A model generated the notes under the pieces. The model was not told where the DNA came from, searched no databases, and worked only from the letters and a program-made list of their open reading frames with translations. From a bacterium (lineage in GTDB: Bacteria; Patescibacteriota; Gracilibacteria; Peribacterales; Peribacteraceae): a stretch of 64,000 nucleotides of DNA. The position numbers and the translations under genes were made by a program. Below, one piece after another: positions 1 to 64,000 of the stretch. Numbering within the stretch: the first letter of the stretch is position 1; every line of letters starts with the position of its first letter. Location of the stretch: positions 42,186 to 106,185 of the forward strand of contig JAKQEM010000009.1 in assembly GCA_029558515.1 (NCBI GenBank), written 5' to 3'.

Positions 1-361
1 TACTCTTCAAAATTCCATTGAGCGCCATACGCACATGGCGAATCACATTGAGTGAGGAGAGGAGCAGAAAAACGGCACCTGCGGCGGAGAGAACCGAATG
101 GGACGATTGCATCTGCAGATTCTGTTTTGCATTCAGCAACATATCCGCGATATCTCGCCCCGCATACAGGGCGACTCGGTTCAGCAATTCCTGCGTGATG
201 GTGCGTTCATCCACGACCCATCCTGCGACGGTGATGACGACGATGGCGAGCGCGGGCAGCGTAAAAATGGAGTAGTACGCAATGGCGGCAGCATGACGCG
301 GTACGTCATCACGTTGCCACTCGTGCCAAAGGCATTGAAGAAAGCAGTGCATCTTGATCAT
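1..361 (-). CDS. YihY/BrkB-family (ribonuclease BN-like) membrane protein, truncated by window edge
   Basis: Reverse-strand translation reads ...YYSIFTLPALAIVVITVAGWVVDERTITQELLNRVALYAGRDIADMLLNAKQNLQMQSSHSVLSAAGAVFLLLSSLNVIRHVRMALNGILKS, a YihY/BrkB-like pattern; open to the window edge. Start codon uncertain (361 or 352). Confidence 0.7.
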   Translation of the reverse strand, partial: MIKMHCFLQCLWHEWQRDDVPRHAAAIAYYSIFTLPALAIVVITVAGWVVDERTITQELLNRVALYAGRDIADMLLNAKQNLQMQSSHSVLSAAGAVFLLLSSLNVIRHVRMALNGILKS

Positions 362-445
362 GAGAACAGGATACAGAAAACGCAGAGCCTGGGAAATATG
401 GGTGCACGGAGCGTATGTGTGTATACTGAACACAGTACGTTCACT

Positions 446-533
446 GCCGCCGTGGTGGAACGGTAGACACGAGGGACTTAAAATCCCTTGTCCGTAACAG
501 GGCGTCCCGGTTCAAGTCCGGGCGGCGGCACCA
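446..533 (+). tRNA. tRNA-Leu (anticodon TAA), CCA encoded
   Basis: GCCGCCG/CGGCGGC acceptor, anticodon loop containing TTAAAAT, long variable arm, T-arm GGTTCAAGTCC, ends ACCA. Confidence 0.93.
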
Positions 534-569
534 TTCGACTCGTCCGCCTAGGGCGGACTCGCTCATGGT
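530..569 (+). repeat. 40-nt tRNA-trailing palindromic element, copy 1
   Basis: ACCATTCGACTCG-TCCGCC-TAG-GGCGGA-CTCGCTCATGGT; same 40-nt architecture at 30238-30277 and 25008-25047. Confidence 0.7.
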
Positions 570-640
570 AAACCATTCGACTACCTTGTAGTAAACCACA
601 AGAATCATTCATCCTCATTCGCATTCGCAAATGTCATCAC

Positions 641-1831
641 TCAAATGGGCAGCAGGTCCATGCGTAACTTTGGCGTCGTGTCGAGGGTCTGATGTTCGCC
701 GATCTCCATGTCTTCACCCGTGACGGGGTCCACTTCCTGCGCGACAATAATGAGGCGTCGCAACGTCGTGCCGACCGGCGTACAGGTCATGAGAGTGGCG
801 ATGCGCTTGCTGACCGGTTGATCGAGCACGCTCACATCACTCGGGCGAATTTCCTTTTTTTCGCGAATGCGGTAGCGAAAGCGATCGCCGCCGTAAAAAA
901 TCCAGTACTCGTCACCGACATGCAAATCGCTCAGTCTGGCGAAAACGGATTTGTATTTACCGGGCGCCCAAGGGAAATAGGAACTGTGCCCCGTAATGAA
1001 AAAATTTCCCGGTTGACCCGGCTGAGCGGTACCGGGATAGTGCACCACTCCATCCTGCAGAGAGCGCTGAATGTCCTCCTCCAACTGCTTCCAGTTCTCC
1101 GCAAGCAGCGCGGTACGCGGAGGAATGACGATGGGTACGTTCAAATCCAGAGACGGGATGACGATGCGATTCTCGGGTGGGCCCACAGAGGGCAAAACAT
1201 CCAGAATGGCATACGAATTCCCGGCAACATGCAGCGAAGGTACTTTACTCAGCTTCTCGGTTAGTTCCTGTTGAATGACAACGGAATCTTCCTGTTCCGG
1301 CGCGGTGATGGAAGCGAGTGGTTCGATGTACGACTCCGCGATCGCCCAAAAACTTTGGTAATTCAATGCGGAAAATAGTACGAAAAACAGTACGGCGAAC
1401 GTAGTGCCAAATCGTGCCGTATCAATGAGAAAGAGCGTCCCGCGACTGTACTGTTTCGGTTTCTTGTTTCGTCCGGGGATCCAGACCGGCTGGGAGAGGA
1501 ATCTCCGAAGTCTGGCAAACATATGTCCCGATGCGCGTACCGTTTCACGCCCCGCATCGATGCCGTCTCGGATGCCGGATGCATACTGTCGCACGCCTTC
1601 ATCCATCATGGTTGACAGCATATCGGACAAGAGAGAGGTCATGCGCTTCCGTACTTCCGCTTGCTGCGTAGAAGGAATCGTCACGTATGCATTCGCCAGC
1701 CACGGATCATCCGCCGGCACATCGCATGACGGTTGATTTTGATTCTCAGTTTCTTCCGACAACTCGTCACGCACATCGTCCTGCATCGTTTCCTGATTGC
1801 TCATGATCTCTTCCACAATAGGCGCAGGCAT
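641..1831 (-). CDS. Sortase family protein with N-terminal TM
   Basis: Sortase core FFITGHSSYF...DEYWIFYGGDRFRYRI...IATLMTCTPVGTTLRRLIIVAQ (TLxTC catalytic Cys, downstream Arg). Confidence 0.88.
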   Translation of the reverse strand: MPAPIVEEIMSNQETMQDDVRDELSEETENQNQPSCDVPADDPWLANAYVTIPSTQQAEVRKRMTSLLSDMLSTMMDEGVRQYASGIRDGIDAGRETVRASGHMFARLRRFLSQPVWIPGRNKKPKQYSRGTLFLIDTARFGTTFAVLFFVLFSALNYQSFWAIAESYIEPLASITAPEQEDSVVIQQELTEKLSKVPSLHVAGNSYAILDVLPSVGPPENRIVIPSLDLNVPIVIPPRTALLAENWKQLEEDIQRSLQDGVVHYPGTAQPGQPGNFFITGHSSYFPWAPGKYKSVFARLSDLHVGDEYWIFYGGDRFRYRIREKKEIRPSDVSVLDQPVSKRIATLMTCTPVGTTLRRLIIVAQEVDPVTGEDMEIGEHQTLDTTPKLRMDLLPI

Positions 1832-2019
1832 CGGCTCGGGCAGAACGATGTTCCCCTGGGAATCAACGAGTGCGCGGTGAGGGTGCGAATGCTCCTGTAT
1901 CGGGATAGTATAACAGAATAATGGTATTCACGCACGTCGAAGGGGTGAAGCATACAAATGCAAAACGGGAAATGCAAAAGGAGGATATACTCGGGAAGCC
2001 AAGAGGATTCATCAACTCC

Positions 2020-3111
2020 CTATTCCATCACCCCACCGCCCATCACTTCCTCCCCGCGGTACAGCACCAGCGATTGACCCGGCGTCTGGAGCGAAATGGG
2101 AGCATCAAACGTAAACATCCCATGTTCTCCATCACGTTTGAGTGACCCTAAGTAGCGCGGTGAATGAGACCGTGTGCGACACTCAAAAGGAGTGACGACA
2201 TGTTCCTGAGGCACCCAAGAAATCCAATGCAACTCACGAACCGATACCCTGGTCGTCGTGTGTAAAGCACGATCATCGACGATCAGCTCATTGCTCTCCA
2301 CGCGTTTGGACACCACTTCCAGCGGAATCGAGAGACCGCCGATGCCAAGCCCCCGGCGTTGTCCGATGGTGTAGAGCGGCAACCCAGCATGCATGCCGAC
2401 CACCGTTCCATCCGTGCGAACGATGGGACCGGGACAAAGCGCATCGGGAATATGGCGAATAAGAAACGGCTTGGGGTCTCGCTCCGGAAAAAAGCAGAGA
2501 TCCTGACTCTCTTGGTAGTGTTCATCAAATGGGATGCCGAAACGACGCGCAAGTTCGAACACGTATTGTTTGGAAAGTGTGCCTAACGGAAAGAGCGTGC
2601 GTTGCAGTTGTGCCTGAGAAAGACCGTGCAAGTAGTAACTTTGATCTTTGTTTGCATCGACAGCCTCAAGGAGCGACGTACAAATCGTTCCATCTTCCGC
2701 CAGCGTATCCGTCGTCCGCGCATAGTGCCCGGTTGCGATCTTGTCGCATTCCCATTCATCTGCGAGTCGCATCAGCGCATTGAACTTCACCGTCCTATTG
2801 CATCCGATGCAGGGATTGGGCGTCAAACCTCTGCGGTACGCATCGAGGAACGGATCAACGACCCCTTGCTTGAACACCTCTTCCATACTGACGACGTGCA
2901 GAGGGATGCCAAGCATGTTCGCCACCGCGATCGTCCGTGAAGCGGTCTGCGCATTGCAACATTTGCTTGGGAGAAGCTGCGCCATCGCCGGCGCCAACGG
3001 ATCGCTCCAGAGCGCAAAACGCACGCCGATGAGCGTATGACCCTGCTCCTTCAGCAGGCACGCTGCGACGGACGAATCGATTCCGCCGGACAGGGCAACG
3101 AGTATTTTCAT
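2020..3111 (-). CDS. mnmA: tRNA-specific 2-thiouridylase MnmA
   Basis: MKILVALSGGIDSSVAACLLKEQGH PP-loop, NPCIGCN, SQDLCFF motifs; start placed at the ATG before KILVALSGG rather than the longer ORF start. Confidence 0.95.
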   Translation of the reverse strand: MKILVALSGGIDSSVAACLLKEQGHTLIGVRFALWSDPLAPAMAQLLPSKCCNAQTASRTIAVANMLGIPLHVVSMEEVFKQGVVDPFLDAYRRGLTPNPCIGCNRTVKFNALMRLADEWECDKIATGHYARTTDTLAEDGTICTSLLEAVDANKDQSYYLHGLSQAQLQRTLFPLGTLSKQYVFELARRFGIPFDEHYQESQDLCFFPERDPKPFLIRHIPDALCPGPIVRTDGTVVGMHAGLPLYTIGQRRGLGIGGLSIPLEVVSKRVESNELIVDDRALHTTTRVSVRELHWISWVPQEHVVTPFECRTRSHSPRYLGSLKRDGEHGMFTFDAPISLQTPGQSLVLYRGEEVMGGGVME

Positions 3112-3143
3112 GAAGTAGCAAGATACTGGAATGGCGGGTAATT

Positions 3144-3830
3144 GTGAAATGCGCGCTTTGCGGTGGACAGCATGCGTCAGTGCGCGTAGCATGCCCAGTC
3201 GTGAAGGAACGCATCGCATCATTCGTGGCACACGCTCGCAGCAAAGGGATGGATCATGCGACCATTCGGATGCTCCTTTTGGATGCGGGATGGGGCGAAA
3301 GGGACATCATAGAAGCTCTCACTGCAGAAAGTTTGGAAATGTCGGTGCCCGTTCCTCCCGATCGAGGCGGGGCGCGCGAAGCATTTTTGCATCTGATCAC
3401 GTTCGTCGCCTTATATGTGACATCGATCAGTTTGATCGTGCTCTTCTTTACGTTCATCAACCGTTTGTTCCCGGACCCTGCTTTTGGAATAATTTCACAA
3501 ACAAACGACAATGTCGGCATTCGCTTTGCCATGGCCGCAGTCATCGTAACCTATCCGATGCTCATCCTGCTCTCAAAGAGGCTTCTCAAAGAAATCAGCG
3601 ATGCGCCCGAGAAGGCATTCAGCGCAGTGCGAAGATGGCTGACGTACCTTACGTTATTTCTGGCTGCGCTCGCTCTCATCGGCGACGGAATCACGCTGCT
3701 GTTCAATCTCCTGCAAGGGGAGCTGTCCATTCGTTTCCTCCTGAAGGTGATCGTTGTCCTTGTGATTGCGGGACTCATTTTTTCCTATTACTTCCTCTCA
3801 CTCCGTCACGCTCCGGCTGAGCAATCCTGA
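3144..3830 (+). CDS. Multi-TM membrane protein, possibly DUF5671-like
   Basis: Several hydrophobic helices; N-terminal CxxC and short helical domain. Family from memory only. Confidence 0.6.
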   Translation: MKCALCGGQHASVRVACPVVKERIASFVAHARSKGMDHATIRMLLLDAGWGERDIIEALTAESLEMSVPVPPDRGGAREAFLHLITFVALYVTSISLIVLFFTFINRLFPDPAFGIISQTNDNVGIRFAMAAVIVTYPMLILLSKRLLKEISDAPEKAFSAVRRWLTYLTLFLAALALIGDGITLLFNLLQGELSIRFLLKVIVVLVIAGLIFSYYFLSLRHAPAEQS

Positions 3831-3832
3831 GT

Positions 3833-4321
3833 ATGTCCATGCATCGCCTCTTCACCGGCATTTCCGCAGGAATCGTCCTGCTGGCTCTCGCATGGGGATT
3901 TGTGTTGGTCGGGTCCCCACTACGCAGCAGACAGGCACAGTTTGATGAGCGCCGGGTGGAGGATTTGAGGATCATTCATCAGACGGTTTTGAACATCGTT
4001 TATGAAGGACGCCCCTGGGAGGTGCCCGTGGACGGGAATCTTCGACGCCCTCTCCCGATTTCGTTACAGGAAATCGCAGAACAGGCAACGATGCAGCGCG
4101 TGAACGTCACGGATCCGCAAACGGGAGAGCCGTACGAATACAATCGCACCGGTGCGACCACCTACGAACTGTGCGCGACATTCAACGCATTGCGAGATGA
4201 ACCGTTTGATGTGTTTTGGAACCACGGACAGGGACGAACGTGTTTTCCGTTGGATGCGAGCAGGGCAGACGGATACGGTGGCGTAGAGCAAAAGCCGATT
4301 GTGCCGACCATGGTGAAATGA
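3833..4321 (+). CDS. Hypothetical protein with one N-terminal TM helix
   Basis: Good ORF following the preceding gene by 2 nt; N-terminal hydrophobic segment. Confidence 0.65.
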   Translation: MSMHRLFTGISAGIVLLALAWGFVLVGSPLRSRQAQFDERRVEDLRIIHQTVLNIVYEGRPWEVPVDGNLRRPLPISLQEIAEQATMQRVNVTDPQTGEPYEYNRTGATTYELCATFNALRDEPFDVFWNHGQGRTCFPLDASRADGYGGVEQKPIVPTMVK

Positions 4322-4335
4322 GGTAGGATGATCGT

Positions 4336-5385
4336 ATGTCCGATTTGATCGATGAACGGGAGGCTCAGTACCGATATGTCAGGGAACAGTTCAATGACCC
4401 TGCCGTTTTGTCCGATCCGGAGAAAATAAAGCTGTTTGGAAAGCAACTGTCCGATCTGGAACCCGTGATGGAATTGATCCGCTCATATCGTTTGGCGGAA
4501 AAATCACTGCATGATGCCGAGAGCGCGCAGTCTGATTCCGAACTTGCGGAGGTCGCCCGCCTGCAGAGCGAGGAAGCTCGAAAGCAGATGGAATCATTGG
4601 AACAACGCATCAACGATCTCCTGCGTACGCATGATCCGATGGACGATCGCAATGCGATCCTGGAGGTGCGTGCGGGAACCGGCGGAGATGAGGCCGCGCT
4701 GTTTGCGTCGGAACTGCTGCGCATGTATGTGCGCTATGCGGAATTGCAGGGATGGAGGACCGAATTGATTGATAAGACGGATTCCGATCTCGGCGGGATC
4801 AAAGAGGGCGTCGTGCGCATCGCCGGGGCCGGCGCGTACGGGCATCTTCGCTTCGAGGGCGGAGTGCATCGCGTGCAACGCATCCCCGCGACGGAGAGCA
4901 AGGGACGAGTGCATACGTCGGTCGCAAGCGTCGCAGTTTTGCCGGAGGCTGAACAACGGGACATCACCATTCGCAATGACGATCTGCGCATCGATACGTT
5001 TCGCGCGGGTGGCGCGGGGGGACAGCACGTGAATAAAACCGATTCCGCCGTACGCATCACCCACATACCCTCCGGCATCGTCGTAACCTGCCAGAGTGAG
5101 CGCAGTCAAGGCCAGAACCGTATGCGCGCCATGGAGGTCCTCCGGACCAAGCTCTATGCCCGGCAACAGGAAGAGCGAGTGAGTGCGGAAGCGGCGCTGC
5201 GTTCCAGGCAAGTCGGCTCCGGCGAGAGGAGTGACAAAATCCGCACCTACAACTTTCCCCAGGACCGTCTGACGGATCATCGGTTGGAGGAAAACTTCCA
5301 CAATTTACCGGGAATTATGGAGGGGGATATCGGCGAAATTATTGCAAGATTAGGCGAATGGAGAGAAAATCAAGCAAAAGCATGA
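4336..5385 (+). CDS. prfA: Peptide chain release factor 1
   Basis: GGQ motif ([26 protein letters not shown]) and RF1-type [14 protein letters not shown]. Confidence 0.96.
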
Positions 5386-5426
5386 GAGGCTCTTGCGCAT
5401 CGGTAGGAAGAGGGTAGCATCTCTCC

Positions 5427-5846
5427 ATGACTATGCCATCAGGATGTGGTTCTAATGATTTGTCAAGTGGTGAAGATGAGCCTCCACTACAAATGAATGT
5501 GGTGGATGGAGATCCAACTTTAGTTGAAGCAGAGGATAAAGATCCTCCATTACCGGATAGGTTACAGACTGTCGCTGATATGTTTCAATTACTTGTGAAT
5601 AGAAATTTTCCAAGGAAAAGTATCATAGCAACTAGTCTGAGGGTCATACGGGGGAATGTACCTAGAATTCGAAAACCTAATAAGGATGAAGATTCCATTC
5701 ATCCCATTGTTGTTGCAGTTTCGCTTAATATGCAGGATGTTTTTGATTTACGTGATGCACTGAAGGACACTACCAATCATGTAACAAACGATGTAAGAAA
5801 TATACTAGATATATTATTTGCACAAAGAGACAAATTAGGGATATAG
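5427..5846 (+). CDS. Hypothetical protein in a locally AT-rich island
   Basis: 139-aa ORF, visibly lower GC than neighbours, no recognised domain. Confidence 0.5.
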   Translation: MTMPSGCGSNDLSSGEDEPPLQMNVVDGDPTLVEAEDKDPPLPDRLQTVADMFQLLVNRNFPRKSIIATSLRVIRGNVPRIRKPNKDEDSIHPIVVAVSLNMQDVFDLRDALKDTTNHVTNDVRNILDILFAQRDKLGI

Positions 5847-5887
5847 GGAACTGGCCTACGCATAGAACTGCCCCAGATACCCTATAT
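5841..5887 (+). terminator. Terminator-like inverted repeat
   Basis: ATATAGGG ... CCCTATAT (8-bp arms) starting at the stop of the 5427-5846 ORF. Confidence 0.4.
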
Positions 5888-5958
5888 TGTATATTTTCTC
5901 ATAAGAAAGCCCAATATTTTTAGTTTGAGTAAAAATGCATAGCTCAGCTACTTACTTG

Positions 5959-6801
5959 TCATTGTTGTCTCTTCTTCGCCGTCACGGTATTCCGAATCAG
6001 GCATGCAACCGTCATAGGCCCCACTCCGCCCGGTACGGGCGTGATGGCGGAGGCGACTGCAGCGACTTCATCAAACACACAATCACCGACGATGCCATCC
6101 TCCGTACGCACGATTCCGATATCGATGACGACCGCGCCGGGCTTGATCATATCGCCTCGAATGAGCCCGGGTTTGCCGACCGCCGTGCAGAGAATGTCAG
6201 CCTGCCTCGTGATGGCGCCCAGATCTTGCGTGTACTTGTGGCAGACGCTCACCGTCGCGTTGCGATTGAGGAGCATGGCGGCGAGCGGCTTCCCGACAAT
6301 ATTGCTGTGGCCGACAACGACTGCATGCTTGCCTTCCACCGGAATCGCATACTGATCCAGCAGTGAAAGAACGCCGGCGGGAGTCGCAGGCGGTAAGTGT
6401 TCAAATTCCTTCGAGAGAAGCAGTTTCCCCATGTTATATGCCGTAAAACCATCGACATCTTTCTTCGGATCCATCGAGCGAAACAGGAGCGGCTGCACCG
6501 AAGCAAGATGAGGAGGGAGCGGCAATTGGATGATGTACCCGCTCACATTCGCATCATCATTCAAATCATGAATCAACGATTGCATCGCTTCCATTGTCGT
6601 ATTCGCCTCAAGCGACATCAATTGAACGCGCATGCCGACCGCATCGCAACTCTCCATTTTTTTGCGAATGTAACTGTCGCTCGCGGGATCGTGTCCGACT
6701 TGCACAATCACAAGCTGCGGATTGAGCTGCGCCACCTCAGTACGCAAGCCATCGAGCATCCGCTTTGCCAATTCGATGCCGGAAAGAATGCGCGCGCTCA
6801 T
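5959..6801 (-). CDS. folD: Bifunctional methylenetetrahydrofolate dehydrogenase/cyclohydrolase
   Basis: VGHDPASDSYIRKKMESCDAVG, DVDGFTAYNMGKL, VVVGHSNIVGKPLAAMLLNRNATVSVCHKYT, TPVPGGVGPMTVACLIRNT. Confidence 0.96.
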   Translation of the reverse strand: MSARILSGIELAKRMLDGLRTEVAQLNPQLVIVQVGHDPASDSYIRKKMESCDAVGMRVQLMSLEANTTMEAMQSLIHDLNDDANVSGYIIQLPLPPHLASVQPLLFRSMDPKKDVDGFTAYNMGKLLLSKEFEHLPPATPAGVLSLLDQYAIPVEGKHAVVVGHSNIVGKPLAAMLLNRNATVSVCHKYTQDLGAITRQADILCTAVGKPGLIRGDMIKPGAVVIDIGIVRTEDGIVGDCVFDEVAAVASAITPVPGGVGPMTVACLIRNTVTAKKRQQ

Positions 6802-7400
6802 AGACGGGAAGGGGAGGGAAGCGCGTGTGCGATATGAGAAAAAACCTCCGCCGATACTTCCTCTTTGCTTTGAAGAGTATCCACGACGGGAATGTCGTGA
6901 TCATGGGCATACTCCCGGTATAGATCATACACGCGACGCTGGAATGTCTCCTCTTCCAAAATTTCTTGTCGGTCTCTCTTGCTCCAGCGTCGTACGCATT
7001 CCTCAAATGGCGGAAGCAGAATCACCTGCGCATCGGGAGCGGGAAATCGGCTGTTCATCTCCGCGAGCCACGATGCGGGTAATCCCGCAGCCATGCCAAA
7101 AATCATCGTAGAGAGTACGTATTGTTCGCAGACGACAATGTTTCCATCCGTGAGTGCAGGAACGATTTCACTGCGCACATGCCATGCGCGATCAGCCGTA
7201 AAGAGTATTTGCAGCGCATCGGACGGAATGTCCGAATCGGCCAATAACGTGCGAATCAATCGGCCGATCGGGTTCTCCGATGGCTCGCGGGTGAGGACGA
7301 CGGAAAAATTCCTCCGGCGGAGTGATTCCGCCAGAATCGACGAATGCGTGGTAGTTCCGCTGCCATCCGGCCCTTCGATGACGATAAACCCATTCTGCAT
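6798..7400 (-). CDS. tmk: dTMP kinase (thymidylate kinase)
   Basis: MQNGFIVIEGPDGSGTTTHSSILAESL P-loop; overlaps folD by 4 nt. Confidence 0.88.
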   Translation of the reverse strand: MQNGFIVIEGPDGSGTTTHSSILAESLRRRNFSVVLTREPSENPIGRLIRTLLADSDIPSDALQILFTADRAWHVRSEIVPALTDGNIVVCEQYVLSTMIFGMAAGLPASWLAEMNSRFPAPDAQVILLPPFEECVRRWSKRDRQEILEEETFQRRVYDLYREYAHDHDIPVVDTLQSKEEVSAEVFSHIAHALPSPSRL

Positions 7401-7454
7401 ACGCTCGCAAGTATACTCGTTTTCTGCTATCATTCGAAGATATACTCATCACAC

Positions 7455-7868
7455 ATGAGTGACGTTACCCCTCCCGCCCCACGACCGCGCTCCGGCCTTC
7501 TCCCACAGTTTCTCCGATGGTACTGGATCGTGCGTCCGGTTCGGATCGTACGATTGTACGCTCGGTACGCATCGGCCTTCGGTGGCATGTTCTCGATCAT
7601 CTACTTGATCAAGACGTTTGTCGCACCGTGGAAGAGTATTCAGGACGCTTACCCATCAAAGGGGCTGAACGTATCGGCGATACTGGAAACATGGACATTG
7701 AACATGACTGCTCGTGTCATCGGGATGGTCGTACGAACGTGCGCAATGATTGCTGGTCTTCTTCTGCAGCTCATTCTCATATTCTGTTTTACCGTGTACG
7801 TCATCCTGTGGGTGATATTCCCGCTCCTTTTTATCGGAGGCGTGATAGCAGTAATTTTCTACATTTGA
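7455..7868 (+). CDS. Membrane protein of unknown function
   Basis: Three hydrophobic segments; stop overlaps the next start (TGATG). Confidence 0.65.
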   Translation: MSDVTPPAPRPRSGLLPQFLRWYWIVRPVRIVRLYARYASAFGGMFSIIYLIKTFVAPWKSIQDAYPSKGLNVSAILETWTLNMTARVIGMVVRTCAMIAGLLLQLILIFCFTVYVILWVIFPLLFIGGVIAVIFYI

Positions 7869-10279
7869 TGCTCACTCCCTTGCGCATCACCGGCACCAGA
7901 CAGCATACGGCCATGCGCTTGCGTCACATATTTTTTCGATGGCCCGCGTACTGCTTCTATGCCGCACTGGCAGCGGGAAGCGTCATACTAGGATGGAAAG
8001 CAATGAGTGTGCAGCCCGTGTGCATCGTTCTCATACTCCTCGGCATGTTCTTGCATGTGCTCAACATGTACCTGCGTGAAGAATTGGAAAATGACGCACT
8101 TCCTCTCCCCGAGCTGACAAATCCCGCCGCCATGTTTTCGATGGAAATGTTCAGACACTTCGGGCGGAAGACGAGTATTGGGGGGGCGGATCTTTTGGAG
8201 GCCGCCGTTTCCACTTCGCGCGGAAGATTCATCCTTGAGGAAATGGGTATCAATTGGGCTGAATTTCTATCTTCCTGCCTGAAGGAATCGAGCGAATCCA
8301 TAGATGTTGCACAATTTTTACAGTATGCAATCGAGCGTCTTCCGGAATGGGAAGAGACGCGTGTGGACGCGAATATCGTTCTGCTTCTCTACTGCGAGCA
8401 TGTGGCAAGCTGCAAAGCACTGATGCAAAGTGCGGATCTATCCGTAGAGGATCTGGAAGGAATCATATTTTGGGAACGATTTCATCACCGATTCCGCGCA
8501 TCGGAACCTGCCTGGACTCCCGAGGCCATCAGTCGAAACTCCGCCATGGGCCGATCGTGGGTCACGGGCTATACCGACGCGCTCGATCAACTGACATCGG
8601 AAGTAAACGCCACGAAGCATGTCTACGGCGAGGCAAGCATCATCGCACACCGTGACATCATCGATCAGGTGCTGCGCGTCTTGGCACGTGGAAAGCAGAA
8701 AAATGTTCTCCTGACGGGAGAAGTGGGAACAGGCAAACGAACGCTCATCGGCAACATTGCCATTGCGTTGCGCGCTCGCGAGCGTGCGATGCATCAAACG
8801 TACACAAGGGTCCTTCTGCTGCATACGGAAATGCTCCTATCGGGAGTAGGCAATCCGGATACGTTCCTCCTCAATGCGCTCGCGCGTGCAGAGTCCTCCG
8901 GCCACTTCATCTTGGCCATTCGTGATCTTTCACTTTTGCTTCGCACGGACAACTCAAATCTAAAAGCGATCGTCATGAAATGTCTGGAAGCAAAAAATAT
9001 CAGCGTCATCGGCATCGTCGACAGTCGTGACTACCACACACTCATCAAGAGCGACCCGATGCTGGACAGCCAATTCGAGCGAATTCCCGTCGAGGATACC
9101 GATGAAAACGAGACGATGGCCATTATGATGGCACGATATTTCACCGGAGAGAAAAGAGGCGGCATACGCATGACGTATCGCGCACTGCGCTCCATTGTGA
9201 GTCTTTCCAAACGCTACCTTGCGTCGAGCGGAGGATTCCCCGGGAAAGCCGTCGATGTTATGGATGACGCCATTGTACGGGCGCGAGAACAGAGGCACGC
9301 TTTCGTGACTGAGGAGCACATTCGCGACGTCATTTCCGCAAAAGGAAGAGTGAACGTGCAAAAAGTGTCAGGCGACGAACGTACGCGTCTCCTGCATTTG
9401 GCAGAAGCGATGCGGGAGAAGATCATTGATCAGGATCCCGCGGTGAAGGCGGTTGCAGGCGCACTGAAAAGAGCGAGGCTGGATCTGAGCGAGCGTAAGC
9501 GCCCCATCGGTACATTCCTGTTCCTGGGTCCCACGGGGGTCGGCAAAACACAGACGGCCAAAGTGCTGGCGGAAGAGTATTTCGGATCCGACGATGCGAT
9601 CATCCGATTGGATATGAACGAATTCAGCCACGCGGATTCCGTATTCGGGATAGTCGGTTCTTCGGAGAATGGTGAAGGATTTCTGGCTCAGAAAGTCCAT
9701 GACAAACCGTTCTCGCTCATTCTCCTCGATGAGATTGAGAAAGCGCACCCGCACGTGCTCAACCTGTTCCTCCAAATACTAGATGAAGGATTTCTGCATG
9801 ACAGCCGCGGCATGAAGACCGATTTTCGCAACACCATCATCATTGCGACATCCAATGCCGGAGCGCTCTTCATCCGCGATTACATGAAAGAGCATACGGT
9901 GGAGGACCGGGAACAATTGAAAACTCCGCTCCTCGATACCATCATGCGAGATAAGATTTTTTCACCGGAGTTTCTCAATCGTTTTGATGATGTCGTGATT
10001 TTTTATCCACTGACGCACGATGGTGCCAGGCGCGTGGCGGAATTGATGATCAGTGACATTGTGAGTGACGTTCTGAAGCGCAGAGGCATTACCGTTCGCA
10101 TAGAAGAGGACTTTGTGCACGCGCTGGTGGATCGAGGGTACAGCATGGAATTCGGCGCCCGTGAAATGCGCCGAACCATAACGGAAATGATAGAGGATTA
10201 CCTTGCGGAGTATTTGCTGCGCCACGACATCAAACGAGGCGAGGAGATTGTCATTCGCCACGAAGATATTTCGTACTGA
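7868..10279 (+). CDS. ClpA/ClpB-type double AAA+ ATPase with N-terminal TM helices
   Basis: Walker A LLTGEVGTGKRTLIG and FLFLGPTGVGKTQTAKVLAEEYFG; Walker B SLILLDEIEKAHPHVLNLFLQILDEG; C-terminal D2-small region. In-frame ATG at 7868 is preferred over the longer ORF start at 7517. Confidence 0.9.
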   Translation: MLTPLRITGTRQHTAMRLRHIFFRWPAYCFYAALAAGSVILGWKAMSVQPVCIVLILLGMFLHVLNMYLREELENDALPLPELTNPAAMFSMEMFRHFGRKTSIGGADLLEAAVSTSRGRFILEEMGINWAEFLSSCLKESSESIDVAQFLQYAIERLPEWEETRVDANIVLLLYCEHVASCKALMQSADLSVEDLEGIIFWERFHHRFRASEPAWTPEAISRNSAMGRSWVTGYTDALDQLTSEVNATKHVYGEASIIAHRDIIDQVLRVLARGKQKNVLLTGEVGTGKRTLIGNIAIALRARERAMHQTYTRVLLLHTEMLLSGVGNPDTFLLNALARAESSGHFILAIRDLSLLLRTDNSNLKAIVMKCLEAKNISVIGIVDSRDYHTLIKSDPMLDSQFERIPVEDTDENETMAIMMARYFTGEKRGGIRMTYRALRSIVSLSKRYLASSGGFPGKAVDVMDDAIVRAREQRHAFVTEEHIRDVISAKGRVNVQKVSGDERTRLLHLAEAMREKIIDQDPAVKAVAGALKRARLDLSERKRPIGTFLFLGPTGVGKTQTAKVLAEEYFGSDDAIIRLDMNEFSHADSVFGIVGSSENGEGFLAQKVHDKPFSLILLDEIEKAHPHVLNLFLQILDEGFLHDSRGMKTDFRNTIIIATSNAGALFIRDYMKEHTVEDREQLKTPLLDTIMRDKIFSPEFLNRFDDVVIFYPLTHDGARRVAELMISDIVSDVLKRRGITVRIEEDFVHALVDRGYSMEFGAREMRRTITEMIEDYLAEYLLRHDIKRGEEIVIRHEDISY

Positions 10280-10280
10280 A

Positions 10281-10304
10281 AAAGCCCCGACGCCGGGGCC
10301 TTCT
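10281..10304 (+). terminator. Rho-independent-like terminator after the AAA+ gene
   Basis: GCCCCG-ACGC-CGGGGC hairpin followed by CTTCTT, immediately after the stop codon. Confidence 0.6.
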
Positions 10305-10323
10305 TCAGATTTGCACTGCGTGA

Positions 10324-11952
10324 TCAGAAATCTCCTCCCATCCCACCCGGCATTGCGGGTGTCTCCTCTTTCTTCGGAATATCGGTGATCGCGACTTCCA
10401 GAGTGAGGAACATCGCGGCGACCGACGTCGCGTTTTCCAGTGCGGCGCGTGTGACTTTCTTTGGATCGATGACCATGTCCGTCACCAGATCTCCGTAGAC
10501 GCCGGTCAGTGCGTTGTATCCGAAATTATCCTTGCCATCCTTCACTTTGGAAACGACGACCTCGCCGGAAACACCCGCGTTCTCCGCAATATTGCGTGCG
10601 GGAGCAGAAAGAGCGTTCATGACGATTTCAATGCCGATCTTCTCGTCCACGTCCTGCGTCTCCTTGTGCAGCTTCTCCAAGGATGACAGTGCGCGAATGA
10701 ATGCGGTGCCTCCTCCGGGGACAATGCCTTCCTCAGCCGCAGCGCGCGTGGCGGAAAGGGCGTCTTCCACGCGGTGCTGCTTTTCCTTCTGCTCAACTTC
10801 CGTGGCAGCTCCCACCTTGATGACGGCGACTCCTCCCGTGAGCTTTGCAAGTCGTTCCTGCAGTTTCTCACGATCGAAATCGGACTTGGTGTGTTCCATC
10901 TGGCCCTTGATCTCGTTGATGCGCGCCTCGATGTCCTTCTTGTCTCCGTCGCCGCCAACGATGAGCGTATTCTCCTTGGTAACGACGACCCTGCGCGACG
11001 TACCAAGATCTGCCAACGTGACATTCTCCAATTTGAGTCCCACTTCCTCACTGATGACGCGGCCGCCCGTGAGCGCAGCGATATCCTTGAGTATTTCCTT
11101 GCGGCGGTCGCCGAATGCAGGGGCCTTCACTGCGAGCGCGCTGAAGGTGCCGCGCAATTTGTTCACGACGAGCGTGGCAAGCGCCTCGCCTTCGATATTT
11201 TCCGCAATGATGACGATCTCCTTCTTGCCGCGCTGTGCGACCGCCTCCAGTACGGGAAGCAACTCTTGAATGGAACTGATTTTCTTGTCCGTGATGAGGA
11301 TGAACGGTTTTTCGTATACGGCTTCCATACGCGTGGTATCCGTGACGAAGTACGCGGAGATGTAGCCGTTGTCAAATTGCATGCCTTCCACGTATTCCTT
11401 CTCCATGCCGAGCGTTTGACCAGCCTCCACGGTGACGACGCCGTCCTTGCCCACCTCGTCGATGACATCGGCAATAATTTCTCCGATATCGCCGTCCTGA
11501 GCGGAAATGGTCGCAACCGCAGCATACTGATCCTTCTTTGTCACATCCTTCTTGATCTTCTCCAGGAAGACGGATACGTCCGTCACCGCCTTCTCCATTC
11601 CTCGCTTGATCAGAATGGGATTGCTGCCGGAACTTAAGTGCTTCATGCCTTCCTCCATCATCGCGTGCGCGAGAACGGTCGCCGTCGTGGTACCGTCGCC
11701 CGCGGCATCGTTGGTCTTGGTCGCCGCTTCCTTGACGAGTTGTGCGCCAAGATTTTCAAACGGATCATCCAGCTCGACTTCTTTCGCGACGGATACGCCG
11801 TCCTTGGTGACCATGGGGGCACCGAACTTTCGCTCGACGACAACGTTGCGACCCTTGGGGCCCATGGTGGCTCGGACGGCTTCCGCTAACTTGGATACTC
11901 CTTTAAAAACAATTTGACGGGCGTTTTCGCCGAAGATGAGTTGCTTTGCCAT
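10324..11952 (-). CDS. groEL: 60 kDa chaperonin GroEL
   Basis: [46 protein letters not shown]...[14 protein letters not shown]...; C-term PGGMGGDF. Confidence 0.99.
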
Positions 11953-12012
11953 AGAGAGGAATGAGGGAAAGAATAGGGGCGGGTCTTCGACCCATGAATA
12001 AAAACATCAATG

Positions 12013-12351
12013 CTATTTGACGATGCCGAGCACGGATTCCAGATGCAGAATCTTCACTTCGACGTCCTTGCCGTCCTTCGTCTTCAGCTTCACTTCATCA
12101 CCTGCGTACTTACCGAACAGCACCTTGTCACCGACCTTCAGGTGCTTGCCAGGATCGTCTCCGTCCTTGCCGATGCCGCCCTTACCAAGGGCGATAATGA
12201 TGCCTTCCTGAGGCTTCTCACCTTTGGCGGTATCGGGAATGACGATGCCGGATGCGGTGACTTGCTCGGCCTCCAGAGGGAGCACCACGACGCGGTCACC
12301 GAGCGGCTGTATGACGACTGAGAGAGAAGGAACATGTGCAGCGGTTGCCAT
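12013..12351 (-). CDS. groES: 10 kDa co-chaperonin GroES
   Basis: IQPLGDRVVVLPLEAEQVTASGIVIPDTAKGEKPQEGIIIALGKG...VGDKVLFGKYAGDEVK; start at MATAAHVPS. Confidence 0.96.
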   Translation of the reverse strand: MATAAHVPSLSVVIQPLGDRVVVLPLEAEQVTASGIVIPDTAKGEKPQEGIIIALGKGGIGKDGDDPGKHLKVGDKVLFGKYAGDEVKLKTKDGKDVEVKILHLESVLGIVK

Positions 12352-12391
12352 AAGGGAAACGGGGAAAGAAATGAAGGAGTAAATGCTGATG

Positions 12392-12418
12392 TTAGCAGTC
12401 GGTATTCTAGAGTGATAA
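12392..12418 (-). promoter_or_regulatory. CIRCE-like HrcA operator overlapping the groES promoter
   Basis: Minus strand TTATCACTC-N9-GACTGCTAA (consensus TTAGCACTC-N9-GAGTGCTAA), 41 nt upstream of the groES ATG. TTGACT-N16-TAGAAT promoter with TAGAAT inside the CIRCE spacer. Confidence 0.85.
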
Positions 12419-12584
12419 TTTTTTGAGTCAAGCGACAGAAATGCAAATGATATGTGGAGAGAGTACGCTGCTCTGTATCTGGAACCTCCTCCATGGCAGT
12501 AGAAGAACACTACAACCTTGAAGCCGTGTGACAATAGGTACACGCATCACGACGGGTGAGCCCATGACAGTCATACGAGTCGAA

Positions 12585-12671
12585 TGGTGCCGACGGAGAG
12601 ACTTGAACTCTCACAAGATTGCTCTTACACGCTCCTGAAGCGTGCGCGTCTACCAATTCCGCCACGTCGGC
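12585..12671 (-). tRNA. tRNA-Leu (anticodon CAG), CCA encoded
   Basis: Reverse strand GCCGACGTGGCGGAATTGGTAGACGCGCACGCTTCAGGAGCGTG...GAGTTCAAGTCTCTCCGTCGGCACCA. Confidence 0.93.
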
Positions 12672-12755
12672 ACGAGGCGGGAGAATGATAGCAAAGCAAC
12701 GCTCATTGTCACGTCCTCTACCTTTCCGTCCGTTCGCTGCCTATACTGCACTCCA

Positions 12756-14750
12756 ATGGAAAAGCGCTGGATACAATTTGGCGAATGGAGTGTGCTGCTT
12801 CTCTTGGTCCTGTCCGTTCTCTGGAAGGGGGGAAAGGGATTGGAAACGTTGTGGCTGGTCGCAATGGTCTCATTTCTGCTGACCCTCCTCACCTGGAGAA
12901 TGCCGTTTGTACGCAGGCAAATGGTCCAGCAGGGACTTTCCGCGAGTATGTGGCTGACCGGCATACTGCTCATCCTCTGGACATGTCTCAGCTTCGTGAC
13001 ATCACAAACACGCAATTACGGATTGGATGAAGTCATGCGAACCGCGTCTCTGCTCCTTCTGTTCCTGTGGGTGGTGCGCTTGAAAAAAACCGGAGACTTC
13101 ACGGTGCTTCTCCGATACTTCGTTCCGGTCATGGCCGGCCTTGCGGTGCTCTCATCGTGTATCGGAATGTTCGTGTACACTCTGCAGCCGGTCAATCGAT
13201 TTGTCGGAACGTTCTTTGACCCGCGGTTCCATACGGACTACTGGCCCAATGCCTGGGCGCAGTTTCTGCTGCTTACATGGCCATTGGTTTTGCTGATTGC
13301 ACTTGACGTTGTCAAGCACAGGTACCGTCTGATGCTCGTACTCTCCGCTTTGTCACTGATAGTTTCCGCGCTGCTGCTCAGTTACTCGCGGGGAGCGCTG
13401 ATCGCTTGTATCGGACAAATAGTATTCCTTGCCGGTCTGCTCATACTTAAAACAGTTCGGGGGAAAGAATGGGGCAGGGGACTCTCACGCAACATGCGAT
13501 CCATCGGACTGTCGCTCTTTTTTGTTTTTGCGCTTTCGGGCATCTTCTTTGTGGCGATCAATGCCATCCGCTCCGTGCAATTTGACGTCCAATCGGTCGC
13601 GGAGAAAGCGACATTTACCGCCGCCGAGGGGCGTTCGTCCGTCAGCGAACGATCACAGTTTTGGAATCAGGCACTCTCGTTGAGTGCAATGCGTCCGTTG
13701 CTGGGATGGGGACCTTACAGTTTTCGATTCGTCCAGACGGGATCCATGTACGATGTCCTCGCAACATCGGATCATCCCCATAACGTGCTGCTCAAGTACT
13801 CCATGGAACGTGGGATATTCGCCTCGCTGCTTCTCCTGCTCCTAAGCGGTTTCATTGCGCATGCCGGCATCATGCTTTACGTACGTCGATGGAAAAACTC
13901 GACCGCTCTCTTCCTCACCTCTCTGGCAGGGGTTGCCGCCCATAACATGATTGATTTTAACCTGCAGTTTTTGGGTATCGCACTGCCCGTCGTTGTCATT
14001 GCAGGATTACTCTATGAGTGTCCTGACACTGTCAGTATGCAAACGCGCTACATCACGGGAGTTCTTTATGTACGGAGGGCATTGATGCACACAGAAACAC
14101 TTCTCAGCATCCTCTTGCTCATTGTCCTGCTCTGGGAAGGATCACAGTTGGGGATTTCCTCACTGGGTCGGCATGCGGAAGCAGCAGGCCGTTCACAGGA
14201 GGCGCTGCACTGGTACCGCAAGGCTGAACATACGCTTTTTAGCAGAGATATGTACCTCAGCATGGCACGATTACTCATCGATATGCGCGCTTACGGGCAG
14301 GCGCAGGGTGCACTCAGAACGTACGGATCGCTCAATGGCGAAGATGCACGTGCCTGGAAGCTGCAGGGTGAACTTGCGCTGCGCATGGGACAGGGGGCAA
14401 AAGCAGTCACGTCACTGGCGCAAGCATATGAACGGGGAAGATTTACGAATGCCTCCATTTTGCGTCTGTACGTCGTTTCTCTGATGCAAAGACAGGATGA
14501 CGCCACTCTGGAAAGCAGACAGGCGGATTTTGAGGATACGTTTCTCCGTTTTGCCGAAGCGATAGAGGAAAACGCTCATTATATTGCATTGTCACGAAAT
14601 CCCGAGGAATTACTGTCGCTCTCACAACTTCTTATATCCGCATATCCGCAAAGCGCCGTTCCATTTGCCGCCATTGCGGGGAACGCACTGGATCACGCCC
14701 GAGAGGAACGCATGAAGTACGCAAGCAGGCCTCCGGGCATCCTGTGGTAA
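12756..14750 (+). CDS. O-antigen ligase/polymerase-like multi-TM protein with C-terminal TPR-like region
   Basis: About 12 TM segments, SYSRGALIACIGQ and GWGPYSFRFVQTGSMYDVLATSDHPHNVLLKYSMERG typical of Wzy/WaaL families, followed by helical repeats. Confidence 0.8.
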   Translation: MEKRWIQFGEWSVLLLLVLSVLWKGGKGLETLWLVAMVSFLLTLLTWRMPFVRRQMVQQGLSASMWLTGILLILWTCLSFVTSQTRNYGLDEVMRTASLLLLFLWVVRLKKTGDFTVLLRYFVPVMAGLAVLSSCIGMFVYTLQPVNRFVGTFFDPRFHTDYWPNAWAQFLLLTWPLVLLIALDVVKHRYRLMLVLSALSLIVSALLLSYSRGALIACIGQIVFLAGLLILKTVRGKEWGRGLSRNMRSIGLSLFFVFALSGIFFVAINAIRSVQFDVQSVAEKATFTAAEGRSSVSERSQFWNQALSLSAMRPLLGWGPYSFRFVQTGSMYDVLATSDHPHNVLLKYSMERGIFASLLLLLLSGFIAHAGIMLYVRRWKNSTALFLTSLAGVAAHNMIDFNLQFLGIALPVVVIAGLLYECPDTVSMQTRYITGVLYVRRALMHTETLLSILLLIVLLWEGSQLGISSLGRHAEAAGRSQEALHWYRKAEHTLFSRDMYLSMARLLIDMRAYGQAQGALRTYGSLNGEDARAWKLQGELALRMGQGAKAVTSLAQAYERGRFTNASILRLYVVSLMQRQDDATLESRQADFEDTFLRFAEAIEENAHYIALSRNPEELLSLSQLLISAYPQSAVPFAAIAGNALDHAREERMKYASRPPGILW

Positions 14751-14783
14751 CGCAGATACACTCCAATCACCTCATGCGTGCGG

Positions 14784-15037
14784 AAACCTTCAAAATGAAG
14801 GTTTGAAAGCTCGGCCGTCTCTCTGGGAGCCCCGAAGGGCGAGACGGTTGCGATGATGACCCGGGGGGTCAAGCGGTGGCTCAGCTCCATCCGACGTTCG
14901 CTTACCGAAGTGTCGGAATGCTCATCACCATACTCAACGAGAGGAAGATGATGAACGCGACGTGCATCAGCACGATCGGGAGTGAAGCCTTCTGGAGTTC
15001 TTGCTTCACGTCTTTCATAGTAGGTCCGATAACGGAC
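14784..15037 (-). ncRNA. Candidate structured RNA / structured mRNA region (five hairpins)
   Basis: Arms: 14784-14804 AAACCTTCA/TGAAGGTTT; 14815-14847 CCGTCTC[GCCC..GGGC]GAGACGG; 14858-14870 GACCC/GGGTC; 14891-14916 CCGAC..GTCGG; 15024-15037 GTCCG/CGGAC. On the minus strand the inner loop is C(TTCG)G. Confidence 0.4.
14902..15018 (-). CDS. 38-aa putative single-TM small protein
   Basis: MKDVKQELQKASLPIVLMHVAFIIFLSLSMVMSIPTLR*, read by hand from the reverse strand; hydrophobic core. Confidence 0.45.
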   Translation of the reverse strand: MKDVKQELQKASLPIVLMHVAFIIFLSLSMVMSIPTLR

Positions 15038-15337
15038 GCACGGGAGTGTACGAATATGTCCTTTGTTGTCCAGCACTCATTGACGCCATTTGTTGATCAG
15101 TGTGATTAATGTAAAGTATGGAGAAATAGTGCTATTTCCCCTTTATATTGGTGAATAAGCAGAAATTATACCAAAATATCTGTATAAATTTTGTATACGT
15201 ATTATGTGAATTCACGTGCTATAAGGGCATTGATTCACAAGTGAAATATGTCGTAACGTTTTTTCAACGCTTACTTGGCCGCAAGCACAGATCTCTCTGG
15301 CTATCGTAGACGGGCATGCTACCATGCGCTGCGAAGT

Positions 15338-15414
15338 CGGGATGTAGCTCAGTTGGCTAGAGCGCGTCGTTCGGGACGACGAGGCCGCTGGTTCAAGTCC
15401 AGTCATCCCGACCA
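15338..15414 (+). tRNA. tRNA-Pro (anticodon CGG), CCA encoded
   Basis: CGGGATG...CATCCCG acceptor, anticodon stem-loop CGTCG-TTCGGGA-CGACG, GGTTCAAGTCC T-arm, ACCA. Confidence 0.94.
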
Positions 15415-15547
15415 TCTGGTTTTGCGCTTGAGATCGTCATGATGGACACGAGCAATACAAAGCTCACTGTGAGGCAGAGATGAACATATTTTGCAGCACG
15501 TGCAGGTCATGTGTCATCTCCTTGCGTCTCAATCGTCAAGGAAAAGT

Positions 15548-16192
15548 ATGCAGTTCATTTCTGTCATCATTTTGGTTGCGCTTCTCCTTCTTCAGAACCG
15601 AACTCTCGAAGGCAGCGCAGTGACTACGCAGCAATGGTCATCGGTACGCAGCATACTGCCCAGGACATCAACCGGAACCGCGACAAATCTGCATTGGCCG
15701 CTTCCGTACGCATATAATCGGCCCACGCCGCTTCATTTCGGACTCTTCGTCACGCCCGACCCAAAGCAAAACCCCATTGATCCGCCTGAACGCTTCATAG
15801 GATTTCATGCCGCGACGGATTTTGAAATTGTATCCGGTGAAGAAAATGCGGATGTCCCGGTGTATGCCATATGCAAGGGGCCGGTGGTCTACAGCGGGTT
15901 TGCAAAAGGATACGGCGGGTTGCTTGTGCAGCAGTGCACTCTACGAAATGAGGAGGTGACCGTGCTGTATGGTCATCTCGCTCTCGATGCGTTGCCGGCA
16001 CCGGGAACGGCGCTTCGTCCCGGCCAACAGCTATCGATACTCGCTGCTTCGCGTAGCCATGATGCGGACGGCAATCGTAAGCATTTGCATTTGGGCATTC
16101 ATCGCGGTCCGCAACTGGATGTGCGAGGCTACGTGCAGAGGGAGCAGGAACTGCAACACTATATTGATCCGCAAAAGATTTTGCCGTACTAA
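15548..16192 (+). CDS. M23-like (LytM) peptidoglycan metallopeptidase domain protein
   Basis: N-terminal signal/TM; GFHAATDFEI, VYAICKGPVVYSGFAKGYGGLLVQQC, VTVLYGHLAL, KHLHLGIHRG. Confidence 0.75.
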   Translation: MQFISVIILVALLLLQNRTLEGSAVTTQQWSSVRSILPRTSTGTATNLHWPLPYAYNRPTPLHFGLFVTPDPKQNPIDPPERFIGFHAATDFEIVSGEENADVPVYAICKGPVVYSGFAKGYGGLLVQQCTLRNEEVTVLYGHLALDALPAPGTALRPGQQLSILAASRSHDADGNRKHLHLGIHRGPQLDVRGYVQREQELQHYIDPQKILPY

Positions 16193-16332
16193 AAAAAAGA
16201 ATCAACGAAGCCGGCGCAGTATGCAAAATCCATCTTCTCTTTGTTCCCCCACAAACGTTTCTCAGAGGAGAAACTGGCATTCATTTCACACAAGGAGTAG
16301 TGTGGCCAATGCTCAATTCACCACCCAACCCT

Positions 16333-16914
16333 ATGAAAGACTTCCGTTCCATCCGGACACTTGCCATCATCGGCATCGTCATCGTGCTCGCACTCTGGAT
16401 ATTCTCCGCCTACAACAATTTGATCACCGCCGATGAGAACATGGAGAACGCATGGCGACAGGTGGAAACGCAGTACCAGCGCCGCATCGACTTGATCCCC
16501 AACCTTGTGAGCACCGTGCGCGGGGAAGCAAATTTTGAGCAGGAAACGCTCGTCGCGGTCACCGACGCGCGCACCCAATGGCTCAATGCGAGTTCCGGCG
16601 ATAACCGCGACGGACAAATCGCATCCGCAGAGCAGTTGGATTCCGCTCTTTCCAGACTCCTCGTCACAGTGGAGGCGTATCCGCAGCTTCGCGCCACCCA
16701 AGCTTTTCAAGACTTGATGACGGAGATCGCGGGAACGGAAAACCGTGTTGCCGTCGCACGTCGTGACTATAACGAGGAGGTGCGAACATATAACCTCATT
16801 GTCCGACGATTCCCGGGTAACATCTTTGCCGGAATCTTCGGCTTTACATCAGAGTCGGGATTCCAGAGCGAACCGGGTGCGGAGGAAGCGCCTGAGGTCA
16901 ATTTCGACAGCTGA
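16333..16914 (+). CDS. LemA family protein
   Basis: N-terminal TM then ADENMENAWRQVETQYQRRIDLIPNLVSTVRGEANFEQETLVAVTDARTQW and ENRVAVARRDYNEEVRTYNLIVRRFPGNIFAGIFGF. Confidence 0.95.
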   Translation: MKDFRSIRTLAIIGIVIVLALWIFSAYNNLITADENMENAWRQVETQYQRRIDLIPNLVSTVRGEANFEQETLVAVTDARTQWLNASSGDNRDGQIASAEQLDSALSRLLVTVEAYPQLRATQAFQDLMTEIAGTENRVAVARRDYNEEVRTYNLIVRRFPGNIFAGIFGFTSESGFQSEPGAEEAPEVNFDS

Positions 16915-17777
16915 TGTGCCGGCGCATTTCGTTGACGGCGATTCTCATCGCAATGGCAATGCAGCCATACGTTGCGGTCGCTGTGTTTGAGCCGCCGGCG
17001 AATGACGCGTACATCACCGTCGCAGAAGGTGTCCCGTCCACCGTTCTCAGCCCCGAGGAGGAGGAAGCACTGGAGCAGTCACTCCGGGAATATGATAAAC
17101 AGACATCCAACCAGATCGCCGTTCTCATCGTATCCACGCTTGCGGGAGAACCGATTGAAGACGCGGCCGTCGAAACGGGCAGACGCTGGGGAGTGGGCAC
17201 GGCGGAGCATGAGAACGGTATTGTGCTGCTCATCGCCTACGAGGACCGGGAAATGTTTCTCGCCACAGGGTATGGATTGGAAGGTGCGATACCCGATATT
17301 GTTGCGAAGGGAATCATCGATCGTGATCTCACGCCGCACTTTCGCGATGGCAAGTATGCAGAAGGCATCACTGCAGCCATTGAATCGCTCCAGAAGCACA
17401 TCGGCGGTGAGTACACGACGGAACGTTACGCTTCGTCATCAGATACCCCGCCTTTCGCATGGTTGCTCTTCCTGGCATTTCTTGCGCTTGATACTCTGGG
17501 CGCCTTCCTGGCACGATCGAAATCCTGGTGGTTGGGTGGCGTACTGGGCGGCGTATTCGGCTTCATTCTCGTCGCACTCTTCCGCTGGTGGCTGAGCATT
17601 CCACTGCTTGTGATGTTCGGACTCCTCCTTGATTACATCGTCTCACGCACAGGCTACCGCGGCGGTCGATGGCGCGGCGGGGGATGGGGAGGACCCGGAC
17701 GAGGAAGCGGCGGCGGAGGATTTGGAGGGTTTGGCGGCGGATCGTTCGGAGGAGGAGGCGCACGGGGGAAATGGTAG
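16914..17777 (+). CDS. TPM domain (YgcG-like) membrane protein with Gly-rich tail
   Basis: LSPEEEEALEQSLREYDKQTSNQIAVLIVSTLAGEPIEDAAVETGRRWGVGTAEHENGIVLLIAYEDREMFLATGYGLEGAIPD; C-term GGGGFGGFGGGSFGGGGARGKW; TGATG overlap with lemA-like gene. Confidence 0.93.
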   Translation: MCRRISLTAILIAMAMQPYVAVAVFEPPANDAYITVAEGVPSTVLSPEEEEALEQSLREYDKQTSNQIAVLIVSTLAGEPIEDAAVETGRRWGVGTAEHENGIVLLIAYEDREMFLATGYGLEGAIPDIVAKGIIDRDLTPHFRDGKYAEGITAAIESLQKHIGGEYTTERYASSSDTPPFAWLLFLAFLALDTLGAFLARSKSWWLGGVLGGVFGFILVALFRWWLSIPLLVMFGLLLDYIVSRTGYRGGRWRGGGWGGPGRGSGGGGFGGFGGGSFGGGGARGKW

Positions 17778-17908
17778 GAGTGGGATAACTACATTTGAAT
17801 GAATATACTGAATATGTGCTGTTTCCATCGAAACTTCAAAGAAGCAAGTGCGCTGACTGGCGCCAGGACGACCGATCGTGCACACTATTTTCCACAATTC
17901 CCTCAGTC

Positions 17909-18826
17909 ATGAGACGTTCTCTTCCTGCACTCCTTCTTCTGCCACTCCTTGCCGCCTGTTCGCGGACAAGCAATCTTCCGCCGGAGGTCGTACTGGAACG
18001 AACCGTGGTCGCAAACCAAGCCGTGGAATCCGCGCATGTGGAGGGTACTGCGAACGTTCAAAATCTTTCGCTGTTTGCGGTCAATATGAAGGAAGGAGTC
18101 CTACGCTTTGAAGGAGACATGCAGGATGGCGGCAGACAACTCTTCCTGGATCTGAACCTCACGGGCATCATGACCGATGGAGATCGCAATACGATGGAAG
18201 CCGATGCGGCATTGATCGTACTCGACGGCAGAGAAACGTACGTGCGTCTGAATGAACTCAACGTGAGCGAGGAGAATCCTGCCAACGATCCTATGCGTCA
18301 GATCGCTGCGACGCTCGCCGGACACTGGTGGTCTCTTTCACCCGTTTCGCCGTGGAAGGAAGCGGCAGTCACTCCTGATCCGCATTTTTTACGAATGCAA
18401 TCGGAGACCGTCATCGTGGTGCGTGACAACGGCATCAAGAGCCTCGACGGGCGTGATGTTCACCTCTTTGACGTGCGGATGGATCCCGTGAAGCTTCAAG
18501 CATTTCTCTCGTCGCAGCTCGCGGCAAGCGGTGCGGTGATGGAAGAATCCTCCACCGGAACAACCGTAGTGACGAATGCGCCGGATGCGGACGGCTCACT
18601 CTGGATTGATACGAAGACGTATTTGTTACACAAGGCACGATGGATCGTGCGCCTGAAAAACGGAGAATCGGTGGAGTTCACGATTTCCTTCAGTGATCAT
18701 CAGAAACCCGTAGCAATTGTCCCGCCCAACGATGCACTCCCGTTTCCCTCCAATGCGTCCGATCTGCTGCAACTTCTTCAGACGCAGAATGCGACGGAAT
18801 CTGCTACCATGCTCATCACAGACTGA
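17909..18826 (+). CDS. Putative lipoprotein
   Basis: MRRSLPALLLLPLLAACSRTSN lipobox (LLAAC); beta-rich sequence resembling LppX/LprG-type or outer-lipoprotein sorting folds. Confidence 0.7.
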   Translation: MRRSLPALLLLPLLAACSRTSNLPPEVVLERTVVANQAVESAHVEGTANVQNLSLFAVNMKEGVLRFEGDMQDGGRQLFLDLNLTGIMTDGDRNTMEADAALIVLDGRETYVRLNELNVSEENPANDPMRQIAATLAGHWWSLSPVSPWKEAAVTPDPHFLRMQSETVIVVRDNGIKSLDGRDVHLFDVRMDPVKLQAFLSSQLAASGAVMEESSTGTTVVTNAPDADGSLWIDTKTYLLHKARWIVRLKNGESVEFTISFSDHQKPVAIVPPNDALPFPSNASDLLQLLQTQNATESATMLITD

Positions 18827-18831
18827 CACTC

Positions 18832-20823
18832 ATGGACGCTCCATCCACTCCCATCGACGGCATCGCGTCTCCCGCTCCACAGCCACCCGATGCAAATGGT
18901 GCGGATGAAAAGTTGGTGCAACGCTGGAAGGTGTTGATTTCCGGCGCGATGGGTGTGACGTACGCGGCGTACATTCTGTGGTGCCTCGTACTTATGATGC
19001 TTCTGCCTTCAACGTCGCCAAACGCACCGTTACTAGTAAACGTAGGGTTGGTGAGCATGCTGGCGGGCGCGGCGGGATTCCTACTGATCTCACTTATCTC
19101 ACTGCTACACATCGGCCGTGCGCACGCATCGCCGCAATCACGGAACATTGCCCTCATCAAGCTGGGAGCGCTCATGGTTCCGGGGCTTCTCCTGAGCGGC
19201 CTGACTGCGTATAAGATCATCGGAGAACCCGCCTACACCATCGATATTCTTTCGCCTACGACCGCCGAGGAATTGGTTGCGCCCGTTGCGATGTCATTCA
19301 GTGCAGAAACGGCGGTGAATGCGCTTGCACGCAAGGGATTCATCCCGCTGCGTTATCGCTGGGACATCAATGGAGATGCGAAAACGGACAGCGAAACATT
19401 CGAGCCGTTGATCATCGCCACGTACGATCATGCCGAAATCTTTTCCATATCGGTCACCATGATTTCGGCGAGCGGAGAGACGCGAATCGCGCGAAAGCGA
19501 ATACCCATCACGCAAGCGGTATTCTCCGTGACGCCCATGACCCCGATCATCGATACGCCTGTCGTCTTCGATCTCTCCAATCTCATCTCCAACGATGTCA
19601 AAATCCTCTCCGCTGATTGGGATTTTGATAATGACGGCACCGTGGATGACACGATTGCAGGACCGCAAGCGAGTACCATTTTCTACCGCACGGGAAAAAT
19701 GACGGTCACCGTAAACGTGCAATTTTCCAACAATACGCGAGTAAGCTACCAGCGCGTGATTTCCGTCGAGGAACCGCCGCCGCTTCCGTTTCCCGTTCGC
19801 ATCGTGAGTGACCCGCAACATTTGGTAAGCACCGCTCCGTTCACGGCGCTCTTTTCCATCGAAACGGACGAGCAAGTTGCCAACGTACAATGGCAGTTCG
19901 GCGACGGAGGCAGGGGAGAGGGGATGAAAGTGGCACATACGTTTACCCGCAACGGCAGCTATCCGGTCCAGGCGAAAGTGCGCACTCAGTCCGGTACCAT
20001 CGCCGACGTTTCCACCGCCGTCTCCATCGTCGAGCGATTGGATTTGCCGGACTTGCGCTTCGAGGGATCGCCCGCGGTATCGGGAGGAAGGATTCAAGGC
20101 GAAGTGCCGCTCACCGTCAGTCTGAAGCCCGTCACAGACAAGCCGTTCGTCACCTTTGTCTGGGAAGCGCCCGATGCGACCGAGATCGGAACGACGAAGG
20201 ATTCCCTGCAGGCGATTTACCGACGTGCGGGTAGGTACAAAATTACTCTGGTTGGGACCGACGCGGAAAACAAAGTCTTGCGACTGCCATTGACCGTGGA
20301 CGTTCGATCGCCCTCCGCCATCGTTTCCTTTCAGATGGAACCGGAATCGGGTGTGGCACCGCTGAACGTACAGTTTGATGCATCTCAGTCAAACATTCCC
20401 GACGATGACATCACCGGTTTCATCTGGGGATTCGGGGACCTCAGCCAGAAGGAATACGGCGGAGCGTATACGGAGCATACTTTCCGAACAGCGGGTACCT
20501 ATACCATTGAACTGACCGTACGAACAGCCGGTGGAAGACAGCAGATTGTGACGCGATCTCTCGTGGTCCGAGCTCCCGTGATTCAAGCGTGCATTCTCCC
20601 AAGCAGAATGCAAGGGACCGCACCGTTTGGCGTTGAATTTTCTTCCGCATGCTCCACCGGTGATATTCGGCAGGTCCTCTGGGATTTTAGCGACGGTTCG
20701 CAGAGCGACGAACGAAACCCCGTACACGTCTTCCTGTCTCCCGGTTCCTACCCCGTTCGATTGACGGTTACGGACGGCGCAGGCTCAACCCATACCGCCT
20801 CCGTGACTCTTACCGCCCAGTAA
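18832..20823 (+). CDS. PKD-domain-containing membrane-anchored protein
   Basis: Two N-terminal TM segments, then repeated PKD signatures: WQFGDGGRGEGMKVAHTFTRNGSYPVQAKV, GFIWGFGDLSQKEYGGAYTEHTFRTAGTYTIELTV, VLWDFSDGSQSDERNPVHVFLSPGSYPVRLTV. Confidence 0.9.
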   Translation: MDAPSTPIDGIASPAPQPPDANGADEKLVQRWKVLISGAMGVTYAAYILWCLVLMMLLPSTSPNAPLLVNVGLVSMLAGAAGFLLISLISLLHIGRAHASPQSRNIALIKLGALMVPGLLLSGLTAYKIIGEPAYTIDILSPTTAEELVAPVAMSFSAETAVNALARKGFIPLRYRWDINGDAKTDSETFEPLIIATYDHAEIFSISVTMISASGETRIARKRIPITQAVFSVTPMTPIIDTPVVFDLSNLISNDVKILSADWDFDNDGTVDDTIAGPQASTIFYRTGKMTVTVNVQFSNNTRVSYQRVISVEEPPPLPFPVRIVSDPQHLVSTAPFTALFSIETDEQVANVQWQFGDGGRGEGMKVAHTFTRNGSYPVQAKVRTQSGTIADVSTAVSIVERLDLPDLRFEGSPAVSGGRIQGEVPLTVSLKPVTDKPFVTFVWEAPDATEIGTTKDSLQAIYRRAGRYKITLVGTDAENKVLRLPLTVDVRSPSAIVSFQMEPESGVAPLNVQFDASQSNIPDDDITGFIWGFGDLSQKEYGGAYTEHTFRTAGTYTIELTVRTAGGRQQIVTRSLVVRAPVIQACILPSRMQGTAPFGVEFSSACSTGDIRQVLWDFSDGSQSDERNPVHVFLSPGSYPVRLTVTDGAGSTHTASVTLTAQ

Positions 20824-20824
20824 T

Positions 20825-20917
20825 ATGAAGCAATCCACTCTCGTACGCACCATCGCCGTTCTCGGGGTATGTGCTCTGCTCCTCGGGACGATCCTGCCGA
20901 TTCTTTCCGGTTTTTAA
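20825..20917 (+). CDS. 30-aa putative single-TM small protein
   Basis: MKQSTLVRTIAVLGVCALLLGTILPILSGF*, starting 2 nt after the PKD gene stop; read by hand. Confidence 0.5.
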   Translation: MKQSTLVRTIAVLGVCALLLGTILPILSGF

Positions 20918-21019
20918 CTCTATTTGTAGGGATGAGCATGCGTTTCATGAATACGAGAAAATAGTGTTGAATTGCTTCTCAGAAGAGATTATTATTTCGT
21001 ACTATTTTCACATTCAATT

Positions 21020-21598
21020 ATGGGACAATTGATCATAAATATATGGAATGATTGTGGTATTGAACCGACAAAGGAAGGTATACTTGTGGTTGCAAAAGCA
21101 GTAAGGAAGTATCGGGCCGCTGTGCGTAGGGATATAGATCATTTGGTTACTTTAAGAAGTGTAAATATGGTTGACCTTGAATCTGTTGCGAGTGCGTTTG
21201 AGCAATATGGTATGTCTGAAAAATTTCAAAAAGCTTTGGAAGAAATGGTAATACATAATGAATTAATAAATAATATACTTGGTAATTTTCCAATTAATCC
21301 ATTACGTCATCCTGAAGATGTATCTGGAATTCATCAAATAACATCAGGGATGGTGAAACGTACAATACAAGAAAGTAAATGTAGATTGAATCACACTAGC
21401 AATTGTTATGCTCCCCCGCAAACGCAAACTGGTGTGCTTGTCAGCAACGATTGTAATGAATTGAATTTTCTTTCGCAGGACGAATTAAAAACTTCATATT
21501 ATTATGGGGGACAGCAAATTAATGGTGAATCAACTTATGGTGAAATTCTTAACATGAGAATAGATTTGTTCCCAAAGACTGAAGAAGTCATTCCCTGA
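21020..21598 (+). CDS. Hypothetical protein in an AT-rich island
   Basis: MGQLIINIWNDCGIEPTKEG...; clear GC drop relative to flanks. Confidence 0.5.
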   Translation: MGQLIINIWNDCGIEPTKEGILVVAKAVRKYRAAVRRDIDHLVTLRSVNMVDLESVASAFEQYGMSEKFQKALEEMVIHNELINNILGNFPINPLRHPEDVSGIHQITSGMVKRTIQESKCRLNHTSNCYAPPQTQTGVLVSNDCNELNFLSQDELKTSYYYGGQQINGESTYGEILNMRIDLFPKTEEVIP

Positions 21599-21643
21599 TC
21601 TCTAACCATATACAGATATTCACGTTGAGAGTAGCATTACCGT

Positions 21644-22507
21644 ATGCGGCACGGATTTCTGCTGATTGACAAGCCCATCGGCCCCACCAGTCATGATATC
21701 GTCGCGACGATCCGCAAGCGTCTCGGCGAGCGCTCCGTGGGACATTTGGGGACGCTGGATCCCGAAGCATCCGGACTGATGATTGTGGCGGTCGGAAAGA
21801 AAGCACTCAAAGTCATTGAACTCTTCGGCAATCTTTCAAAGGAATATCGAGCATCCGTGCGCCTCGGCGCCGTCAGTACAACGTACGATTCGGCGGGCAG
21901 CATCGAAGAACAAACGCCTTTACCCGGAAGAACCCCACCCGATCTCACGACACTCAATCAATGCATCAAGGATCGCTTCATCGGGCACATCAATCAAGTC
22001 CCCCCCGCACACTCCGCCATTCACATTGACGGAACGCGCGCATACGATCTGGCGCGCCAAGGCAAAATCGTGGAGATGAAGGCTCGAACGGTAGAAATCG
22101 AACGATGTGAAGTGCTCTCAAACGAATATCCCGCACTGGAACTATCCGTACGTTGCGGATCGGGAACCTACATTCGTTCCCTCGCGCACGATCTGGGAAG
22201 GGTACTTCGCTGCGGCGGATACCTTAGCGGGTTACGGCGCACGAGAGTGGGGGAGTGGCGGATCGAGGATGCTGTGACGACGGAAACCGTCTCCTGGACG
22301 GACGTGCGGCCGCTGAAAGACATTCTTGCGAATCACCCGCGAGCAATCCTCACCGATGAGGAATACAGAGAAGTTGGTTTTGGACGCCCAATTCAGCAAT
22401 CCGCAACCGGAGAAGTCATTGCTTGGCACGACGGTCTTCCCGTCGCCATTCTCGTACCGGCGGATGCAAATGGCCAAAAGTCACTGAGGCCGAGAAAGGT
22501 ATTTTGA
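21644..22507 (+). CDS. truB: tRNA pseudouridine(55) synthase TruB
   Basis: GFLLIDKPIGPTSHDIVATIRKRLGERSVGHLGTLDPEASGLMIVAVGKKALK, YRASVRLG, GSGTYIRSLAHDLGR. Confidence 0.96.
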   Translation: MRHGFLLIDKPIGPTSHDIVATIRKRLGERSVGHLGTLDPEASGLMIVAVGKKALKVIELFGNLSKEYRASVRLGAVSTTYDSAGSIEEQTPLPGRTPPDLTTLNQCIKDRFIGHINQVPPAHSAIHIDGTRAYDLARQGKIVEMKARTVEIERCEVLSNEYPALELSVRCGSGTYIRSLAHDLGRVLRCGGYLSGLRRTRVGEWRIEDAVTTETVSWTDVRPLKDILANHPRAILTDEEYREVGFGRPIQQSATGEVIAWHDGLPVAILVPADANGQKSLRPRKVF

Positions 22508-22610
22508 TATCGTCACAGCCCTCGATTCCAACACGGGGAAATTTGGGATGATCTGCACCGCAACTACCGCGAGCACAGCGTGCCACAACCGAATTAAGCG
22601 AAGCGAAATC

Positions 22611-22687
22611 TGGTGGGTCAGGTGGGATTTGAACCCACGGCCAATTGCTTAAGAGGCAACTGCTCTACCGGACTGAGCTACTGACCC
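22611..22687 (-). tRNA. tRNA-Lys (anticodon CTT), CCA encoded
   Basis: Reverse strand GGGTCAGTAGCTCAGTCCGGTAGAGCAGTTGCCTCTTAAGCAATTGGCCGTGGGTTCAAATCCCACCTGACCCACCA. Confidence 0.93.
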
Positions 22688-22776
22688 GCTCAAATGAGCG
22701 GGGAAACGATACCAGACATCTCAAAGGTATCAACCGTTTTTAAGATCACCTCACGATTTGGCTCACGCATCCGGTG

Positions 22777-24168
22777 CTATAACTCGGTACCCAGAACCAC
22801 CATCTCGGGCAGTTCTAACTTCTGAGCAGTGTATGTTCCTTCCAGTTCTGCGATGCCGCGGCTGACAGGATACTCCAAGTGCAGGGAACGAGGCAGAGAG
22901 TTGTACTGTGAGACAATGACGTTATCTTCCGTACGGCCGTCCGCATACGTGACCGCGTGCGTCCAGATGATTTCCGTCGTGCGGGGTTTGCGACCGTTGA
23001 TCAAAAGATCCTCCGGCGCAGTTTGCGCGAAGAATGGGCCTTGCATGTCAACCGATCGTCCATCGGGTAGGCCATAGAGTTCCACAATAGCCTCCGTTCC
23101 CTCGATGCGCGTGAGCATGACCACATCGCCGGGCGTATTATTGACTACCTGCAGATCCTGCTTCCCGAAGTACACCGTTGCATCGATCCCGACGCCAAAT
23201 TCCTTATAGTAGGTGACGTACAGACTGTGACTCTTGCGCTGGGTGACGGGCAAACCCGCCAGAAGCACGGAACGGTACACCGTCGTGGATACCTGGCAGA
23301 TACCGCCCCCGGGTTCATTGACGAGATCTTTGCCGTTCACGATCACCAATGCATTTTTCCAGCCTGATGCGCCCACCAGTGCATCGTTAAAGGAGAACAC
23401 CGATCCGACGGGAATGACCGCCCCGTTCATCCGACCAAGCAACGCTTGATGAATGTTTTGGATGCGTCCCCAGGGTGATCGTGCAAAATCGGACCGTCCA
23501 ACGGAGAGGCGAGTCAGAGTTTTGGAGCTGCCATCCTCCGCGAGGACGAAGAGTTGCGGCTGAACGAATGATGTCTCACTATCAATCACCTCATCTGTCT
23601 GACCCCGCAGGGATTTGGCAATGCGACTGCTGAGCAGAGCGGCATCAAATTCATATCCCGCCTGCGTCTCTCCCACGCTCTCACCGCGCAGGATACGTCG
23701 ATCCTGATGTACATTGCGGAAGATGGCGTTTTTTGGCCGTTGAAAATCCGTCGGTTCCCCCGCCTCGATGGAAAGTCGAATGGCATGCTCATCGATGTGG
23801 AATGCCGCACACTGCTCGTCTAAGGAAAATCCGATCCAAGACGGATGCTTGCCGGCGGAGGCCAGCCATTGCGCATGTATCATTGCCGAACCTCGCTCAC
23901 GATCTACAAAACGTACGTCAGCGATCCGACGGAGCATCTCGTGACGCATGTGTACTGCTAGCACAGCATTTTCCAAAGAAATTTGATGCTGGAAACGATT
24001 CGCTATGCGCCGCTGTAAACGAAGGGCGACTCTGTATTCTTCAACCGTGTAATTGCTGCCTGATTGCTGCGATGATAACGACTGATTGACATCCCATGCT
24101 TGGAGGGCACCGGGAAAAACGACAAGAGAGAGGAGGAGAACGGTTTGGAAGCGTAGGGTGGCGGGCAC
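22777..24168 (-). CDS. VanW family protein
   Basis: GSVFSFNDALVGASGWKNALVIVNGKDLVNEPGGGICQVSTTVYRSVLLAGLPVTQRKSHSLYVTYYKEFGVGIDATVYFGKQDLQVVNNT. Confidence 0.95.
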   Translation of the reverse strand: MPATLRFQTVLLLSLVVFPGALQAWDVNQSLSSQQSGSNYTVEEYRVALRLQRRIANRFQHQISLENAVLAVHMRHEMLRRIADVRFVDRERGSAMIHAQWLASAGKHPSWIGFSLDEQCAAFHIDEHAIRLSIEAGEPTDFQRPKNAIFRNVHQDRRILRGESVGETQAGYEFDAALLSSRIAKSLRGQTDEVIDSETSFVQPQLFVLAEDGSSKTLTRLSVGRSDFARSPWGRIQNIHQALLGRMNGAVIPVGSVFSFNDALVGASGWKNALVIVNGKDLVNEPGGGICQVSTTVYRSVLLAGLPVTQRKSHSLYVTYYKEFGVGIDATVYFGKQDLQVVNNTPGDVVMLTRIEGTEAIVELYGLPDGRSVDMQGPFFAQTAPEDLLINGRKPRTTEIIWTHAVTYADGRTEDNVIVSQYNSLPRSLHLEYPVSRGIAELEGTYTAQKLELPEMVVLGTEL

Positions 24169-24244
24169 GGTGTGTGTGACGAAATTGTTGATTGTATTAT
24201 AACATAGTCATGCTTATATGCAATCACATTTGTTCAACATTCTT

Positions 24245-24838
24245 TCACCGCTTTCTACGCCATGCATGCAGAACTGCCACAGTCATGGCAAGGGGCAGCG
24301 AAGAAATGAGGAACAAGAGATCCGTTGCCACACCGGCCGTGGGGAGCGCGCTCAACACACTGATTGCGGTGATACTCACCTGATCCTGCAACGGTCCATC
24401 CGCGATGTCCGTCCCTGTGATCGTGGTGATGGTATTGAGAACGGTTCCGTGCTCCACCGATGCGTGTGCCGCCAATACATACTCATGTTCCCATACTTCT
24501 CCGGGATCCAAACGCGGCAACGCCCATTGCATGCTGCCGGATCCCAGCATCACCGCTGAACCCGATTCGACGACGGAGAGGAGGGATGGATCGAATCGCT
24601 CCGTCACCTCCGCATCATTGATGACTCTCAGAAGTACGTTTTGCACCCGGATGGTAAAGCGGATGCGTCCGCCGGGAAGCACCTCCTTCTTATCCGTCGT
24701 CTTCATCAAAAGAACGGAGCGCTCCTGTGACGTATCGGCAACCGTCTTCCCATTCGCAAGAGACGAAGCGGGCGCCAGGAAGCAGACGACAATGAACACC
24801 GGGATGAGGACATATCGCATGCGCGAGACACTCTGCAT
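24245..24838 (-). CDS. DUF11-like conserved repeat surface protein (signal peptide, C-terminal TM with basic tail)
   Basis: N-terminal signal; LPGGRIRFTIRVQNVLLRVINDAEVTERFDPSLL; C-terminal LPTAGVATDLLFLISSLPLAMTVAVLHAWRRKR, sortase-signal-like layout without a canonical LPXTG. Confidence 0.65.
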   Translation of the reverse strand: MQSVSRMRYVLIPVFIVVCFLAPASSLANGKTVADTSQERSVLLMKTTDKKEVLPGGRIRFTIRVQNVLLRVINDAEVTERFDPSLLSVVESGSAVMLGSGSMQWALPRLDPGEVWEHEYVLAAHASVEHGTVLNTITTITGTDIADGPLQDQVSITAISVLSALPTAGVATDLLFLISSLPLAMTVAVLHAWRRKR

Positions 24839-25007
24839 AGGAAGGGGAACGGAAAAGGAAGTATGTGTATCACAATTGCGAGTATCTGTACATGCAAAGC
24901 CTCATCAGATTCCGATGAAAAACCCCTTCGCAGAGTACGAGCAGTCTCGCTCACTGTCATTCCACTCATCAAACCTTACAGATCAGTATCGGGAGAAAAG
25001 ACAGCTC

Positions 25008-25047
25008 ACCACGAGCAAGTCCGCATGAGGCGGACGAGCCAAATGGT
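25008..25047 (-). repeat. 40-nt tRNA-trailing palindromic element, copy 3
   Basis: Reverse strand ACCATTTGGCTCG-TCCGCC-TCA-TGCGGA-CTTGCTCGTGGT, aligned without gaps to copies at 530 and 30238. Confidence 0.6.
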
Positions 25048-25364
25048 GGACGATACTGTACGAAGCTCGAACCGAGATTGTCGAGACTCACTCAAGATTA
25101 CAGACCGCACTTTCTCTGTTGCACGAGCCGATTTTTGCGTAGTTGAAGAAAGAGGAATCGTACAAAAATGGCATTGCAGTGCCATGGCACCTCCATGCTC
25201 CGATCCTCTGAATAGGAACCCCCGAGATAGACTTGGTTGCCCTGTAGAACTCGAATAGAACTCCCGGGAGCATTTCCATCGTCGGGAACACGTTGTCCAA
25301 TTCCGGCAGGATGCCACTAATTCCAGTGTCGCAAATTTCCTATGTCCTCTATCCTATTCAACAT

Positions 25365-25658
25365 ATGAGATACCCTGCGCTCCATAGCAAGCAGACCAAG
25401 AGGCTCATCATTTTAGTATGCAGCGCGATCATGTTATTCATAATCCTCCCCCAACTCTCGATAACAGAGAAGATATGCAATCGAGAGGAAGTCGTTATCC
25501 CCGCATCGAAGACTGCCAATGAGATGACGCGATGCAGAGAATGGGGCAAGATCCCCAGTATAACCGGCATGCTCTTCTTCATGGCTATGACTGTCGGAGG
25601 CATGGTGGGCTGGTCACTTCTGGACGAGCATAAACAAAGGGAGGTGCCACGGAATTGA
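25365..25658 (+). CDS. Small membrane protein, hypothetical
   Basis: MRYPALHSKQTKRLIILVCSAIMLFIILPQLS... two hydrophobic segments. Confidence 0.4.
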   Translation: MRYPALHSKQTKRLIILVCSAIMLFIILPQLSITEKICNREEVVIPASKTANEMTRCREWGKIPSITGMLFFMAMTVGGMVGWSLLDEHKQREVPRN

Positions 25659-25712
25659 TATTACACAAAGCACATAGACACTGGCATTGGCATCATCCTC
25701 CTCACCTCTGCC

Positions 25713-26336
25713 ATGCTAAAGAAGAAGCGCCCATCATGTACAAGAACTGCTTCATCGGCGGTCCCTGTAAATACACATCTTCTCTTCGCCCACGCTCTCA
25801 TCGAAGCGAACGGCAACGCCACGGAGGCGGCGCGACGTGTGTTCAAGCTGGGCAGCAAAGGGGGCAAGGACGTGCAGCGGACCGCCGAGAGCATGGGGTC
25901 CCAGTACTTGAGGAAAGTTGAGGTGCAACGGCACCTCGCTGGGCTCCTCGATAGCGTCGCCATGAACCGCAACTGGGTCCTTCTGCGCTTGAAACAGCTC
26001 GGAGAGCAGGAGAGGGACCAGCACCTTGCACTCAAGAGCATCACGCTCGTAGCGCACCTCCTCAAGTTGCTCCCCGAGGAACAGAGGAAGCCGGACAAGG
26101 ACGGAGAGCTGCAGCGCAAGACTCTCTTTCTACTCAAGCCACCGGAGATCCCTGTTGGCGGGAAGCCGTCACCACAGCTCATCGAACAGTGGAGAGAGGG
26201 CGGCATCCCGGAGCATGTGCTCGCGGATTGGCAGCAAAACGGCATGCCCGCAGAGGCAGAGATGACGGATTCTATTGAGGAAGCGATGGGGTTCCATCAC
26301 TCACTTTGTGAGAGTCCGGACCGTCGCGTCGGGTAG
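25713..26336 (+). CDS. Terminase small-subunit-like protein
   Basis: NTHLLFAHALIEANGNATEAARRVFKLGSKGGKDVQRTAESMGSQYLRKVEVQRHLAGLLD resembles the Terminase_2 N-terminal HTH pattern. No large terminase found nearby. Confidence 0.5.
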   Translation: MLKKKRPSCTRTASSAVPVNTHLLFAHALIEANGNATEAARRVFKLGSKGGKDVQRTAESMGSQYLRKVEVQRHLAGLLDSVAMNRNWVLLRLKQLGEQERDQHLALKSITLVAHLLKLLPEEQRKPDKDGELQRKTLFLLKPPEIPVGGKPSPQLIEQWREGGIPEHVLADWQQNGMPAEAEMTDSIEEAMGFHHSLCESPDRRVG

Positions 26337-26374
26337 GCGTGAGTAATTTGAAGTGCATCGTTAAACCGATGGAG

Positions 26375-26380
26375 TATACT
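26375..26380 (+). promoter_or_regulatory. -10-like box TATACT placing a start site at ~26387
   Basis: TATACT ends 6 nt before G26387, the first base of the 12-bp closing stem; no good -35 at 17 nt. Confidence 0.35.
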
Positions 26381-26386
26381 GGACTC

Positions 26387-26522
26387 GACCCAAGACATCG
26401 GCGGGCTTTCTACGTCCGCATCCCACCTTCAACGCAAGAAGGGGCACCTCTGCCTCGGTCAAGCGTTGCCGGTGGGAAACCATCCAATGTCTTGGGTCAA
26501 CCGAGCAGGGTGTCCCTTTTTG
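26387..26522 (+). ncRNA. Candidate novel structured RNA / bistable leader
   Basis: Fold A: 26387-26398/26487-26498 (12 bp), 26401-26406/26414-26419, 26422-26427/26471-26476, 26430-26435/26463-26468, 26441-26446/26451-26456. Fold B: 26439-26458 with 26501-26518 (18 bp, two single-nt bulges) then T5. Confidence 0.6.
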
Positions 26523-26545
26523 GTCCATGCCTTTCTCCCGAGCTC

Positions 26546-26695
26546 ATGCCATCCATCGAAACGATCTTCGAGCGCGTAATCCTCTTTCTTCGCTTCATCA
26601 GCGCGTCGATCTTTTGGGTCCTCCTTCTCGGGGGAATTCTCGTCTCGGTCTTCGCTCCGGCATATCACACGCCTGCCTATCTCATGTTCGAGTGA
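26546..26695 (+). CDS. 49-aa small membrane protein downstream of the structured RNA
   Basis: MPSIETIFERVILFLRFISASIFWVLLLGGILVSVFAPAYHTPAYLMFE; the longer 26339 ORF would have to read through the structured region. Confidence 0.45.
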   Translation: MPSIETIFERVILFLRFISASIFWVLLLGGILVSVFAPAYHTPAYLMFE

Positions 26696-26712
26696 ACTTT
26701 CCTATTTCTCCT

Positions 26713-27345
26713 ATGCCCAATTTCCTCACGTACAACAAATGGCCACTCCGGCGGATCATTGGCGCAGTGCTCACTGCGATCACCGCTTTTCTCCAAGGAC
26801 CTGTTTTTGCAGGACTCCTCCGCAGTCAATCACCCGGCATGCTCGGATATTTCTTCGGGCTTGCCATTTGGGGGTATATTCTATTTCGACTACTTCGTGC
26901 GCCAGATGAACAGAAAACCTGGAAGGGAATACCGCACGCATTCTTTGCCATTCTGCTCTATTTTCTCCTTGTTGCAGTGATCGGAGGATCATCGGGCGGT
27001 TACGAGCCTATGCCGACTCCGTATGAAATAAAGGCACAGAAGGCGGACGAGTGCATCGCACGACGGATAGCTGCCAAAGAAGATATGAGCATAGCAGCCG
27101 ATGAGTGCATGCAAGAGGCGGGGATGACACTTGAGGATCAAAGACAGATGATGCTCAATACGATAGAAATGGGGGACGACATGTCCGTCCCGGAGCGTGT
27201 CGAGTGGTGTAAGGATTTCTTGCCGTACTTCTGGGAGGACCCATCCACACTTGATACAGCCTGTGTCTACGCAGCAAACAATTGGAAAGAAGCAAAGTCG
27301 GTGCTTTTACAGGGACTCAATGATCCGCCATATGCCACCGAGTGA
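26713..27345 (+). CDS. Membrane protein, hypothetical
   Basis: MPNFLTYNKWPLRRIIGAVLTAITAFLQG... three to four TM segments then an acidic soluble tail. Confidence 0.6.
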   Translation: MPNFLTYNKWPLRRIIGAVLTAITAFLQGPVFAGLLRSQSPGMLGYFFGLAIWGYILFRLLRAPDEQKTWKGIPHAFFAILLYFLLVAVIGGSSGGYEPMPTPYEIKAQKADECIARRIAAKEDMSIAADECMQEAGMTLEDQRQMMLNTIEMGDDMSVPERVEWCKDFLPYFWEDPSTLDTACVYAANNWKEAKSVLLQGLNDPPYATE

Positions 27346-27701
27346 GGACCAACGGGTACTCACAAATGAAAAGTTAGCTACACCAAGCCTAAATATGGCT
27401 GTCCAAGGATGGTAGGAAACGACGAGATAGCTCCGTAGTGGTTGTCACGAGTACGCCCCTTCCCACGCCTCTAAGGGGCATGGAAAGGCAAGGAAAGACA
27501 TACCCATTCGTAAGTTGATCCCTTTCACGCGCAGGTTGCTTTGATAGTACCCTAGATAATATTCGGAATTTGAAGTCAATGACGACAACGTGCATGACGG
27601 GTCCGGATGGGTATGATGTGCATGGATATCAAAGGCACTGACACTGACACGTAGACATTGGCACCGACACAGGCGTTTTATCTTCTGTCCGCCTTGGATC
27701 G

Positions 27702-28334
27702 ATGCCAGTTGTTGGGGAAAACGAATGTACAGCCGTTTCCGCAGAGGAAGGCGTTCGTCTCCTGTCCGATGCGTTATATCGGTACCTCCAAGAAATTGAG
27801 GCATGCAGAGCAATTTGCACGCATGCTCAAGACACAACTGCGGTACACACGCGCGGCAAAGCACTACAAGTGTTTCGGCTGTTCCAAGTCGATGAAATCA
27901 CAGCAACCCACATACGTCATACCTCGGCAGCATTCCCCGGGTGGGAGACTTCTCCATTTTGGGCCAGCCATGGACAGGCATGGGAAAGAACACTTCAACA
28001 AATTGAGAATCGAATGGAGAAGCACGGCAAACTGCATGCTATTTTAACAACGGGTATCGTTTGGGAAGGTATCCCCCTCATCGTACATGCCTACAAATTC
28101 GAACCGGACCCGGTCATGAAAGTGGAACTTGTACTCCCAGAGATACCAGAGCCGCTGCACGAACTTCCTCTCAAAATGATTGCGACGATGCTGCGATGCC
28201 TCGATCACATTGTCCCCGAATTCATCGCTACACCTCTTCCGCCGTACGTCAGACATGAGGCGAAATTTATGACGATAAAGGAATATCTCCTGCACACAAT
28301 GCCCGCAGGACTGTATGCTACCTCGTGCTTATAG
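27702..28334 (+). CDS. Hypothetical protein of the mobile element
   Basis: 210-aa ORF, no recognised motif; ends where the interleaved inverted repeats begin. Confidence 0.55.
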   Translation: MPVVGENECTAVSAEEGVRLLSDALYRYLQEIEACRAICTHAQDTTAVHTRGKALQVFRLFQVDEITATHIRHTSAAFPGWETSPFWASHGQAWERTLQQIENRMEKHGKLHAILTTGIVWEGIPLIVHAYKFEPDPVMKVELVLPEIPEPLHELPLKMIATMLRCLDHIVPEFIATPLPPYVRHEAKFMTIKEYLLHTMPAGLYATSCL

Positions 28335-28416
28335 AGGGTGTCTTGCCACGCCGGAAACGGAGTGGGAAGCCGAGACACCCTCCATGAGCACTCACCGGCA
28401 ACCAGCTTCCCACTCC
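28334..28416 (+). other. Interleaved inverted repeats (A-B-A'-B') in the recombinase leader
   Basis: A GAGGGTGTCT 28334-28343 / A' AGACACCCTC 28373-28382; B GGAGTGGGAAGC 28359-28370 / B' GCTTCCCACTCC 28405-28416; ATG at 28421. Confidence 0.7.
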
Positions 28417-28420
28417 TCCT

Positions 28421-30016
28421 ATGGCTCGACGCAAGCCACCACAAATCACTGCAAATGCACCAATCTGGGGCATCTGTCGAAAATCTCTCGAAGATAAGAA
28501 CAAGCAAATCGAGAGTATCTCCGATCAAAAGGCACTCGCGTCCCAGTATTACGAAGAGCGATTCCCGCCCGAGATTAGAAAAACACACCCGCTCCGTTTT
28601 GTCGTGACGGAACAGAGTGGGTTTTTGCCCGGCCTTCCCACTGTTGCGGAGGTGTGTACAGCTGCACAACAGGGGCAGGTCTACGGTGTCATTGCCGTAC
28701 GCGTGAACCGCATCGGAAGGAATCACGATGATCTTGGGAAATTCACGCAGGACCTAGCCGACGGTTTTATTCCATTTCTCGAAACAACAGACGGCAAGCG
28801 CTACCGAGGGGAGGATGCGGCAACGATCATCATGCTGTGCCTCGAGGGTGCCATGGGATGGCACGAGAGCGCAGAGAAGAGCAAGGTTGTTTTCGACCGT
28901 ATGCGGCTGAAAGCCCAGAATGGCAAACACATGGGTCGCAAGATGTTCGGCGTACGGCCGCACCATGTGGTACTGGATAACGGTGAAGTGCTGCGTCATA
29001 CGGAAGTAGACCACGAGCGGCTGCCACACCTCTTGACTATCTTTCGCATGGCCGCCGCCGGAGCCACCTATCCCGATATTGAGCGTGCCATGAAGAACGT
29101 GACACAGAGGAACGGCAAGCCGCTGAACAAAACAACCATTGCCGGGCTCATCAAGAATCCCTACTTCAAAGGGGCGACGAAATACGATGGCGTGATTTAT
29201 GAGCACACGCACGAGCCACTCATTGCCCCGGAACTGTGGGAGGCTGCACAGTCGAGCATTGCGAAACGGTGCACCCACTCCGGCCGCAAGAAGAAGCAGG
29301 ATGTGCGCACGCTGTTCACGTTTGGAGATACGGTACGCTGTGGGGAATGCGGGGGCGTGATGAGCCCTTACAAGGTGGTGAAGAAGAAGGCAGGCCAAGT
29401 GTACCTTTACTACGAATGCAAGAATCGCCGGACGCAGTGCCGACAGTTGATCAAGCAGCAGCGGCGAGACAAGGACGACAGGGAGGACGGTCTGCGCGAG
29501 CAGTTTGATGCCGTGATGGACAGCATTTCCGTCGATGATGAGGTTCTTGCGGACGTGAGAGAGAAGCTGCTCGCGCTGCACGTCGAAAAGTCCGCAGCGC
29601 GCCGTGCGGAGGTGGAGGGTCTACAGCAGCAGTACAACGACATCGAGGCCAATCTCGCAGAGCAGGTGAAGGCACTGCCGAAGGCGAAGGCGCTTGGGGT
29701 GGAGGACATTGCAGAGGCCGAGATCAAAAAGCTGGCGGATGAGCGACAGCGCATCAAGAGCAAATTGGACGCCGTACACGACGAAGGCACCGACTGGATC
29801 ACCAAGGTTATTGGGAACTTCAAGCTGCTCGAACTCGCACGGGAAGCCATAAACCACGGATCACCCGTTGTGCGGGAATCGGTCATCAAAGCACTCTGTT
29901 CGAACTTGGCCGTACAGGACAAAAAGCTAGTCCCAGAGCTACGTTCTCCATTCAAAGAAACACTCAATCGAGCGGGTGATGAGGAATGGTGGAGCATACC
30001 GGACTCGAACCGGTGA
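28421..30016 (+). CDS. Large serine recombinase (resolvase N-term, Recombinase domain, zinc ribbon, coiled coil)
   Basis: CRKSLEDKNKQIESISDQ (catalytic Ser), VYGVIAVRVNRIGRNHDDL, GVRPHHVVLDNGEVL..., FTFGDTVRCGECGGVMSPYKVV...YYECKNRRTQCRQ zinc ribbon. Confidence 0.92.
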   Translation: MARRKPPQITANAPIWGICRKSLEDKNKQIESISDQKALASQYYEERFPPEIRKTHPLRFVVTEQSGFLPGLPTVAEVCTAAQQGQVYGVIAVRVNRIGRNHDDLGKFTQDLADGFIPFLETTDGKRYRGEDAATIIMLCLEGAMGWHESAEKSKVVFDRMRLKAQNGKHMGRKMFGVRPHHVVLDNGEVLRHTEVDHERLPHLLTIFRMAAAGATYPDIERAMKNVTQRNGKPLNKTTIAGLIKNPYFKGATKYDGVIYEHTHEPLIAPELWEAAQSSIAKRCTHSGRKKKQDVRTLFTFGDTVRCGECGGVMSPYKVVKKKAGQVYLYYECKNRRTQCRQLIKQQRRDKDDREDGLREQFDAVMDSISVDDEVLADVREKLLALHVEKSAARRAEVEGLQQQYNDIEANLAEQVKALPKAKALGVEDIAEAEIKKLADERQRIKSKLDAVHDEGTDWITKVIGNFKLLELAREAINHGSPVVRESVIKALCSNLAVQDKKLVPELRSPFKETLNRAGDEEWWSIPDSNR

Positions 30017-30062
30017 TCTCCGCAATGCGAATGCGGCGCTCTACCAACTGAGCTAATGCCCC
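29987..30062 (-). tRNA. tRNA-Ala (anticodon CGC), CCA encoded
   Basis: Reverse strand GGGGCATTAGCTCAGTTGGTAGAGCGCCGCATTCGCATTGCGGAGATCACCGGTTCGAGTCCGGTATGCTCCACCA; overlaps the recombinase 3' end by 30 nt. Confidence 0.93.
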
Positions 30063-30166
30063 GTACCATGAAAGCGCAGGAAGTATACAAATCCTGTCTG
30101 AAAAATCCACCCTTCCCACCACTCACCCTCCTTGGTATAGTTTGGCGGCTTTTCGCGGAGAAACAT

Positions 30167-30241
30167 GGCCCGGTAGCTCAGTGGTAGAGCACTCGCCTGA
30201 AGAGCGAGGTGTCGCCGGTTCGATCCCGGCCTGGGCCACCA
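30167..30241 (+). tRNA. tRNA-Phe (anticodon GAA), CCA encoded
   Basis: GGCCCGG...CTGGGCC acceptor, CTCGC-CTGAAGA-GCGAG anticodon arm, GGTTCGATCCC, ACCA. Confidence 0.93.
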
Positions 30242-30277
30242 TTCAACTCGCATTCCTTTGGAGTGCTCGCTCATGGT
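30238..30277 (+). repeat. 40-nt tRNA-trailing palindromic element, copy 2
   Basis: ACCATTCAACTCG-CATTCC-TTT-GGAGTG-CTCGCTCATGGT; stem bases differ from copy 1 but still pair. Confidence 0.7.
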
Positions 30278-30606
30278 CTCGCCCCTCGCATCCGCTCGAG
30301 GCTCGGGCCACTCTACCCATGCGCGAGTTAAGTGAGTCTGAGCGAAGACACAATGCGGCAGAGTCGAAGACTCCCAAATGATTCGAATCTGCTACGATAT
30401 TTCGCTATGACAGTAGACTCCGCTCAAGGTAAGCCCTGGTTCGTCTACATCGGCACCTCCACTGATCCTCCCGAGAATTGCTGGAAAGAACGTGATCCCC
30501 GTATGTTGGGCAAACGATGTCGTCCACTTCCTTGGGTGAGCAAAAGATGCTCATTGATGGAATATCTGCGCTGTACTGCATGCAAACAAACAGCCATACA
30601 CAACCC

Positions 30607-31941
30607 CTACAGGCAGGCTGTTACATCCGTCGTGCCGATCATCACCTTCGTGCCCTCTTCCAGTCCGGACTGCTTCAGCGCGCGTGCCAATCCGATGCGG
30701 TCGAGAACGTCGCGGAATCGGGCGAGAGCACCGGGACTCTGAAAATTCGTCATACTGGTGAATTGTTCCAAACGTTTGCCACGAACATACAGCGATCCAT
30801 CCGGTAACTTCTCGATGCGATAGGCACCCATCTTCTCCGTCTGTTCCTGCGGGCGAAGCACTGGGAGAACGGACGCTGATCCTGCATCAAACGTCGGCTC
30901 CGCATTCTGCCTCTCCTCACGCTCTTCTAAGACAATGGGGAGCAGAGACTCGATAAATACGTCCACATTGCCACGCGTGGCAGCGGAGAGAGAAGAGAAT
31001 ACCCTAATCTTCTTTTTTGCCAGCGTGTTCTCGATTGCCAAAGTGTCGCCGGCCAAGAGGTCGTTCTTATTGAGCACGACGAGTTCTCGCTTGGCGGCCA
31101 GAGCAGGGGAGTATCGTTCAAGCTCCTTCCTGATGGCACGGTAATCGTCCACGAGCGAATCAATGTTTACCTTGCCATCCCCCTGCAGTGCTCGGCTGAT
31201 ATCCAGCATGTGTACCAAAACGCCCGTTCTCTCAATGTGCTTGAGAAAGTGCATGCCAAGTCCCTTCCCCTCACTCGCGCCCTCAATGAGCCCCGGTACG
31301 TCACAGACCACAATGCGCCTGTCATGCACCTGCACCACGCCGAGATTGGGAATCAGCGTCGTGAAGGGGTAAGCGGCGATCTTCGGACGAGCGTTGCTGA
31401 TGACGGAAATCAACGTGGATTTTCCCACGCTGGGATACCCGATGATGCCGATATCCGCGACCAGCTTAAGCTCCAGCTTCAACGAGCACTCCTGTCCGGG
31501 CTCCCCCAATTCCGCAAAATCCGGACGTTGACGGGTGGAACTCACGAAGTGCGCATTGCCAAACCCTCCACGACCGCCCTCAGCCGCCACGACTCTGTCT
31601 CCGTGTACGCGTAAATCTGCAAGTACATCCTCTGAACCGTCATCGCGTACGAGCATTGCGACGGTACCGGGAGGAACGAGCAGAACGAGATCCTCACCGT
31701 TCCTGCCGTGTTTGTTGGATCCGCTTCCGTTGCCGCCGGACTGCGCCTCAAACATCTTGCGGGATGCAAAATCACTGAGCGTATCGGTGTTGCGATTGGC
31801 TTCCAAAATCACAGAACCGCCTTGCCCCCCGTCTCCGCCATCCGGTCCGCCCTTGGCCACGTACTTCTCTCTCCGCCATCCGACGACGCCGTTTCCACCG
31901 TTGCCGCCTTTCACGCCGATGATGGCCTCATCCAGGAACAT
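30607..31941 (-). CDS. obgE: Obg family GTPase
   Basis: MFLDEAIIGVKGGNGGNGVVGWRREKYVAKGGPDGGDGGQGGSVIL, DIGIIGYPSVGKSTLISVISNARPKIAAYPFTTLIPNLGVV, DVPGLIEGASEGKGLGMHFLKHIER. Confidence 0.98.
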   Translation of the reverse strand: MFLDEAIIGVKGGNGGNGVVGWRREKYVAKGGPDGGDGGQGGSVILEANRNTDTLSDFASRKMFEAQSGGNGSGSNKHGRNGEDLVLLVPPGTVAMLVRDDGSEDVLADLRVHGDRVVAAEGGRGGFGNAHFVSSTRQRPDFAELGEPGQECSLKLELKLVADIGIIGYPSVGKSTLISVISNARPKIAAYPFTTLIPNLGVVQVHDRRIVVCDVPGLIEGASEGKGLGMHFLKHIERTGVLVHMLDISRALQGDGKVNIDSLVDDYRAIRKELERYSPALAAKRELVVLNKNDLLAGDTLAIENTLAKKKIRVFSSLSAATRGNVDVFIESLLPIVLEEREERQNAEPTFDAGSASVLPVLRPQEQTEKMGAYRIEKLPDGSLYVRGKRLEQFTSMTNFQSPGALARFRDVLDRIGLARALKQSGLEEGTKVMIGTTDVTACL

Positions 31942-32007
31942 GGACGCAGTATAGCGATTTCGAGCCGTGTCGCATCGGTATCAACCTACGTAGCGAAGAA
32001 AGAAGGA

Positions 32008-33995
<1,988 letters not shown>

Positions 33996-34048
33996 CGTTC
34001 ATTGTATCTCCCGATACGACGGAACGAGGGTGAATAGCCGACATCGAT

Positions 34049-35020
34049 TCAGGAACCCGCCACAACGGCGAGTTCCACCAAACGATTGCTGTAGCCCCAC
34101 TCATTGTCATACCAGGCAAAGACCTTCGCGAGCGTCCCGTCGATGACCTGTGTGGAGGAAGCGTCGACAATGCTGGACCTGTCATCACCCTTAAAATCCA
34201 TACTGACGAGCGGACGGGATTCAAGACCGAGAATCCCTTTCAGCGATCCCGATTCCGCCTTCTGAAATGCCGCATTGATCTCCTCGGCTGTCGTCTCCTT
34301 CTTCAGGACAACGGTGAGATCCGTCAAACTGACGGTCGGAGTGGGAACACGGACGGAAATGCCGTTGAGTTTGCCCTTGAGATGGGGAAGCACGAGTCCT
34401 ACGGCTTTGGCTGCACCCGTCGTCGTCGGAATCAGGTTGAGTCCCGCGGAACGGGCTCGACGCGGATCCTTGTGCGGAAAGTCAAGAATGACCTGATCAT
34501 TGGTGTAACTGTGGATCGTCGTCATGAGGCCGCGTTCGATACCGAATGCCTCGTCCAATACTTTCACGACGGGAGCAAGCGAATTGGTGGTGCAAGATGC
34601 ATTGCTGATGATGTGCATCGTCGCCGGGTCGTAGGTTTTATGATTGACACCGATGACAAACGTGCCGTCGACTTCATCCTTTGCCGGCGCCGATAAAATG
34701 ACCTTGCGTGCTCCCGCAGCCACATGCAAAGCAGCATCCGCTCTCTTCGTAAAACGGCCGGTACATTCCAGCACGACATCGACCTTCAACTCTTTGTGCG
34801 GCAGCTTGGAAGGATCCTTCTCCGACGTCATCGTCACCCCGTCAAACGCATGAGGGTTGTCGTACGTACCGTACGTGGAATCAAAAACAAACAAATGCTT
34901 GCGTATCGCTTCATCCATCAAATCATTGATGAGAACAACCTTCAGATCCGGATGCTTCTCCAGGATGATGCGCAGGGCAAGTCTTCCGATGCGGCCGAAT
35001 CCGTTGATGGCGATATTCAT
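34049..35020 (-). CDS. gap: Glyceraldehyde-3-phosphate dehydrogenase, type I (paralogue 1)
   Basis: MNIAINGFGRIGRLALRI...ISNASCTTNSLAPVVKVLDEAFGIERGLMTTIHSYTNDQ...WYDNEWGYSNRLVELA. Confidence 0.97.
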   Translation of the reverse strand: MNIAINGFGRIGRLALRIILEKHPDLKVVLINDLMDEAIRKHLFVFDSTYGTYDNPHAFDGVTMTSEKDPSKLPHKELKVDVVLECTGRFTKRADAALHVAAGARKVILSAPAKDEVDGTFVIGVNHKTYDPATMHIISNASCTTNSLAPVVKVLDEAFGIERGLMTTIHSYTNDQVILDFPHKDPRRARSAGLNLIPTTTGAAKAVGLVLPHLKGKLNGISVRVPTPTVSLTDLTVVLKKETTAEEINAAFQKAESGSLKGILGLESRPLVSMDFKGDDRSSIVDASSTQVIDGTLAKVFAWYDNEWGYSNRLVELAVVAGS

Positions 35021-35084
35021 GAGAGGGGGGTGAAAAACGAGATGAGACTAGCAGACTCCAAAGTCGTTGTGTAGCATCACTCAC

Positions 35085-36443
35085 ATGCCTGTTTCTCCAT
35101 CCATTTTCGACGCGTTACTGCGGGAATCCTACGGTGAAGCGGCATACAAAGTGAGCGAACGGCTGATCGACGCCGGCTTCGATACGTGGTGGGTGGGTGG
35201 GGCCGTGCGCGACATGCTCGGCGACATCATGCCGAAGGACATCGACGTTGCGACGGCCGCGCATCCCGAAGACATCGTACGACTCTTCCCGGAGGCAACC
35301 ATTGCTGAAAAGGCACTGGGGAGCACGCGGGTGCGCTGCGGTGTGTACGTGTTTGAACTGACAACGTTCCGTAAAGAGTCAGCAGAAAGCATCGGGCGAA
35401 AGCCTGTCACGGTGCAATTTGGCACGCGGGAAGAGGATGCGGAGCGTCGAGACCTCACGATTAACGCCCTGTACGCTCATCCCGTGGCGCGAGAATTGTA
35501 CGATCCGTTTGAAGGCGAAGATGATTTGAGAGAAAAACTCATTCGATTCATAGGGGATCCCGCCGTACGCATCAAACATGATCCTCTGCGAATGCTCCGT
35601 GCCATTCGCATGCGTGCGAAGATCGATGGGCAGTATCATCCCGATACGTTCGCAGCCTTACATGAGAATGCTTCGCTCAGCACGAAGATTTCCGGGGCTC
35701 GACTACTCAACGAATTGGAGAAATTGCTGCTCTATCCGTTCGCGGAGAGAGGGCTGGAGGATCTCTGGGAACTCGACATTCTGGAGCAGTGCCTGCCGGA
35801 ACTCCATCGGTGCAAAGGCATACCGCAACCCGCCGATTTTCATCATGAGGGTGACCTCTGGGACCACCTATTGCATTGCGTATCCGCCTTCCGCCCCGAT
35901 GATCTGCTGGATGTCCGTTTTGCGACTCTTCTCCATGACATCGGCAAGGTGGAAACATTCGCGCTCAAGGAACGCATCCGGTTCGACCGTCACGCGGAGA
36001 TTTCTGCGAAATTGGCGACGGACATTCTCAAGAAGCTGGGAGCGCCTGCGCGCAGACGAGAAAAGATCGCCTGGCTCATCAGTCACCATATGATGATGGA
36101 ACCGCTGCTTCATATGAATGAAGAACGAAAAACACATTGGTACCACCATCCGTGGTTTGAAGATCTGCAGAGGCTATTTTGGCTGGATATCGCCGGAACC
36201 GCGCCTTCGGACTTCGCACTCTTCGACCGCATTGTAGAAGATAGAAATATTTTTCTGAACAATCACCCTCGTCCGCTGCGTCCGCTCCTCACAGGAGAGG
36301 ATGTCATGGCACTGACGGGGCTGCGACCGTCCGCACGCATCGGAGAAATCCTAGAAAAAATTAGTGAAGCTCAGGAGAAGGGGATCATCACGACGAAACA
36401 CGAAGCGCAGCAGTTCGTTCAGTCATGGGAGGAATCACGCTGA
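35085..36443 (+). CDS. CCA tRNA nucleotidyltransferase / poly(A) polymerase family with HD domain
   Basis: WWVGGAVRDMLGDIMPKDIDVATAAHPEDIVRLFP, RRDLTINALYAHP, DPLRMLRAIRMRAK, HDIGKVETF HD motif. Confidence 0.92.
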   Translation: MPVSPSIFDALLRESYGEAAYKVSERLIDAGFDTWWVGGAVRDMLGDIMPKDIDVATAAHPEDIVRLFPEATIAEKALGSTRVRCGVYVFELTTFRKESAESIGRKPVTVQFGTREEDAERRDLTINALYAHPVARELYDPFEGEDDLREKLIRFIGDPAVRIKHDPLRMLRAIRMRAKIDGQYHPDTFAALHENASLSTKISGARLLNELEKLLLYPFAERGLEDLWELDILEQCLPELHRCKGIPQPADFHHEGDLWDHLLHCVSAFRPDDLLDVRFATLLHDIGKVETFALKERIRFDRHAEISAKLATDILKKLGAPARRREKIAWLISHHMMMEPLLHMNEERKTHWYHHPWFEDLQRLFWLDIAGTAPSDFALFDRIVEDRNIFLNNHPRPLRPLLTGEDVMALTGLRPSARIGEILEKISEAQEKGIITTKHEAQQFVQSWEESR

Positions 36444-37051
36444 TCAACCCGGGCGCTGCGACGCTTGAGACGCCAATACCATACGATGGCCATGCCGATG
36501 ATCGCCGTCACAATCAATACTCCCACGCCCGCAGTCGACCAGAAGAACGCACGTTGCCATGCAAATCCAAACGCGTACCCCATTGCCAGGAACCATGCGC
36601 ACCACAGAATCGCACTCAGCACATTGGAAACGTAGAACCGCATGCGACCCATGTGGAACGCCCCGGCAACGAAGGGGATGAACGGACGAATGGGTCCCAC
36701 AAACCTGCCGAGAAAGACGCTCATATCATGATGTCGTAGAAAAAAAGCGCGAGCTTTTGCAAGATACGCATTGAACCGCGCCCATCGCTCCACACACACG
36801 CGTCCGATCCTGCCCAATTCGTAGCTGATGGCGTTTCCGATAATGGCGCCGCTGATGGCTGTCAGCGCCAGTAATGGGAACTCAAACGATCCGCGCGTGG
36901 ACGCAAGACCACCCATGATGACCAACACAACCGTTCCGGGGATGAACAGACCCGTGAACACAAGCGACTCCCCCAACGTCATCAGAAAGAGGATTAGGTA
37001 CCCCATGGTTCCCCAGTCCACGATCCAGGAGAGCAGAGATGAGAGGTTCAT
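36419..37051 (-). CDS. DedA family membrane protein
   Basis: LGESLVFTGLFIPGTVVLVIMGGLASTRG, GAIIGNAISYELGRIGR, FLGRFVGPIRPFIPFVAGAFHMGRMRFYVSNVLSAILW. Confidence 0.92.
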   Translation of the reverse strand: MNLSSLLSWIVDWGTMGYLILFLMTLGESLVFTGLFIPGTVVLVIMGGLASTRGSFEFPLLALTAISGAIIGNAISYELGRIGRVCVERWARFNAYLAKARAFFLRHHDMSVFLGRFVGPIRPFIPFVAGAFHMGRMRFYVSNVLSAILWCAWFLAMGYAFGFAWQRAFFWSTAGVGVLIVTAIIGMAIVWYWRLKRRSARVDQRDSSHD

Positions 37052-37090
37052 ACTGACAGTCTACTCGACGGAATATCGCTCACGCGACTA

Positions 37091-37540
37091 CTAAAAGTTT
37101 ACGGGAATCGTTATGGAATCGTCATTCTCCGGCAGACCTGAAGGGTTATCCTTCTCCAAAACCAGAGAACCGGTGGTCGTGGCGGGAAGAGGAAAACTCA
37201 ACGTCGCAACGAACGGCACGAAATCCGCCGTCATCCAATCGCCTTGCGCCTGCGCAGTCCCAAATGCGATCTCCGCGCCATTGCCATCGAGGAGTCGTAC
37301 CGGAAAGCTCGCTTCAAAATACCATCCGCCCCGCGCCTCTCCGGTCACCATAAGCGGACTTGCGATCGTACTGCCCGGAAGAGGGCTAATGACATGTACC
37401 ATCGTTTGCTCTGCGCTGCTTGCCGAGGACAATGCAACCGAAGAGCTCGATGTCCCGTCTCTGCCCCACTTGGGCACCGTCGTGCAGGCGGAGAGAAGGA
37501 GAATGAGTGCCATTGTGGAGAAAGTGCGAACAACCATCAT
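37091..37540 (-). CDS. Lipoprotein with Gmad2-like domain
   Basis: MALILLLSACTT lipobox; VHVISPLPGSTIASPLMVTGEARGGWYFEASFPVRLLDGNG...GSLVLEKDNPSGLPENDDSITIPVNF. Confidence 0.82.
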   Translation of the reverse strand: MMVVRTFSTMALILLLSACTTVPKWGRDGTSSSSVALSSASSAEQTMVHVISPLPGSTIASPLMVTGEARGGWYFEASFPVRLLDGNGAEIAFGTAQAQGDWMTADFVPFVATLSFPLPATTTGSLVLEKDNPSGLPENDDSITIPVNF

Positions 37541-37591
37541 TTCCCATGATCCATGGGAGAGTGGAGAGGGTCAAGGAGATGAAGAGGGAGG

Positions 37592-37668
37592 TGGTGGGCC
37601 AGGGTGGACTTGAACCACCGACCACGGGTTTATAAGTCCCGGGCTCTAACCAGCTGAGCTACTGGCCC
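37592..37668 (-). tRNA. tRNA-Ile (probable anticodon TAT), CCA encoded
   Basis: Reverse strand GGGCCAGTAGCTCAGCTGGTTAGAGCCCGGGACTTATAAACCCGTGGTCGGTGGTTCAAGTCCACCCTGGCCCACCA; loop CTTATAA with an A-A apposition at 31-39. Confidence 0.8.
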
Positions 37669-37716
37669 ATGCAAAAAGAGTAGCACAGCACACCGTGTCA
37701 TAGAACAAGATGAGAT

Positions 37717-38166
37717 TTACGCCTTCTCCTCCGTCACCTTCACCGTCAATTCCACATCCTGGCCTCCCATCCGCACACTCACGACGTGTTCCCCCAAAGT
37801 CTTGATGTGCTCATCGATGACAATATCCTCCGGCGCTACTTCCGCCTTGTGCTGATCCAGCAGAGCAGTGGCAATGGCCTCTTCCGTAATGGCTGCGTAG
37901 AGTTTTCCGGTCTTGGTCGCCTTGCGGGCAAACGTAACGGTCTTCCCGGAAAGAGCGGCAACTGCATTGGCCGCAAATGACTTCTCCTTCTCCTTTTCCT
38001 CCGCGCGTCTCTTGATGAACTCGGCGTAACGCTTACGCACCAGGGGAGTGGCCACGAGAGCCGCCCGCTTGGGGAGCAAAAAGTTGAGGGCAAACCCGTC
38101 ACCCACGATCAGAAGATCGTTCTTCTTGCCGACACCGGGGATGTCTTGGATGAGGAGTATTTCCAT
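37717..38166 (-). CDS. rplI: 50S ribosomal protein L9
   Basis: MEILLIQDIPGVGKKNDLLIVGDGFALNFLLPKRAALVAT. Confidence 0.95.
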   Translation of the reverse strand: MEILLIQDIPGVGKKNDLLIVGDGFALNFLLPKRAALVATPLVRKRYAEFIKRRAEEKEKEKSFAANAVAALSGKTVTFARKATKTGKLYAAITEEAIATALLDQHKAEVAPEDIVIDEHIKTLGEHVVSVRMGGQDVELTVKVTEEKA

Positions 38167-38210
38167 GGAAAATGAAGGAGACAAGATAGTACGCGATCAA
38201 TTGCGGTGCG

Positions 38211-40496
38211 TCAACGGTCGATCACCGAACCGCTCGTTGTGGCTGCGTTGACGGTCTCCGCGGCATCCTCTTGCAGAATCTCTCTTGACAGCCAGGGCAG
38301 AAAACTGAGCCAACTCTTCCCGTCCTTGAAAACCCGTTCCAAATGGGTATGCCAGCGATGCAGCGTCAGAAACCGATCGGAATGGAGTGACAAATGCCCC
38401 AATTCAATGCCCAGGATATCCTCTCGGTGCGCGAACGTATAGACGGGGGAGTAGAGGTACACCGCGGGGACATCTCGCTTGAGAATCTCCTGCAGCTTCA
38501 TGAGAGCCGTCGCACGCTCCTCATCGGAGTATTTTCCACGGATGGTCTCCAAGAGAGCATCTGCCTCGAACGAGGCGAACTGAGAGAGATTATAGGCATC
38601 GATGCGCAGGGAGGAGCGGTCATCCGTGAGTCGCTGCGTGCCGCTGGAATGCCAGTAGGGATAGGTGTCGTAATTGTCCAGAAGAGATTGACCGAAGAGC
38701 AGCACGTCATACTCACGCTTGAGCAGGTGCTCCTCAAAAAGCGCGCGCGTCTCCGGAATGACAACCCGAACATCGACGCCAAGTCTATCCCACTGGGAAC
38801 GAATCAGTTCCGCCGTGGCGGCATACTCGGGAGGAGAGGGGCTGGTCAGAAGTGTGAGCGAAAGCGTTTCCCCTCGATCATTGATGCGTTTGCTGACGGG
38901 ATCCGTAATTTTTCGGCGACGCAAATATCCGTGATCGAGCGCGAGATCCGCCGACGAGAGACGCTGATCCTCCGGAAGATCCTGCTGCTTGGACTGCAGG
39001 AAGAGATCGACGAGTTTCTGCTCTTCGATCGCCCTGCGATATTCCACCGCATCGGTGATGCGACGCAAATAGAAAGAATCCACCGTACGATTGTTGTCAT
39101 CCGTCAAACGCAGGAGATTCAAACCCGGTTTCAAGCTGCCGTCGCCCGCAGCAGTGGGAAGAGCCGCAATCCAAGCGCCGGAAAGTGTCGGGTGCAATTC
39201 GAGTGAGAGGCCGTTGAGCTTATGCCCCGTACCGGCATCCGCCAGCGACCCCGAGACGGTGAGAACGGCACCCGTTTCCAGGTACACTACCGATGCCATC
39301 TTCAGAGGACCCTTGTCATTGGCCTCCCGTTGCTCCAGAAGCCGCTGCAAGTGCACTTTCTCCGGATAGTACCACTGGGATTCATAGAGAGCGCCCTGTG
39401 CCGTCATTGCATCGTATGAGTACCGCCAGTCATCATCGGCGATTTCCAACAGAGGAGTGTCGATGATCTTCGCCTGCCCCACTTCGTCCGCAATCGCCTG
39501 CTTGTCCGTGCCGATTTGCAATCCCAGTCGCAACGTCCGTTCCTGCATCACCGGACGGTCAAGATTGAAGAAGAGTGCGACGTACTGCGGCAACGTGTAC
39601 TGCAACGCGGTAAATCGATCGGGGACAGCCGCCTCCCCGCGGGACGTGTGCGGAACGATGCGGATACCATCCAAGTTGCGCAAATCCGAAAGCAGCGTTT
39701 GAAAATCGGGAAAAATGCGGAATACGATGCGATCCAGACGGTACGGCGGGGGAAGACTCCGATCCCAGCGTTCCAGCGTCACCTCGGTGCTCAATTCCGT
39801 CGCCTGCAGATTCTTGAAACGGTACGGACCTGCTCCGATGGGCTGGAAACCGAAATCCAGCACTTGATCCAATGACCGAACCGGAACGTCCTGGAAGGAT
39901 CGCTTGGGAAGCAACCCGAGTGTCAGATTACTGGAGAAGAAACCGTAGGGCTCCTCCAAGCGGAATTGCACCGTCCGGTCATCGATGCGTTCGATGGTGA
40001 CACCGTGGAAATTCTGACGCAGGAGACTGTTCGGAAATTCGGGATCCTGGATGGTTTTGAAAGTGAATTCCACGTCCTCCGCACGGACGGGGTGGGGGGA
40101 TTCCTCGGTGGAATCATGCCAGTACAAGTCATCTTTGAGCGTGAGCGTGTAAATGGTGCCGTCCTTCGAAAGAGAAAGCGTCGCGAGATCTTCCTCGATA
40201 TCCTCCGTGACGGGGTTATACCGAAGCAGACCAGAAAACACGAGCGAGACAATGTCGCGATTCACGTCATTGGTGACGGTGAACCACGGATTGAGCGGCT
40301 GCAAATCCCCAAACGACCCCTCGATGTAGGTTCCGCCTTCCGCAGGGACGATCTGCATGTTCTCACGCCGAAACCGGACCAGGAGAACAAGAAAACTGAA
40401 GAGGAAGAGCAACACCAACACCGCGATGATCACTCGTTCCCATCGCAGATAGACAGCCAGAAGCCTGGTGACGAGGAGCGAAGAAGATTTGGACAT
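38211..40496 (-). CDS. ABC transporter substrate-binding protein (peptide/SBP_bac_5 type), membrane-anchored
   Basis: N-terminal TM; GSFGDLQPLNPWFTVTNDVNRDIVSLVFSGLLRYNP...YTLTLKDDLYWHDS...DVEFTFKTIQDPEFPN. Confidence 0.9.
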   Translation of the reverse strand: MSKSSSLLVTRLLAVYLRWERVIIAVLVLLFLFSFLVLLVRFRRENMQIVPAEGGTYIEGSFGDLQPLNPWFTVTNDVNRDIVSLVFSGLLRYNPVTEDIEEDLATLSLSKDGTIYTLTLKDDLYWHDSTEESPHPVRAEDVEFTFKTIQDPEFPNSLLRQNFHGVTIERIDDRTVQFRLEEPYGFFSSNLTLGLLPKRSFQDVPVRSLDQVLDFGFQPIGAGPYRFKNLQATELSTEVTLERWDRSLPPPYRLDRIVFRIFPDFQTLLSDLRNLDGIRIVPHTSRGEAAVPDRFTALQYTLPQYVALFFNLDRPVMQERTLRLGLQIGTDKQAIADEVGQAKIIDTPLLEIADDDWRYSYDAMTAQGALYESQWYYPEKVHLQRLLEQREANDKGPLKMASVVYLETGAVLTVSGSLADAGTGHKLNGLSLELHPTLSGAWIAALPTAAGDGSLKPGLNLLRLTDDNNRTVDSFYLRRITDAVEYRRAIEEQKLVDLFLQSKQQDLPEDQRLSSADLALDHGYLRRRKITDPVSKRINDRGETLSLTLLTSPSPPEYAATAELIRSQWDRLGVDVRVVIPETRALFEEHLLKREYDVLLFGQSLLDNYDTYPYWHSSGTQRLTDDRSSLRIDAYNLSQFASFEADALLETIRGKYSDEERATALMKLQEILKRDVPAVYLYSPVYTFAHREDILGIELGHLSLHSDRFLTLHRWHTHLERVFKDGKSWLSFLPWLSREILQEDAAETVNAATTSGSVIDR

Positions 40497-40498
40497 GC

Positions 40499-40714
40499 TT
40501 AGACGTACCAATCGAGAATCGTCAGCGCGAAGAAGGCGACGCTGAGAGCGACGGACGCCTGATAGAGAAACTGCTCCGCGCCGCGCCGCTGGACATAGGA
40601 GGAGGCACCGCCGCCGCCGAATGTCGCGGAGAGACCCGACGCGCGATGCTGCAGCAAAATGCCAAACACCATGAGTGCGCCCAAAACAACTTGTAGGAGA
40701 ACGATGTACTGCAT
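40499..40714 (-). CDS. secG: Preprotein translocase subunit SecG
   Basis: VLLQVVLGALMVFGILLQHRASGLSATFGGGGASSYVQRRGAEQFLYQASVALSVAFFAL. Confidence 0.9.
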   Translation of the reverse strand: MQYIVLLQVVLGALMVFGILLQHRASGLSATFGGGGASSYVQRRGAEQFLYQASVALSVAFFALTILDWYV

Positions 40715-40812
40715 GGGAGAAGTGTAGGACAGCCGGGGGGAGCGGTCCAGTGATTACGAGAAAGGATGGAGTATTGGGAATGGACGCAAAGCAGGTATAC
40801 TCCCTCCGCCCC

Positions 40813-40889
40813 GGGCGCCTAGCTCAGCTGGTTAGAGCGACTCGTTTACACCGAGTAGGTCAGGGGTTCGAATCCTCTGGCGCCCACCA
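40813..40889 (+). tRNA. tRNA-Val (anticodon TAC), CCA encoded
   Basis: GGGCGCC...GGCGCCC, ACTCG-TTTACAC-CGAGT, GGTTCGAATCC, ACCA. Confidence 0.94.
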
Positions 40890-40952
40890 CACACCGCGCG
40901 GCGAACGCTCTCGTCGCATTCTCTGATTGCACTGATTCCATCGTCGTACGCG

Positions 40953-41270
40953 TTACTGCATCGCCTGGAAGAGCTCGCGCATGAGATCCATGATCGTCGA
41001 GAAATTCAGTTCGAATGGAATGTCGAGAAGATTGGCAACAAAGGAGACTGCGAAGAATGCGACGAACGTCACAACCAATCCGATGATCGCATAGCGGATG
41101 GTATGCACCGCCTTCTTGATTTTCTCCTCATTGCCCGCGGAGAGGATGAACGTGATGCCTCCCCAAATGATGAAGAAAATGCTCAGTACGGACGCAGCAA
41201 TGAGCGCGAGAGCAAGGAACGTAGCCACGATATCGATGACGCTGCCCTGTTCGAGAAGTTCGCGGAGCAT
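40953..41270 (-). CDS. Small two-to-three-TM protein (VirB2/TrbC-pilin-like topology)
   Basis: LLEQGSVIDIVATFLALALIAASVLSIFFIIWGGITFILSAGNEEKIKKAVHTIRYAIIGLVVTFVAFFAVSFV. Confidence 0.6.
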   Translation of the reverse strand: MLRELLEQGSVIDIVATFLALALIAASVLSIFFIIWGGITFILSAGNEEKIKKAVHTIRYAIIGLVVTFVAFFAVSFVANLLDIPFELNFSTIMDLMRELFQAMQ

Positions 41271-41330
41271 AGGGGGGAGGGGTAGCCGACCACGTCTAGA
41301 GACGAAGCCGGGAGAGAGAAGGAGAGAGAA

Positions 41331-41606
41331 TTAAGCGGATGGAGGTTCGAGAATTTTCAAGTTGATGCGCTTCTGTGAATTGCCGCCGATGAGTCGAAGC
41401 AGTATGCGCAGCGCTTTGACGGTCTGTCCTCCCTTTCCGATCAATTTTCCCATATCCCTGTCACTGACCTGTACCGTCAGCAAAATGCCCAGTTCATCCT
41501 CCTTCGGCGTGATCATGAGCTGATCCGTATCATCGATGATGGACCCCAGTACATACTGAAGGAAGGCGAGGCCGGGGATGGTTTCCATGTTGGGGGTGTC
41601 AGTCAT
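41331..41606 (-). CDS. KH domain RNA-binding protein (KhpA-like)
   Basis: FLQYVLGSIIDDTDQLMITPKEDELGILLTVQVSDRDMGKLIGKGGQTVKALRILLRLIG. Confidence 0.92.
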   Translation of the reverse strand: MTDTPNMETIPGLAFLQYVLGSIIDDTDQLMITPKEDELGILLTVQVSDRDMGKLIGKGGQTVKALRILLRLIGGNSQKRINLKILEPPSA

Positions 41607-41629
41607 GCCTCGAAAGTGTAGAGCACCGA

Positions 41630-42034
41630 TCAAGCTTTGTCACCATCGGCTTGTGACCCCTCCGCCGCATCGGTGGGAGCAGCCTGCTCCGCATTGGACG
41701 TCACCGGCGGTTCCTCCATCTTCACGGGAGAGGCTCCTTCGGGAGGCGCCTTCTTGGGCTTCTGCTTCGTATAACGCTTGATAAATTTGTCCATATCTTT
41801 CATTCCCTGTCGCTTCAGAAGACGTGCGACCGTATCGCTGGGGACGGCGCCGCTGCCGATCCAATGAAGGACACGCTCCGTATTGACCTGCAATGAATCA
41901 TCTTTTCTGGATGGCAAATAGTGGCCGATAATCTCGTGAAACTTGCCTTTTGCAGGACGAGCCTTCTCTGCAACGATCAGTCGGTACGTCGCGAGATTCG
42001 ATCGGCCGGTGCGTTGGAGACGGATGACAAGCAT
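41630..42034 (-). CDS. rpsP: 30S ribosomal protein S16
   Basis: MLVIRLQRTGRSNLATYRLIVAEKARPAKGKFHEIIGHYLPSRKD...ERVLHWIGSGAVPSDTVARLLKRQG. Confidence 0.95.
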   Translation of the reverse strand: MLVIRLQRTGRSNLATYRLIVAEKARPAKGKFHEIIGHYLPSRKDDSLQVNTERVLHWIGSGAVPSDTVARLLKRQGMKDMDKFIKRYTKQKPKKAPPEGASPVKMEEPPVTSNAEQAAPTDAAEGSQADGDKA

Positions 42035-42091
42035 TGAGGCGCGCAGTCTAGGGAAGAGGGGAAGGACTTGCAAGACGGATTTTTCCGATCC

Positions 42092-42382
42092 TTAGGATCG
42101 GATGACCCGCAGGCCGGCAATCGGCACCAAGGGGCATTCCCGACGCACAAACTGCAAGACATCCTCGGAAACGGACTGCACCTCCTGCAAAGCGATGGAG
42201 TGCGCACAGGAGATGACCAGCTCCCCCTCCTTCAGCATGCGGACCTCAACCATGGCGGTCAGATGCGGACAATACTCCTGCAACCATGTGCGCGCTTTGA
42301 AGGTGACCAGTGCCGCCTGTGCCTGCACGGCAAACCCGCGACGACCAAGCACCCGGGGAAGGACGGTGGAGAGACGATCCAT
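42092..42382 (-). CDS. DUF721/DciA-like protein
   Basis: MDRLSTVLPRVLGRRGFAVQAQAALVTFKARTWLQEYCPHLTAMVEVRMLKEGELVISCAHSIALQEVQ. Confidence 0.65.
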   Translation of the reverse strand: MDRLSTVLPRVLGRRGFAVQAQAALVTFKARTWLQEYCPHLTAMVEVRMLKEGELVISCAHSIALQEVQSVSEDVLQFVRRECPLVPIAGLRVIRS

Positions 42383-42529
42383 GAACTGCGTTGCGTTGAA
42401 ATAGGTAGTACAGTTTCCGGCATGCGACGTAAGAATGCAACATTGCCGCAACCCAGGAACTATTTTTGTCACTTGAAAAGTACCAACCATCCACTCAGAA
42501 TATTTGTTCCATTCTTCCCTCCATCCTCC

Positions 42530-43966
42530 ATGCGCTCCATTTCGAAATTCAGCCGTTTGTTTCATCCGGCCGTCACCTTGAGCTTTGCCGTAGGTTTGCT
42601 TGCCGGCATAGTCGGCACGACCGCGGGAGCATCCGTGCTCGGATCACGTATTTTCGAAGACGTTCCTGCCGGTTCCTATTATGACGCAGCTGTCGGCGAA
42701 ATGTACGAGCGCGGAGTCATCAAGGGATACAACAGCAAAGAATTCGGCCCGGATGATTTTGTCACGCGGGCGCAGGTGGCGGTAATGATGAAACGTATGC
42801 GTGACGATCTGTTGAGCGGAGGCATCACGGCGAGCGCACGTTCGAGTGCGGTTTCCAGCGCAGGGAGCAGCGCATCCGTCTACGTCAATCCACGAGGAAC
42901 ATTCCAATTCAACGCATCGACATACAGCATACGAGAAGGAAGCGGCAATGCAGCCCTGACCATCACCAGAACCAATGCAAACACGGGCGAGATTACGCTT
43001 CGGTACACGATCACCGCGGGTTCCGCATCCAAGGGATCGGACTTCGAAGGGGAGGACGGGACACTGACATTTGCGGATAAACAGACGAGTAAAGTTCTCA
43101 CGATCGGCACACTCAATGATTCCTCCGTCGAAGACGATGAGACGTTCACGGTCACCATCACCGATGTGGGACGCGCAGTAAAGGGATCTCCTGCCACCGC
43201 CATCGTCACTATCGTGGATGATGACGGCGCATCATCCGCATCCGCCGCCTACTCCTCACAATCAGTTTCATCCACGTCCGTTTCTCTGCAATTCTCCGCT
43301 GCGACGTACGCCGTCACGGAAGCGGGCGGCACGTTGACCGTCTCGGTGCAGCGCACGGGGCCCGCCACGGGTACGGTGAGCGTCGCATACGCGACAGGGG
43401 GTGGATCAGCCGTCGCCGGGTCCGATTACACAACCACAAACGGTACGCTCTCGTTTGGTGCCGGTGATTCAGTCAAAGTGATCAGCATTCCCATCACCGA
43501 CAACGCATCCGTTCAGGGGAATAAAACATTCGTCATCACTCTCTCCTCGCCGACGGGAGGAGCCAAACTTGGAACGCAGAAATCAGCGACGGTCAGCATC
43601 GTGGATGACGAAAACGAGAGCATATCGTTTGGCACCGGTTCGTTGAAATTTGCGAAGAGTGATTACGTCGTTGATGAAGAGGAACGTATGGCGTTCATCA
43701 CGGTTCAACGCATGGGAGGCGCGAAAGGCACCGTCGGGGTGAAGATGGCGACATCCGATTTGAGCGCCATCTCCACGGCGGATTATACCGCACAGTCCAC
43801 AACTCTGACGTTCGCGCCGTTTGAAACATCCAAGGTGATCGCAATTCCCATCGTGGAAGACACGACGAACGAGAACGACGAAATTTTTTCTGTTACCATC
43901 AGCAATCCGACCGGAGGCGCAGAACTGCTTGCTCCGTCCACGACGAGCGTCACGATCACGGATTAA
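42530..43966 (+). CDS. Secreted/surface protein with SLH-like segment and three Calx-beta domains
   Basis: FEDVPAGSYYDAAVGEMYERGVIKGYNSKEFGPDDFVTRAQVAVMMKRM (SLH); three repeats of the type YTITAGSASKGSDFEGEDGTLTFADKQTSKVLTI...DDETFTVTITD. Confidence 0.9.
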   Translation: MRSISKFSRLFHPAVTLSFAVGLLAGIVGTTAGASVLGSRIFEDVPAGSYYDAAVGEMYERGVIKGYNSKEFGPDDFVTRAQVAVMMKRMRDDLLSGGITASARSSAVSSAGSSASVYVNPRGTFQFNASTYSIREGSGNAALTITRTNANTGEITLRYTITAGSASKGSDFEGEDGTLTFADKQTSKVLTIGTLNDSSVEDDETFTVTITDVGRAVKGSPATAIVTIVDDDGASSASAAYSSQSVSSTSVSLQFSAATYAVTEAGGTLTVSVQRTGPATGTVSVAYATGGGSAVAGSDYTTTNGTLSFGAGDSVKVISIPITDNASVQGNKTFVITLSSPTGGAKLGTQKSATVSIVDDENESISFGTGSLKFAKSDYVVDEEERMAFITVQRMGGAKGTVGVKMATSDLSAISTADYTAQSTTLTFAPFETSKVIAIPIVEDTTNENDEIFSVTISNPTGGAELLAPSTTSVTITD

Positions 43967-44033
43967 TACGTCGGCCGTTCGCCTGACGGCAGATGCCACC
44001 CCTTCAAGGGGGAAGCAGGAGGCCAAGTCATCG

Positions 44034-45110
44034 TCATGCTGACAATGAAGAATCGCGAGCGGGAGACGCACATGCGGCCATGAGTGCTTCCAGCGTGCGC
44101 GCAGCGGCCTTCTCCCAGGATGCAACACGAAAGGGACCGCCGCGAAGAGGGGGATTGCGCAATGCATGCGCAAATGAATCGACCTCCGGTTCGACCAACT
44201 GCGCATGCCCGTTGGCAACTTCCGGAATGGCGGTACGATTGGATGCAATCACGGGACAACCGCACGCGAGCGCTTCGGCAACGGGCAGGCCATATCCTTC
44301 ATACAGCGATGCGGTCACAAATGCGCGAGCAGCGGAGTAGAGCGCCGGCATGTCTGCTTCCGGCACGTCGGAAATCATCCGCACAAAAGGGGGGAGGGGA
44401 TGAAGAGAGTGCGCCTCACGACCTCCCGTCACCAATACCAACATGCACTCGGGCACCTGTGCTTTCTGAAAAGTTTGAATCAGCATCGGCACATTCTTGT
44501 GTTCCTTCGCGCTGCCAACATAGAGAAAGTAAGGAGTCCTCATGCCGTAGCGCTCGAGGACTTGCGCACAGTGTGCCTCCGATTGCGGTGAAAAATGAGA
44601 GGAAACGCCCTCGGGAATGACAATTGTCTTCTGCGCTGCACGCAATCCGTACCGCGCAATCAACTCCTCACGCACAAAAGAACTGACAGCCACAGTTGTT
44701 CGTGCCCGCCGAATCGCAGCACCGATCAATGATCTGTAAGCAAGTTGTCTGACAATGGAAGCTTCGTTGGGATAGTGATGCAGGATGAGGTCATGCACGG
44801 TAATGACCGTGGGAATCGGCGAAAGAACCAACGCATTGAAGTGCGGAACGAAATAGACATCCGGATGGATTCGCGCGAGTAAACGAGGCAATCGAAGCTG
44901 TTCTGCAATCGAATAGTGAGGGATGTCGACATTGATCAATCGGCAGTGCTCCCCGATGTCCCCGAGCCATGCATGATCACTCCCCGTCAAAAGAAGCGTA
45001 AAGGAAGCTTCCTTCGACTGCACCATTCGCGAAACAAGCTCGCGTACATAGCGCCCCAACCCAAGAGGCGAAGCGGCGAAACGACAGTCAATGGCAATCG
45101 TCGGAAGCAT
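44034..45110 (-). CDS. Glycosyltransferase family 1 (GT4-like)
   Basis: IAIDCRFAASPLGLGRYVRELV; PYFLYVGSAKEHKNVPMLIQTFQKAQ; SLYEGYGLPVAEALACGCPVIASNRTAIPEVA. Confidence 0.93.
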   Translation of the reverse strand: MLPTIAIDCRFAASPLGLGRYVRELVSRMVQSKEASFTLLLTGSDHAWLGDIGEHCRLINVDIPHYSIAEQLRLPRLLARIHPDVYFVPHFNALVLSPIPTVITVHDLILHHYPNEASIVRQLAYRSLIGAAIRRARTTVAVSSFVREELIARYGLRAAQKTIVIPEGVSSHFSPQSEAHCAQVLERYGMRTPYFLYVGSAKEHKNVPMLIQTFQKAQVPECMLVLVTGGREAHSLHPLPPFVRMISDVPEADMPALYSAARAFVTASLYEGYGLPVAEALACGCPVIASNRTAIPEVANGHAQLVEPEVDSFAHALRNPPLRGGPFRVASWEKAAARTLEALMAACASPARDSSLSA

Positions 45111-45159
45111 GAGGAATTGAGAATGGAAGATGAAAAGTTTACAGTAACGGCTCAAGTAT

Positions 45160-46008
45160 ATGCTCATTCATGAAGCAGTGTCTTCATCGGGGATCGATGC
45201 ACTCGATGCGGAGCTGCTCCTCAGCGAGGTGCTGCATACGGATAGAACATGGCTCTTTGCGCATCCTGATGATGTTTTGGACGACGCACACTTGCAAAGC
45301 TATCGAACCTATGTCGCACGTCGCAGAGGAGGGGAGCCCGTGGCCTATATCGTCGGGCGGCAAGATTTTTTTGGGAGGACATTCAGCGTGGATTCATCCG
45401 TGCTCATTCCCCGTCCTGCGACGGAAGGGTTGGTCGAACTTGCATTGCATGCATTGAATGGGGGGGATGTGCCCGAACAATCAACGATTGATACGCACAT
45501 CGTCGCATGGCATCGCAAGAAAGAATCCTGGCGCCCTGTCCGTTTGGTGGCGGATATCGGTACGGGATCCGGTTGCATCGCCGTCACCCTTGCCTGCGAG
45601 AGACCGGACCTGCGCATCATTGCCACGGATAGTTCCGAAACCGCAGTGCGAACGGCGCGCAACAATGCCGGGAAGCATCACGTTGCGGACCGCATCGACT
45701 TTCGCATCGGTTCCTGTCTGACATCGATTGCGGATATCCATGAACCGTATGTTCTCATCAGCAATCCGCCCTACATTCCGGACGGGACGCCACTCGACGA
45801 TACGGTCATACGATTTGAACCGCACGACGCACTCTTCGCCGGGCCGGAGGGAACCGATGTTCTTCGGGAAATCATCCAATCGGCCGCAGCTGATCCCTGG
45901 TGCAAGGGCTGGATGATTGAGTGCCGGGAGGAGCAGACGCATCGCACTATCCCCACCGCAGCTTCGATCGAATCGTTTTGTAAAAGGTCTCCTTATTGCG
46001 ACGAATGA
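45160..46008 (+). CDS. prmC: Peptide chain release factor N5-glutamine methyltransferase
   Basis: EPVAYIVGRQDFFGRTFSVDSSVLIPRPATEGLVELAL, VADIGTGSGCIAVTLA, VLISNPPYIPDG. Confidence 0.93.
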   Translation: MLIHEAVSSSGIDALDAELLLSEVLHTDRTWLFAHPDDVLDDAHLQSYRTYVARRRGGEPVAYIVGRQDFFGRTFSVDSSVLIPRPATEGLVELALHALNGGDVPEQSTIDTHIVAWHRKKESWRPVRLVADIGTGSGCIAVTLACERPDLRIIATDSSETAVRTARNNAGKHHVADRIDFRIGSCLTSIADIHEPYVLISNPPYIPDGTPLDDTVIRFEPHDALFAGPEGTDVLREIIQSAAADPWCKGWMIECREEQTHRTIPTAASIESFCKRSPYCDE

Positions 46009-46816
46009 ATCGAACGGCATCGGGATGCATGCGCACGGTAACCCTATCCTCTCCATGCAGCTCAAAGTACGTTTGCCCGTCCACCGTCAGACTGACATGC
46101 GGGGGAACGGGGGTCGAGGTGGCCGTGAGTATCTCGGAGCGAATGATGCTGCCGCCCGGAATGACAATGGGCTTCTGCGTGAGACTGTGAGGATTGATGG
46201 GGGTAAGAATAATGGCGTCGAGACGCGGATGCACCACGGGACCGCCGGCTGCGAGCGAATACGCCGTGGAACCCGTGGGTGTGGCAAGAATCAGACCGTC
46301 GGCATGGAAAGTGGCGAGCGATTCCTCGTCGATGCAGGTCCGCACGTTCAATAAGCGCGCAATGGCACCCTGCGAAATGGCAACTTCGTTCAAAGCCCTG
46401 CTCTCAAACACTTTGGCTCCGTCACGTTCGACATCAACATGTATCAAGTGACGCTCCTCAACGATGCCGGCACCCTCCAGCAAGCGTGGCAACAAAGATG
46501 CCACCTCCTCCGTCAGAAGCTCGGTGAGAAAACCGACGGACCCGCGATTGACACTCACGATGGGAACGGAGAGATCGGGGAGCTCGCGCACGGCGCGCAG
46601 AATGGTGCCGTCCCCCCCCACGACGAGAAGGAGATCGGCCGCATCACCGAACGCATAGGAATCGAACGAACGCAGTACGTCCACATCATTCAAAGTATCA
46701 CGATCCACGAGGATTTCCGCACCAATCTCGCGCATGCACTCCACGAGGGTGCGCATGATTTCCTCCTTCCCCGTCAAATTCGGCTTGGCCGTCAGAGCGA
46801 TGCGTCGATACCTGAG
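45947..46816 (-). CDS. nadK: NAD kinase
   Basis: LLLVVGGDGTILRAVRELPDLSVPIVSVNRGSVGFLTEL, LNEVAISQGAIARLLNVRTCID, DGLILATPTGSTAYSLAAGGPVVHP. Confidence 0.94.
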   Translation of the reverse strand, partial: LRYRRIALTAKPNLTGKEEIMRTLVECMREIGAEILVDRDTLNDVDVLRSFDSYAFGDAADLLLVVGGDGTILRAVRELPDLSVPIVSVNRGSVGFLTELLTEEVASLLPRLLEGAGIVEERHLIHVDVERDGAKVFESRALNEVAISQGAIARLLNVRTCIDEESLATFHADGLILATPTGSTAYSLAAGGPVVHPRLDAIILTPINPHSLTQKPIVIPGGSIIRSEILTATSTPVPPHVSLTVDGQTYFELHGEDRVTVRMHPDAVRFIRRNKETFYKTIRSKLRWG

Positions 46817-46846
46817 CATGAAGACAGTATGCACGAAAGGAAGGAT

Positions 46847-47926
46847 TTATGCAGGATGTGAATCCATCGCGGTAAAAAAGAGATCTACCGTTCGCCGCCA
46901 AGAAAACAGCGCGGCACGCTTCGGCCCGACGACGGATAATCGCTCCCGTTGCGACGCATCGGTAAGGAGACCGGCGAGACCGTCCCGGATGGACTCGATG
47001 CTCTCAGGTTCGATGAGCAGCGCCGCGTCTCCGGCCACCTCCGCCAAACTGCCATGATCGGAGCAGAGTACGGGAATGCCAAGACGCATGGCGTCCAGAA
47101 CCGGCAGACCAAATCCTTCATACAGTGACGGATACGCAAAAATATGAGCATCGGACAACAGGCGCTCCGTCTCCGCATCGCTGCAAAAACCGAGACATTC
47201 GACACCCGGCACTTCCCGCGCACGGCTCACGATGCCGTCATCATCCCAGCCCCTGCCTCCGACGAGCACCAGACGATGATGCGAGCGCAGCGGCTCCGGC
47301 AAACGAGCGAACGCCTCGATGAGCCGCAACTGATTCTTTCTCGGACTCAACGTCCCGATGGAAAGAATCGTTCTGCCATCCGATCTGTGCACAAGGGGGA
47401 AAGTGCTGACCGCAGCGGCAAGAATCACCGAAACATTTCTTGGATCGACGAACGGAAAACGCACAAGGAGATCTCGTTTCGTTGCCTCACTGATGAGGCA
47501 GATGCGGTGCGCCTTCCGCAGTGTTCGCGGCAACATCCAACGCTCGATTCGCGCGGCTCTTCTTTCGTGTGTCTCGTCTTGAAACGCGATGAGATCGTGG
47601 ATAATCGGAATGACTTTCTTCTTGCTCCCAACGAGAAAGGGCACGATGAAGCTGACCGTACTGACGTACACGTCGATGTCCCGAGCCGATCGGAGCCATA
47701 GCGCACAGCGCACATGCCAGCGCAATCCCGGTGCAAATCGCATGACATGCACGCGATCGGGATGAACAAGACGCATGTGCTCCCATGCAGTCGGCAGCGG
47801 AGCGTCAGTCACAAGCGTCACAACGGTTTCACGCCGCAACAGTTCATCGGTAAACGCACGAGTCCACCGACCCTTTCCGGTTCTCTGCTCATGGCACGCT
47901 TCCCGAACATCGAGTGCGATATGCAT
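46847..47926 (-). CDS. Glycosyltransferase family 1 (GT4-like)
   Basis: MHIALDVREACHEQRTGKGRWTRAFTDELL; TILSIGTLSPRKNQLRLIEAFARL; YPSLYEGFGLPVLDAMRLGIPVLCSDHGSLAEVAGDAALL. Confidence 0.93.
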   Translation of the reverse strand: MHIALDVREACHEQRTGKGRWTRAFTDELLRRETVVTLVTDAPLPTAWEHMRLVHPDRVHVMRFAPGLRWHVRCALWLRSARDIDVYVSTVSFIVPFLVGSKKKVIPIIHDLIAFQDETHERRAARIERWMLPRTLRKAHRICLISEATKRDLLVRFPFVDPRNVSVILAAAVSTFPLVHRSDGRTILSIGTLSPRKNQLRLIEAFARLPEPLRSHHRLVLVGGRGWDDDGIVSRAREVPGVECLGFCSDAETERLLSDAHIFAYPSLYEGFGLPVLDAMRLGIPVLCSDHGSLAEVAGDAALLIEPESIESIRDGLAGLLTDASQRERLSVVGPKRAALFSWRRTVDLFFTAMDSHPA

Positions 47927-48060
47927 GTGGGAAGTATAGAGTATGGGACACATGATATGCAGTAGGAAGGAGAGATTGGACGATGATCGGATCAAATCGG
48001 CTGCCATCACACGCAATACTCACACACTGTCCATTCCTCTCCGCAGAGCATGGTGCTATC

Positions 48061-48660
48061 ATGGCACGCATGGCACGCTCCCTCCGTCAGATCATTGCAT
48101 CGATGGAACTGGAAGAGAAGATACTCGCCGGAGCGGCGCTCCTCGGGGCACTATCCGTTTTCATGCCATGGCTTTCCGGTGAATGGCTCGGCGCCCCGGT
48201 GGAGCACTATTCGGGATTCGGATTCTTCCATACGTTCCTAGGCTTGGGAGTTTTCGTATGCAATCTCCTTATCCTCACTCTTTCGCTGGCACCGCTTGCC
48301 GGAATCAGACTACCCTGGAACCGGAGGCAGAGAGCAGGCATGCGCCTGATCGCAGCGATCATTATTTCCACTCTTGCATTGGCCGCGCTTTCGGTTTTGG
48401 CCCGTCTCACGTTCGAATCCACGCGAATGAATATTCGATTCGGCGTGTACGTCGCCATCGTCTGCGGCATCATCACAGTCTTCTACGCTTGGATGCGCAT
48501 GCAGGAAATACTGCAAAGCGAGCAACGCGAACATTTCATGCATCCGGATGACCCCGGATCCGTGGGCGTTCATCCCGCGGGAGAGCATACGTTCACACCA
48601 CCCCCTCCTCCGCCCCCTCCCCCGCCTCCTCCCGCAGAGGAGCATAGGAGGCATCAATAG
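48061..48660 (+). CDS. Four-TM-like membrane protein with C-terminal polyproline tract
   Basis: MARMARSLRQIIASMELEEKILAGAALLGALSVFMPWLSGEW...; C-term HTFTPPPPPPPPPPPPPAEEHRRHQ. Confidence 0.7.
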   Translation: MARMARSLRQIIASMELEEKILAGAALLGALSVFMPWLSGEWLGAPVEHYSGFGFFHTFLGLGVFVCNLLILTLSLAPLAGIRLPWNRRQRAGMRLIAAIIISTLALAALSVLARLTFESTRMNIRFGVYVAIVCGIITVFYAWMRMQEILQSEQREHFMHPDDPGSVGVHPAGEHTFTPPPPPPPPPPPPAEEHRRHQ

Positions 48661-48791
48661 ATTGGCAGTCCGGGAATGATGGAATGCCTAAGTGGCTGCA
48701 GAGCAGGAGGGAGATGAATAAGATCATGACCATCCCACGGTGCTCCCGTTCCTCGGTTCTCCGACATGCCTAATCATGCTATAGTCAAACC

Positions 48792-49184
48792 ATGAGTGAT
48801 CCGACAACCGAAGCACCTCCGGCGGAGCCCCGGAAAGCGGCTTATCAAGATGACGATCTTGTGTACGTCGATCCGCAGGCGAAGATCGTCGTAGGCAAAG
48901 TGGAGTTTGACGCAGCAGGCAGACCCAAACCAAAGCCACTTCCTACCGCGACGTCAGAAACATCGGAAACGCATGAAGAAGATGTGCAGCAGACGCATGA
49001 TGCGCCGAAGAAGGGGAGGGGGAGAGGGCGTCCTCGTACACCTCGTATCCGCTACTGCCCGTGGGGCACCTACCGTTCCATGAAGCACGTCTTCAAATTG
49101 GAAGGCAAACCGCCGCGCGTTGAATCTGACAAAACGCTCGACGAAGTCATGGAGAAGGCACTGCGGGAACCGTTCTGGAACTGA
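48792..49184 (+). CDS. Hypothetical protein with an AT-hook-like KKGRGRGRPRTPR segment
   Basis: Acidic low-complexity N-terminus, basic GRGRGRPR core, C-terminal 45 aa. Confidence 0.65.
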   Translation: MSDPTTEAPPAEPRKAAYQDDDLVYVDPQAKIVVGKVEFDAAGRPKPKPLPTATSETSETHEEDVQQTHDAPKKGRGRGRPRTPRIRYCPWGTYRSMKHVFKLEGKPPRVESDKTLDEVMEKALREPFWN

Positions 49185-49189
49185 GCGCT

Positions 49190-50134
49190 TCAGCGAGAGA
49201 GTACGTCGCACACGGCGCGCACTTCATTGGACGAACCGATGATGATCGGCGTGCGTTGATCGATGGTGAAGAGCTTCTTATCCAAAATGTCCGAATGTCC
49301 GTCGGATGCAAGCCCACCCGCGTGGTGCGCGATATAAGCAAAGGGGCCGCACTCGAACGCAAGTCGAAGTTTTCCTTCCGGGTATTTCTTTCCGCCGACA
49401 TTCACGAAGACGCCCTGTCCTTTGCTGACGATGTGATGAACGTCCGCCACCATGCAACCGGAGTAGCGCAACGTCAACGCCCGACTCAGCCATCCGTCCA
49501 TCACGGATTTGTACGCGCCATTTTCATTGACGGCGCGCAAATTGCCGGGGCTATAATTCTTCGCATCATCCGCGATCCCCAAAAATTCGCGAAGCAGAAT
49601 GAATTCTCCAACTTCGTTGAGAATGAACTCGTGCACGGAATTTCCCGTGGAATAGATCAGCAGCGTGCGAGGTCCGTAGAGAACGTACAGAGCCGCCACC
49701 TGGTCGCGGGGAGTCTTTCCGATGAACGTCGCACCCTCATAGATGCCGAAAATCGACCCGATCGCAAAATTCGTATCCACCAGTGAGGAACCGTCCAACG
49801 GATCGTACGCGACGGAGTAGGGGAGGGATGGATCCAGCTCAATGACCTCATCATGCTCTTCCGATGCAAAGCTCGCGACGCGTCTGCTCTCCGAAAGGTG
49901 CTGGCGAATGATTTCGTCGCTGAGGACGTCCAATTTGAGCTGATCCTCACCATACTGATTGATGGATCCGGCAAGACCGGCCTCCGTCGTCCGGATGGCA
50001 AATTGAATGTATTTGGCCGCACGCGAGATATCGAGAATGAGATGGCGCAGCGCATCGGGAATTTTCCCTTTGTGGTACAGATGTGCGTTGAGAGAAACGC
50101 GGCCGGGCATGCGGCAGATGTCAGTGGTATCCAT
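49190..50134 (-). CDS. fbp: Fructose-1,6-bisphosphatase class 1
   Basis: EEHDEVIELDPSLPYSVAYDPLDGSSLVDTNFAIGSIFGIYEG, LIYSTGNSVHEFILNEVGEF, LRYSGCMVADVHHIVSKGQGVF. Confidence 0.95.
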   Translation of the reverse strand: MDTTDICRMPGRVSLNAHLYHKGKIPDALRHLILDISRAAKYIQFAIRTTEAGLAGSINQYGEDQLKLDVLSDEIIRQHLSESRRVASFASEEHDEVIELDPSLPYSVAYDPLDGSSLVDTNFAIGSIFGIYEGATFIGKTPRDQVAALYVLYGPRTLLIYSTGNSVHEFILNEVGEFILLREFLGIADDAKNYSPGNLRAVNENGAYKSVMDGWLSRALTLRYSGCMVADVHHIVSKGQGVFVNVGGKKYPEGKLRLAFECGPFAYIAHHAGGLASDGHSDILDKKLFTIDQRTPIIIGSSNEVRAVCDVLSR

Positions 50135-50155
50135 AGTGGCCGAAATCTAGCACAC

Positions 50156-51175
50156 TCAGAGAAATTGTGCGACTCTCTGTGTCAATTCAATGACGCGCAT
50201 GGCATACCCCCACTCATTGTCATACCAACTGAGTACCTGCGCCGCCCGTCCGTCGACCACCTTCGTGGAGGGGGCATCGACGATGCTGGAATGCGGATCC
50301 GTCTGAAAATCGATCGACACGCACTGCTCGGTGGAAACCTCCAGGATATCCCGCAAACCGGATGAGTGCGCCGCCTCGGAAAGGACACGATTGATCTCAT
50401 CGGCCGTCGTCTCCTTCGCCAGAGTGAATGCCATGTACGCGCAACTCACCGTGGGGACCGGAACGCGAAACGCCATGCCATCCATCTTTCCTTTCAGATG
50501 TGGAAAAATGGACGCACAAGCCTTGACGGCTCCCGTCTTGGTGGGAATCATCGAGAGCGTGGCCGCTCTGGCTTTGCGCAGCTCTCCGCTCTCCTGCGGC
50601 TTATTGTCCAGCAGATTCTGCGACGCTGTAAACGCGTGCACGGAGCTGACCAGCAGCCGCTCCACCCCGTAGATTTCATCCATCACCTTGATGACGGGCG
50701 CGATGCAATTGGTCGTGCAGGATGCATTGCTGATGATGTCCATCGATGACGCGAGCAGTGCATCGTTCACGCCGAGAACGAACGTCGGCGTGTTATCCTT
50801 CATGGGTGCGGTGACAACCACCTTCCTGGCCCCCGCTCGCAAATGCGCTCCCGCCGATTCGGCAGTCGTAAATTTCCCAGTCGATTCGATGACGACATCC
50901 ACGTGGAGCTCCTTCCAGGGACACAGTGACGGATCGCGTTCCCGCACCACGCGTACCGGCATGCCGTTAACCGAAAAAACGTCTTCGGAAACCGGACCGA
51001 CCGTTCCTGCGAAACGTCCGTGCAATGAATCGTACTTCAACAAATAGGCCCTCATTTCACACGTTGATGATGCGTTCACTGCGACGACCTCCACCGTCTC
51101 GCTGCAGTGCTCCACCAATTGGCGATGCACATTCCTCCCGATACGTCCGTAACCGTTGATAGCGACGCGAATCAT
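50156..51175 (-). CDS. Glyceraldehyde-3-phosphate dehydrogenase, type I (paralogue 2)
   Basis: MIRVAINGYGRIGRNVHRQLVE...ISNASCTTNCIAPVIKVMDEIYGVERLLVSSVHAFTASQ...WYDNEWGYAMRVIELT. Confidence 0.95.
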   Translation of the reverse strand: MIRVAINGYGRIGRNVHRQLVEHCSETVEVVAVNASSTCEMRAYLLKYDSLHGRFAGTVGPVSEDVFSVNGMPVRVVRERDPSLCPWKELHVDVVIESTGKFTTAESAGAHLRAGARKVVVTAPMKDNTPTFVLGVNDALLASSMDIISNASCTTNCIAPVIKVMDEIYGVERLLVSSVHAFTASQNLLDNKPQESGELRKARAATLSMIPTKTGAVKACASIFPHLKGKMDGMAFRVPVPTVSCAYMAFTLAKETTADEINRVLSEAAHSSGLRDILEVSTEQCVSIDFQTDPHSSIVDAPSTKVVDGRAAQVLSWYDNEWGYAMRVIELTQRVAQFL

Positions 51176-51233
51176 AACTCGTGCACTCTAGGCACGTTAC
51201 TTGCCAAGTCAAGCGATTGGACTTGTAAAGGCA

Positions 51234-52301
51234 TCACGCCCCCAGTCCGACAATGATTCCGATGAGCGCCGCAATGAGCCCGACGATCCAGAGGCGCATC
51301 GTCACTTTGCTCTCACCCCACTCCAACGCCTGGCAGTGATGGTGAATCGGCGCAGCTCGAAATACTTTCTTGCCGCCACGCAGCTTCTTGCTGGTGAGCT
51401 GAATGATGACGGAAAGCATCTCGATGACGAAGACGAACCCGATGAGAGGCAGCGTGAGCGCCTGATCGATCATCATCGCCATGACCGCAAGAACGCCGCC
51501 CAGGGCAAGCGCACCCGTATCGCCCATAAAAAAGATCGCAGGCGGTACGTTGTGCCACAAAAACGCAGCGGTTGCCCCCATGCAGACGGCTGAGAATGCA
51601 GCCAGAACACTCAAACCCTCCGCATAGGCCAGAACGCCGAATGAAGCGAACGCAATCATCAGGAGTCCGCCCGCCAACCCGTCAAGTCCGTCCGTGAAAT
51701 TGACGGCATTGGCCGTCCCCACCAGGATGAACATAAAGATGGGAATGTACCAGAGACCCACATACCAATCACCCACGTACGGAATGGAGATGGAATCGTA
51801 TCCGAGCTTGAATGAAAACCACAGAGCACCCGCGAGTGAGATGGCAAGGAGGGACAGAATTTTTGGCAATGCATCCAATCCGCGCTTCTTTCCAACGCCA
51901 CGAATGTTGAGGTAATCATCCAGACCCCCCAGCACTCCCAGAGAGAGGAGAATGGCGAGCGGAAGATACACCTGCCCTCGCTGGAGGAGAGAGTGCTCAA
52001 TGACACCGAAATAGGCAAGAAGTCGCGAAAGGATGACCGTGCAGAGAATTGATCCCCAGATGAGGATGCCGCCCATCGTCGGCGTACCGGACTTCGCCTG
52101 ATGGTACGTGCGAAAAATCGTCGGATCGCGGCCATCAATCGTCTCCACCCGCAGCTGCTTCCCGACTTTGTTGCGTCGAAGAAAATCAACGAACCGCGGT
52201 GTGAGCGCGAGAACGAATACGAACGCAAACAGTGCGTACGCAAGAATCCCAAACAGTGGAATATCCGGACGGACGGGAAGAGTGAGAGGCAGAGGATCCA
52301 T
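51234..52301 (-). CDS. mraY: Phospho-N-acetylmuramoyl-pentapeptide-transferase
   Basis: QAKSGTPTMGGILIWGSIL, NAVNFTDGLDGLAGGLLMIAF, FFMGDTGALALGGVLAVMAM, FRAAPIHHHCQALEWGESKVTMRLWIVG. Confidence 0.97.
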   Translation of the reverse strand: MDPLPLTLPVRPDIPLFGILAYALFAFVFVLALTPRFVDFLRRNKVGKQLRVETIDGRDPTIFRTYHQAKSGTPTMGGILIWGSILCTVILSRLLAYFGVIEHSLLQRGQVYLPLAILLSLGVLGGLDDYLNIRGVGKKRGLDALPKILSLLAISLAGALWFSFKLGYDSISIPYVGDWYVGLWYIPIFMFILVGTANAVNFTDGLDGLAGGLLMIAFASFGVLAYAEGLSVLAAFSAVCMGATAAFLWHNVPPAIFFMGDTGALALGGVLAVMAMMIDQALTLPLIGFVFVIEMLSVIIQLTSKKLRGGKKVFRAAPIHHHCQALEWGESKVTMRLWIVGLIAALIGIIVGLGA

Positions 52302-52309
52302 AGACGCAC

Positions 52310-53668
52310 TCAGTCTAGCGGCTCTCCATGGACTTTGTCGATATCGTAAAATCGCATCTGCTCTTTCTTGAACAGAAGCTCTACGCGTCCCGTCGGTCCG
52401 TTGCGATGCTTGCGTATGAAAATGTCACACATGCCCTGACGATCGCAATCCTCATTGTAGTAATCCTCGCGATACATCATCATCACGATATCGGCGTCCT
52501 GCTCGATGGAACCCGACTCACGCAGATCGGAAAGTTGCGGCTGCTTATCCGGACGGCTCTCAACGGCGCGGGAGAGCTGGGAGAGAGCAATGATGGGAAT
52601 GCGCAATTCCCGGGCGATTTGCTTCACGGTGCGAGAAATCTCCGAAATTTCTTGAACCCGGTTGCCGGCGTAACTGTTATTTCCCGTACTCATCAGTTGC
52701 AGGTAATCGATGATCAGCAGATCGAGTCCATGTTCCATCTGCAGACGACGCGCCTTCGTGCGAAACTCAGGCATGGAGGAAGCAGAGGAGTCATCGATGA
52801 AGATATTCGCTTTGGAAAGATCGTCCATGATCGGCCCCATATTCTGAAAATCCGCATCATCCAATTTTCCGCGCTGCAATTTCCAGGAATCAACGCCAAG
52901 GAGTGACGCAAACAAACGATCCACGAGCTGCTCTTTGCTCATTTCCAGAGAAAAAACGCCGACCGTTTTCTGTCCTTTGATGGCGGCATTCACCGCCATG
53001 TTGAGCGCAAGGCTGGTCTTACCCATGCTGGGTCGCGCCGCCAGGATGATGAGGTCACTGGGATGCAAGCCGGAGAGCTTGTGATCGAGCGCGGCAAACC
53101 CCGTGAGAACGCCCTTCATCGCGTTGTCGTCACCGGTGGCATGAATCTCCGCAAAACGTTCGTATCGTTCGTCAAGAATATCTTTGATCGGAACAAACTT
53201 GTCCTTGAGGTATGTATTGGTGATGGAGAATATCGTCTTCTCCACTGCATCCAGCAATTCCGGCACGGCGCGATCCACTTCATACCCCAGTCCGACGATT
53301 GTGCGTCCCGCATCGATGATGTTTCGGTGCAACGCTTTGGATTTGACGATTTGGCCGTACTGATAGACGTGTGAGGACGTAGGCACCGCCGAAGCAATCT
53401 CTGCCAGAAACGCCGTACCTCCTGCGGATTGGATGGCTGCGTTTTCGGCGAGCTTACTGGAAACGGTGATGAAATCTATGGGCTCGTGATTGCCATAGAG
53501 CGCAGTGATCGCTTCGTAAATCTGCCGATTGATGGGATCGTAAAAATCCTCGGGTTTCAGAAAATCCGACACTTTGATGATCGCCTCGGGATCGAGCAGA
53601 AGCGCACCGAGAACCGTACGTTCGGCTTCCAGAGCATGCGGTGGAGTGTCAAAAACGGTCACAGTCAT
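52310..53668 (-). CDS. dnaB: Replicative DNA helicase DnaB
   Basis: PPHALEAERTVLGALLLDPEAI, LIILAARPSMGKTSLALNMAVNAA, LLIIDYLQLM, ALSQLSRAVESRPDKQPQLSDLRESGSIEQDADIVMMMYRE. Confidence 0.97.
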   Translation of the reverse strand: MTVTVFDTPPHALEAERTVLGALLLDPEAIIKVSDFLKPEDFYDPINRQIYEAITALYGNHEPIDFITVSSKLAENAAIQSAGGTAFLAEIASAVPTSSHVYQYGQIVKSKALHRNIIDAGRTIVGLGYEVDRAVPELLDAVEKTIFSITNTYLKDKFVPIKDILDERYERFAEIHATGDDNAMKGVLTGFAALDHKLSGLHPSDLIILAARPSMGKTSLALNMAVNAAIKGQKTVGVFSLEMSKEQLVDRLFASLLGVDSWKLQRGKLDDADFQNMGPIMDDLSKANIFIDDSSASSMPEFRTKARRLQMEHGLDLLIIDYLQLMSTGNNSYAGNRVQEISEISRTVKQIARELRIPIIALSQLSRAVESRPDKQPQLSDLRESGSIEQDADIVMMMYREDYYNEDCDRQGMCDIFIRKHRNGPTGRVELLFKKEQMRFYDIDKVHGEPLD

Positions 53669-53800
53669 GGAAAGAGGAGTGTAACCCCGAGAGACGCGCA
53701 GCTTCTGTGCGCACGGAAGATCATCGGGACGAGAATTGTACCCTCCGACATCCGGAAGACAACCAAGACCGCATGGCAAATCTTCCGACATTGTACCGCA

Positions 53801-54898
53801 TCATGCCGCCTGCGCTTGTTGAGACTTTGCCTGAATTTCCTTGGTGAGCTGCTGGCATAAACGCTGATTCTTCCTCAGCGTAAGCTTCGCCTGCTCACGG
53901 CCTTGCCCGAGAGTCTCCTCTGCGTATCGGAAGTAGGAACCGGATTTCTCGATGATGCCAAACCGCACGCCCAAATCCAGAATATCACCCTCCTTGCTGA
54001 TACCCTGCGCATAGAGAATATCAAATTCCGCCTGACGGAAGGGTGGCGCGACCTTGTTCTTCACCACCTTCACTCGCGTACGATTCCCCACGACTTCCTG
54101 CGCTTCCGCGCCTTCCTCCGGATTCTTCTCAATGATTTTATCGATCCTGCGGACATCAAGCCGCAGGGAAGCGTAGAACTTGAGCGCATTGCCGCCGGCG
54201 GTGGTCTCGGGATTCCCGAACATCACACCGATCTTCATGCGAAGCTGGTTGATGAAAATCACCGTACACTGCGTCTTGTTGACGATGGCCGTGAGTTTGC
54301 GGAGCGCCTGACTCATGAGACGGGCCTGCAAACCCATGTGACTGTCTCCCATGCTTCCCTCGATTTCCGCACGGGGAGTGAGAGCCGCGACGGAATCAAT
54401 CACGATAAGATCGACGCCGCCCGACCGGACCAACGCCTCCGTGATCTCCAGCGCCTGTTCGCCGTCATCAGGTTGAGAGACGAGAAGTGAATCGATATCA
54501 ACACCGATCTTCTTGGCATACGTCAGATCGAGCGCATGTTCCGCATCGATGAACGCGGCGCGACCGCCCCCACGCTGAATCTCCGCGATGGCATGGAGCG
54601 CGATGGTCGTCTTGCCGGAAGATTCGGGTCCGTATATCTCTATGATGCGACCCAGCGGAATGCCTCCCCCCAGCGCCAGATCCAGAGAAAGCGACCCCGA
54701 ATGAAAACGGGGAATATTCAGATGCGAGTGTTCACCCATCTGCATGATGGCCCCATCGCCGTACTGCTTTTTGATCTGCGCAAGTGCTTGTTCAACCGCT
54801 GCGCGCTTGATCGCCCGGGGATCATTCTTTGCGGAAGTCGTCGACTTGGAGGAGGTATCAGCCATAGAGGAGGTGGAGGAGGAAGATGCTTTCGCCAT
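53801..54898 (-). CDS. recA: Recombinase RecA
   Basis: [69 protein letters not shown]. Confidence 0.99.
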
Positions 54899-55110
54899 GA
54901 TAGGGGAGGGGAAACGGAGGAGGAAGGTGCCGTCGAGTACAGAAGGGAGGAAGTGCGTTCACTGCGCTTGTGACTACGGAGAAGCGCTGATCTATGACGC
55001 AGGAGAACAGTGGTGTAAGAACGTACACCCATCCTACGAAATCTCCCCCGTCCAGTCAAATAACTCGCGCTGGAAATGGTTGATGAACTGTGTTCTGATG
55101 TCTCTCAATC

Positions 55111-55959
55111 CTACCGTACCGTTCTGCACTGTCCGATTCCCAACGCCGCATCCGTAATCTCGCAGTAACTGCCAGCCGGACAGAGAACACCACCCGGACC
55201 TCCGCACGGAAGAACGGGAATCGCTGCACCGGAGGATGAGGAAGGAACGGAAATGACGCTGCGCGACACGGAACTCTGTTCGCCCCGCGTGAACCGGACA
55301 CTGCGCAGGACAAGCATCTGTTCCGGCGAGAGCGTCGATCCATCTCCACCGTCCGGCGCCGAAAAGGAAAACGCAATGATACCCGTATCACTTCGTACGA
55401 ACACATTCGGGCCATTGGAACCCTGAGTGAGAACAGCGCTGCGGCCACCCACCTGCATGTCTGTGCCTTGCGGGAAGGCGGTAGTAGCCGCACGATACAC
55501 CTGCATCACCGAACCGACCGTCCCGGGAACCGAAAACCGCATCCCGTCATCGAACGTCTGACCGTCCCAGGAAATGGGAGATTCGAGCGTGATGTAAAGA
55601 GGCGTCACCGTCCACTGACGCATCGGCTGGGAGAACAGCGTGACACCCGAAGCCACGAGAACCGGCAGTGCAGCGGGATCGCTATTATGTTCAAATGCAC
55701 CCTGCACGGAGACGTGAAGACCCTCAAATTCACGCAAGTTCACAACTGAGCTCTCCACATACGCCACATCGATACCACTGATGCGCAAAAGATGCGTTCC
55801 GCGGCGATCGAGTGACAGCGGAGTCGACACGAGCACGCCGGAGAGTGTCTGCGGCCCCTGAGGCAAAACCGCATCAGGCGCATCCGGAACAGTCAAACGA
55901 ACAACCGTCACCACGATGGCGACCACCACGGCCGATGCAACGATGAAGCGGAGGTTCAC
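55111..55959 (-). CDS. Hypothetical secreted/membrane-anchored protein
   Basis: MNLRFIVASAVVVAIVVTVVRLTVPDAP single N-terminal TM; Cys-rich C-term CGGPGGVLCPAGSYCEITDAALGIGQC. Confidence 0.65.
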   Translation of the reverse strand: MNLRFIVASAVVVAIVVTVVRLTVPDAPDAVLPQGPQTLSGVLVSTPLSLDRRGTHLLRISGIDVAYVESSVVNLREFEGLHVSVQGAFEHNSDPAALPVLVASGVTLFSQPMRQWTVTPLYITLESPISWDGQTFDDGMRFSVPGTVGSVMQVYRAATTAFPQGTDMQVGGRSAVLTQGSNGPNVFVRSDTGIIAFSFSAPDGGDGSTLSPEQMLVLRSVRFTRGEQSSVSRSVISVPSSSSGAAIPVLPCGGPGGVLCPAGSYCEITDAALGIGQCRTVR

Positions 55960-57053
55960 TTCTTACTTGCATCAAAGGCGTACACCGCGCGTCCCACACG
56001 AACGAAGTAGGGCATCTTCTGCAAATTCAACGAGATGGTACCCACCTTGACGGTGCGCTGGCGCGCAACCTCCGCAATGATCTCCTTCTTGGAAAGCGGA
56101 CCCTTCTCCACAAGGATCATCTCAATGACATCGGCGACCGTACCCGGTTCAAATCCCCACTCACGAAGCGCATAGAGTCCGCGACCTACCAACACGAACT
56201 GCGGATAGCGGATGAGCTCGTTATGAACGGCCTGCACGGTGACATTCTTGTGATCGAAACGCGACTCGCGGATGCGATTGGCGATATCCATGAAGTGGAG
56301 AGGCGTTCCGGCCTTGCGCAGAACGATTTCCACTTTGTCGCGAATGGAACGTGGACGAACGAAACGCCATTCCGTGAGCCCCCATCCTTCGTCAATCTCG
56401 CGCAGGCGCTCATCGATGGAGAGGCAGCTGCTGATGAGCTCGCGGCCGGGAATGCGATCCTTGAAAAGATTGAGCGCCTGAACCGCGGAAATGAGCTCGT
56501 CTCGATTCATACAATTGCGACGCTTCTTGAGGATCTTCACGACATTATCCGCAATGAGGGAAATATCTTCCATCGCAAGAGAATCCAACCGCCAGAACGG
56601 GACGAATGTTCCCGTGTGTCCCGATGCATCCATGTCGGTATCGATGGAGAAGGAGAGACGCAGTACCGATCCGTCGAGTTCCGAAGAACCCTGCAAACGC
56701 TTCAGCACCTGGCTGATGAGCTCATCCTCACGCATCACACCGCCGTTGAGACGCAGAATGTTCTTCGCAAGATCATTGATGTCGTTGAGCTTGGTTGTGC
56801 GCACCGTGCGGCGCAACTTGCTCAGCGCGATGCCTTCAATCTGGCGCACGCGCTCGCGGGTCACCTTAAAGTGCTTGCCGATCTTCTCCAGCGTCTGACG
56901 CGGCTGACCCTGCAGTGCAAAACGACGTTTAATCACCATAGATTCCTTATCCGTCAAAACCATGAAGAGATCATCCAGCAATGTCTGCAAGTTGACCGAA
57001 ATTTTGGTTCCCGGCGTTGCCTGCTGCGTTGGAAGGGTGGCGGAATCAGCCAT
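55956..57053 (-). CDS. Sigma-70 region 4-like domain fused to HARE-HTH-type domains
   Basis: DKESMVIKRRFALQGQPRQTLEKIGKHFKVTRERVRQIEGIALSKLRR is sigma region 4; C-terminal half ends AGTPLHFMDIANRIRESRFDHKNVTVQAVHNELIRYPQFVLVGRGLYALREWG, HARE-HTH-like. Confidence 0.82.
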   Translation of the reverse strand: MADSATLPTQQATPGTKISVNLQTLLDDLFMVLTDKESMVIKRRFALQGQPRQTLEKIGKHFKVTRERVRQIEGIALSKLRRTVRTTKLNDINDLAKNILRLNGGVMREDELISQVLKRLQGSSELDGSVLRLSFSIDTDMDASGHTGTFVPFWRLDSLAMEDISLIADNVVKILKKRRNCMNRDELISAVQALNLFKDRIPGRELISSCLSIDERLREIDEGWGLTEWRFVRPRSIRDKVEIVLRKAGTPLHFMDIANRIRESRFDHKNVTVQAVHNELIRYPQFVLVGRGLYALREWGFEPGTVADVIEMILVEKGPLSKKEIIAEVARQRTVKVGTISLNLQKMPYFVRVGRAVYAFDASKK

Positions 57054-57199
57054 AGGGAGTGGGGGGCGGAGGGAAGAAAAACAACCCTCGTTTTACCAGA
57101 ACATTGACAGAGACAAAAGTTCTTCCGCTGAAACGTGTGGACTCCTTTCCACGTTTATTGCGTTTCACTTAACAGATAAGAATAATGAACAGGAATGAT

Positions 57200-57228
57200 A
57201 AATTAGAGTATATTCTCAATCTTGTCAA
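57200..57228 (-). promoter_or_regulatory. Sigma70-type promoter for the sigma4/HARE gene
   Basis: Minus strand TTGACA-N17-TAATTT, followed by a leader hairpin AACGTGG...CCACACGTT. Confidence 0.6.
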
Positions 57229-57269
57229 CTGAAAGCTATAACTACCCAATAGACATGGAGAGATGGCAA

Positions 57270-57647
57270 TTACGGAGTGCGCTGACGTCTGCTGAGCGCC
57301 ATCCGCAAGAGTTCCACCGCCGCCGCCGCATCGCCGTCGTAATCCGGGTTATCCTGCGTCGTGTAGCGTTCGTCGAGGTAGAGCAGGGGAAGGCCAAGGG
57401 CGGCCAAGCGCGTCCCCATGTCTCGCACCATGCCGGCCTGTGCACCTTCCTTCCCGGATGGAAGGAGGGGGAGACCGATGACGATCATCCCGATTCCCCG
57501 TTGCGTACAAAGCAGGCGAACCGCCGCCGCCAGTTCCCGCTTTGAAGCATGCTCCAAGGTATGCAGTGCGAGCACGATACCGTCCGCTTCATCAGCGAAA
57601 GCAACCCCCGTCCTCCGCATGCCGATATCCAAAGCGAGTACCTTCAC
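57270..57647 (-). CDS. ruvX: Putative pre-16S rRNA nuclease / Holliday junction resolvase YqgF
   Basis: MKVLALDIGMRRTGVAFADEADGIVLALHTL, GLPLLPSGKEG, LYLDERYTTQ. Confidence 0.93.
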   Translation of the reverse strand: MKVLALDIGMRRTGVAFADEADGIVLALHTLEHASKRELAAAVRLLCTQRGIGMIVIGLPLLPSGKEGAQAGMVRDMGTRLAALGLPLLYLDERYTTQDNPDYDGDAAAAVELLRMALSRRQRTP

Positions 57648-57700
57648 AAAGAAAGAGTACCACTTTTCTTCTGTTTCCGTCCTTCCTCATTTTCCTCGCC

Positions 57701-57955
57701 TCAAACCGCCAGCTTCGCTATCGCAGATTTCTTCCGTGCGGCGTTGCTCGGGTGAATGAGATGCTTCTTCGCAGCCATGTCGATGGCCTTGTAGGTCTGG
57801 GGCAACAGCTTCACCACATCCTGCTTCTTCCCCGCTTTTGCGGCATCGATGACCTTCCGGATGGAAGACTTCATGAGCGACTTGACCGGCTGGAGCCGCT
57901 TGTTGCGGTCCCTGCTCTGGCGAGCGCGCTTCGTGGCGGATGCGGTGCGAGTCAT
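57701..57955 (-). CDS. rpsT: 30S ribosomal protein S20
   Basis: MTRTASATKRARQSRDRNKRLQPVKSLMKSSIRKVIDAAKAGK...KKHLIHPSNAARKKSAIAKLAV. Confidence 0.92.
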   Translation of the reverse strand: MTRTASATKRARQSRDRNKRLQPVKSLMKSSIRKVIDAAKAGKKQDVVKLLPQTYKAIDMAAKKHLIHPSNAARKKSAIAKLAV

Positions 57956-58008
57956 AGAAAATCAGCGGAGAAAATGCCCGCAGACTCTACGGGAGGGGGA
58001 AAGGGGAG

Positions 58009-60585
58009 TCAAGGGAGCACTGCGGCGACCTCTTCCTCCAATTGCTTGTATTCGACACGAGCCTTTTCAAACGCAGCATCAAACGCGGAACCCTCACCCT
58101 GAACCCTGATGGGTTTCTTCGGATCCCATTGAGAAATGGACGGCAAATAGTGAGACAATGCAAACTGCTCGCCTTCCGTCCTTGCTTGATTCACCGTGCG
58201 AAGATTGACTCCGACGTTTCCCGGTTCCCGCTCGGGATCCGTAAAGAGATACTTGGGATCATTCAGCGGGAAAAGTTTATGAAATACTTGCTTGCTTGCG
58301 TCCATCTGTGCCTGCAGCTCAACAAGCCGACTCTTCAGGCGTACGACGTGCTCCGGAACGGAAGATCCGACCGGATACTGCTGCTTCAATGATTCCAACA
58401 TATGCTCGGAACCCTTTTGCATGAGAAGAGACTCCAACTGATTGCGTAAGTAAACCATTTCGATCTCATATCTTCGGGCATCCTTATTCCCATGTTTTTC
58501 CATCAATTCCACGGCAGCCAAAACTCCATCCAGTTCCGGCAGCGCTTGTAAACGATGATCACGCATGATGACACGAAGAAGATCCAGGCCTATCAACGCG
58601 ATGCCCGCCCCGCCCAGTACTCTTTTTCCGATTCTCAACCGAGAGAGAGGAACCTTGCGCGCAAGATTCGTCAATCCCGAAGCACTTCTCGTCGCCAAAC
58701 GCACTGCAGCGGGAGCATGTGTGATCGCAAACGGAACCCCCCTGCGCAACAGCAGGTAACCGCCTCCCGCCTCGGCTGATAGTACGGCGAGCGCATACAT
58801 TGTTTCTTTGAAAAATGCCTGCCCCAACTGCATCTCGATATCTCCGATATCAATATTCAGTGAAATGTTTTCCTGTAGTTTTCCCAAATATTCCTGAAGA
58901 GCGACATGCAAATCCTGCGGGAGTTTTGATTCCAATTGATAAAAAATATTTTCATACGCACCGGCATATTCCTCGTCCGTCTTCAAAGAATCAATCGCAG
59001 GCAATACATCGAACTGCATTGGATCGCCTGCAAGCGCAAGGTCCTCCGGCGGCTTAATTTTGATAAGAGATTGCAAATCATTCACCGCACTCTGCATGCG
59101 CTGTAAAATTTCACCATGTTTCTGTTTGTATTCGTTGATAATGGTCTGCACGCTGCGCAACCTTGCTTGCACCTCGGGAGTATTCCTCGCTTTGACTTGC
59201 TCCTCCGAAGAGAGATCGGAATAGTTATCCGGTAATCCCAATCGCTTATAGATTGGGGCAAGAATAGCCTGCGTACGTGCTTCACGAATATCAAAATCCA
59301 AACCAACCGTTCCCCATGCCGCATCATGCACACCCCACAAATAAGTAGCATTGCGAGCAATGGGTTCCGCCAACGCAAGTTTACTCGGAATGACATGCGT
59401 CGTCATGATGTCTTCAATGATGAGTGAAGGATCCAATTGCACGTTCCCGATCACCGGCACATCGATTGATTTATTCTGCCGTAGTACGACCGATCGCATG
59501 TAATGCACATAATCCTGCAACGATTGAATATGTGCATCGCGTTCACGCGTCAGAGCTTCACGATCGGGTGGCTGGAGCGGCCCATAAGGACGAACGGAAG
59601 GACCTGCCGCATCGGAATCATCCACCGGCAATCCGAAATGGCTTTCCCGCGTGAGAAGCGACGTCTTTTGCGCTTCATTCGACAGGGAGCGTATGTGAAA
59701 TGAAAGAGCATGATCGAGCAGTCGCTCCTGTTCTTTCATAAGCTCGGTTTTCTTTTGTTCCGCAGCGGTGGATGCATCGCCCGCCAACTGCATTCTTCTT
59801 TGCACAATTTCGTCGAATTGACGCATAATCGCCGCACGATGCAATGCGAGAATTTTCGGCGTGCGCAATTTTTTTTGCTTTATTTCATCGGAAGGTGTTC
59901 CTAAAATCACACGAACTTGCTCACGGATGGAACCGGCTAATTCCGATCGATCCATCGAACGTTCCTCAGGCGTGAGCTTCGCGAGCAAAGACGCAATCTG
60001 CATTCGAAGTTGCGGATTTTCAGGTTGTAAAGACAATCGATATTCCTGAATGGAGAGTCGACGCACAACGATTAGTTTTGGCAATACGACAAACAGCGCA
60101 TCTCGCTGCGCCAACACTTCCTGTTCCATCTTCATATCACGTGGCACACCACCGTCCTTCTCCGGTTGGTCCAATTTGAATTGCGTACGATAGTCTTCGT
60201 AATCCAGAATTCCCACGGTTAATTCCTGCAGTGCCGCATCCTCGTACTGCCAATAGGTGATTCGTCTGTCCAGATCCTTCAATATTTGCACATCCTTTTG
60301 CTGCAAATCCCGTATCCGTGCATCGCCAACGCCCAATTTTTGCCGCAAGCGCATGCGCTCCAACACTGCCAAATACATACTGCGCTCGATATCGGTATCA
60401 TACGAAAGGGCATCAATATTTTTATCAATCTCCTCGATACGTTGCTGAATTTCTTTGGCAGAATAGGGTTCACCTTTCTCATTTCTGTCTTGCCACTGAT
60501 GCAAAAGACTCTGCTCTCTGCCTCCACTCAATGTACGAACATCATCTGCCGAACTTCGAAGTTCTGAGGGCTGATCGGTTGACAT
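58009..60585 (-). CDS. Large (~858 aa) hypothetical coiled-coil protein with central TM/glycine-rich segment
   Basis: Single long ORF, charged helical N-terminal half, hydrophobic YALAVLSAEAGGGYLLLRRG and RVLGGAGIALIGLDLLRV segments. Confidence 0.7.
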   Translation of the reverse strand: MSTDQPSELRSSADDVRTLSGGREQSLLHQWQDRNEKGEPYSAKEIQQRIEEIDKNIDALSYDTDIERSMYLAVLERMRLRQKLGVGDARIRDLQQKDVQILKDLDRRITYWQYEDAALQELTVGILDYEDYRTQFKLDQPEKDGGVPRDMKMEQEVLAQRDALFVVLPKLIVVRRLSIQEYRLSLQPENPQLRMQIASLLAKLTPEERSMDRSELAGSIREQVRVILGTPSDEIKQKKLRTPKILALHRAAIMRQFDEIVQRRMQLAGDASTAAEQKKTELMKEQERLLDHALSFHIRSLSNEAQKTSLLTRESHFGLPVDDSDAAGPSVRPYGPLQPPDREALTRERDAHIQSLQDYVHYMRSVVLRQNKSIDVPVIGNVQLDPSLIIEDIMTTHVIPSKLALAEPIARNATYLWGVHDAAWGTVGLDFDIREARTQAILAPIYKRLGLPDNYSDLSSEEQVKARNTPEVQARLRSVQTIINEYKQKHGEILQRMQSAVNDLQSLIKIKPPEDLALAGDPMQFDVLPAIDSLKTDEEYAGAYENIFYQLESKLPQDLHVALQEYLGKLQENISLNIDIGDIEMQLGQAFFKETMYALAVLSAEAGGGYLLLRRGVPFAITHAPAAVRLATRSASGLTNLARKVPLSRLRIGKRVLGGAGIALIGLDLLRVIMRDHRLQALPELDGVLAAVELMEKHGNKDARRYEIEMVYLRNQLESLLMQKGSEHMLESLKQQYPVGSSVPEHVVRLKSRLVELQAQMDASKQVFHKLFPLNDPKYLFTDPEREPGNVGVNLRTVNQARTEGEQFALSHYLPSISQWDPKKPIRVQGEGSAFDAAFEKARVEYKQLEEEVAAVLP

Positions 60586-60604
60586 GTGTTTGTGTAAAAA
60601 TGAA

Positions 60605-61180
60605 TTAATTGCCGATAGGCACCCCGTTGTACGGGTTGAAATCCGGCATCTGCCCGATACCATTATTGATGATATCGCTCCCTTCCAAAAAATCCTTGAT
60701 CACCTCCACGGCAACTCCCGCCTGCGCAAGCTGCAAATATCCCGACAGATATAAAGCACCGCCCACTCCCCCGGCCAAAAGAGTCAGCACACCCATCGTG
60801 GTCACTACCGGATGCTTACACGCAAACCCCTTCACGCTCTCCCACGCCCTGCGGAACATGCCTTTCTTCTCGGGCGATTGAATATCCTGCAGATAGCGTT
60901 CATTGGCAACCAACGTTTCCCCGACCTCATCCAGCTGCTTTTGCAGAAGCTCCGGTTGAAAATCCGCATGGTCCTTGCGCAAATCCTCTTCATGTTCCAG
61001 AAGCTGACGCACCAGCGCCTGACGACCTTCCACGCTCTTCATCTGAGTCTCGACTTCCTCTTGCTTGATCTCCAAGTACTGAGAGATGCGATTGGGCGTG
61101 GGAATGAACGGACGCAACTGTTCCACGCCGCCATCCGTCGCGCGGGGGATTTCTACGGTACCGGTCGGATCAAATGCCAT
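60605..61180 (-). CDS. Hypothetical protein with one TM helix
   Basis: HPVVTTMGVLTLLAGGVGGALYLSGYLQLAQAG. Confidence 0.65.
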   Translation of the reverse strand: MAFDPTGTVEIPRATDGGVEQLRPFIPTPNRISQYLEIKQEEVETQMKSVEGRQALVRQLLEHEEDLRKDHADFQPELLQKQLDEVGETLVANERYLQDIQSPEKKGMFRRAWESVKGFACKHPVVTTMGVLTLLAGGVGGALYLSGYLQLAQAGVAVEVIKDFLEGSDIINNGIGQMPDFNPYNGVPIGN

Positions 61181-61184
61181 GGAA

Positions 61185-61604
61185 TCAGCGGGAAACGGGT
61201 TGAAGAGACGCAAGTACGGAGTGCCGGATGACGGTGAGCGCCGTAATGCCTTCGATGTCCGTATCCGTTTTGACCGTTCGGAGGAGCGCGGCGATCAGCA
61301 GGGAGAGCGTCACGGGCCCCAAAGCGAAAAAGAGTTCCGCCAGATCGCCTTCATCGACATCTTTCAGATCAATGCTTTCCATGAGGACGGCGATTTCCTC
61401 CGCCGATTGCGCCTGCTTAGCCTGCTCACGGAACGCGAGCAGTTTGGGATCATGCAAGCGCAGAAGCGACAGTCGAATCATCCGCCTCTGCGGCGTGTCC
61501 TCATACGACAGCGTTTCCGCCTCCGTCTCCCATCCCTCCCTGAGAGCATCAGGCAGAGTATCGAAGAGCACCTGTTCCTGCATCGTGAGATGAAGAGTGC
61601 GCAT
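61185..61604 (-). CDS. Hypothetical protein
   Basis: MRTLHLTMQEQVLFDTLPDALREGWETEAETLSYEDTPQRRMIRLSLLRLHDPKLLAFREQAKQAQS...; 4-nt gap to the next gene, same operon orientation. Confidence 0.6.
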   Translation of the reverse strand: MRTLHLTMQEQVLFDTLPDALREGWETEAETLSYEDTPQRRMIRLSLLRLHDPKLLAFREQAKQAQSAEEIAVLMESIDLKDVDEGDLAELFFALGPVTLSLLIAALLRTVKTDTDIEGITALTVIRHSVLASLQPVSR

Positions 61605-61701
61605 ACGATTGCAGTATACTCCGAATATCACCATCGAGGAAGCCGCAATCCGCCATTCTTCCTCGTTGACCTGACCCCAAAGCTCCCTACAATACGCACA
61701 T

Positions 61702-63477
61702 ATGTGCGGAATTTTCGGATACGTCGGCCCGCGGAAGGACGCGGTGGAAATGGCGGTGGAAGGGCTGAAGAGCTTGGAATACCGCGGATACGATTCCTGG
61801 GGCGTTGCATGGAAGGAATCGCAGTTTCTGAACGTGCACAAGGAAACCGGGAAGATCAGCGGCATCGACGGAAAGACGCTGGCGGGGGAATGTTCGCTCG
61901 TCATCGGTCACACGCGCTGGGCCACGCACGGCGGCGTTACGGTGGCAAACGCTCATCCGCACCTCAATGCAGACCGCACCATCGCCGTGGTCCATAACGG
62001 CATCATTGAAAACTACCAGGAACTCCGCGACGAACTGAAGGCAAAAGGGCACGTGTTCCTTTCGCAAACGGATTCGGAAATCATTCCGCACCTCATCGAC
62101 GAAGAACTGAAAACGACCGGTGATTTCGCCCATGCCGTCCGACGCACATGCCTCCGTTTTCAAGGAAGGTACGCCATCGTCGCCGTGCATACGAAAAGCG
62201 AGAGCATCGTCGCCGCGCGCACCGGATCGCCGCTGATTATCGGCAAGGAGAAGGGCGGGGGATACTTCATCGCATCCGATACGCCCGCATTCCTGAAGCA
62301 CACGCGCACCGTGCAGTACCTCGATGACGGCGAAATGGCGGTGACCGACGGCCGGAGCATCCTCATTTCGGACATTGCGACGGGAGAGGAACGCCTCAAG
62401 CGCGAGATTGAAATTCGTTGGACAGCCGATGAAGCGCAGAAAGGAGACTTCGCGCACTTCATGATCAAAGAAATCATGGACCAGAAAGAGAGCGTCGCGC
62501 GCGCCGTCAATCAGAGTGACGAAGAAATTCTCACGCTGGCTGATGCGATTCGCAACGCAAAGGGCACGTTCCTCTCCGGCTGCGGCACGGCGGGCATGGC
62601 CTGCAGAGCGGGGGAGTACTTCCTCTCCATCGTCGCGCACAAGCACGTCAACTTCGCTCCTGCCAGTGAATTCAAATTATTTCATGGCTTCCTGCAGCCT
62701 GAAAGCCTTCTTATCGTCGTTTCCCAGAGCGGCGAAACGGCCGATGTCCTGGAAGCGATGCAGGTCGCCAAGAGCGCGGGAGCCAAGGTGCTCTCCATTG
62801 TGAACGTCCAGGGATCCTCCATCGACCGCGCATCCGATTACACGCTGCGCATCAACGCGGGCCCCGAGCGTGCCGTCGCATCGACGAAAGCACTGACCGG
62901 ACAACTGGCGGTACTGCTGCTCATTGCGTACGCGTTGGACGGGGGAGTGGCGCAGGGGAAGAAAGTTCTGTTGGAAACCGCCGCGCAGATCAACGACATG
63001 TTGAACCCACGCTACGTCGTTTTTCTGAAGGAAATTGCCGAACGCATTAAAGACAGCAAAGATCTCTACATCATCGGCAAGGGTTGGAATTATCCGATGG
63101 CCATGGAGAGCGCAATCAAAATTCAGGAGGTCAGCAACATTCATGCGGAAGGATTCGCTGCCGGCGAACTCAAGCACGGACCCATCGGACTGGTGGAGGA
63201 AGGGACGCCCTGCATCGTACTGGCAGGCTCTGACGAAGTCCTCCCCGATATCATCAGCAATGCCGTACAGCTGAAAGCCCGCGGCGGATTCATCATCGGC
63301 GTCTCGCCCGTCAATAACGAAGCCTTCGACGTGTGGATCAAAGTGCCGGACGCCGGCACCGCGCAACCCATCGTCAACATCATTCCCGTCCAGGTGCTGG
63401 CCTACGAACTGGCTCTGGCACGAGGAAAAGATCCCGATATGCCGAGGAACCTTGCCAAAAGTGTGACAGTGAAGTAA
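61702..63477 (+). CDS. glmS: Glutamine-fructose-6-phosphate aminotransferase (isomerizing)
   Basis: MCGIFGYVGPRKDAVEMAVEGLKSLEYRGYDSWGVAW...TRWATHGGVTVANAHPH...AEGFAAGELKHGPIGLVEEGTP...PRNLAKSVTVK. Confidence 0.98.
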   Translation: MCGIFGYVGPRKDAVEMAVEGLKSLEYRGYDSWGVAWKESQFLNVHKETGKISGIDGKTLAGECSLVIGHTRWATHGGVTVANAHPHLNADRTIAVVHNGIIENYQELRDELKAKGHVFLSQTDSEIIPHLIDEELKTTGDFAHAVRRTCLRFQGRYAIVAVHTKSESIVAARTGSPLIIGKEKGGGYFIASDTPAFLKHTRTVQYLDDGEMAVTDGRSILISDIATGEERLKREIEIRWTADEAQKGDFAHFMIKEIMDQKESVARAVNQSDEEILTLADAIRNAKGTFLSGCGTAGMACRAGEYFLSIVAHKHVNFAPASEFKLFHGFLQPESLLIVVSQSGETADVLEAMQVAKSAGAKVLSIVNVQGSSIDRASDYTLRINAGPERAVASTKALTGQLAVLLLIAYALDGGVAQGKKVLLETAAQINDMLNPRYVVFLKEIAERIKDSKDLYIIGKGWNYPMAMESAIKIQEVSNIHAEGFAAGELKHGPIGLVEEGTPCIVLAGSDEVLPDIISNAVQLKARGGFIIGVSPVNNEAFDVWIKVPDAGTAQPIVNIIPVQVLAYELALARGKDPDMPRNLAKSVTVK

Positions 63478-63486
63478 TGAAAATGA

Positions 63487-63684
63487 CTACCTGTAGATCT
63501 CGCTGCGATGACCGATATCGATCACAATGTACTTATCTTCACTCTGATGCGTCAAAATCAATCGATAGTCTCCAATACGTAATCGGTGAGTCGCAGGCAA
63601 AGCATCATGCAACGCCCGCATTGATCGATCATCATGCGCAGCTTGAAGCGATTGTAACTTCTTCAACACTCTCTGCTGAATCAA
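63487..63684 (-). CDS. RelE/ParE-type toxin-like protein, apparently without ATG start
   Basis: VLKKLQSLQAAHDDRSMRALHDALPATHRLRIGDYRLILTHQSEDKYIVIDIGHRSEIYR; 'HRLRIGDYR..' and 'GHRSEIYR' are RelE hallmarks. Only a TTG start is available. Confidence 0.65.
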   Translation of the reverse strand: MIQQRVLKKLQSLQAAHDDRSMRALHDALPATHRLRIGDYRLILTHQSEDKYIVIDIGHRSEIYR

Positions 63685-63789
63685 AGGAGCCAGCTTTCCA
63701 AACCTCTTTTTCGGGGATATAGGGAATTCATGAATGCTGTTTCTTAGACTTTTGGGCTAGGATTAGCGTAATTCTCTTCCCAATTCTTT

Positions 63790-64000
63790 ATGCCCAAAAA
63801 AAGTGTCCTTCCTGTCTTTCATTGCACGTTAAAAAGTACGGTCGTCAATCAGGCCGTCGGAGGTTTCGTTGCATGGCGTGTGGCCGTCAGTTCGTGCGTC
63901 GCTACAAGAAAAAACAAACATGGGTGAATCGAGCGTATGAAGAGTACACGGAGCACAGGCAGACCTACGAGAATCTCCGAGAGCGGCATGGCAAAGATCC
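63790..64000 (+). mobile_element. Transposase N-terminal zinc-ribbon region, truncated by window edge
   Basis: Frame gives KKCPSCLSLHVKKYGRQSGRRRFRCMACGRQFVRRYKKKQTWVNRAYEEYTEHRQTYENLRERHGKD; the ATG at 63790 is one frame off and is followed by A7G. Confidence 0.6.

Follow-up and report, generated by a model that had tools for sequence, protein, structure and literature searches.

The 40-nt hairpins joined to tRNA 3' ends in this bacterial genome are a tRNA-anchored subtype of a dispersed family of REP-like palindromes (core TTCGACTC...GCTCA); in this subtype, the CCA of the tRNA itself serves as outer arm. The palindromes are associated with solitary GIY-YIG endonuclease genes. From this association, which is seen directly, we infer a mobility driven by the GIY-YIG enzymes, and the hairpins are probably the ends or relics of small mobile elements that invade tRNA genes. 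The link of tRNA-end hairpins to solitary GIY-YIG genes is new here.

Hairpin copies in the window

The window, that is, the whole 64-kb stretch of DNA analysed, belongs to a genome of 1.31 Mb with 47 tRNAs. The initial annotation had listed three 40-nt hairpins behind tRNA sequences, and all three are present (530-569, 30238-30277 and 25008-25047, the last on the minus strand) with no mismatch to the pattern proposed for them, a pattern that had no match in shuffled sequences. The relevant features are as follows.

446..533, + strand: tRNA-Leu(taa), host of copy 1 (ARAGORN, Rfam)
530..569, + strand: copy 1, CCA-anchored palindrome ACCATTCGACTCG-[TCCGCC TAG GGCGGA]-CTCGCTCATGGT (pattern match; match of covariance model R1, G000:C8:42715-42754)
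572..584, + strand: second, truncated left arm ACCATTCGACTAC close 3' of copy 1
12549..12588, - strand: degenerate fourth copy on tRNA-Leu(cag), 3 mismatches
12585..12671, - strand: tRNA-Leu(cag), host of the degenerate copy (ARAGORN)
24947..24972, - strand: arm of an inverted second palindrome, 3' of copy 3 and resembling GAGTCGAATGAC..GAGCGA
25008..25047, - strand: copy 3, palindrome on the tRNA-Val remnant (pattern and R1 match)
25044..25084 (about), - strand: tRNA-Val(cac) 3' remnant with 5 extra bases at the T-loop (alignment)
30167..30241, + strand: tRNA-Phe(gaa), host of copy 2 (ARAGORN, Rfam)
30238..30277, + strand: copy 2, palindrome whose stem (CATTCC/GGAGTG) has another sequence and pairs
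30325..30373, + strand: palindrome 2 of the tRNA-Phe trailer, in inverted orientation, with a homologue behind tRNA-Leu(gag) on contig C39
30429..30472, + strand: degraded beginning of a GIY-YIG gene (PWFVYI..GTSTDPP) whose intact homologue follows tRNA-Leu(gag) (tblastn E 0.05; alignment of the trailer DNA)

The ACCA common to the tRNA 3' end and the start of the hairpin, an overlap already proposed, is exact on the intact tRNAs of copies 1 (tRNA-Leu(taa)) and 2 (tRNA-Phe). What had been called a tRNA remnant before copy 3 proved to be a real 3' part of tRNA-Val(cac), with an alignment score of 19 versus 14.5 for the next best of the 47 tRNAs. The length of exactly 40 nt holds for the three window copies and not for the family, in which lengths run from about 29 to 50 nt.

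In the inner helix, six pairs had changes on both sides across 16 copies, and its covariation score was reached by none of 500 shuffles. Conservation of structure beneath differing stems is thus borne out for the inner stem, which pairs and covaries; the outer ACCAT/ATGGT arm is nearly invariant and therefore carries no covariation evidence. The further suggestion that the hairpin masks the CCA in the precursor agrees with the prediction for the isolated hairpin, in which the outer arm is paired, but not with that for trailers of 80 nt, where CCA pairing was predicted in 8 of 46 cases versus about 4 in shuffles and thermodynamic pairing did not separate the occupied tRNAs from shuffles. An intrinsic terminator has a G+C-rich stem followed by a T-run, and a search for a T-run after the hairpin stem found none.

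A dispersed palindrome family with a tRNA-anchored subtype

A search of 20 related genomes (G000-G019, where G000 is the window's genome) with R1, a covariance model of the hairpin trained on tRNA-borne copies, detected the palindrome family in at least 15 of them. At least 23 copies were found in the window's genome, both at tRNAs and away from them; these are short imperfect palindromes repeated genome-wide, as REP sequences are. Among 70 matches inspected, 46 had CCA…TGG arms and 24 had other arms, mostly ACCC...GGGT. In these matches, obtained with a model whose training favours CCA arms, 34 of the 46 CCA-armed copies lay in exact register on intact tRNAs versus none of the 24 others (Fisher 4e-10); 31 of the 34 came from genomes other than the window's, and at least two further CCA-armed copies sit behind a tmRNA or a 3' end resembling that of a tRNA. 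It is because of this partition that we regard the core as a dispersed REP-like palindrome. Of the initial proposals, a REP-like palindrome targeted to tRNA 3' ends is accordingly the one upheld. Exact register on tRNA ends is a feature of the CCA-armed subtype; the same core also occurs away from tRNAs with other arms.

Inspection by eye of the window's genome revealed a TTCGACTC-type hairpin palindrome directly on the CCA of about 14 of the 47 tRNAs and other palindromes starting with CCA on about 6 more, e.g., CCACGTCGTTCG/CGAACGACGTGG on tRNA-Trp; about 26 of 46 tRNAs had no hairpin of such kind. Several unrelated palindromes share the CCA anchor, which could instead reflect selection for structure.

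The occupied tRNAs differ among genomes and number from 1 to 13 per genome. In their variable tips, copies from one genome resemble each other more closely than copies from different genomes do (6 of 2000 permutations reached the observed difference), and sharing a tRNA species does not make copies from different genomes any more similar than other pairs. Because occupied tRNAs differ and same-genome copies are the most alike, the palindrome is, as judged from these sequence comparisons, one that spreads within genomes and not a conserved processing signal.

Solitary GIY-YIG genes at tRNA genes

That these tRNA ends are accompanied by GIY-YIG genes had escaped the initial annotation. Besides uvrC, the window's genome contains nine solitary GIY-YIG genes: five directly behind same-strand tRNAs (Tyr, Thr, Met, Leu and Lys), one on the opposite strand, divergent and adjoining tRNA-Trp, one 0.7 kb behind tRNA-Gly, and two inside the 16S and 23S rRNA genes. 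The trailers of tRNA-Lys and tRNA-Tyr run directly into the GIY-YIG reading frame. Across G000-G019, 39 of 72 unique solitary GIY-YIG genes adjoin a same-strand tRNA or tmRNA, 35 being behind it (within 350 nt) and 4 before it, while the chance expectation is about 0.6% per side by our own calculation (47 tRNAs in 1.31 Mb); of 14 control PIN-domain genes in the same genomes, none lay behind a tRNA and one lay before one. The association is also present, but rarer, in wider sets (14 behind and 12 before among 84 genes of a similarity-chosen set, 2 behind and 4 before among 28 of a phylum-wide set), which include non-CPR bacteria such as Bacteroidota, Planctomycetaceae and KSB1; the collection scan used a 4-sequence subset of the GIY-YIG alignment.

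The domain matched PF01541 above the cut-off, with the residues Y, Y-x-G, R and E invariant. These proteins had no PHROG match, and no group I or II intron family reached its gathering score in the scanned GIY-YIG loci, in which Rfam gave tRNA, tmRNA and rRNA only. Location class tracks the protein tree beyond chance (49 changes versus 70 or more in shuffles). Many GIY-YIG genes have no RNA gene nearby. At seven such loci (L145, L157, L136, L143, L148, L153 and L127), common palindromic repeats (e.g., CCCGCGAAGGCGGG, GTCATTC...GAATC) occur on both sides of the gene, suggesting a possible general link between GIY-YIG genes and palindromes. The genes inside 16S and 23S rRNA (L107 and L111) are flanked by a CCCCGCACC...GGTGCGGGG inverted repeat, and a GIY-YIG gene of a Candidatus Peribacteraceae genome (L217) apparently occupies the same place in 16S. 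Behind two tmRNA genes (L141 and L360), whose 3' end resembles that of a tRNA, CCA-anchored palindromes are followed by a GIY-YIG gene.

At tRNA genes, two arrangements were found. Where the gap between tRNA and GIY-YIG gene was at most 75 nt, the 3' half of the tRNA was repeated exactly behind the gene, over 12-50 nt, in 16 of 22 cases, compared with 1 of 29 where the gap exceeded 75 nt. The larger gaps contained exact 6-bp CCA-anchored arms in 15 of 25 tested cases versus 0.8 in shuffles, and several TTCGACTC-type hairpins besides. The duplicated half is often broken by a small palindrome in the anticodon or T loop, and the mirror arrangement also occurs, in which a broken tRNA 5' half with a palindrome is followed by the GIY-YIG gene and then by an intact tRNA. 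Since broken halves carry a palindrome and CCA-anchored hairpins fill the large gaps, both arrangements have a palindrome at the junction. Three loci (L252, L257 and L161) are tandem arrays of partial tRNA and GIY-YIG gene that resemble the tRNA-segB amplification in phage T6. At L170, the remnant tRNA half behind the GIY-YIG gene still has a palindrome, which indicates that the palindrome was on the tRNA before the gene arrived and thus that palindromes exist without the gene; possibly they also move without it.

A trailer unit shared by two tRNAs

In the window, the trailer of tRNA-Phe comprises the hairpin, a second hairpin and what is left of a GIY-YIG start. A homologous trailer follows tRNA-Leu(gag) on contig C39 of the same genome, and the alignment of the two runs through palindrome 2 into the GIY-YIG start (0 of 200 shuffles). 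Behind tRNA-Leu(gag) the gene is whole; behind tRNA-Phe it has decayed to a short relic. No other sequence finding points as directly as this shared trailer to palindromes and gene being one unit carried by two different tRNAs. No GIY-YIG relic above chance was detected behind tRNA-Leu(taa) (copy 1), behind tRNA-Leu(cag) or at copy 3; copies 1 and 3 keep palindromes only, and most palindrome-bearing tRNAs are without a detectable GIY-YIG gene or relic.

Discussion

The full unit, as we envisage it, would consist of the tRNA ACCA fused to palindrome 1, a spacer, the inverted palindrome 2 and the gene of a solitary GIY-YIG endonuclease, and the hairpin would be the left end or the leftover of such a mobile unit settling at tRNA 3' ends. 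By analogy with SegB, the bacterial GIY-YIG enzyme would cut a tRNA gene, the adjacent tRNA or tmRNA genes presumably being its target locus, and repair templated by an occupied tRNA gene would copy the trailer unit, palindromes and gene together, across. Copying would begin at sequence common to all tRNAs, so that the recipient tRNA stays intact. Related units entering the tRNA body would leave one tRNA complete and a broken half interrupted by a palindrome. By now, the palindrome alone would remain at most tRNA ends, that of copy 1 included.

SegB, a GIY-YIG homing endonuclease of phages T4 and T6, cuts inside tRNA genes at the motif RAWTSGAAC, and amplification of tRNA-plus-segB units has been reported in phage T6 (PMC13096335). 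We read this motif as the tRNA T-loop, GTTCSAWTY, in reverse complement; the target of the present units, which lie at tRNA genes, may be comparable. Like SegB, the enzymes described here are small and intron-free, are encoded beside tRNA genes and occur in tandem tRNA-plus-nuclease arrays. Unlike SegB, they are found in bacterial chromosomes rather than phages, consist of the GIY-YIG domain alone (about 80-100 aa), are without a PHROG match, have palindromes at the junctions and duplicated tRNA halves, and are also present in rRNA genes and behind tmRNA. GIY-YIG insertions in the rRNA genes of CPR bacteria have been described as non-intron, with no mention of tRNA, and were judged to lie outside spread by homing (PMC11270868). 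The same type of gene was found here inside 16S and 23S rRNA, likewise not as group I or II introns, but tRNA genes are the main site. Genes linked to tRNAs are not described in the retrieved passages of a survey of the GIY-YIG superfamily (PMC1564403). Our literature searches, which covered few subscription journals, found no report linking GIY-YIG genes to REP palindromes or to bacterial tRNA ends, and searches with the hairpin repeat sequences found only unrelated primers.

Three other explanations have to be weighed. The hairpin may be a host RNA module for the 3' maturation of pre-tRNA or for termination, pairing with the CCA and so hiding it from exonucleases or stopping transcription, with GIY-YIG genes merely collecting in trailers. 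The CCA anchoring of several unrelated palindromes, the compensatory changes in the inner stem and the pairing of the outer arm in the isolated hairpin would all fit such a module. Nevertheless, we consider it unlikely, given that a T-run is missing, CCA pairing is not robust in longer trailers, the same core recurs away from tRNAs with other arms, and occupancy is patchy, more than half of the tRNAs inspected by eye (about 26 of 46) having no such hairpin, with tips that follow the genome and not the tRNA. The processing or termination module put forward in the initial annotation is thus not supported.

Alternatively, ordinary REP sequences might be moved by a RAYT (TnpA-REP, a Y1 transposase) with tRNA ends as favoured targets. 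Like the REP/BIME (REPIN) palindromes of RAYT systems, the family indeed consists of short imperfect palindromes that are dispersed, have variable tips and form inverted doublets; it differs in having a subtype with the tRNA CCA as outer arm and a GIY-YIG gene as companion. No RAYT gene flanked by palindromes was found in the window's genome, whose only Y1_Tnp match (PF01797) is a domain inside a LeuRS frame without flanking palindromes, and RAYT mobilisation was set aside as the preferred explanation for want of a RAYT there; we hold it to be improbable, although a RAYT may have been lost or have escaped sampling. The LeuRS frame itself (L104:660-3647; 995 aa), with an IS200-like Y1 transposase domain in frame in mid-enzyme, lies on the window's contig about 33 kb before the window. 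Least probable is that the hairpins are relics of integrase attachment sites. Duplicated tRNA 3' halves behind many GIY-YIG genes recall integrating elements, but tRNA 5' halves are duplicated too, palindromes fill the breakpoints, which fall in the D, anticodon and T loops, the units carry GIY-YIG genes with no integrase seen between the repeats, and GIY-YIG insertions are also present in rRNA. A large serine recombinase gene in the window (28421-30016), the 3' end of which overlaps tRNA-Ala(cgc) on the opposite strand (29987-30062), suggests an integrated element at that tRNA; a search for a tRNA-Ala attachment duplication belonging to it found none.

Bacterial genomes commonly contain solitary GIY-YIG genes as well as short palindromic repeats, the spread of both being largely unexplained, and a shared unit anchored at tRNAs would tie the two together. 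Spread by mobile GIY-YIG units, if true, would account for palindromes at tRNA ends and for tRNA fragments near tRNA genes. More tentatively, the elements may represent a widespread class of bacterial mobile element in which a single-domain GIY-YIG enzyme and CCA-anchored palindromes parasitise tRNA genes, either by seamless docking at the CCA or by splitting the tRNA with a complete copy kept; such elements would pass from tRNA to tRNA through a cut in sequence common to all, and the nuclease rather than a RAYT would multiply the palindromes. If the proposal is true, homing nucleases would extend from phages and organelles to the chromosomal tRNA genes of ultra-small bacteria.

What the first reader, a model, noticed from the sequence alone, without database searches (positions are those of the whole stretch)
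26387..26522. Novel-looking bistable structured RNA inside the mobile element
Seen directly: a 12-bp perfect closing stem (GACCCAAGACAT/ATGTCTTGGGTC) encloses two arms. One is GCGGGC-TTTCTAC-GTCCGC. The other is nested: CCCACC-tt-CAACGC ... GGGGCA-cctc-TGCCTC ... GCGTTG-cc-GGTGGG. The 5' strand of the inner arm (26439-26458) can instead pair with 26501-26518 over 18 bp with two single-base bulges, followed directly by TTTTT. The second fold is terminator-like and competes with, or pseudoknots into, the first. This layout suits a regulatory switch, attenuator or copy-control RNA, or a pseudoknotted ncRNA. It matches no riboswitch family I can name. Function is inference.
Basis: partly seen in the sequence, partly recalled or inferred. 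Interest (0 to 1): 0.88.

Follow-up and report, generated by a model that had tools for sequence, protein, structure and literature searches.

The report
Bistable leader RNA of mobile-element cargo
The hairpin-rich stretch is a real, previously unclassified RNA that begins exactly where transcription of a passenger gene should start in mobile DNA of ultra-small Patescibacteria (CPR) bacteria, and its conserved, mutually exclusive foldings suggest it is an on/off switch for cargo genes such as anti-phage and cell-surface genes.

Summary
Every stem described is at the stated coordinates, and no Rfam family matches the window copy or 11 homologue loci. Covariance searches gave 26 full-length members and 2 further members not used for any model, mostly in Ca. 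Peribacteria (Peribacteraceae) and also in other Patescibacteria lineages. Covariation supports P1, P2, P3, a GNRA-capped hairpin P5 and the 18-bp pseudoknot. So two folds compete.

New anatomy: a TAnnnT -10 box lies exactly 6 nt upstream of the RNA in 23 of 27 members, so the RNA starts at +1. A start codon follows the pseudoknot at a median of about 28 nt, in front of unrelated genes: type III restriction methyltransferases, a PDC-S37 defence protein, lipoproteins and small membrane proteins. Serine recombinases lie within 10 kb of 14 of 27 copies (1.6 expected).

Best explanation: a cis-acting 5' leader switch for accessory genes of integrative elements. The trigger, and whether it acts by attenuation or on translation, is inferred. 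No expression data were available.

The parts
26375..26380 (+). -10 box TATACT of the promoter for the RNA; predicted +1 at G26387
   Evidence: TAnnnT sits exactly at -12..-7 relative to the first P1 base in 23 of 27 members; other offsets give 0-3. No clear -35 in the window copy; the divergent member G461 has TTGACA-17-TAAAAT.
26387..26523 (+). Structured leader RNA (whole element, P1 to end of pseudoknot tail)
   Evidence: Covariance model hit 1-146/146; 26-member alignment A5; covariation
26387..26398 (+). P1 5' strand (pairs with 26487-26498); transcript 5' end
   Evidence: 12 of 12 P1 pairs with double-sided changes, 94.5% of cells paired
26401..26419 (+). P2 hairpin GCGGGC-TTTCTAC-GTCCGC
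   Evidence: 6 of 6 pairs with double-sided changes, 89% paired
26421..26427 (+). P3a 5' strand TCCCACC (alternative fold; pairs with 26471-26477 and excludes P5)
   Evidence: Own-partner match 383 vs 313 +/- 12 for partners swapped between members, 0 of 500
26430..26435 (+). P3 5' strand CAACGC (pairs with GCGTTG 26463-26468)
   Evidence: 6 of 7 P3 pairs with double-sided changes, 96% paired
26439..26458 (+). Pseudoknot 5' strand AAGGGGCACCTCTGCCTCGG in the P3 loop; also contains the local hairpin P4 (26441-26446/26451-26456)
   Evidence: Pseudoknot: 9 of 18 pairs with double-sided changes vs 2.3 +/- 1.3. P4: formable in 96.6% of cells but no covariation
26463..26468 (+). P3 3' strand GCGTTG
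26471..26484 (+). P5 hairpin GGTGG-GAAA-CCATC with GNRA tetraloop; its 5' strand is shared with P3a
   Evidence: GNRA loop in 22 of 27 members parsed: GAAA 14, GCAA 6, GTAA 2; 4 of 5 pairs with double-sided changes
26487..26498 (+). P1 3' strand ATGTCTTGGGTC
26501..26518 (+). Pseudoknot 3' strand CCGAGCAGGGTGTCCCTT
   Evidence: duplex about -33 kcal/mol
26517..26521 (+). Short U-run TTTTT at the end of the pseudoknot
   Evidence: At least 4 T in first 5 positions in 24 of 28 members; at least 6 of 8 in only 6 of 28
26546..26695 (+). First downstream ORF, 49-aa membrane-protein-like (MPSIETIFERVILFLRF...), start codon 27 nt after the pseudoknot
   Evidence: median distance over members 28.5 nt, 25-31 nt in about half
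26713..27345 (+). Second downstream ORF, 210-aa membrane-protein-like cargo gene
   Evidence: no Pfam family above cut-off (longer ORF version)
25713..26336 (+). Terminase-small-subunit-like gene of the element, upstream of the promoter
   Evidence: phrog_51, E 5e-7; orthologue directly upstream of the RNA in the G051 element
28421..30016 (+). Large serine recombinase of the element, its end overlapping tRNA-Ala (29987-30062, -)
   Evidence: PF07508, phrog_95; tRNA

Best explanation
A new family of cis-acting 5' leader RNA. Transcription starts at the first base of stem P1 (supported by the constant -10 spacing; the start itself was not measured). The RNA folds into P1 enclosing P2 and P3, and then chooses between two conserved sets of helices. 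State A is one long arm, P3a-P3-P4, which leaves the 3' tail free. State B has the GNRA hairpin P5 plus an 18-bp pseudoknot between the P3 loop and the 3' tail, ending in a short U-run about 28 nt before the start codon of the cargo gene. Both sets are shown by comparison; coupling between P5 and the pseudoknot is inferred. By inference, state B lowers expression of the cargo gene, by premature termination at the U-run or by blocking initiation next to a rigid helix, and state A permits it. An unknown signal (a protein of the element or phage, or a small ligand) sets the balance. The element is the expression module for swappable accessory genes of tRNA-targeting serine-recombinase elements in Patescibacteria.
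For: RNA reality and strand: covariation in all five helices; G-U cells in the pseudoknot point to RNA of the + strand, since they would be A-C mismatches on the other strand. Mutually exclusive helices: P5 vs P3a and pseudoknot vs P4; P3a and P5 folds lie within about 10 kcal/mol in most members. Leader position: -10 box at fixed distance in 23 of 27; a gene start 25-31 nt after the pseudoknot in about half of 24 members, in front of unrelated genes. Between the window element and the G051 element, DNA similarity covers the TerS-like gene, then 26386-26518, then only the recombinase end; the cargo differs. Mobile context: recombinase within 10 kb of 14 of 27, expected 1.6, P about 1e-11. Out-of-sample check: two members found by R3 but absent from all models have a -10 box (7 nt upstream in one, 6 in the other), long P1, pseudoknots with new compensations (AACGGG/CCGTT) and TTTTTGTTT after it.
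Against: No expression, probing or reporter data. The U-run is short in most Peribacteria members and no canonical terminator was called in the window. P3a cannot form well in G011 and G051a. The tail hairpin that would complete state A is not supported. P4 shows no covariation. G461 has no gene behind it but a terminator-like hairpin, so at least one copy looks stand-alone. About half of the copies have no recombinase within 10 kb (some on short contigs). A full 18-bp pseudoknot with P3 closed is sterically tight (3- and 4-5-nt linkers), so P3 may open in state B; this is inference.
Confidence: 0.6

Rival explanations
1. Constitutive structural leader: a static 5' domain that protects the mRNA from 5'-end-dependent decay or acts on RNA polymerase as a promoter-proximal processive antiterminator (as put and EAR RNAs, or the LoaP hairpin), with no switching.
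For: Starts exactly at +1 with the 5' base inside a 12-17 bp stem. Occurs in front of varied and sometimes long genes (a 1569-aa defence protein; surface and glycosyltransferase-like genes). Compact pseudoknotted fold with GNRA loop.
Against: Two separately conserved pairs of mutually exclusive helices are not needed for a static domain. Many cargo genes are single short ORFs with little to antiterminate.
Confidence: 0.2
2. Stand-alone trans-acting small RNA (or 3'-processed RNA) ending at the U-run; the downstream gene is an independent neighbour.
For: Own promoter, pseudoknot followed by a U-run, and in G461 a terminator-like hairpin and no gene in the right orientation (sequence read).
Against: A start codon at 25-31 nt in about half of 24 copies with unrelated genes is unexpected for an independent sRNA.
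Confidence: 0.12
3. Packaging or recombination site of the element acting as DNA (pac/cos, attachment site, cruciform) or as a phi29-like packaging RNA, given the neighbouring terminase-small-subunit-like gene.
For: TerS-like gene directly upstream in the window and in G051a; TerS-like sequences near several other copies (by inspection); mobile context.
Against: Fixed -10 spacing, G-U pairs on one strand only, RNA-type GNRA loops. Copies also occur at loci without TerS or recombinase. Rfam, which holds the phi29-type pRNA family, gives no hit. No match in phage, plasmid or viral collections.
Confidence: 0.05

Closest known systems
Pseudoknotted transcriptional riboswitches and attenuators (for example the fluoride riboswitch, PMC11077080)
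   Same: Promoter-proximal leader, pseudoknot, a strand shared between two exclusive helices, adjacent coding start
   Different: No separate conventional terminator hairpin; the pseudoknot itself carries the short U-run; no common metabolic gene theme; no known ligand; different sequence and fold (no Rfam match)
Promoter-proximal antitermination RNAs: phage HK022 put, Bacillus EAR, LoaP-bound dfn hairpin (LoaP: PMC12691694; put and EAR from general knowledge)
   Same: Leader RNA structure near the 5' end of accessory or surface operons; pseudoknot in EAR (from general knowledge)
   Different: Different architecture and sequence; here a start codon about 28 nt behind the RNA; alternative helices conserved; no LoaP/NusG partner sought or identified
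Mobile-element RNAs HEARO/omegaRNA (IscB, TnpB) and IS110 bridge RNA (from general knowledge)
   Same: Structured RNA in a mobile element, pseudoknot in omegaRNA
   Different: No IscB/TnpB/IS110 gene seen among the ORFs next to the RNA (by inspection); serine recombinases instead; no Rfam hit; downstream genes unrelated to each other
GOLLD, ROOL and other large RNAs of prophages and mobile elements (from general knowledge)
   Same: Patchy distribution, near tRNAs and integrases
   Different: About 140 nt rather than 600-900 nt; a leader in front of a coding gene; no Rfam hit

Membership tests
Any Rfam 15 family | Covariance-model score at or above the gathering score | tested here: not met
   No hit on the RNA in the window or in 11 homologue loci, also at E up to 5 / 1
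cis-regulatory leader RNA (riboswitch/attenuator type) | Located in the 5' UTR between a promoter and a coding start | tested here: met
   -10 box fixed at -12..-7 in 23/27; start codon median 28.5 nt downstream. Predicted from sequence; no transcript mapped.
cis-regulatory leader RNA (riboswitch/attenuator type) | Two mutually exclusive conserved folds | tested here: met
   P5 vs P3a; pseudoknot vs P4 (P4 formable but without covariation)
cis-regulatory leader RNA (riboswitch/attenuator type) | Ligand- or factor-dependent change of gene expression | not testable with these tools
   Needs in vitro transcription, probing or reporters
Intrinsic-terminator attenuator | GC-rich helix followed immediately by a U-tract of about 7-8 nt | tested here: inconclusive
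   U-run present but short: at least 4 T of 5 in 24/28, at least 6 of 8 in 6/28; not called by the scan, which allows only short loops
Riboswitch sensu stricto | Regulated genes share a metabolic theme pointing to a ligand | tested here: not met
   Downstream genes are restriction methyltransferases, PDC-S37, MBOAT, GDSL, lipoprotein and small membrane proteins
OMEGA/HEARO RNA | Adjacent IscB or TnpB gene | tested here: not met
   ORFs around the copies show none by inspection (not every ORF was scanned with profiles); the shared gene is a serine recombinase; no Rfam hit
phi29-type packaging RNA | Match to the pRNA family and a phage packaging ATPase next to it | tested here: not met
   No Rfam hit; only a TerS-like gene is adjacent
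put/EAR/LoaP antitermination RNA | Promotes read-through of downstream terminators | not testable with these tools
   No sequence match in Rfam; function needs transcription assays

The most novel reading that the evidence does not exclude
A dedicated, two-state RNA switch that Patescibacterial integrative elements use as a portable promoter-plus-leader cassette: any accessory gene, including anti-phage systems, placed behind it comes under the control of one common signal, with a pseudoknot that doubles as the off-state helix.
Probability: 0.35. Interest if true: 0.9.

Novelty: new variant of a known kind. Interest (0 to 1): 0.78.

Why it matters
It appears to be an undescribed structured RNA family in a bacterial phylum where few regulatory RNAs are known, tied to the cargo slot of mobile elements rather than to a metabolic pathway. 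If it is a switch, a single signal controls defence and surface genes that differ from element to element; finding that signal would show how parasitic-lifestyle bacteria and their mobile elements time expression of costly cargo. The competing helices are defined base by base, so the model can be tested directly.

Tried and rejected
Coding explanation: rejected; lengths 119-159 nt and no frame open in more than 14 of 28 members. Known Rfam family: none. Tail hairpin P6 (CCGAG..CTTGG): not supported. Shine-Dalgarno occlusion: not applicable as such; genes in these loci show little SD signal (7.7% upstream of starts vs 13.8% in a control stretch). Phage, plasmid and viral origin by sequence: no matches. 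The 'delta proteobacterium' pattern hit L057 is a chance match in GC-rich repeats (sequence read). A TerS protein search of viral contigs gave no relatives. Two scripts stopped early on members without a clean GNRA hairpin; results quoted are for the members processed. One PHROGs call failed on wrong coordinates and was not repeated. Fragments lacking the 3' half (G045, G016, G008) were left out of the covariation counts.

Full report
What was checked. The window lies in a 1.3-Mb genome (G000). Relatives holding the same RNA carry record titles such as Candidatus Peribacteria and Peribacteraceae. The window gives no Rfam hit on the element; neither do 11 homologue loci.

Finding relatives. A blastn search of 74 genomes of the order with 421 bases gave about 14 homologues whose match covers the RNA. 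A covariance model from seven of them (R1) and successors R2 and R3 brought the set to 26 full-length members (alignment A5), mostly in one family, with others in different lineages of the same phylum (G359, G461, G592). Two further members found by R3, G636 and G787, belong to the same class as G461 and were not used in any model. They have P1 stems of 15-17 bp, a -10 box (7 and 6 nt upstream), and pseudoknots with new compensating bases (AACGGG/CCGTT in G787). About 20 of 74 genomes in the home family carry a copy; it is rare elsewhere. Phage, plasmid and viral collections gave nothing.

The structure. On A5, 92.6% of pair cells are standard pairs, 37 of 48 pairs show changes on both sides, and no shuffle reaches any measure; sliding the partners by 1-3 columns drops pairing to 31-45%. 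The pseudoknot helix taken alone has nine pairs with double-sided changes against 2.3 expected. The covariance model treated the pseudoknot strands as unpaired, so this is not an artefact of fitting. The pseudoknot contains many G-U pairs, which identifies the plus-strand RNA as the functional molecule rather than a DNA cruciform. P5 is capped by GNRA in 22 of 27 members parsed.

Two competing folds. It is not a window peculiarity: in most members the stretch just before P3 matches its own P5 5' strand (for example GCCCTCA/TGAGGGC in G359, TTCCCTCTT/AAGAGGGAA in G052c, GCCCGC/GCGGGC in G054). The summed match is 383 against 313 +/- 12 when partners are swapped between members and 304 +/- 12 with shuffled letters, never reached in 500 and 300 trials. 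Relatedness inflates this, but about a dozen sub-lineages show it independently; G011 and G051a do not. Without the pseudoknot, the P3a fold is favoured in most members by 4-10 kcal/mol; the pseudoknot duplex is worth about -24 to -36 kcal/mol. The local hairpin P4 inside the pseudoknot 5' strand can form in nearly all members (96.6% of cells) but shows no covariation, so the P4/pseudoknot competition is less certain than the P3a/P5 competition.

Where it sits. A TAnnnT hexamer occupies -12 to -7 relative to the first base of P1 in 23 of 27 copies, while every other offset gives 0-3. The RNA therefore very probably begins at +1. Behind the pseudoknot a start codon follows at a median of 28.5 nt, 25-31 nt in about half of 24 copies, although the genes are unrelated: type III restriction methyltransferases (G016, G030, G054), a PDC-S37/DUF4011 helicase-nuclease (G359), an MBOAT acyltransferase (G046), a GDSL-like protein (G021), membrane glycosyltransferase-like proteins (G008, G051, G052), lipoproteins (G011, G636) and small membrane proteins (window, G018, G052). 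Families for the glycosyltransferase-like, lipoprotein and small membrane proteins are judged from sequence features only. These hosts show little Shine-Dalgarno signal, so classical SD masking is not the mechanism.

Mobile context. Large serine recombinases lie within 10 kb of 14 of 27 copies against 1.6 expected (P about 1e-11). tRNA genes are found beside many of them. The common layout is tRNA, recombinase and core genes on one strand, then a divergent promoter, the RNA and cargo on the other; the window and G051a keep one direction. Between the window and G051a, DNA similarity covers the TerS-like gene, the RNA from 26386 to 26518 and the recombinase end, with different cargo between. The TerS-like assignment rests on phrog_51. 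Not every copy is in such an element; some lie next to housekeeping genes (G021, G046), and some sit on short contigs.

Mechanism. Shown by comparison: an RNA, its likely start, its helices, exclusive alternatives, leader position, mobile context. Inferred: that P5 and the pseudoknot form together (state B) and P3a, P3 and P4 together (state A); that state B reduces and state A allows expression; that a protein or ligand biases the choice. During transcription P3a can form before the P5 3' strand exists, and the pseudoknot strand is made last, which is the order expected of a co-transcriptional decision. Termination at the U-run is possible but the run is short; a block of initiation by a helix about 28 nt upstream of the start codon is the alternative. 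A static leader (stabiliser or antiterminator) and a stand-alone small RNA remain open.

Novelty. No Rfam family and no paper in the held library links Peribacteria or Peregrinibacteria with riboswitches or RNA motifs; the library is open-access only. It works like a cis-regulatory leader but belongs to no family tested.

Noticed in passing
window 25713-26336: A terminase-small-subunit-like gene (phrog_51) directly upstream of the RNA, with an orthologue in the same place in the G051 element; a second partial relative occurs elsewhere in the same genome. The elements may be phage satellites.
   Followed up: partly
L097:3479-8829 (G787): A type I restriction enzyme and a CBASS-like pair (phospholipase effector and oligonucleotide cyclase, PADLOC E 1e-105 and 4e-134) lie immediately upstream of the RNA copy.
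   Followed up: partly
L028 (G045), L066/L092 (G016), L067 (G008): Copies that keep the 5' half (with a promoter in G045 and G016) but break off just after the P3 loop, all at a similar point.
   Followed up: no
L085:8547-8683 (G461): This divergent member has a full TTGACA-17-TAAAAT promoter and is followed by a terminator-like hairpin instead of a gene.
   Followed up: partly
window 28421-30016 and 29987-30062: The recombinase reading frame ends inside the tRNA-Ala gene on the opposite strand; an ORF beside a tRNA in the G070 locus has a similar RDSNPRS-like tail.
   Followed up: no
fetched Peribacteria loci (297 genes of at least 200 aa): Shine-Dalgarno-like motifs upstream of starts are rarer than in control stretches (7.7% vs 13.8%), suggesting little SD use in this family.
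   Followed up: partly
window 27702-28334: A 210-aa protein without Pfam, PHROG or PADLOC match, conserved next to the recombinase in the G051 element; possible regulator of the element.
   Followed up: no
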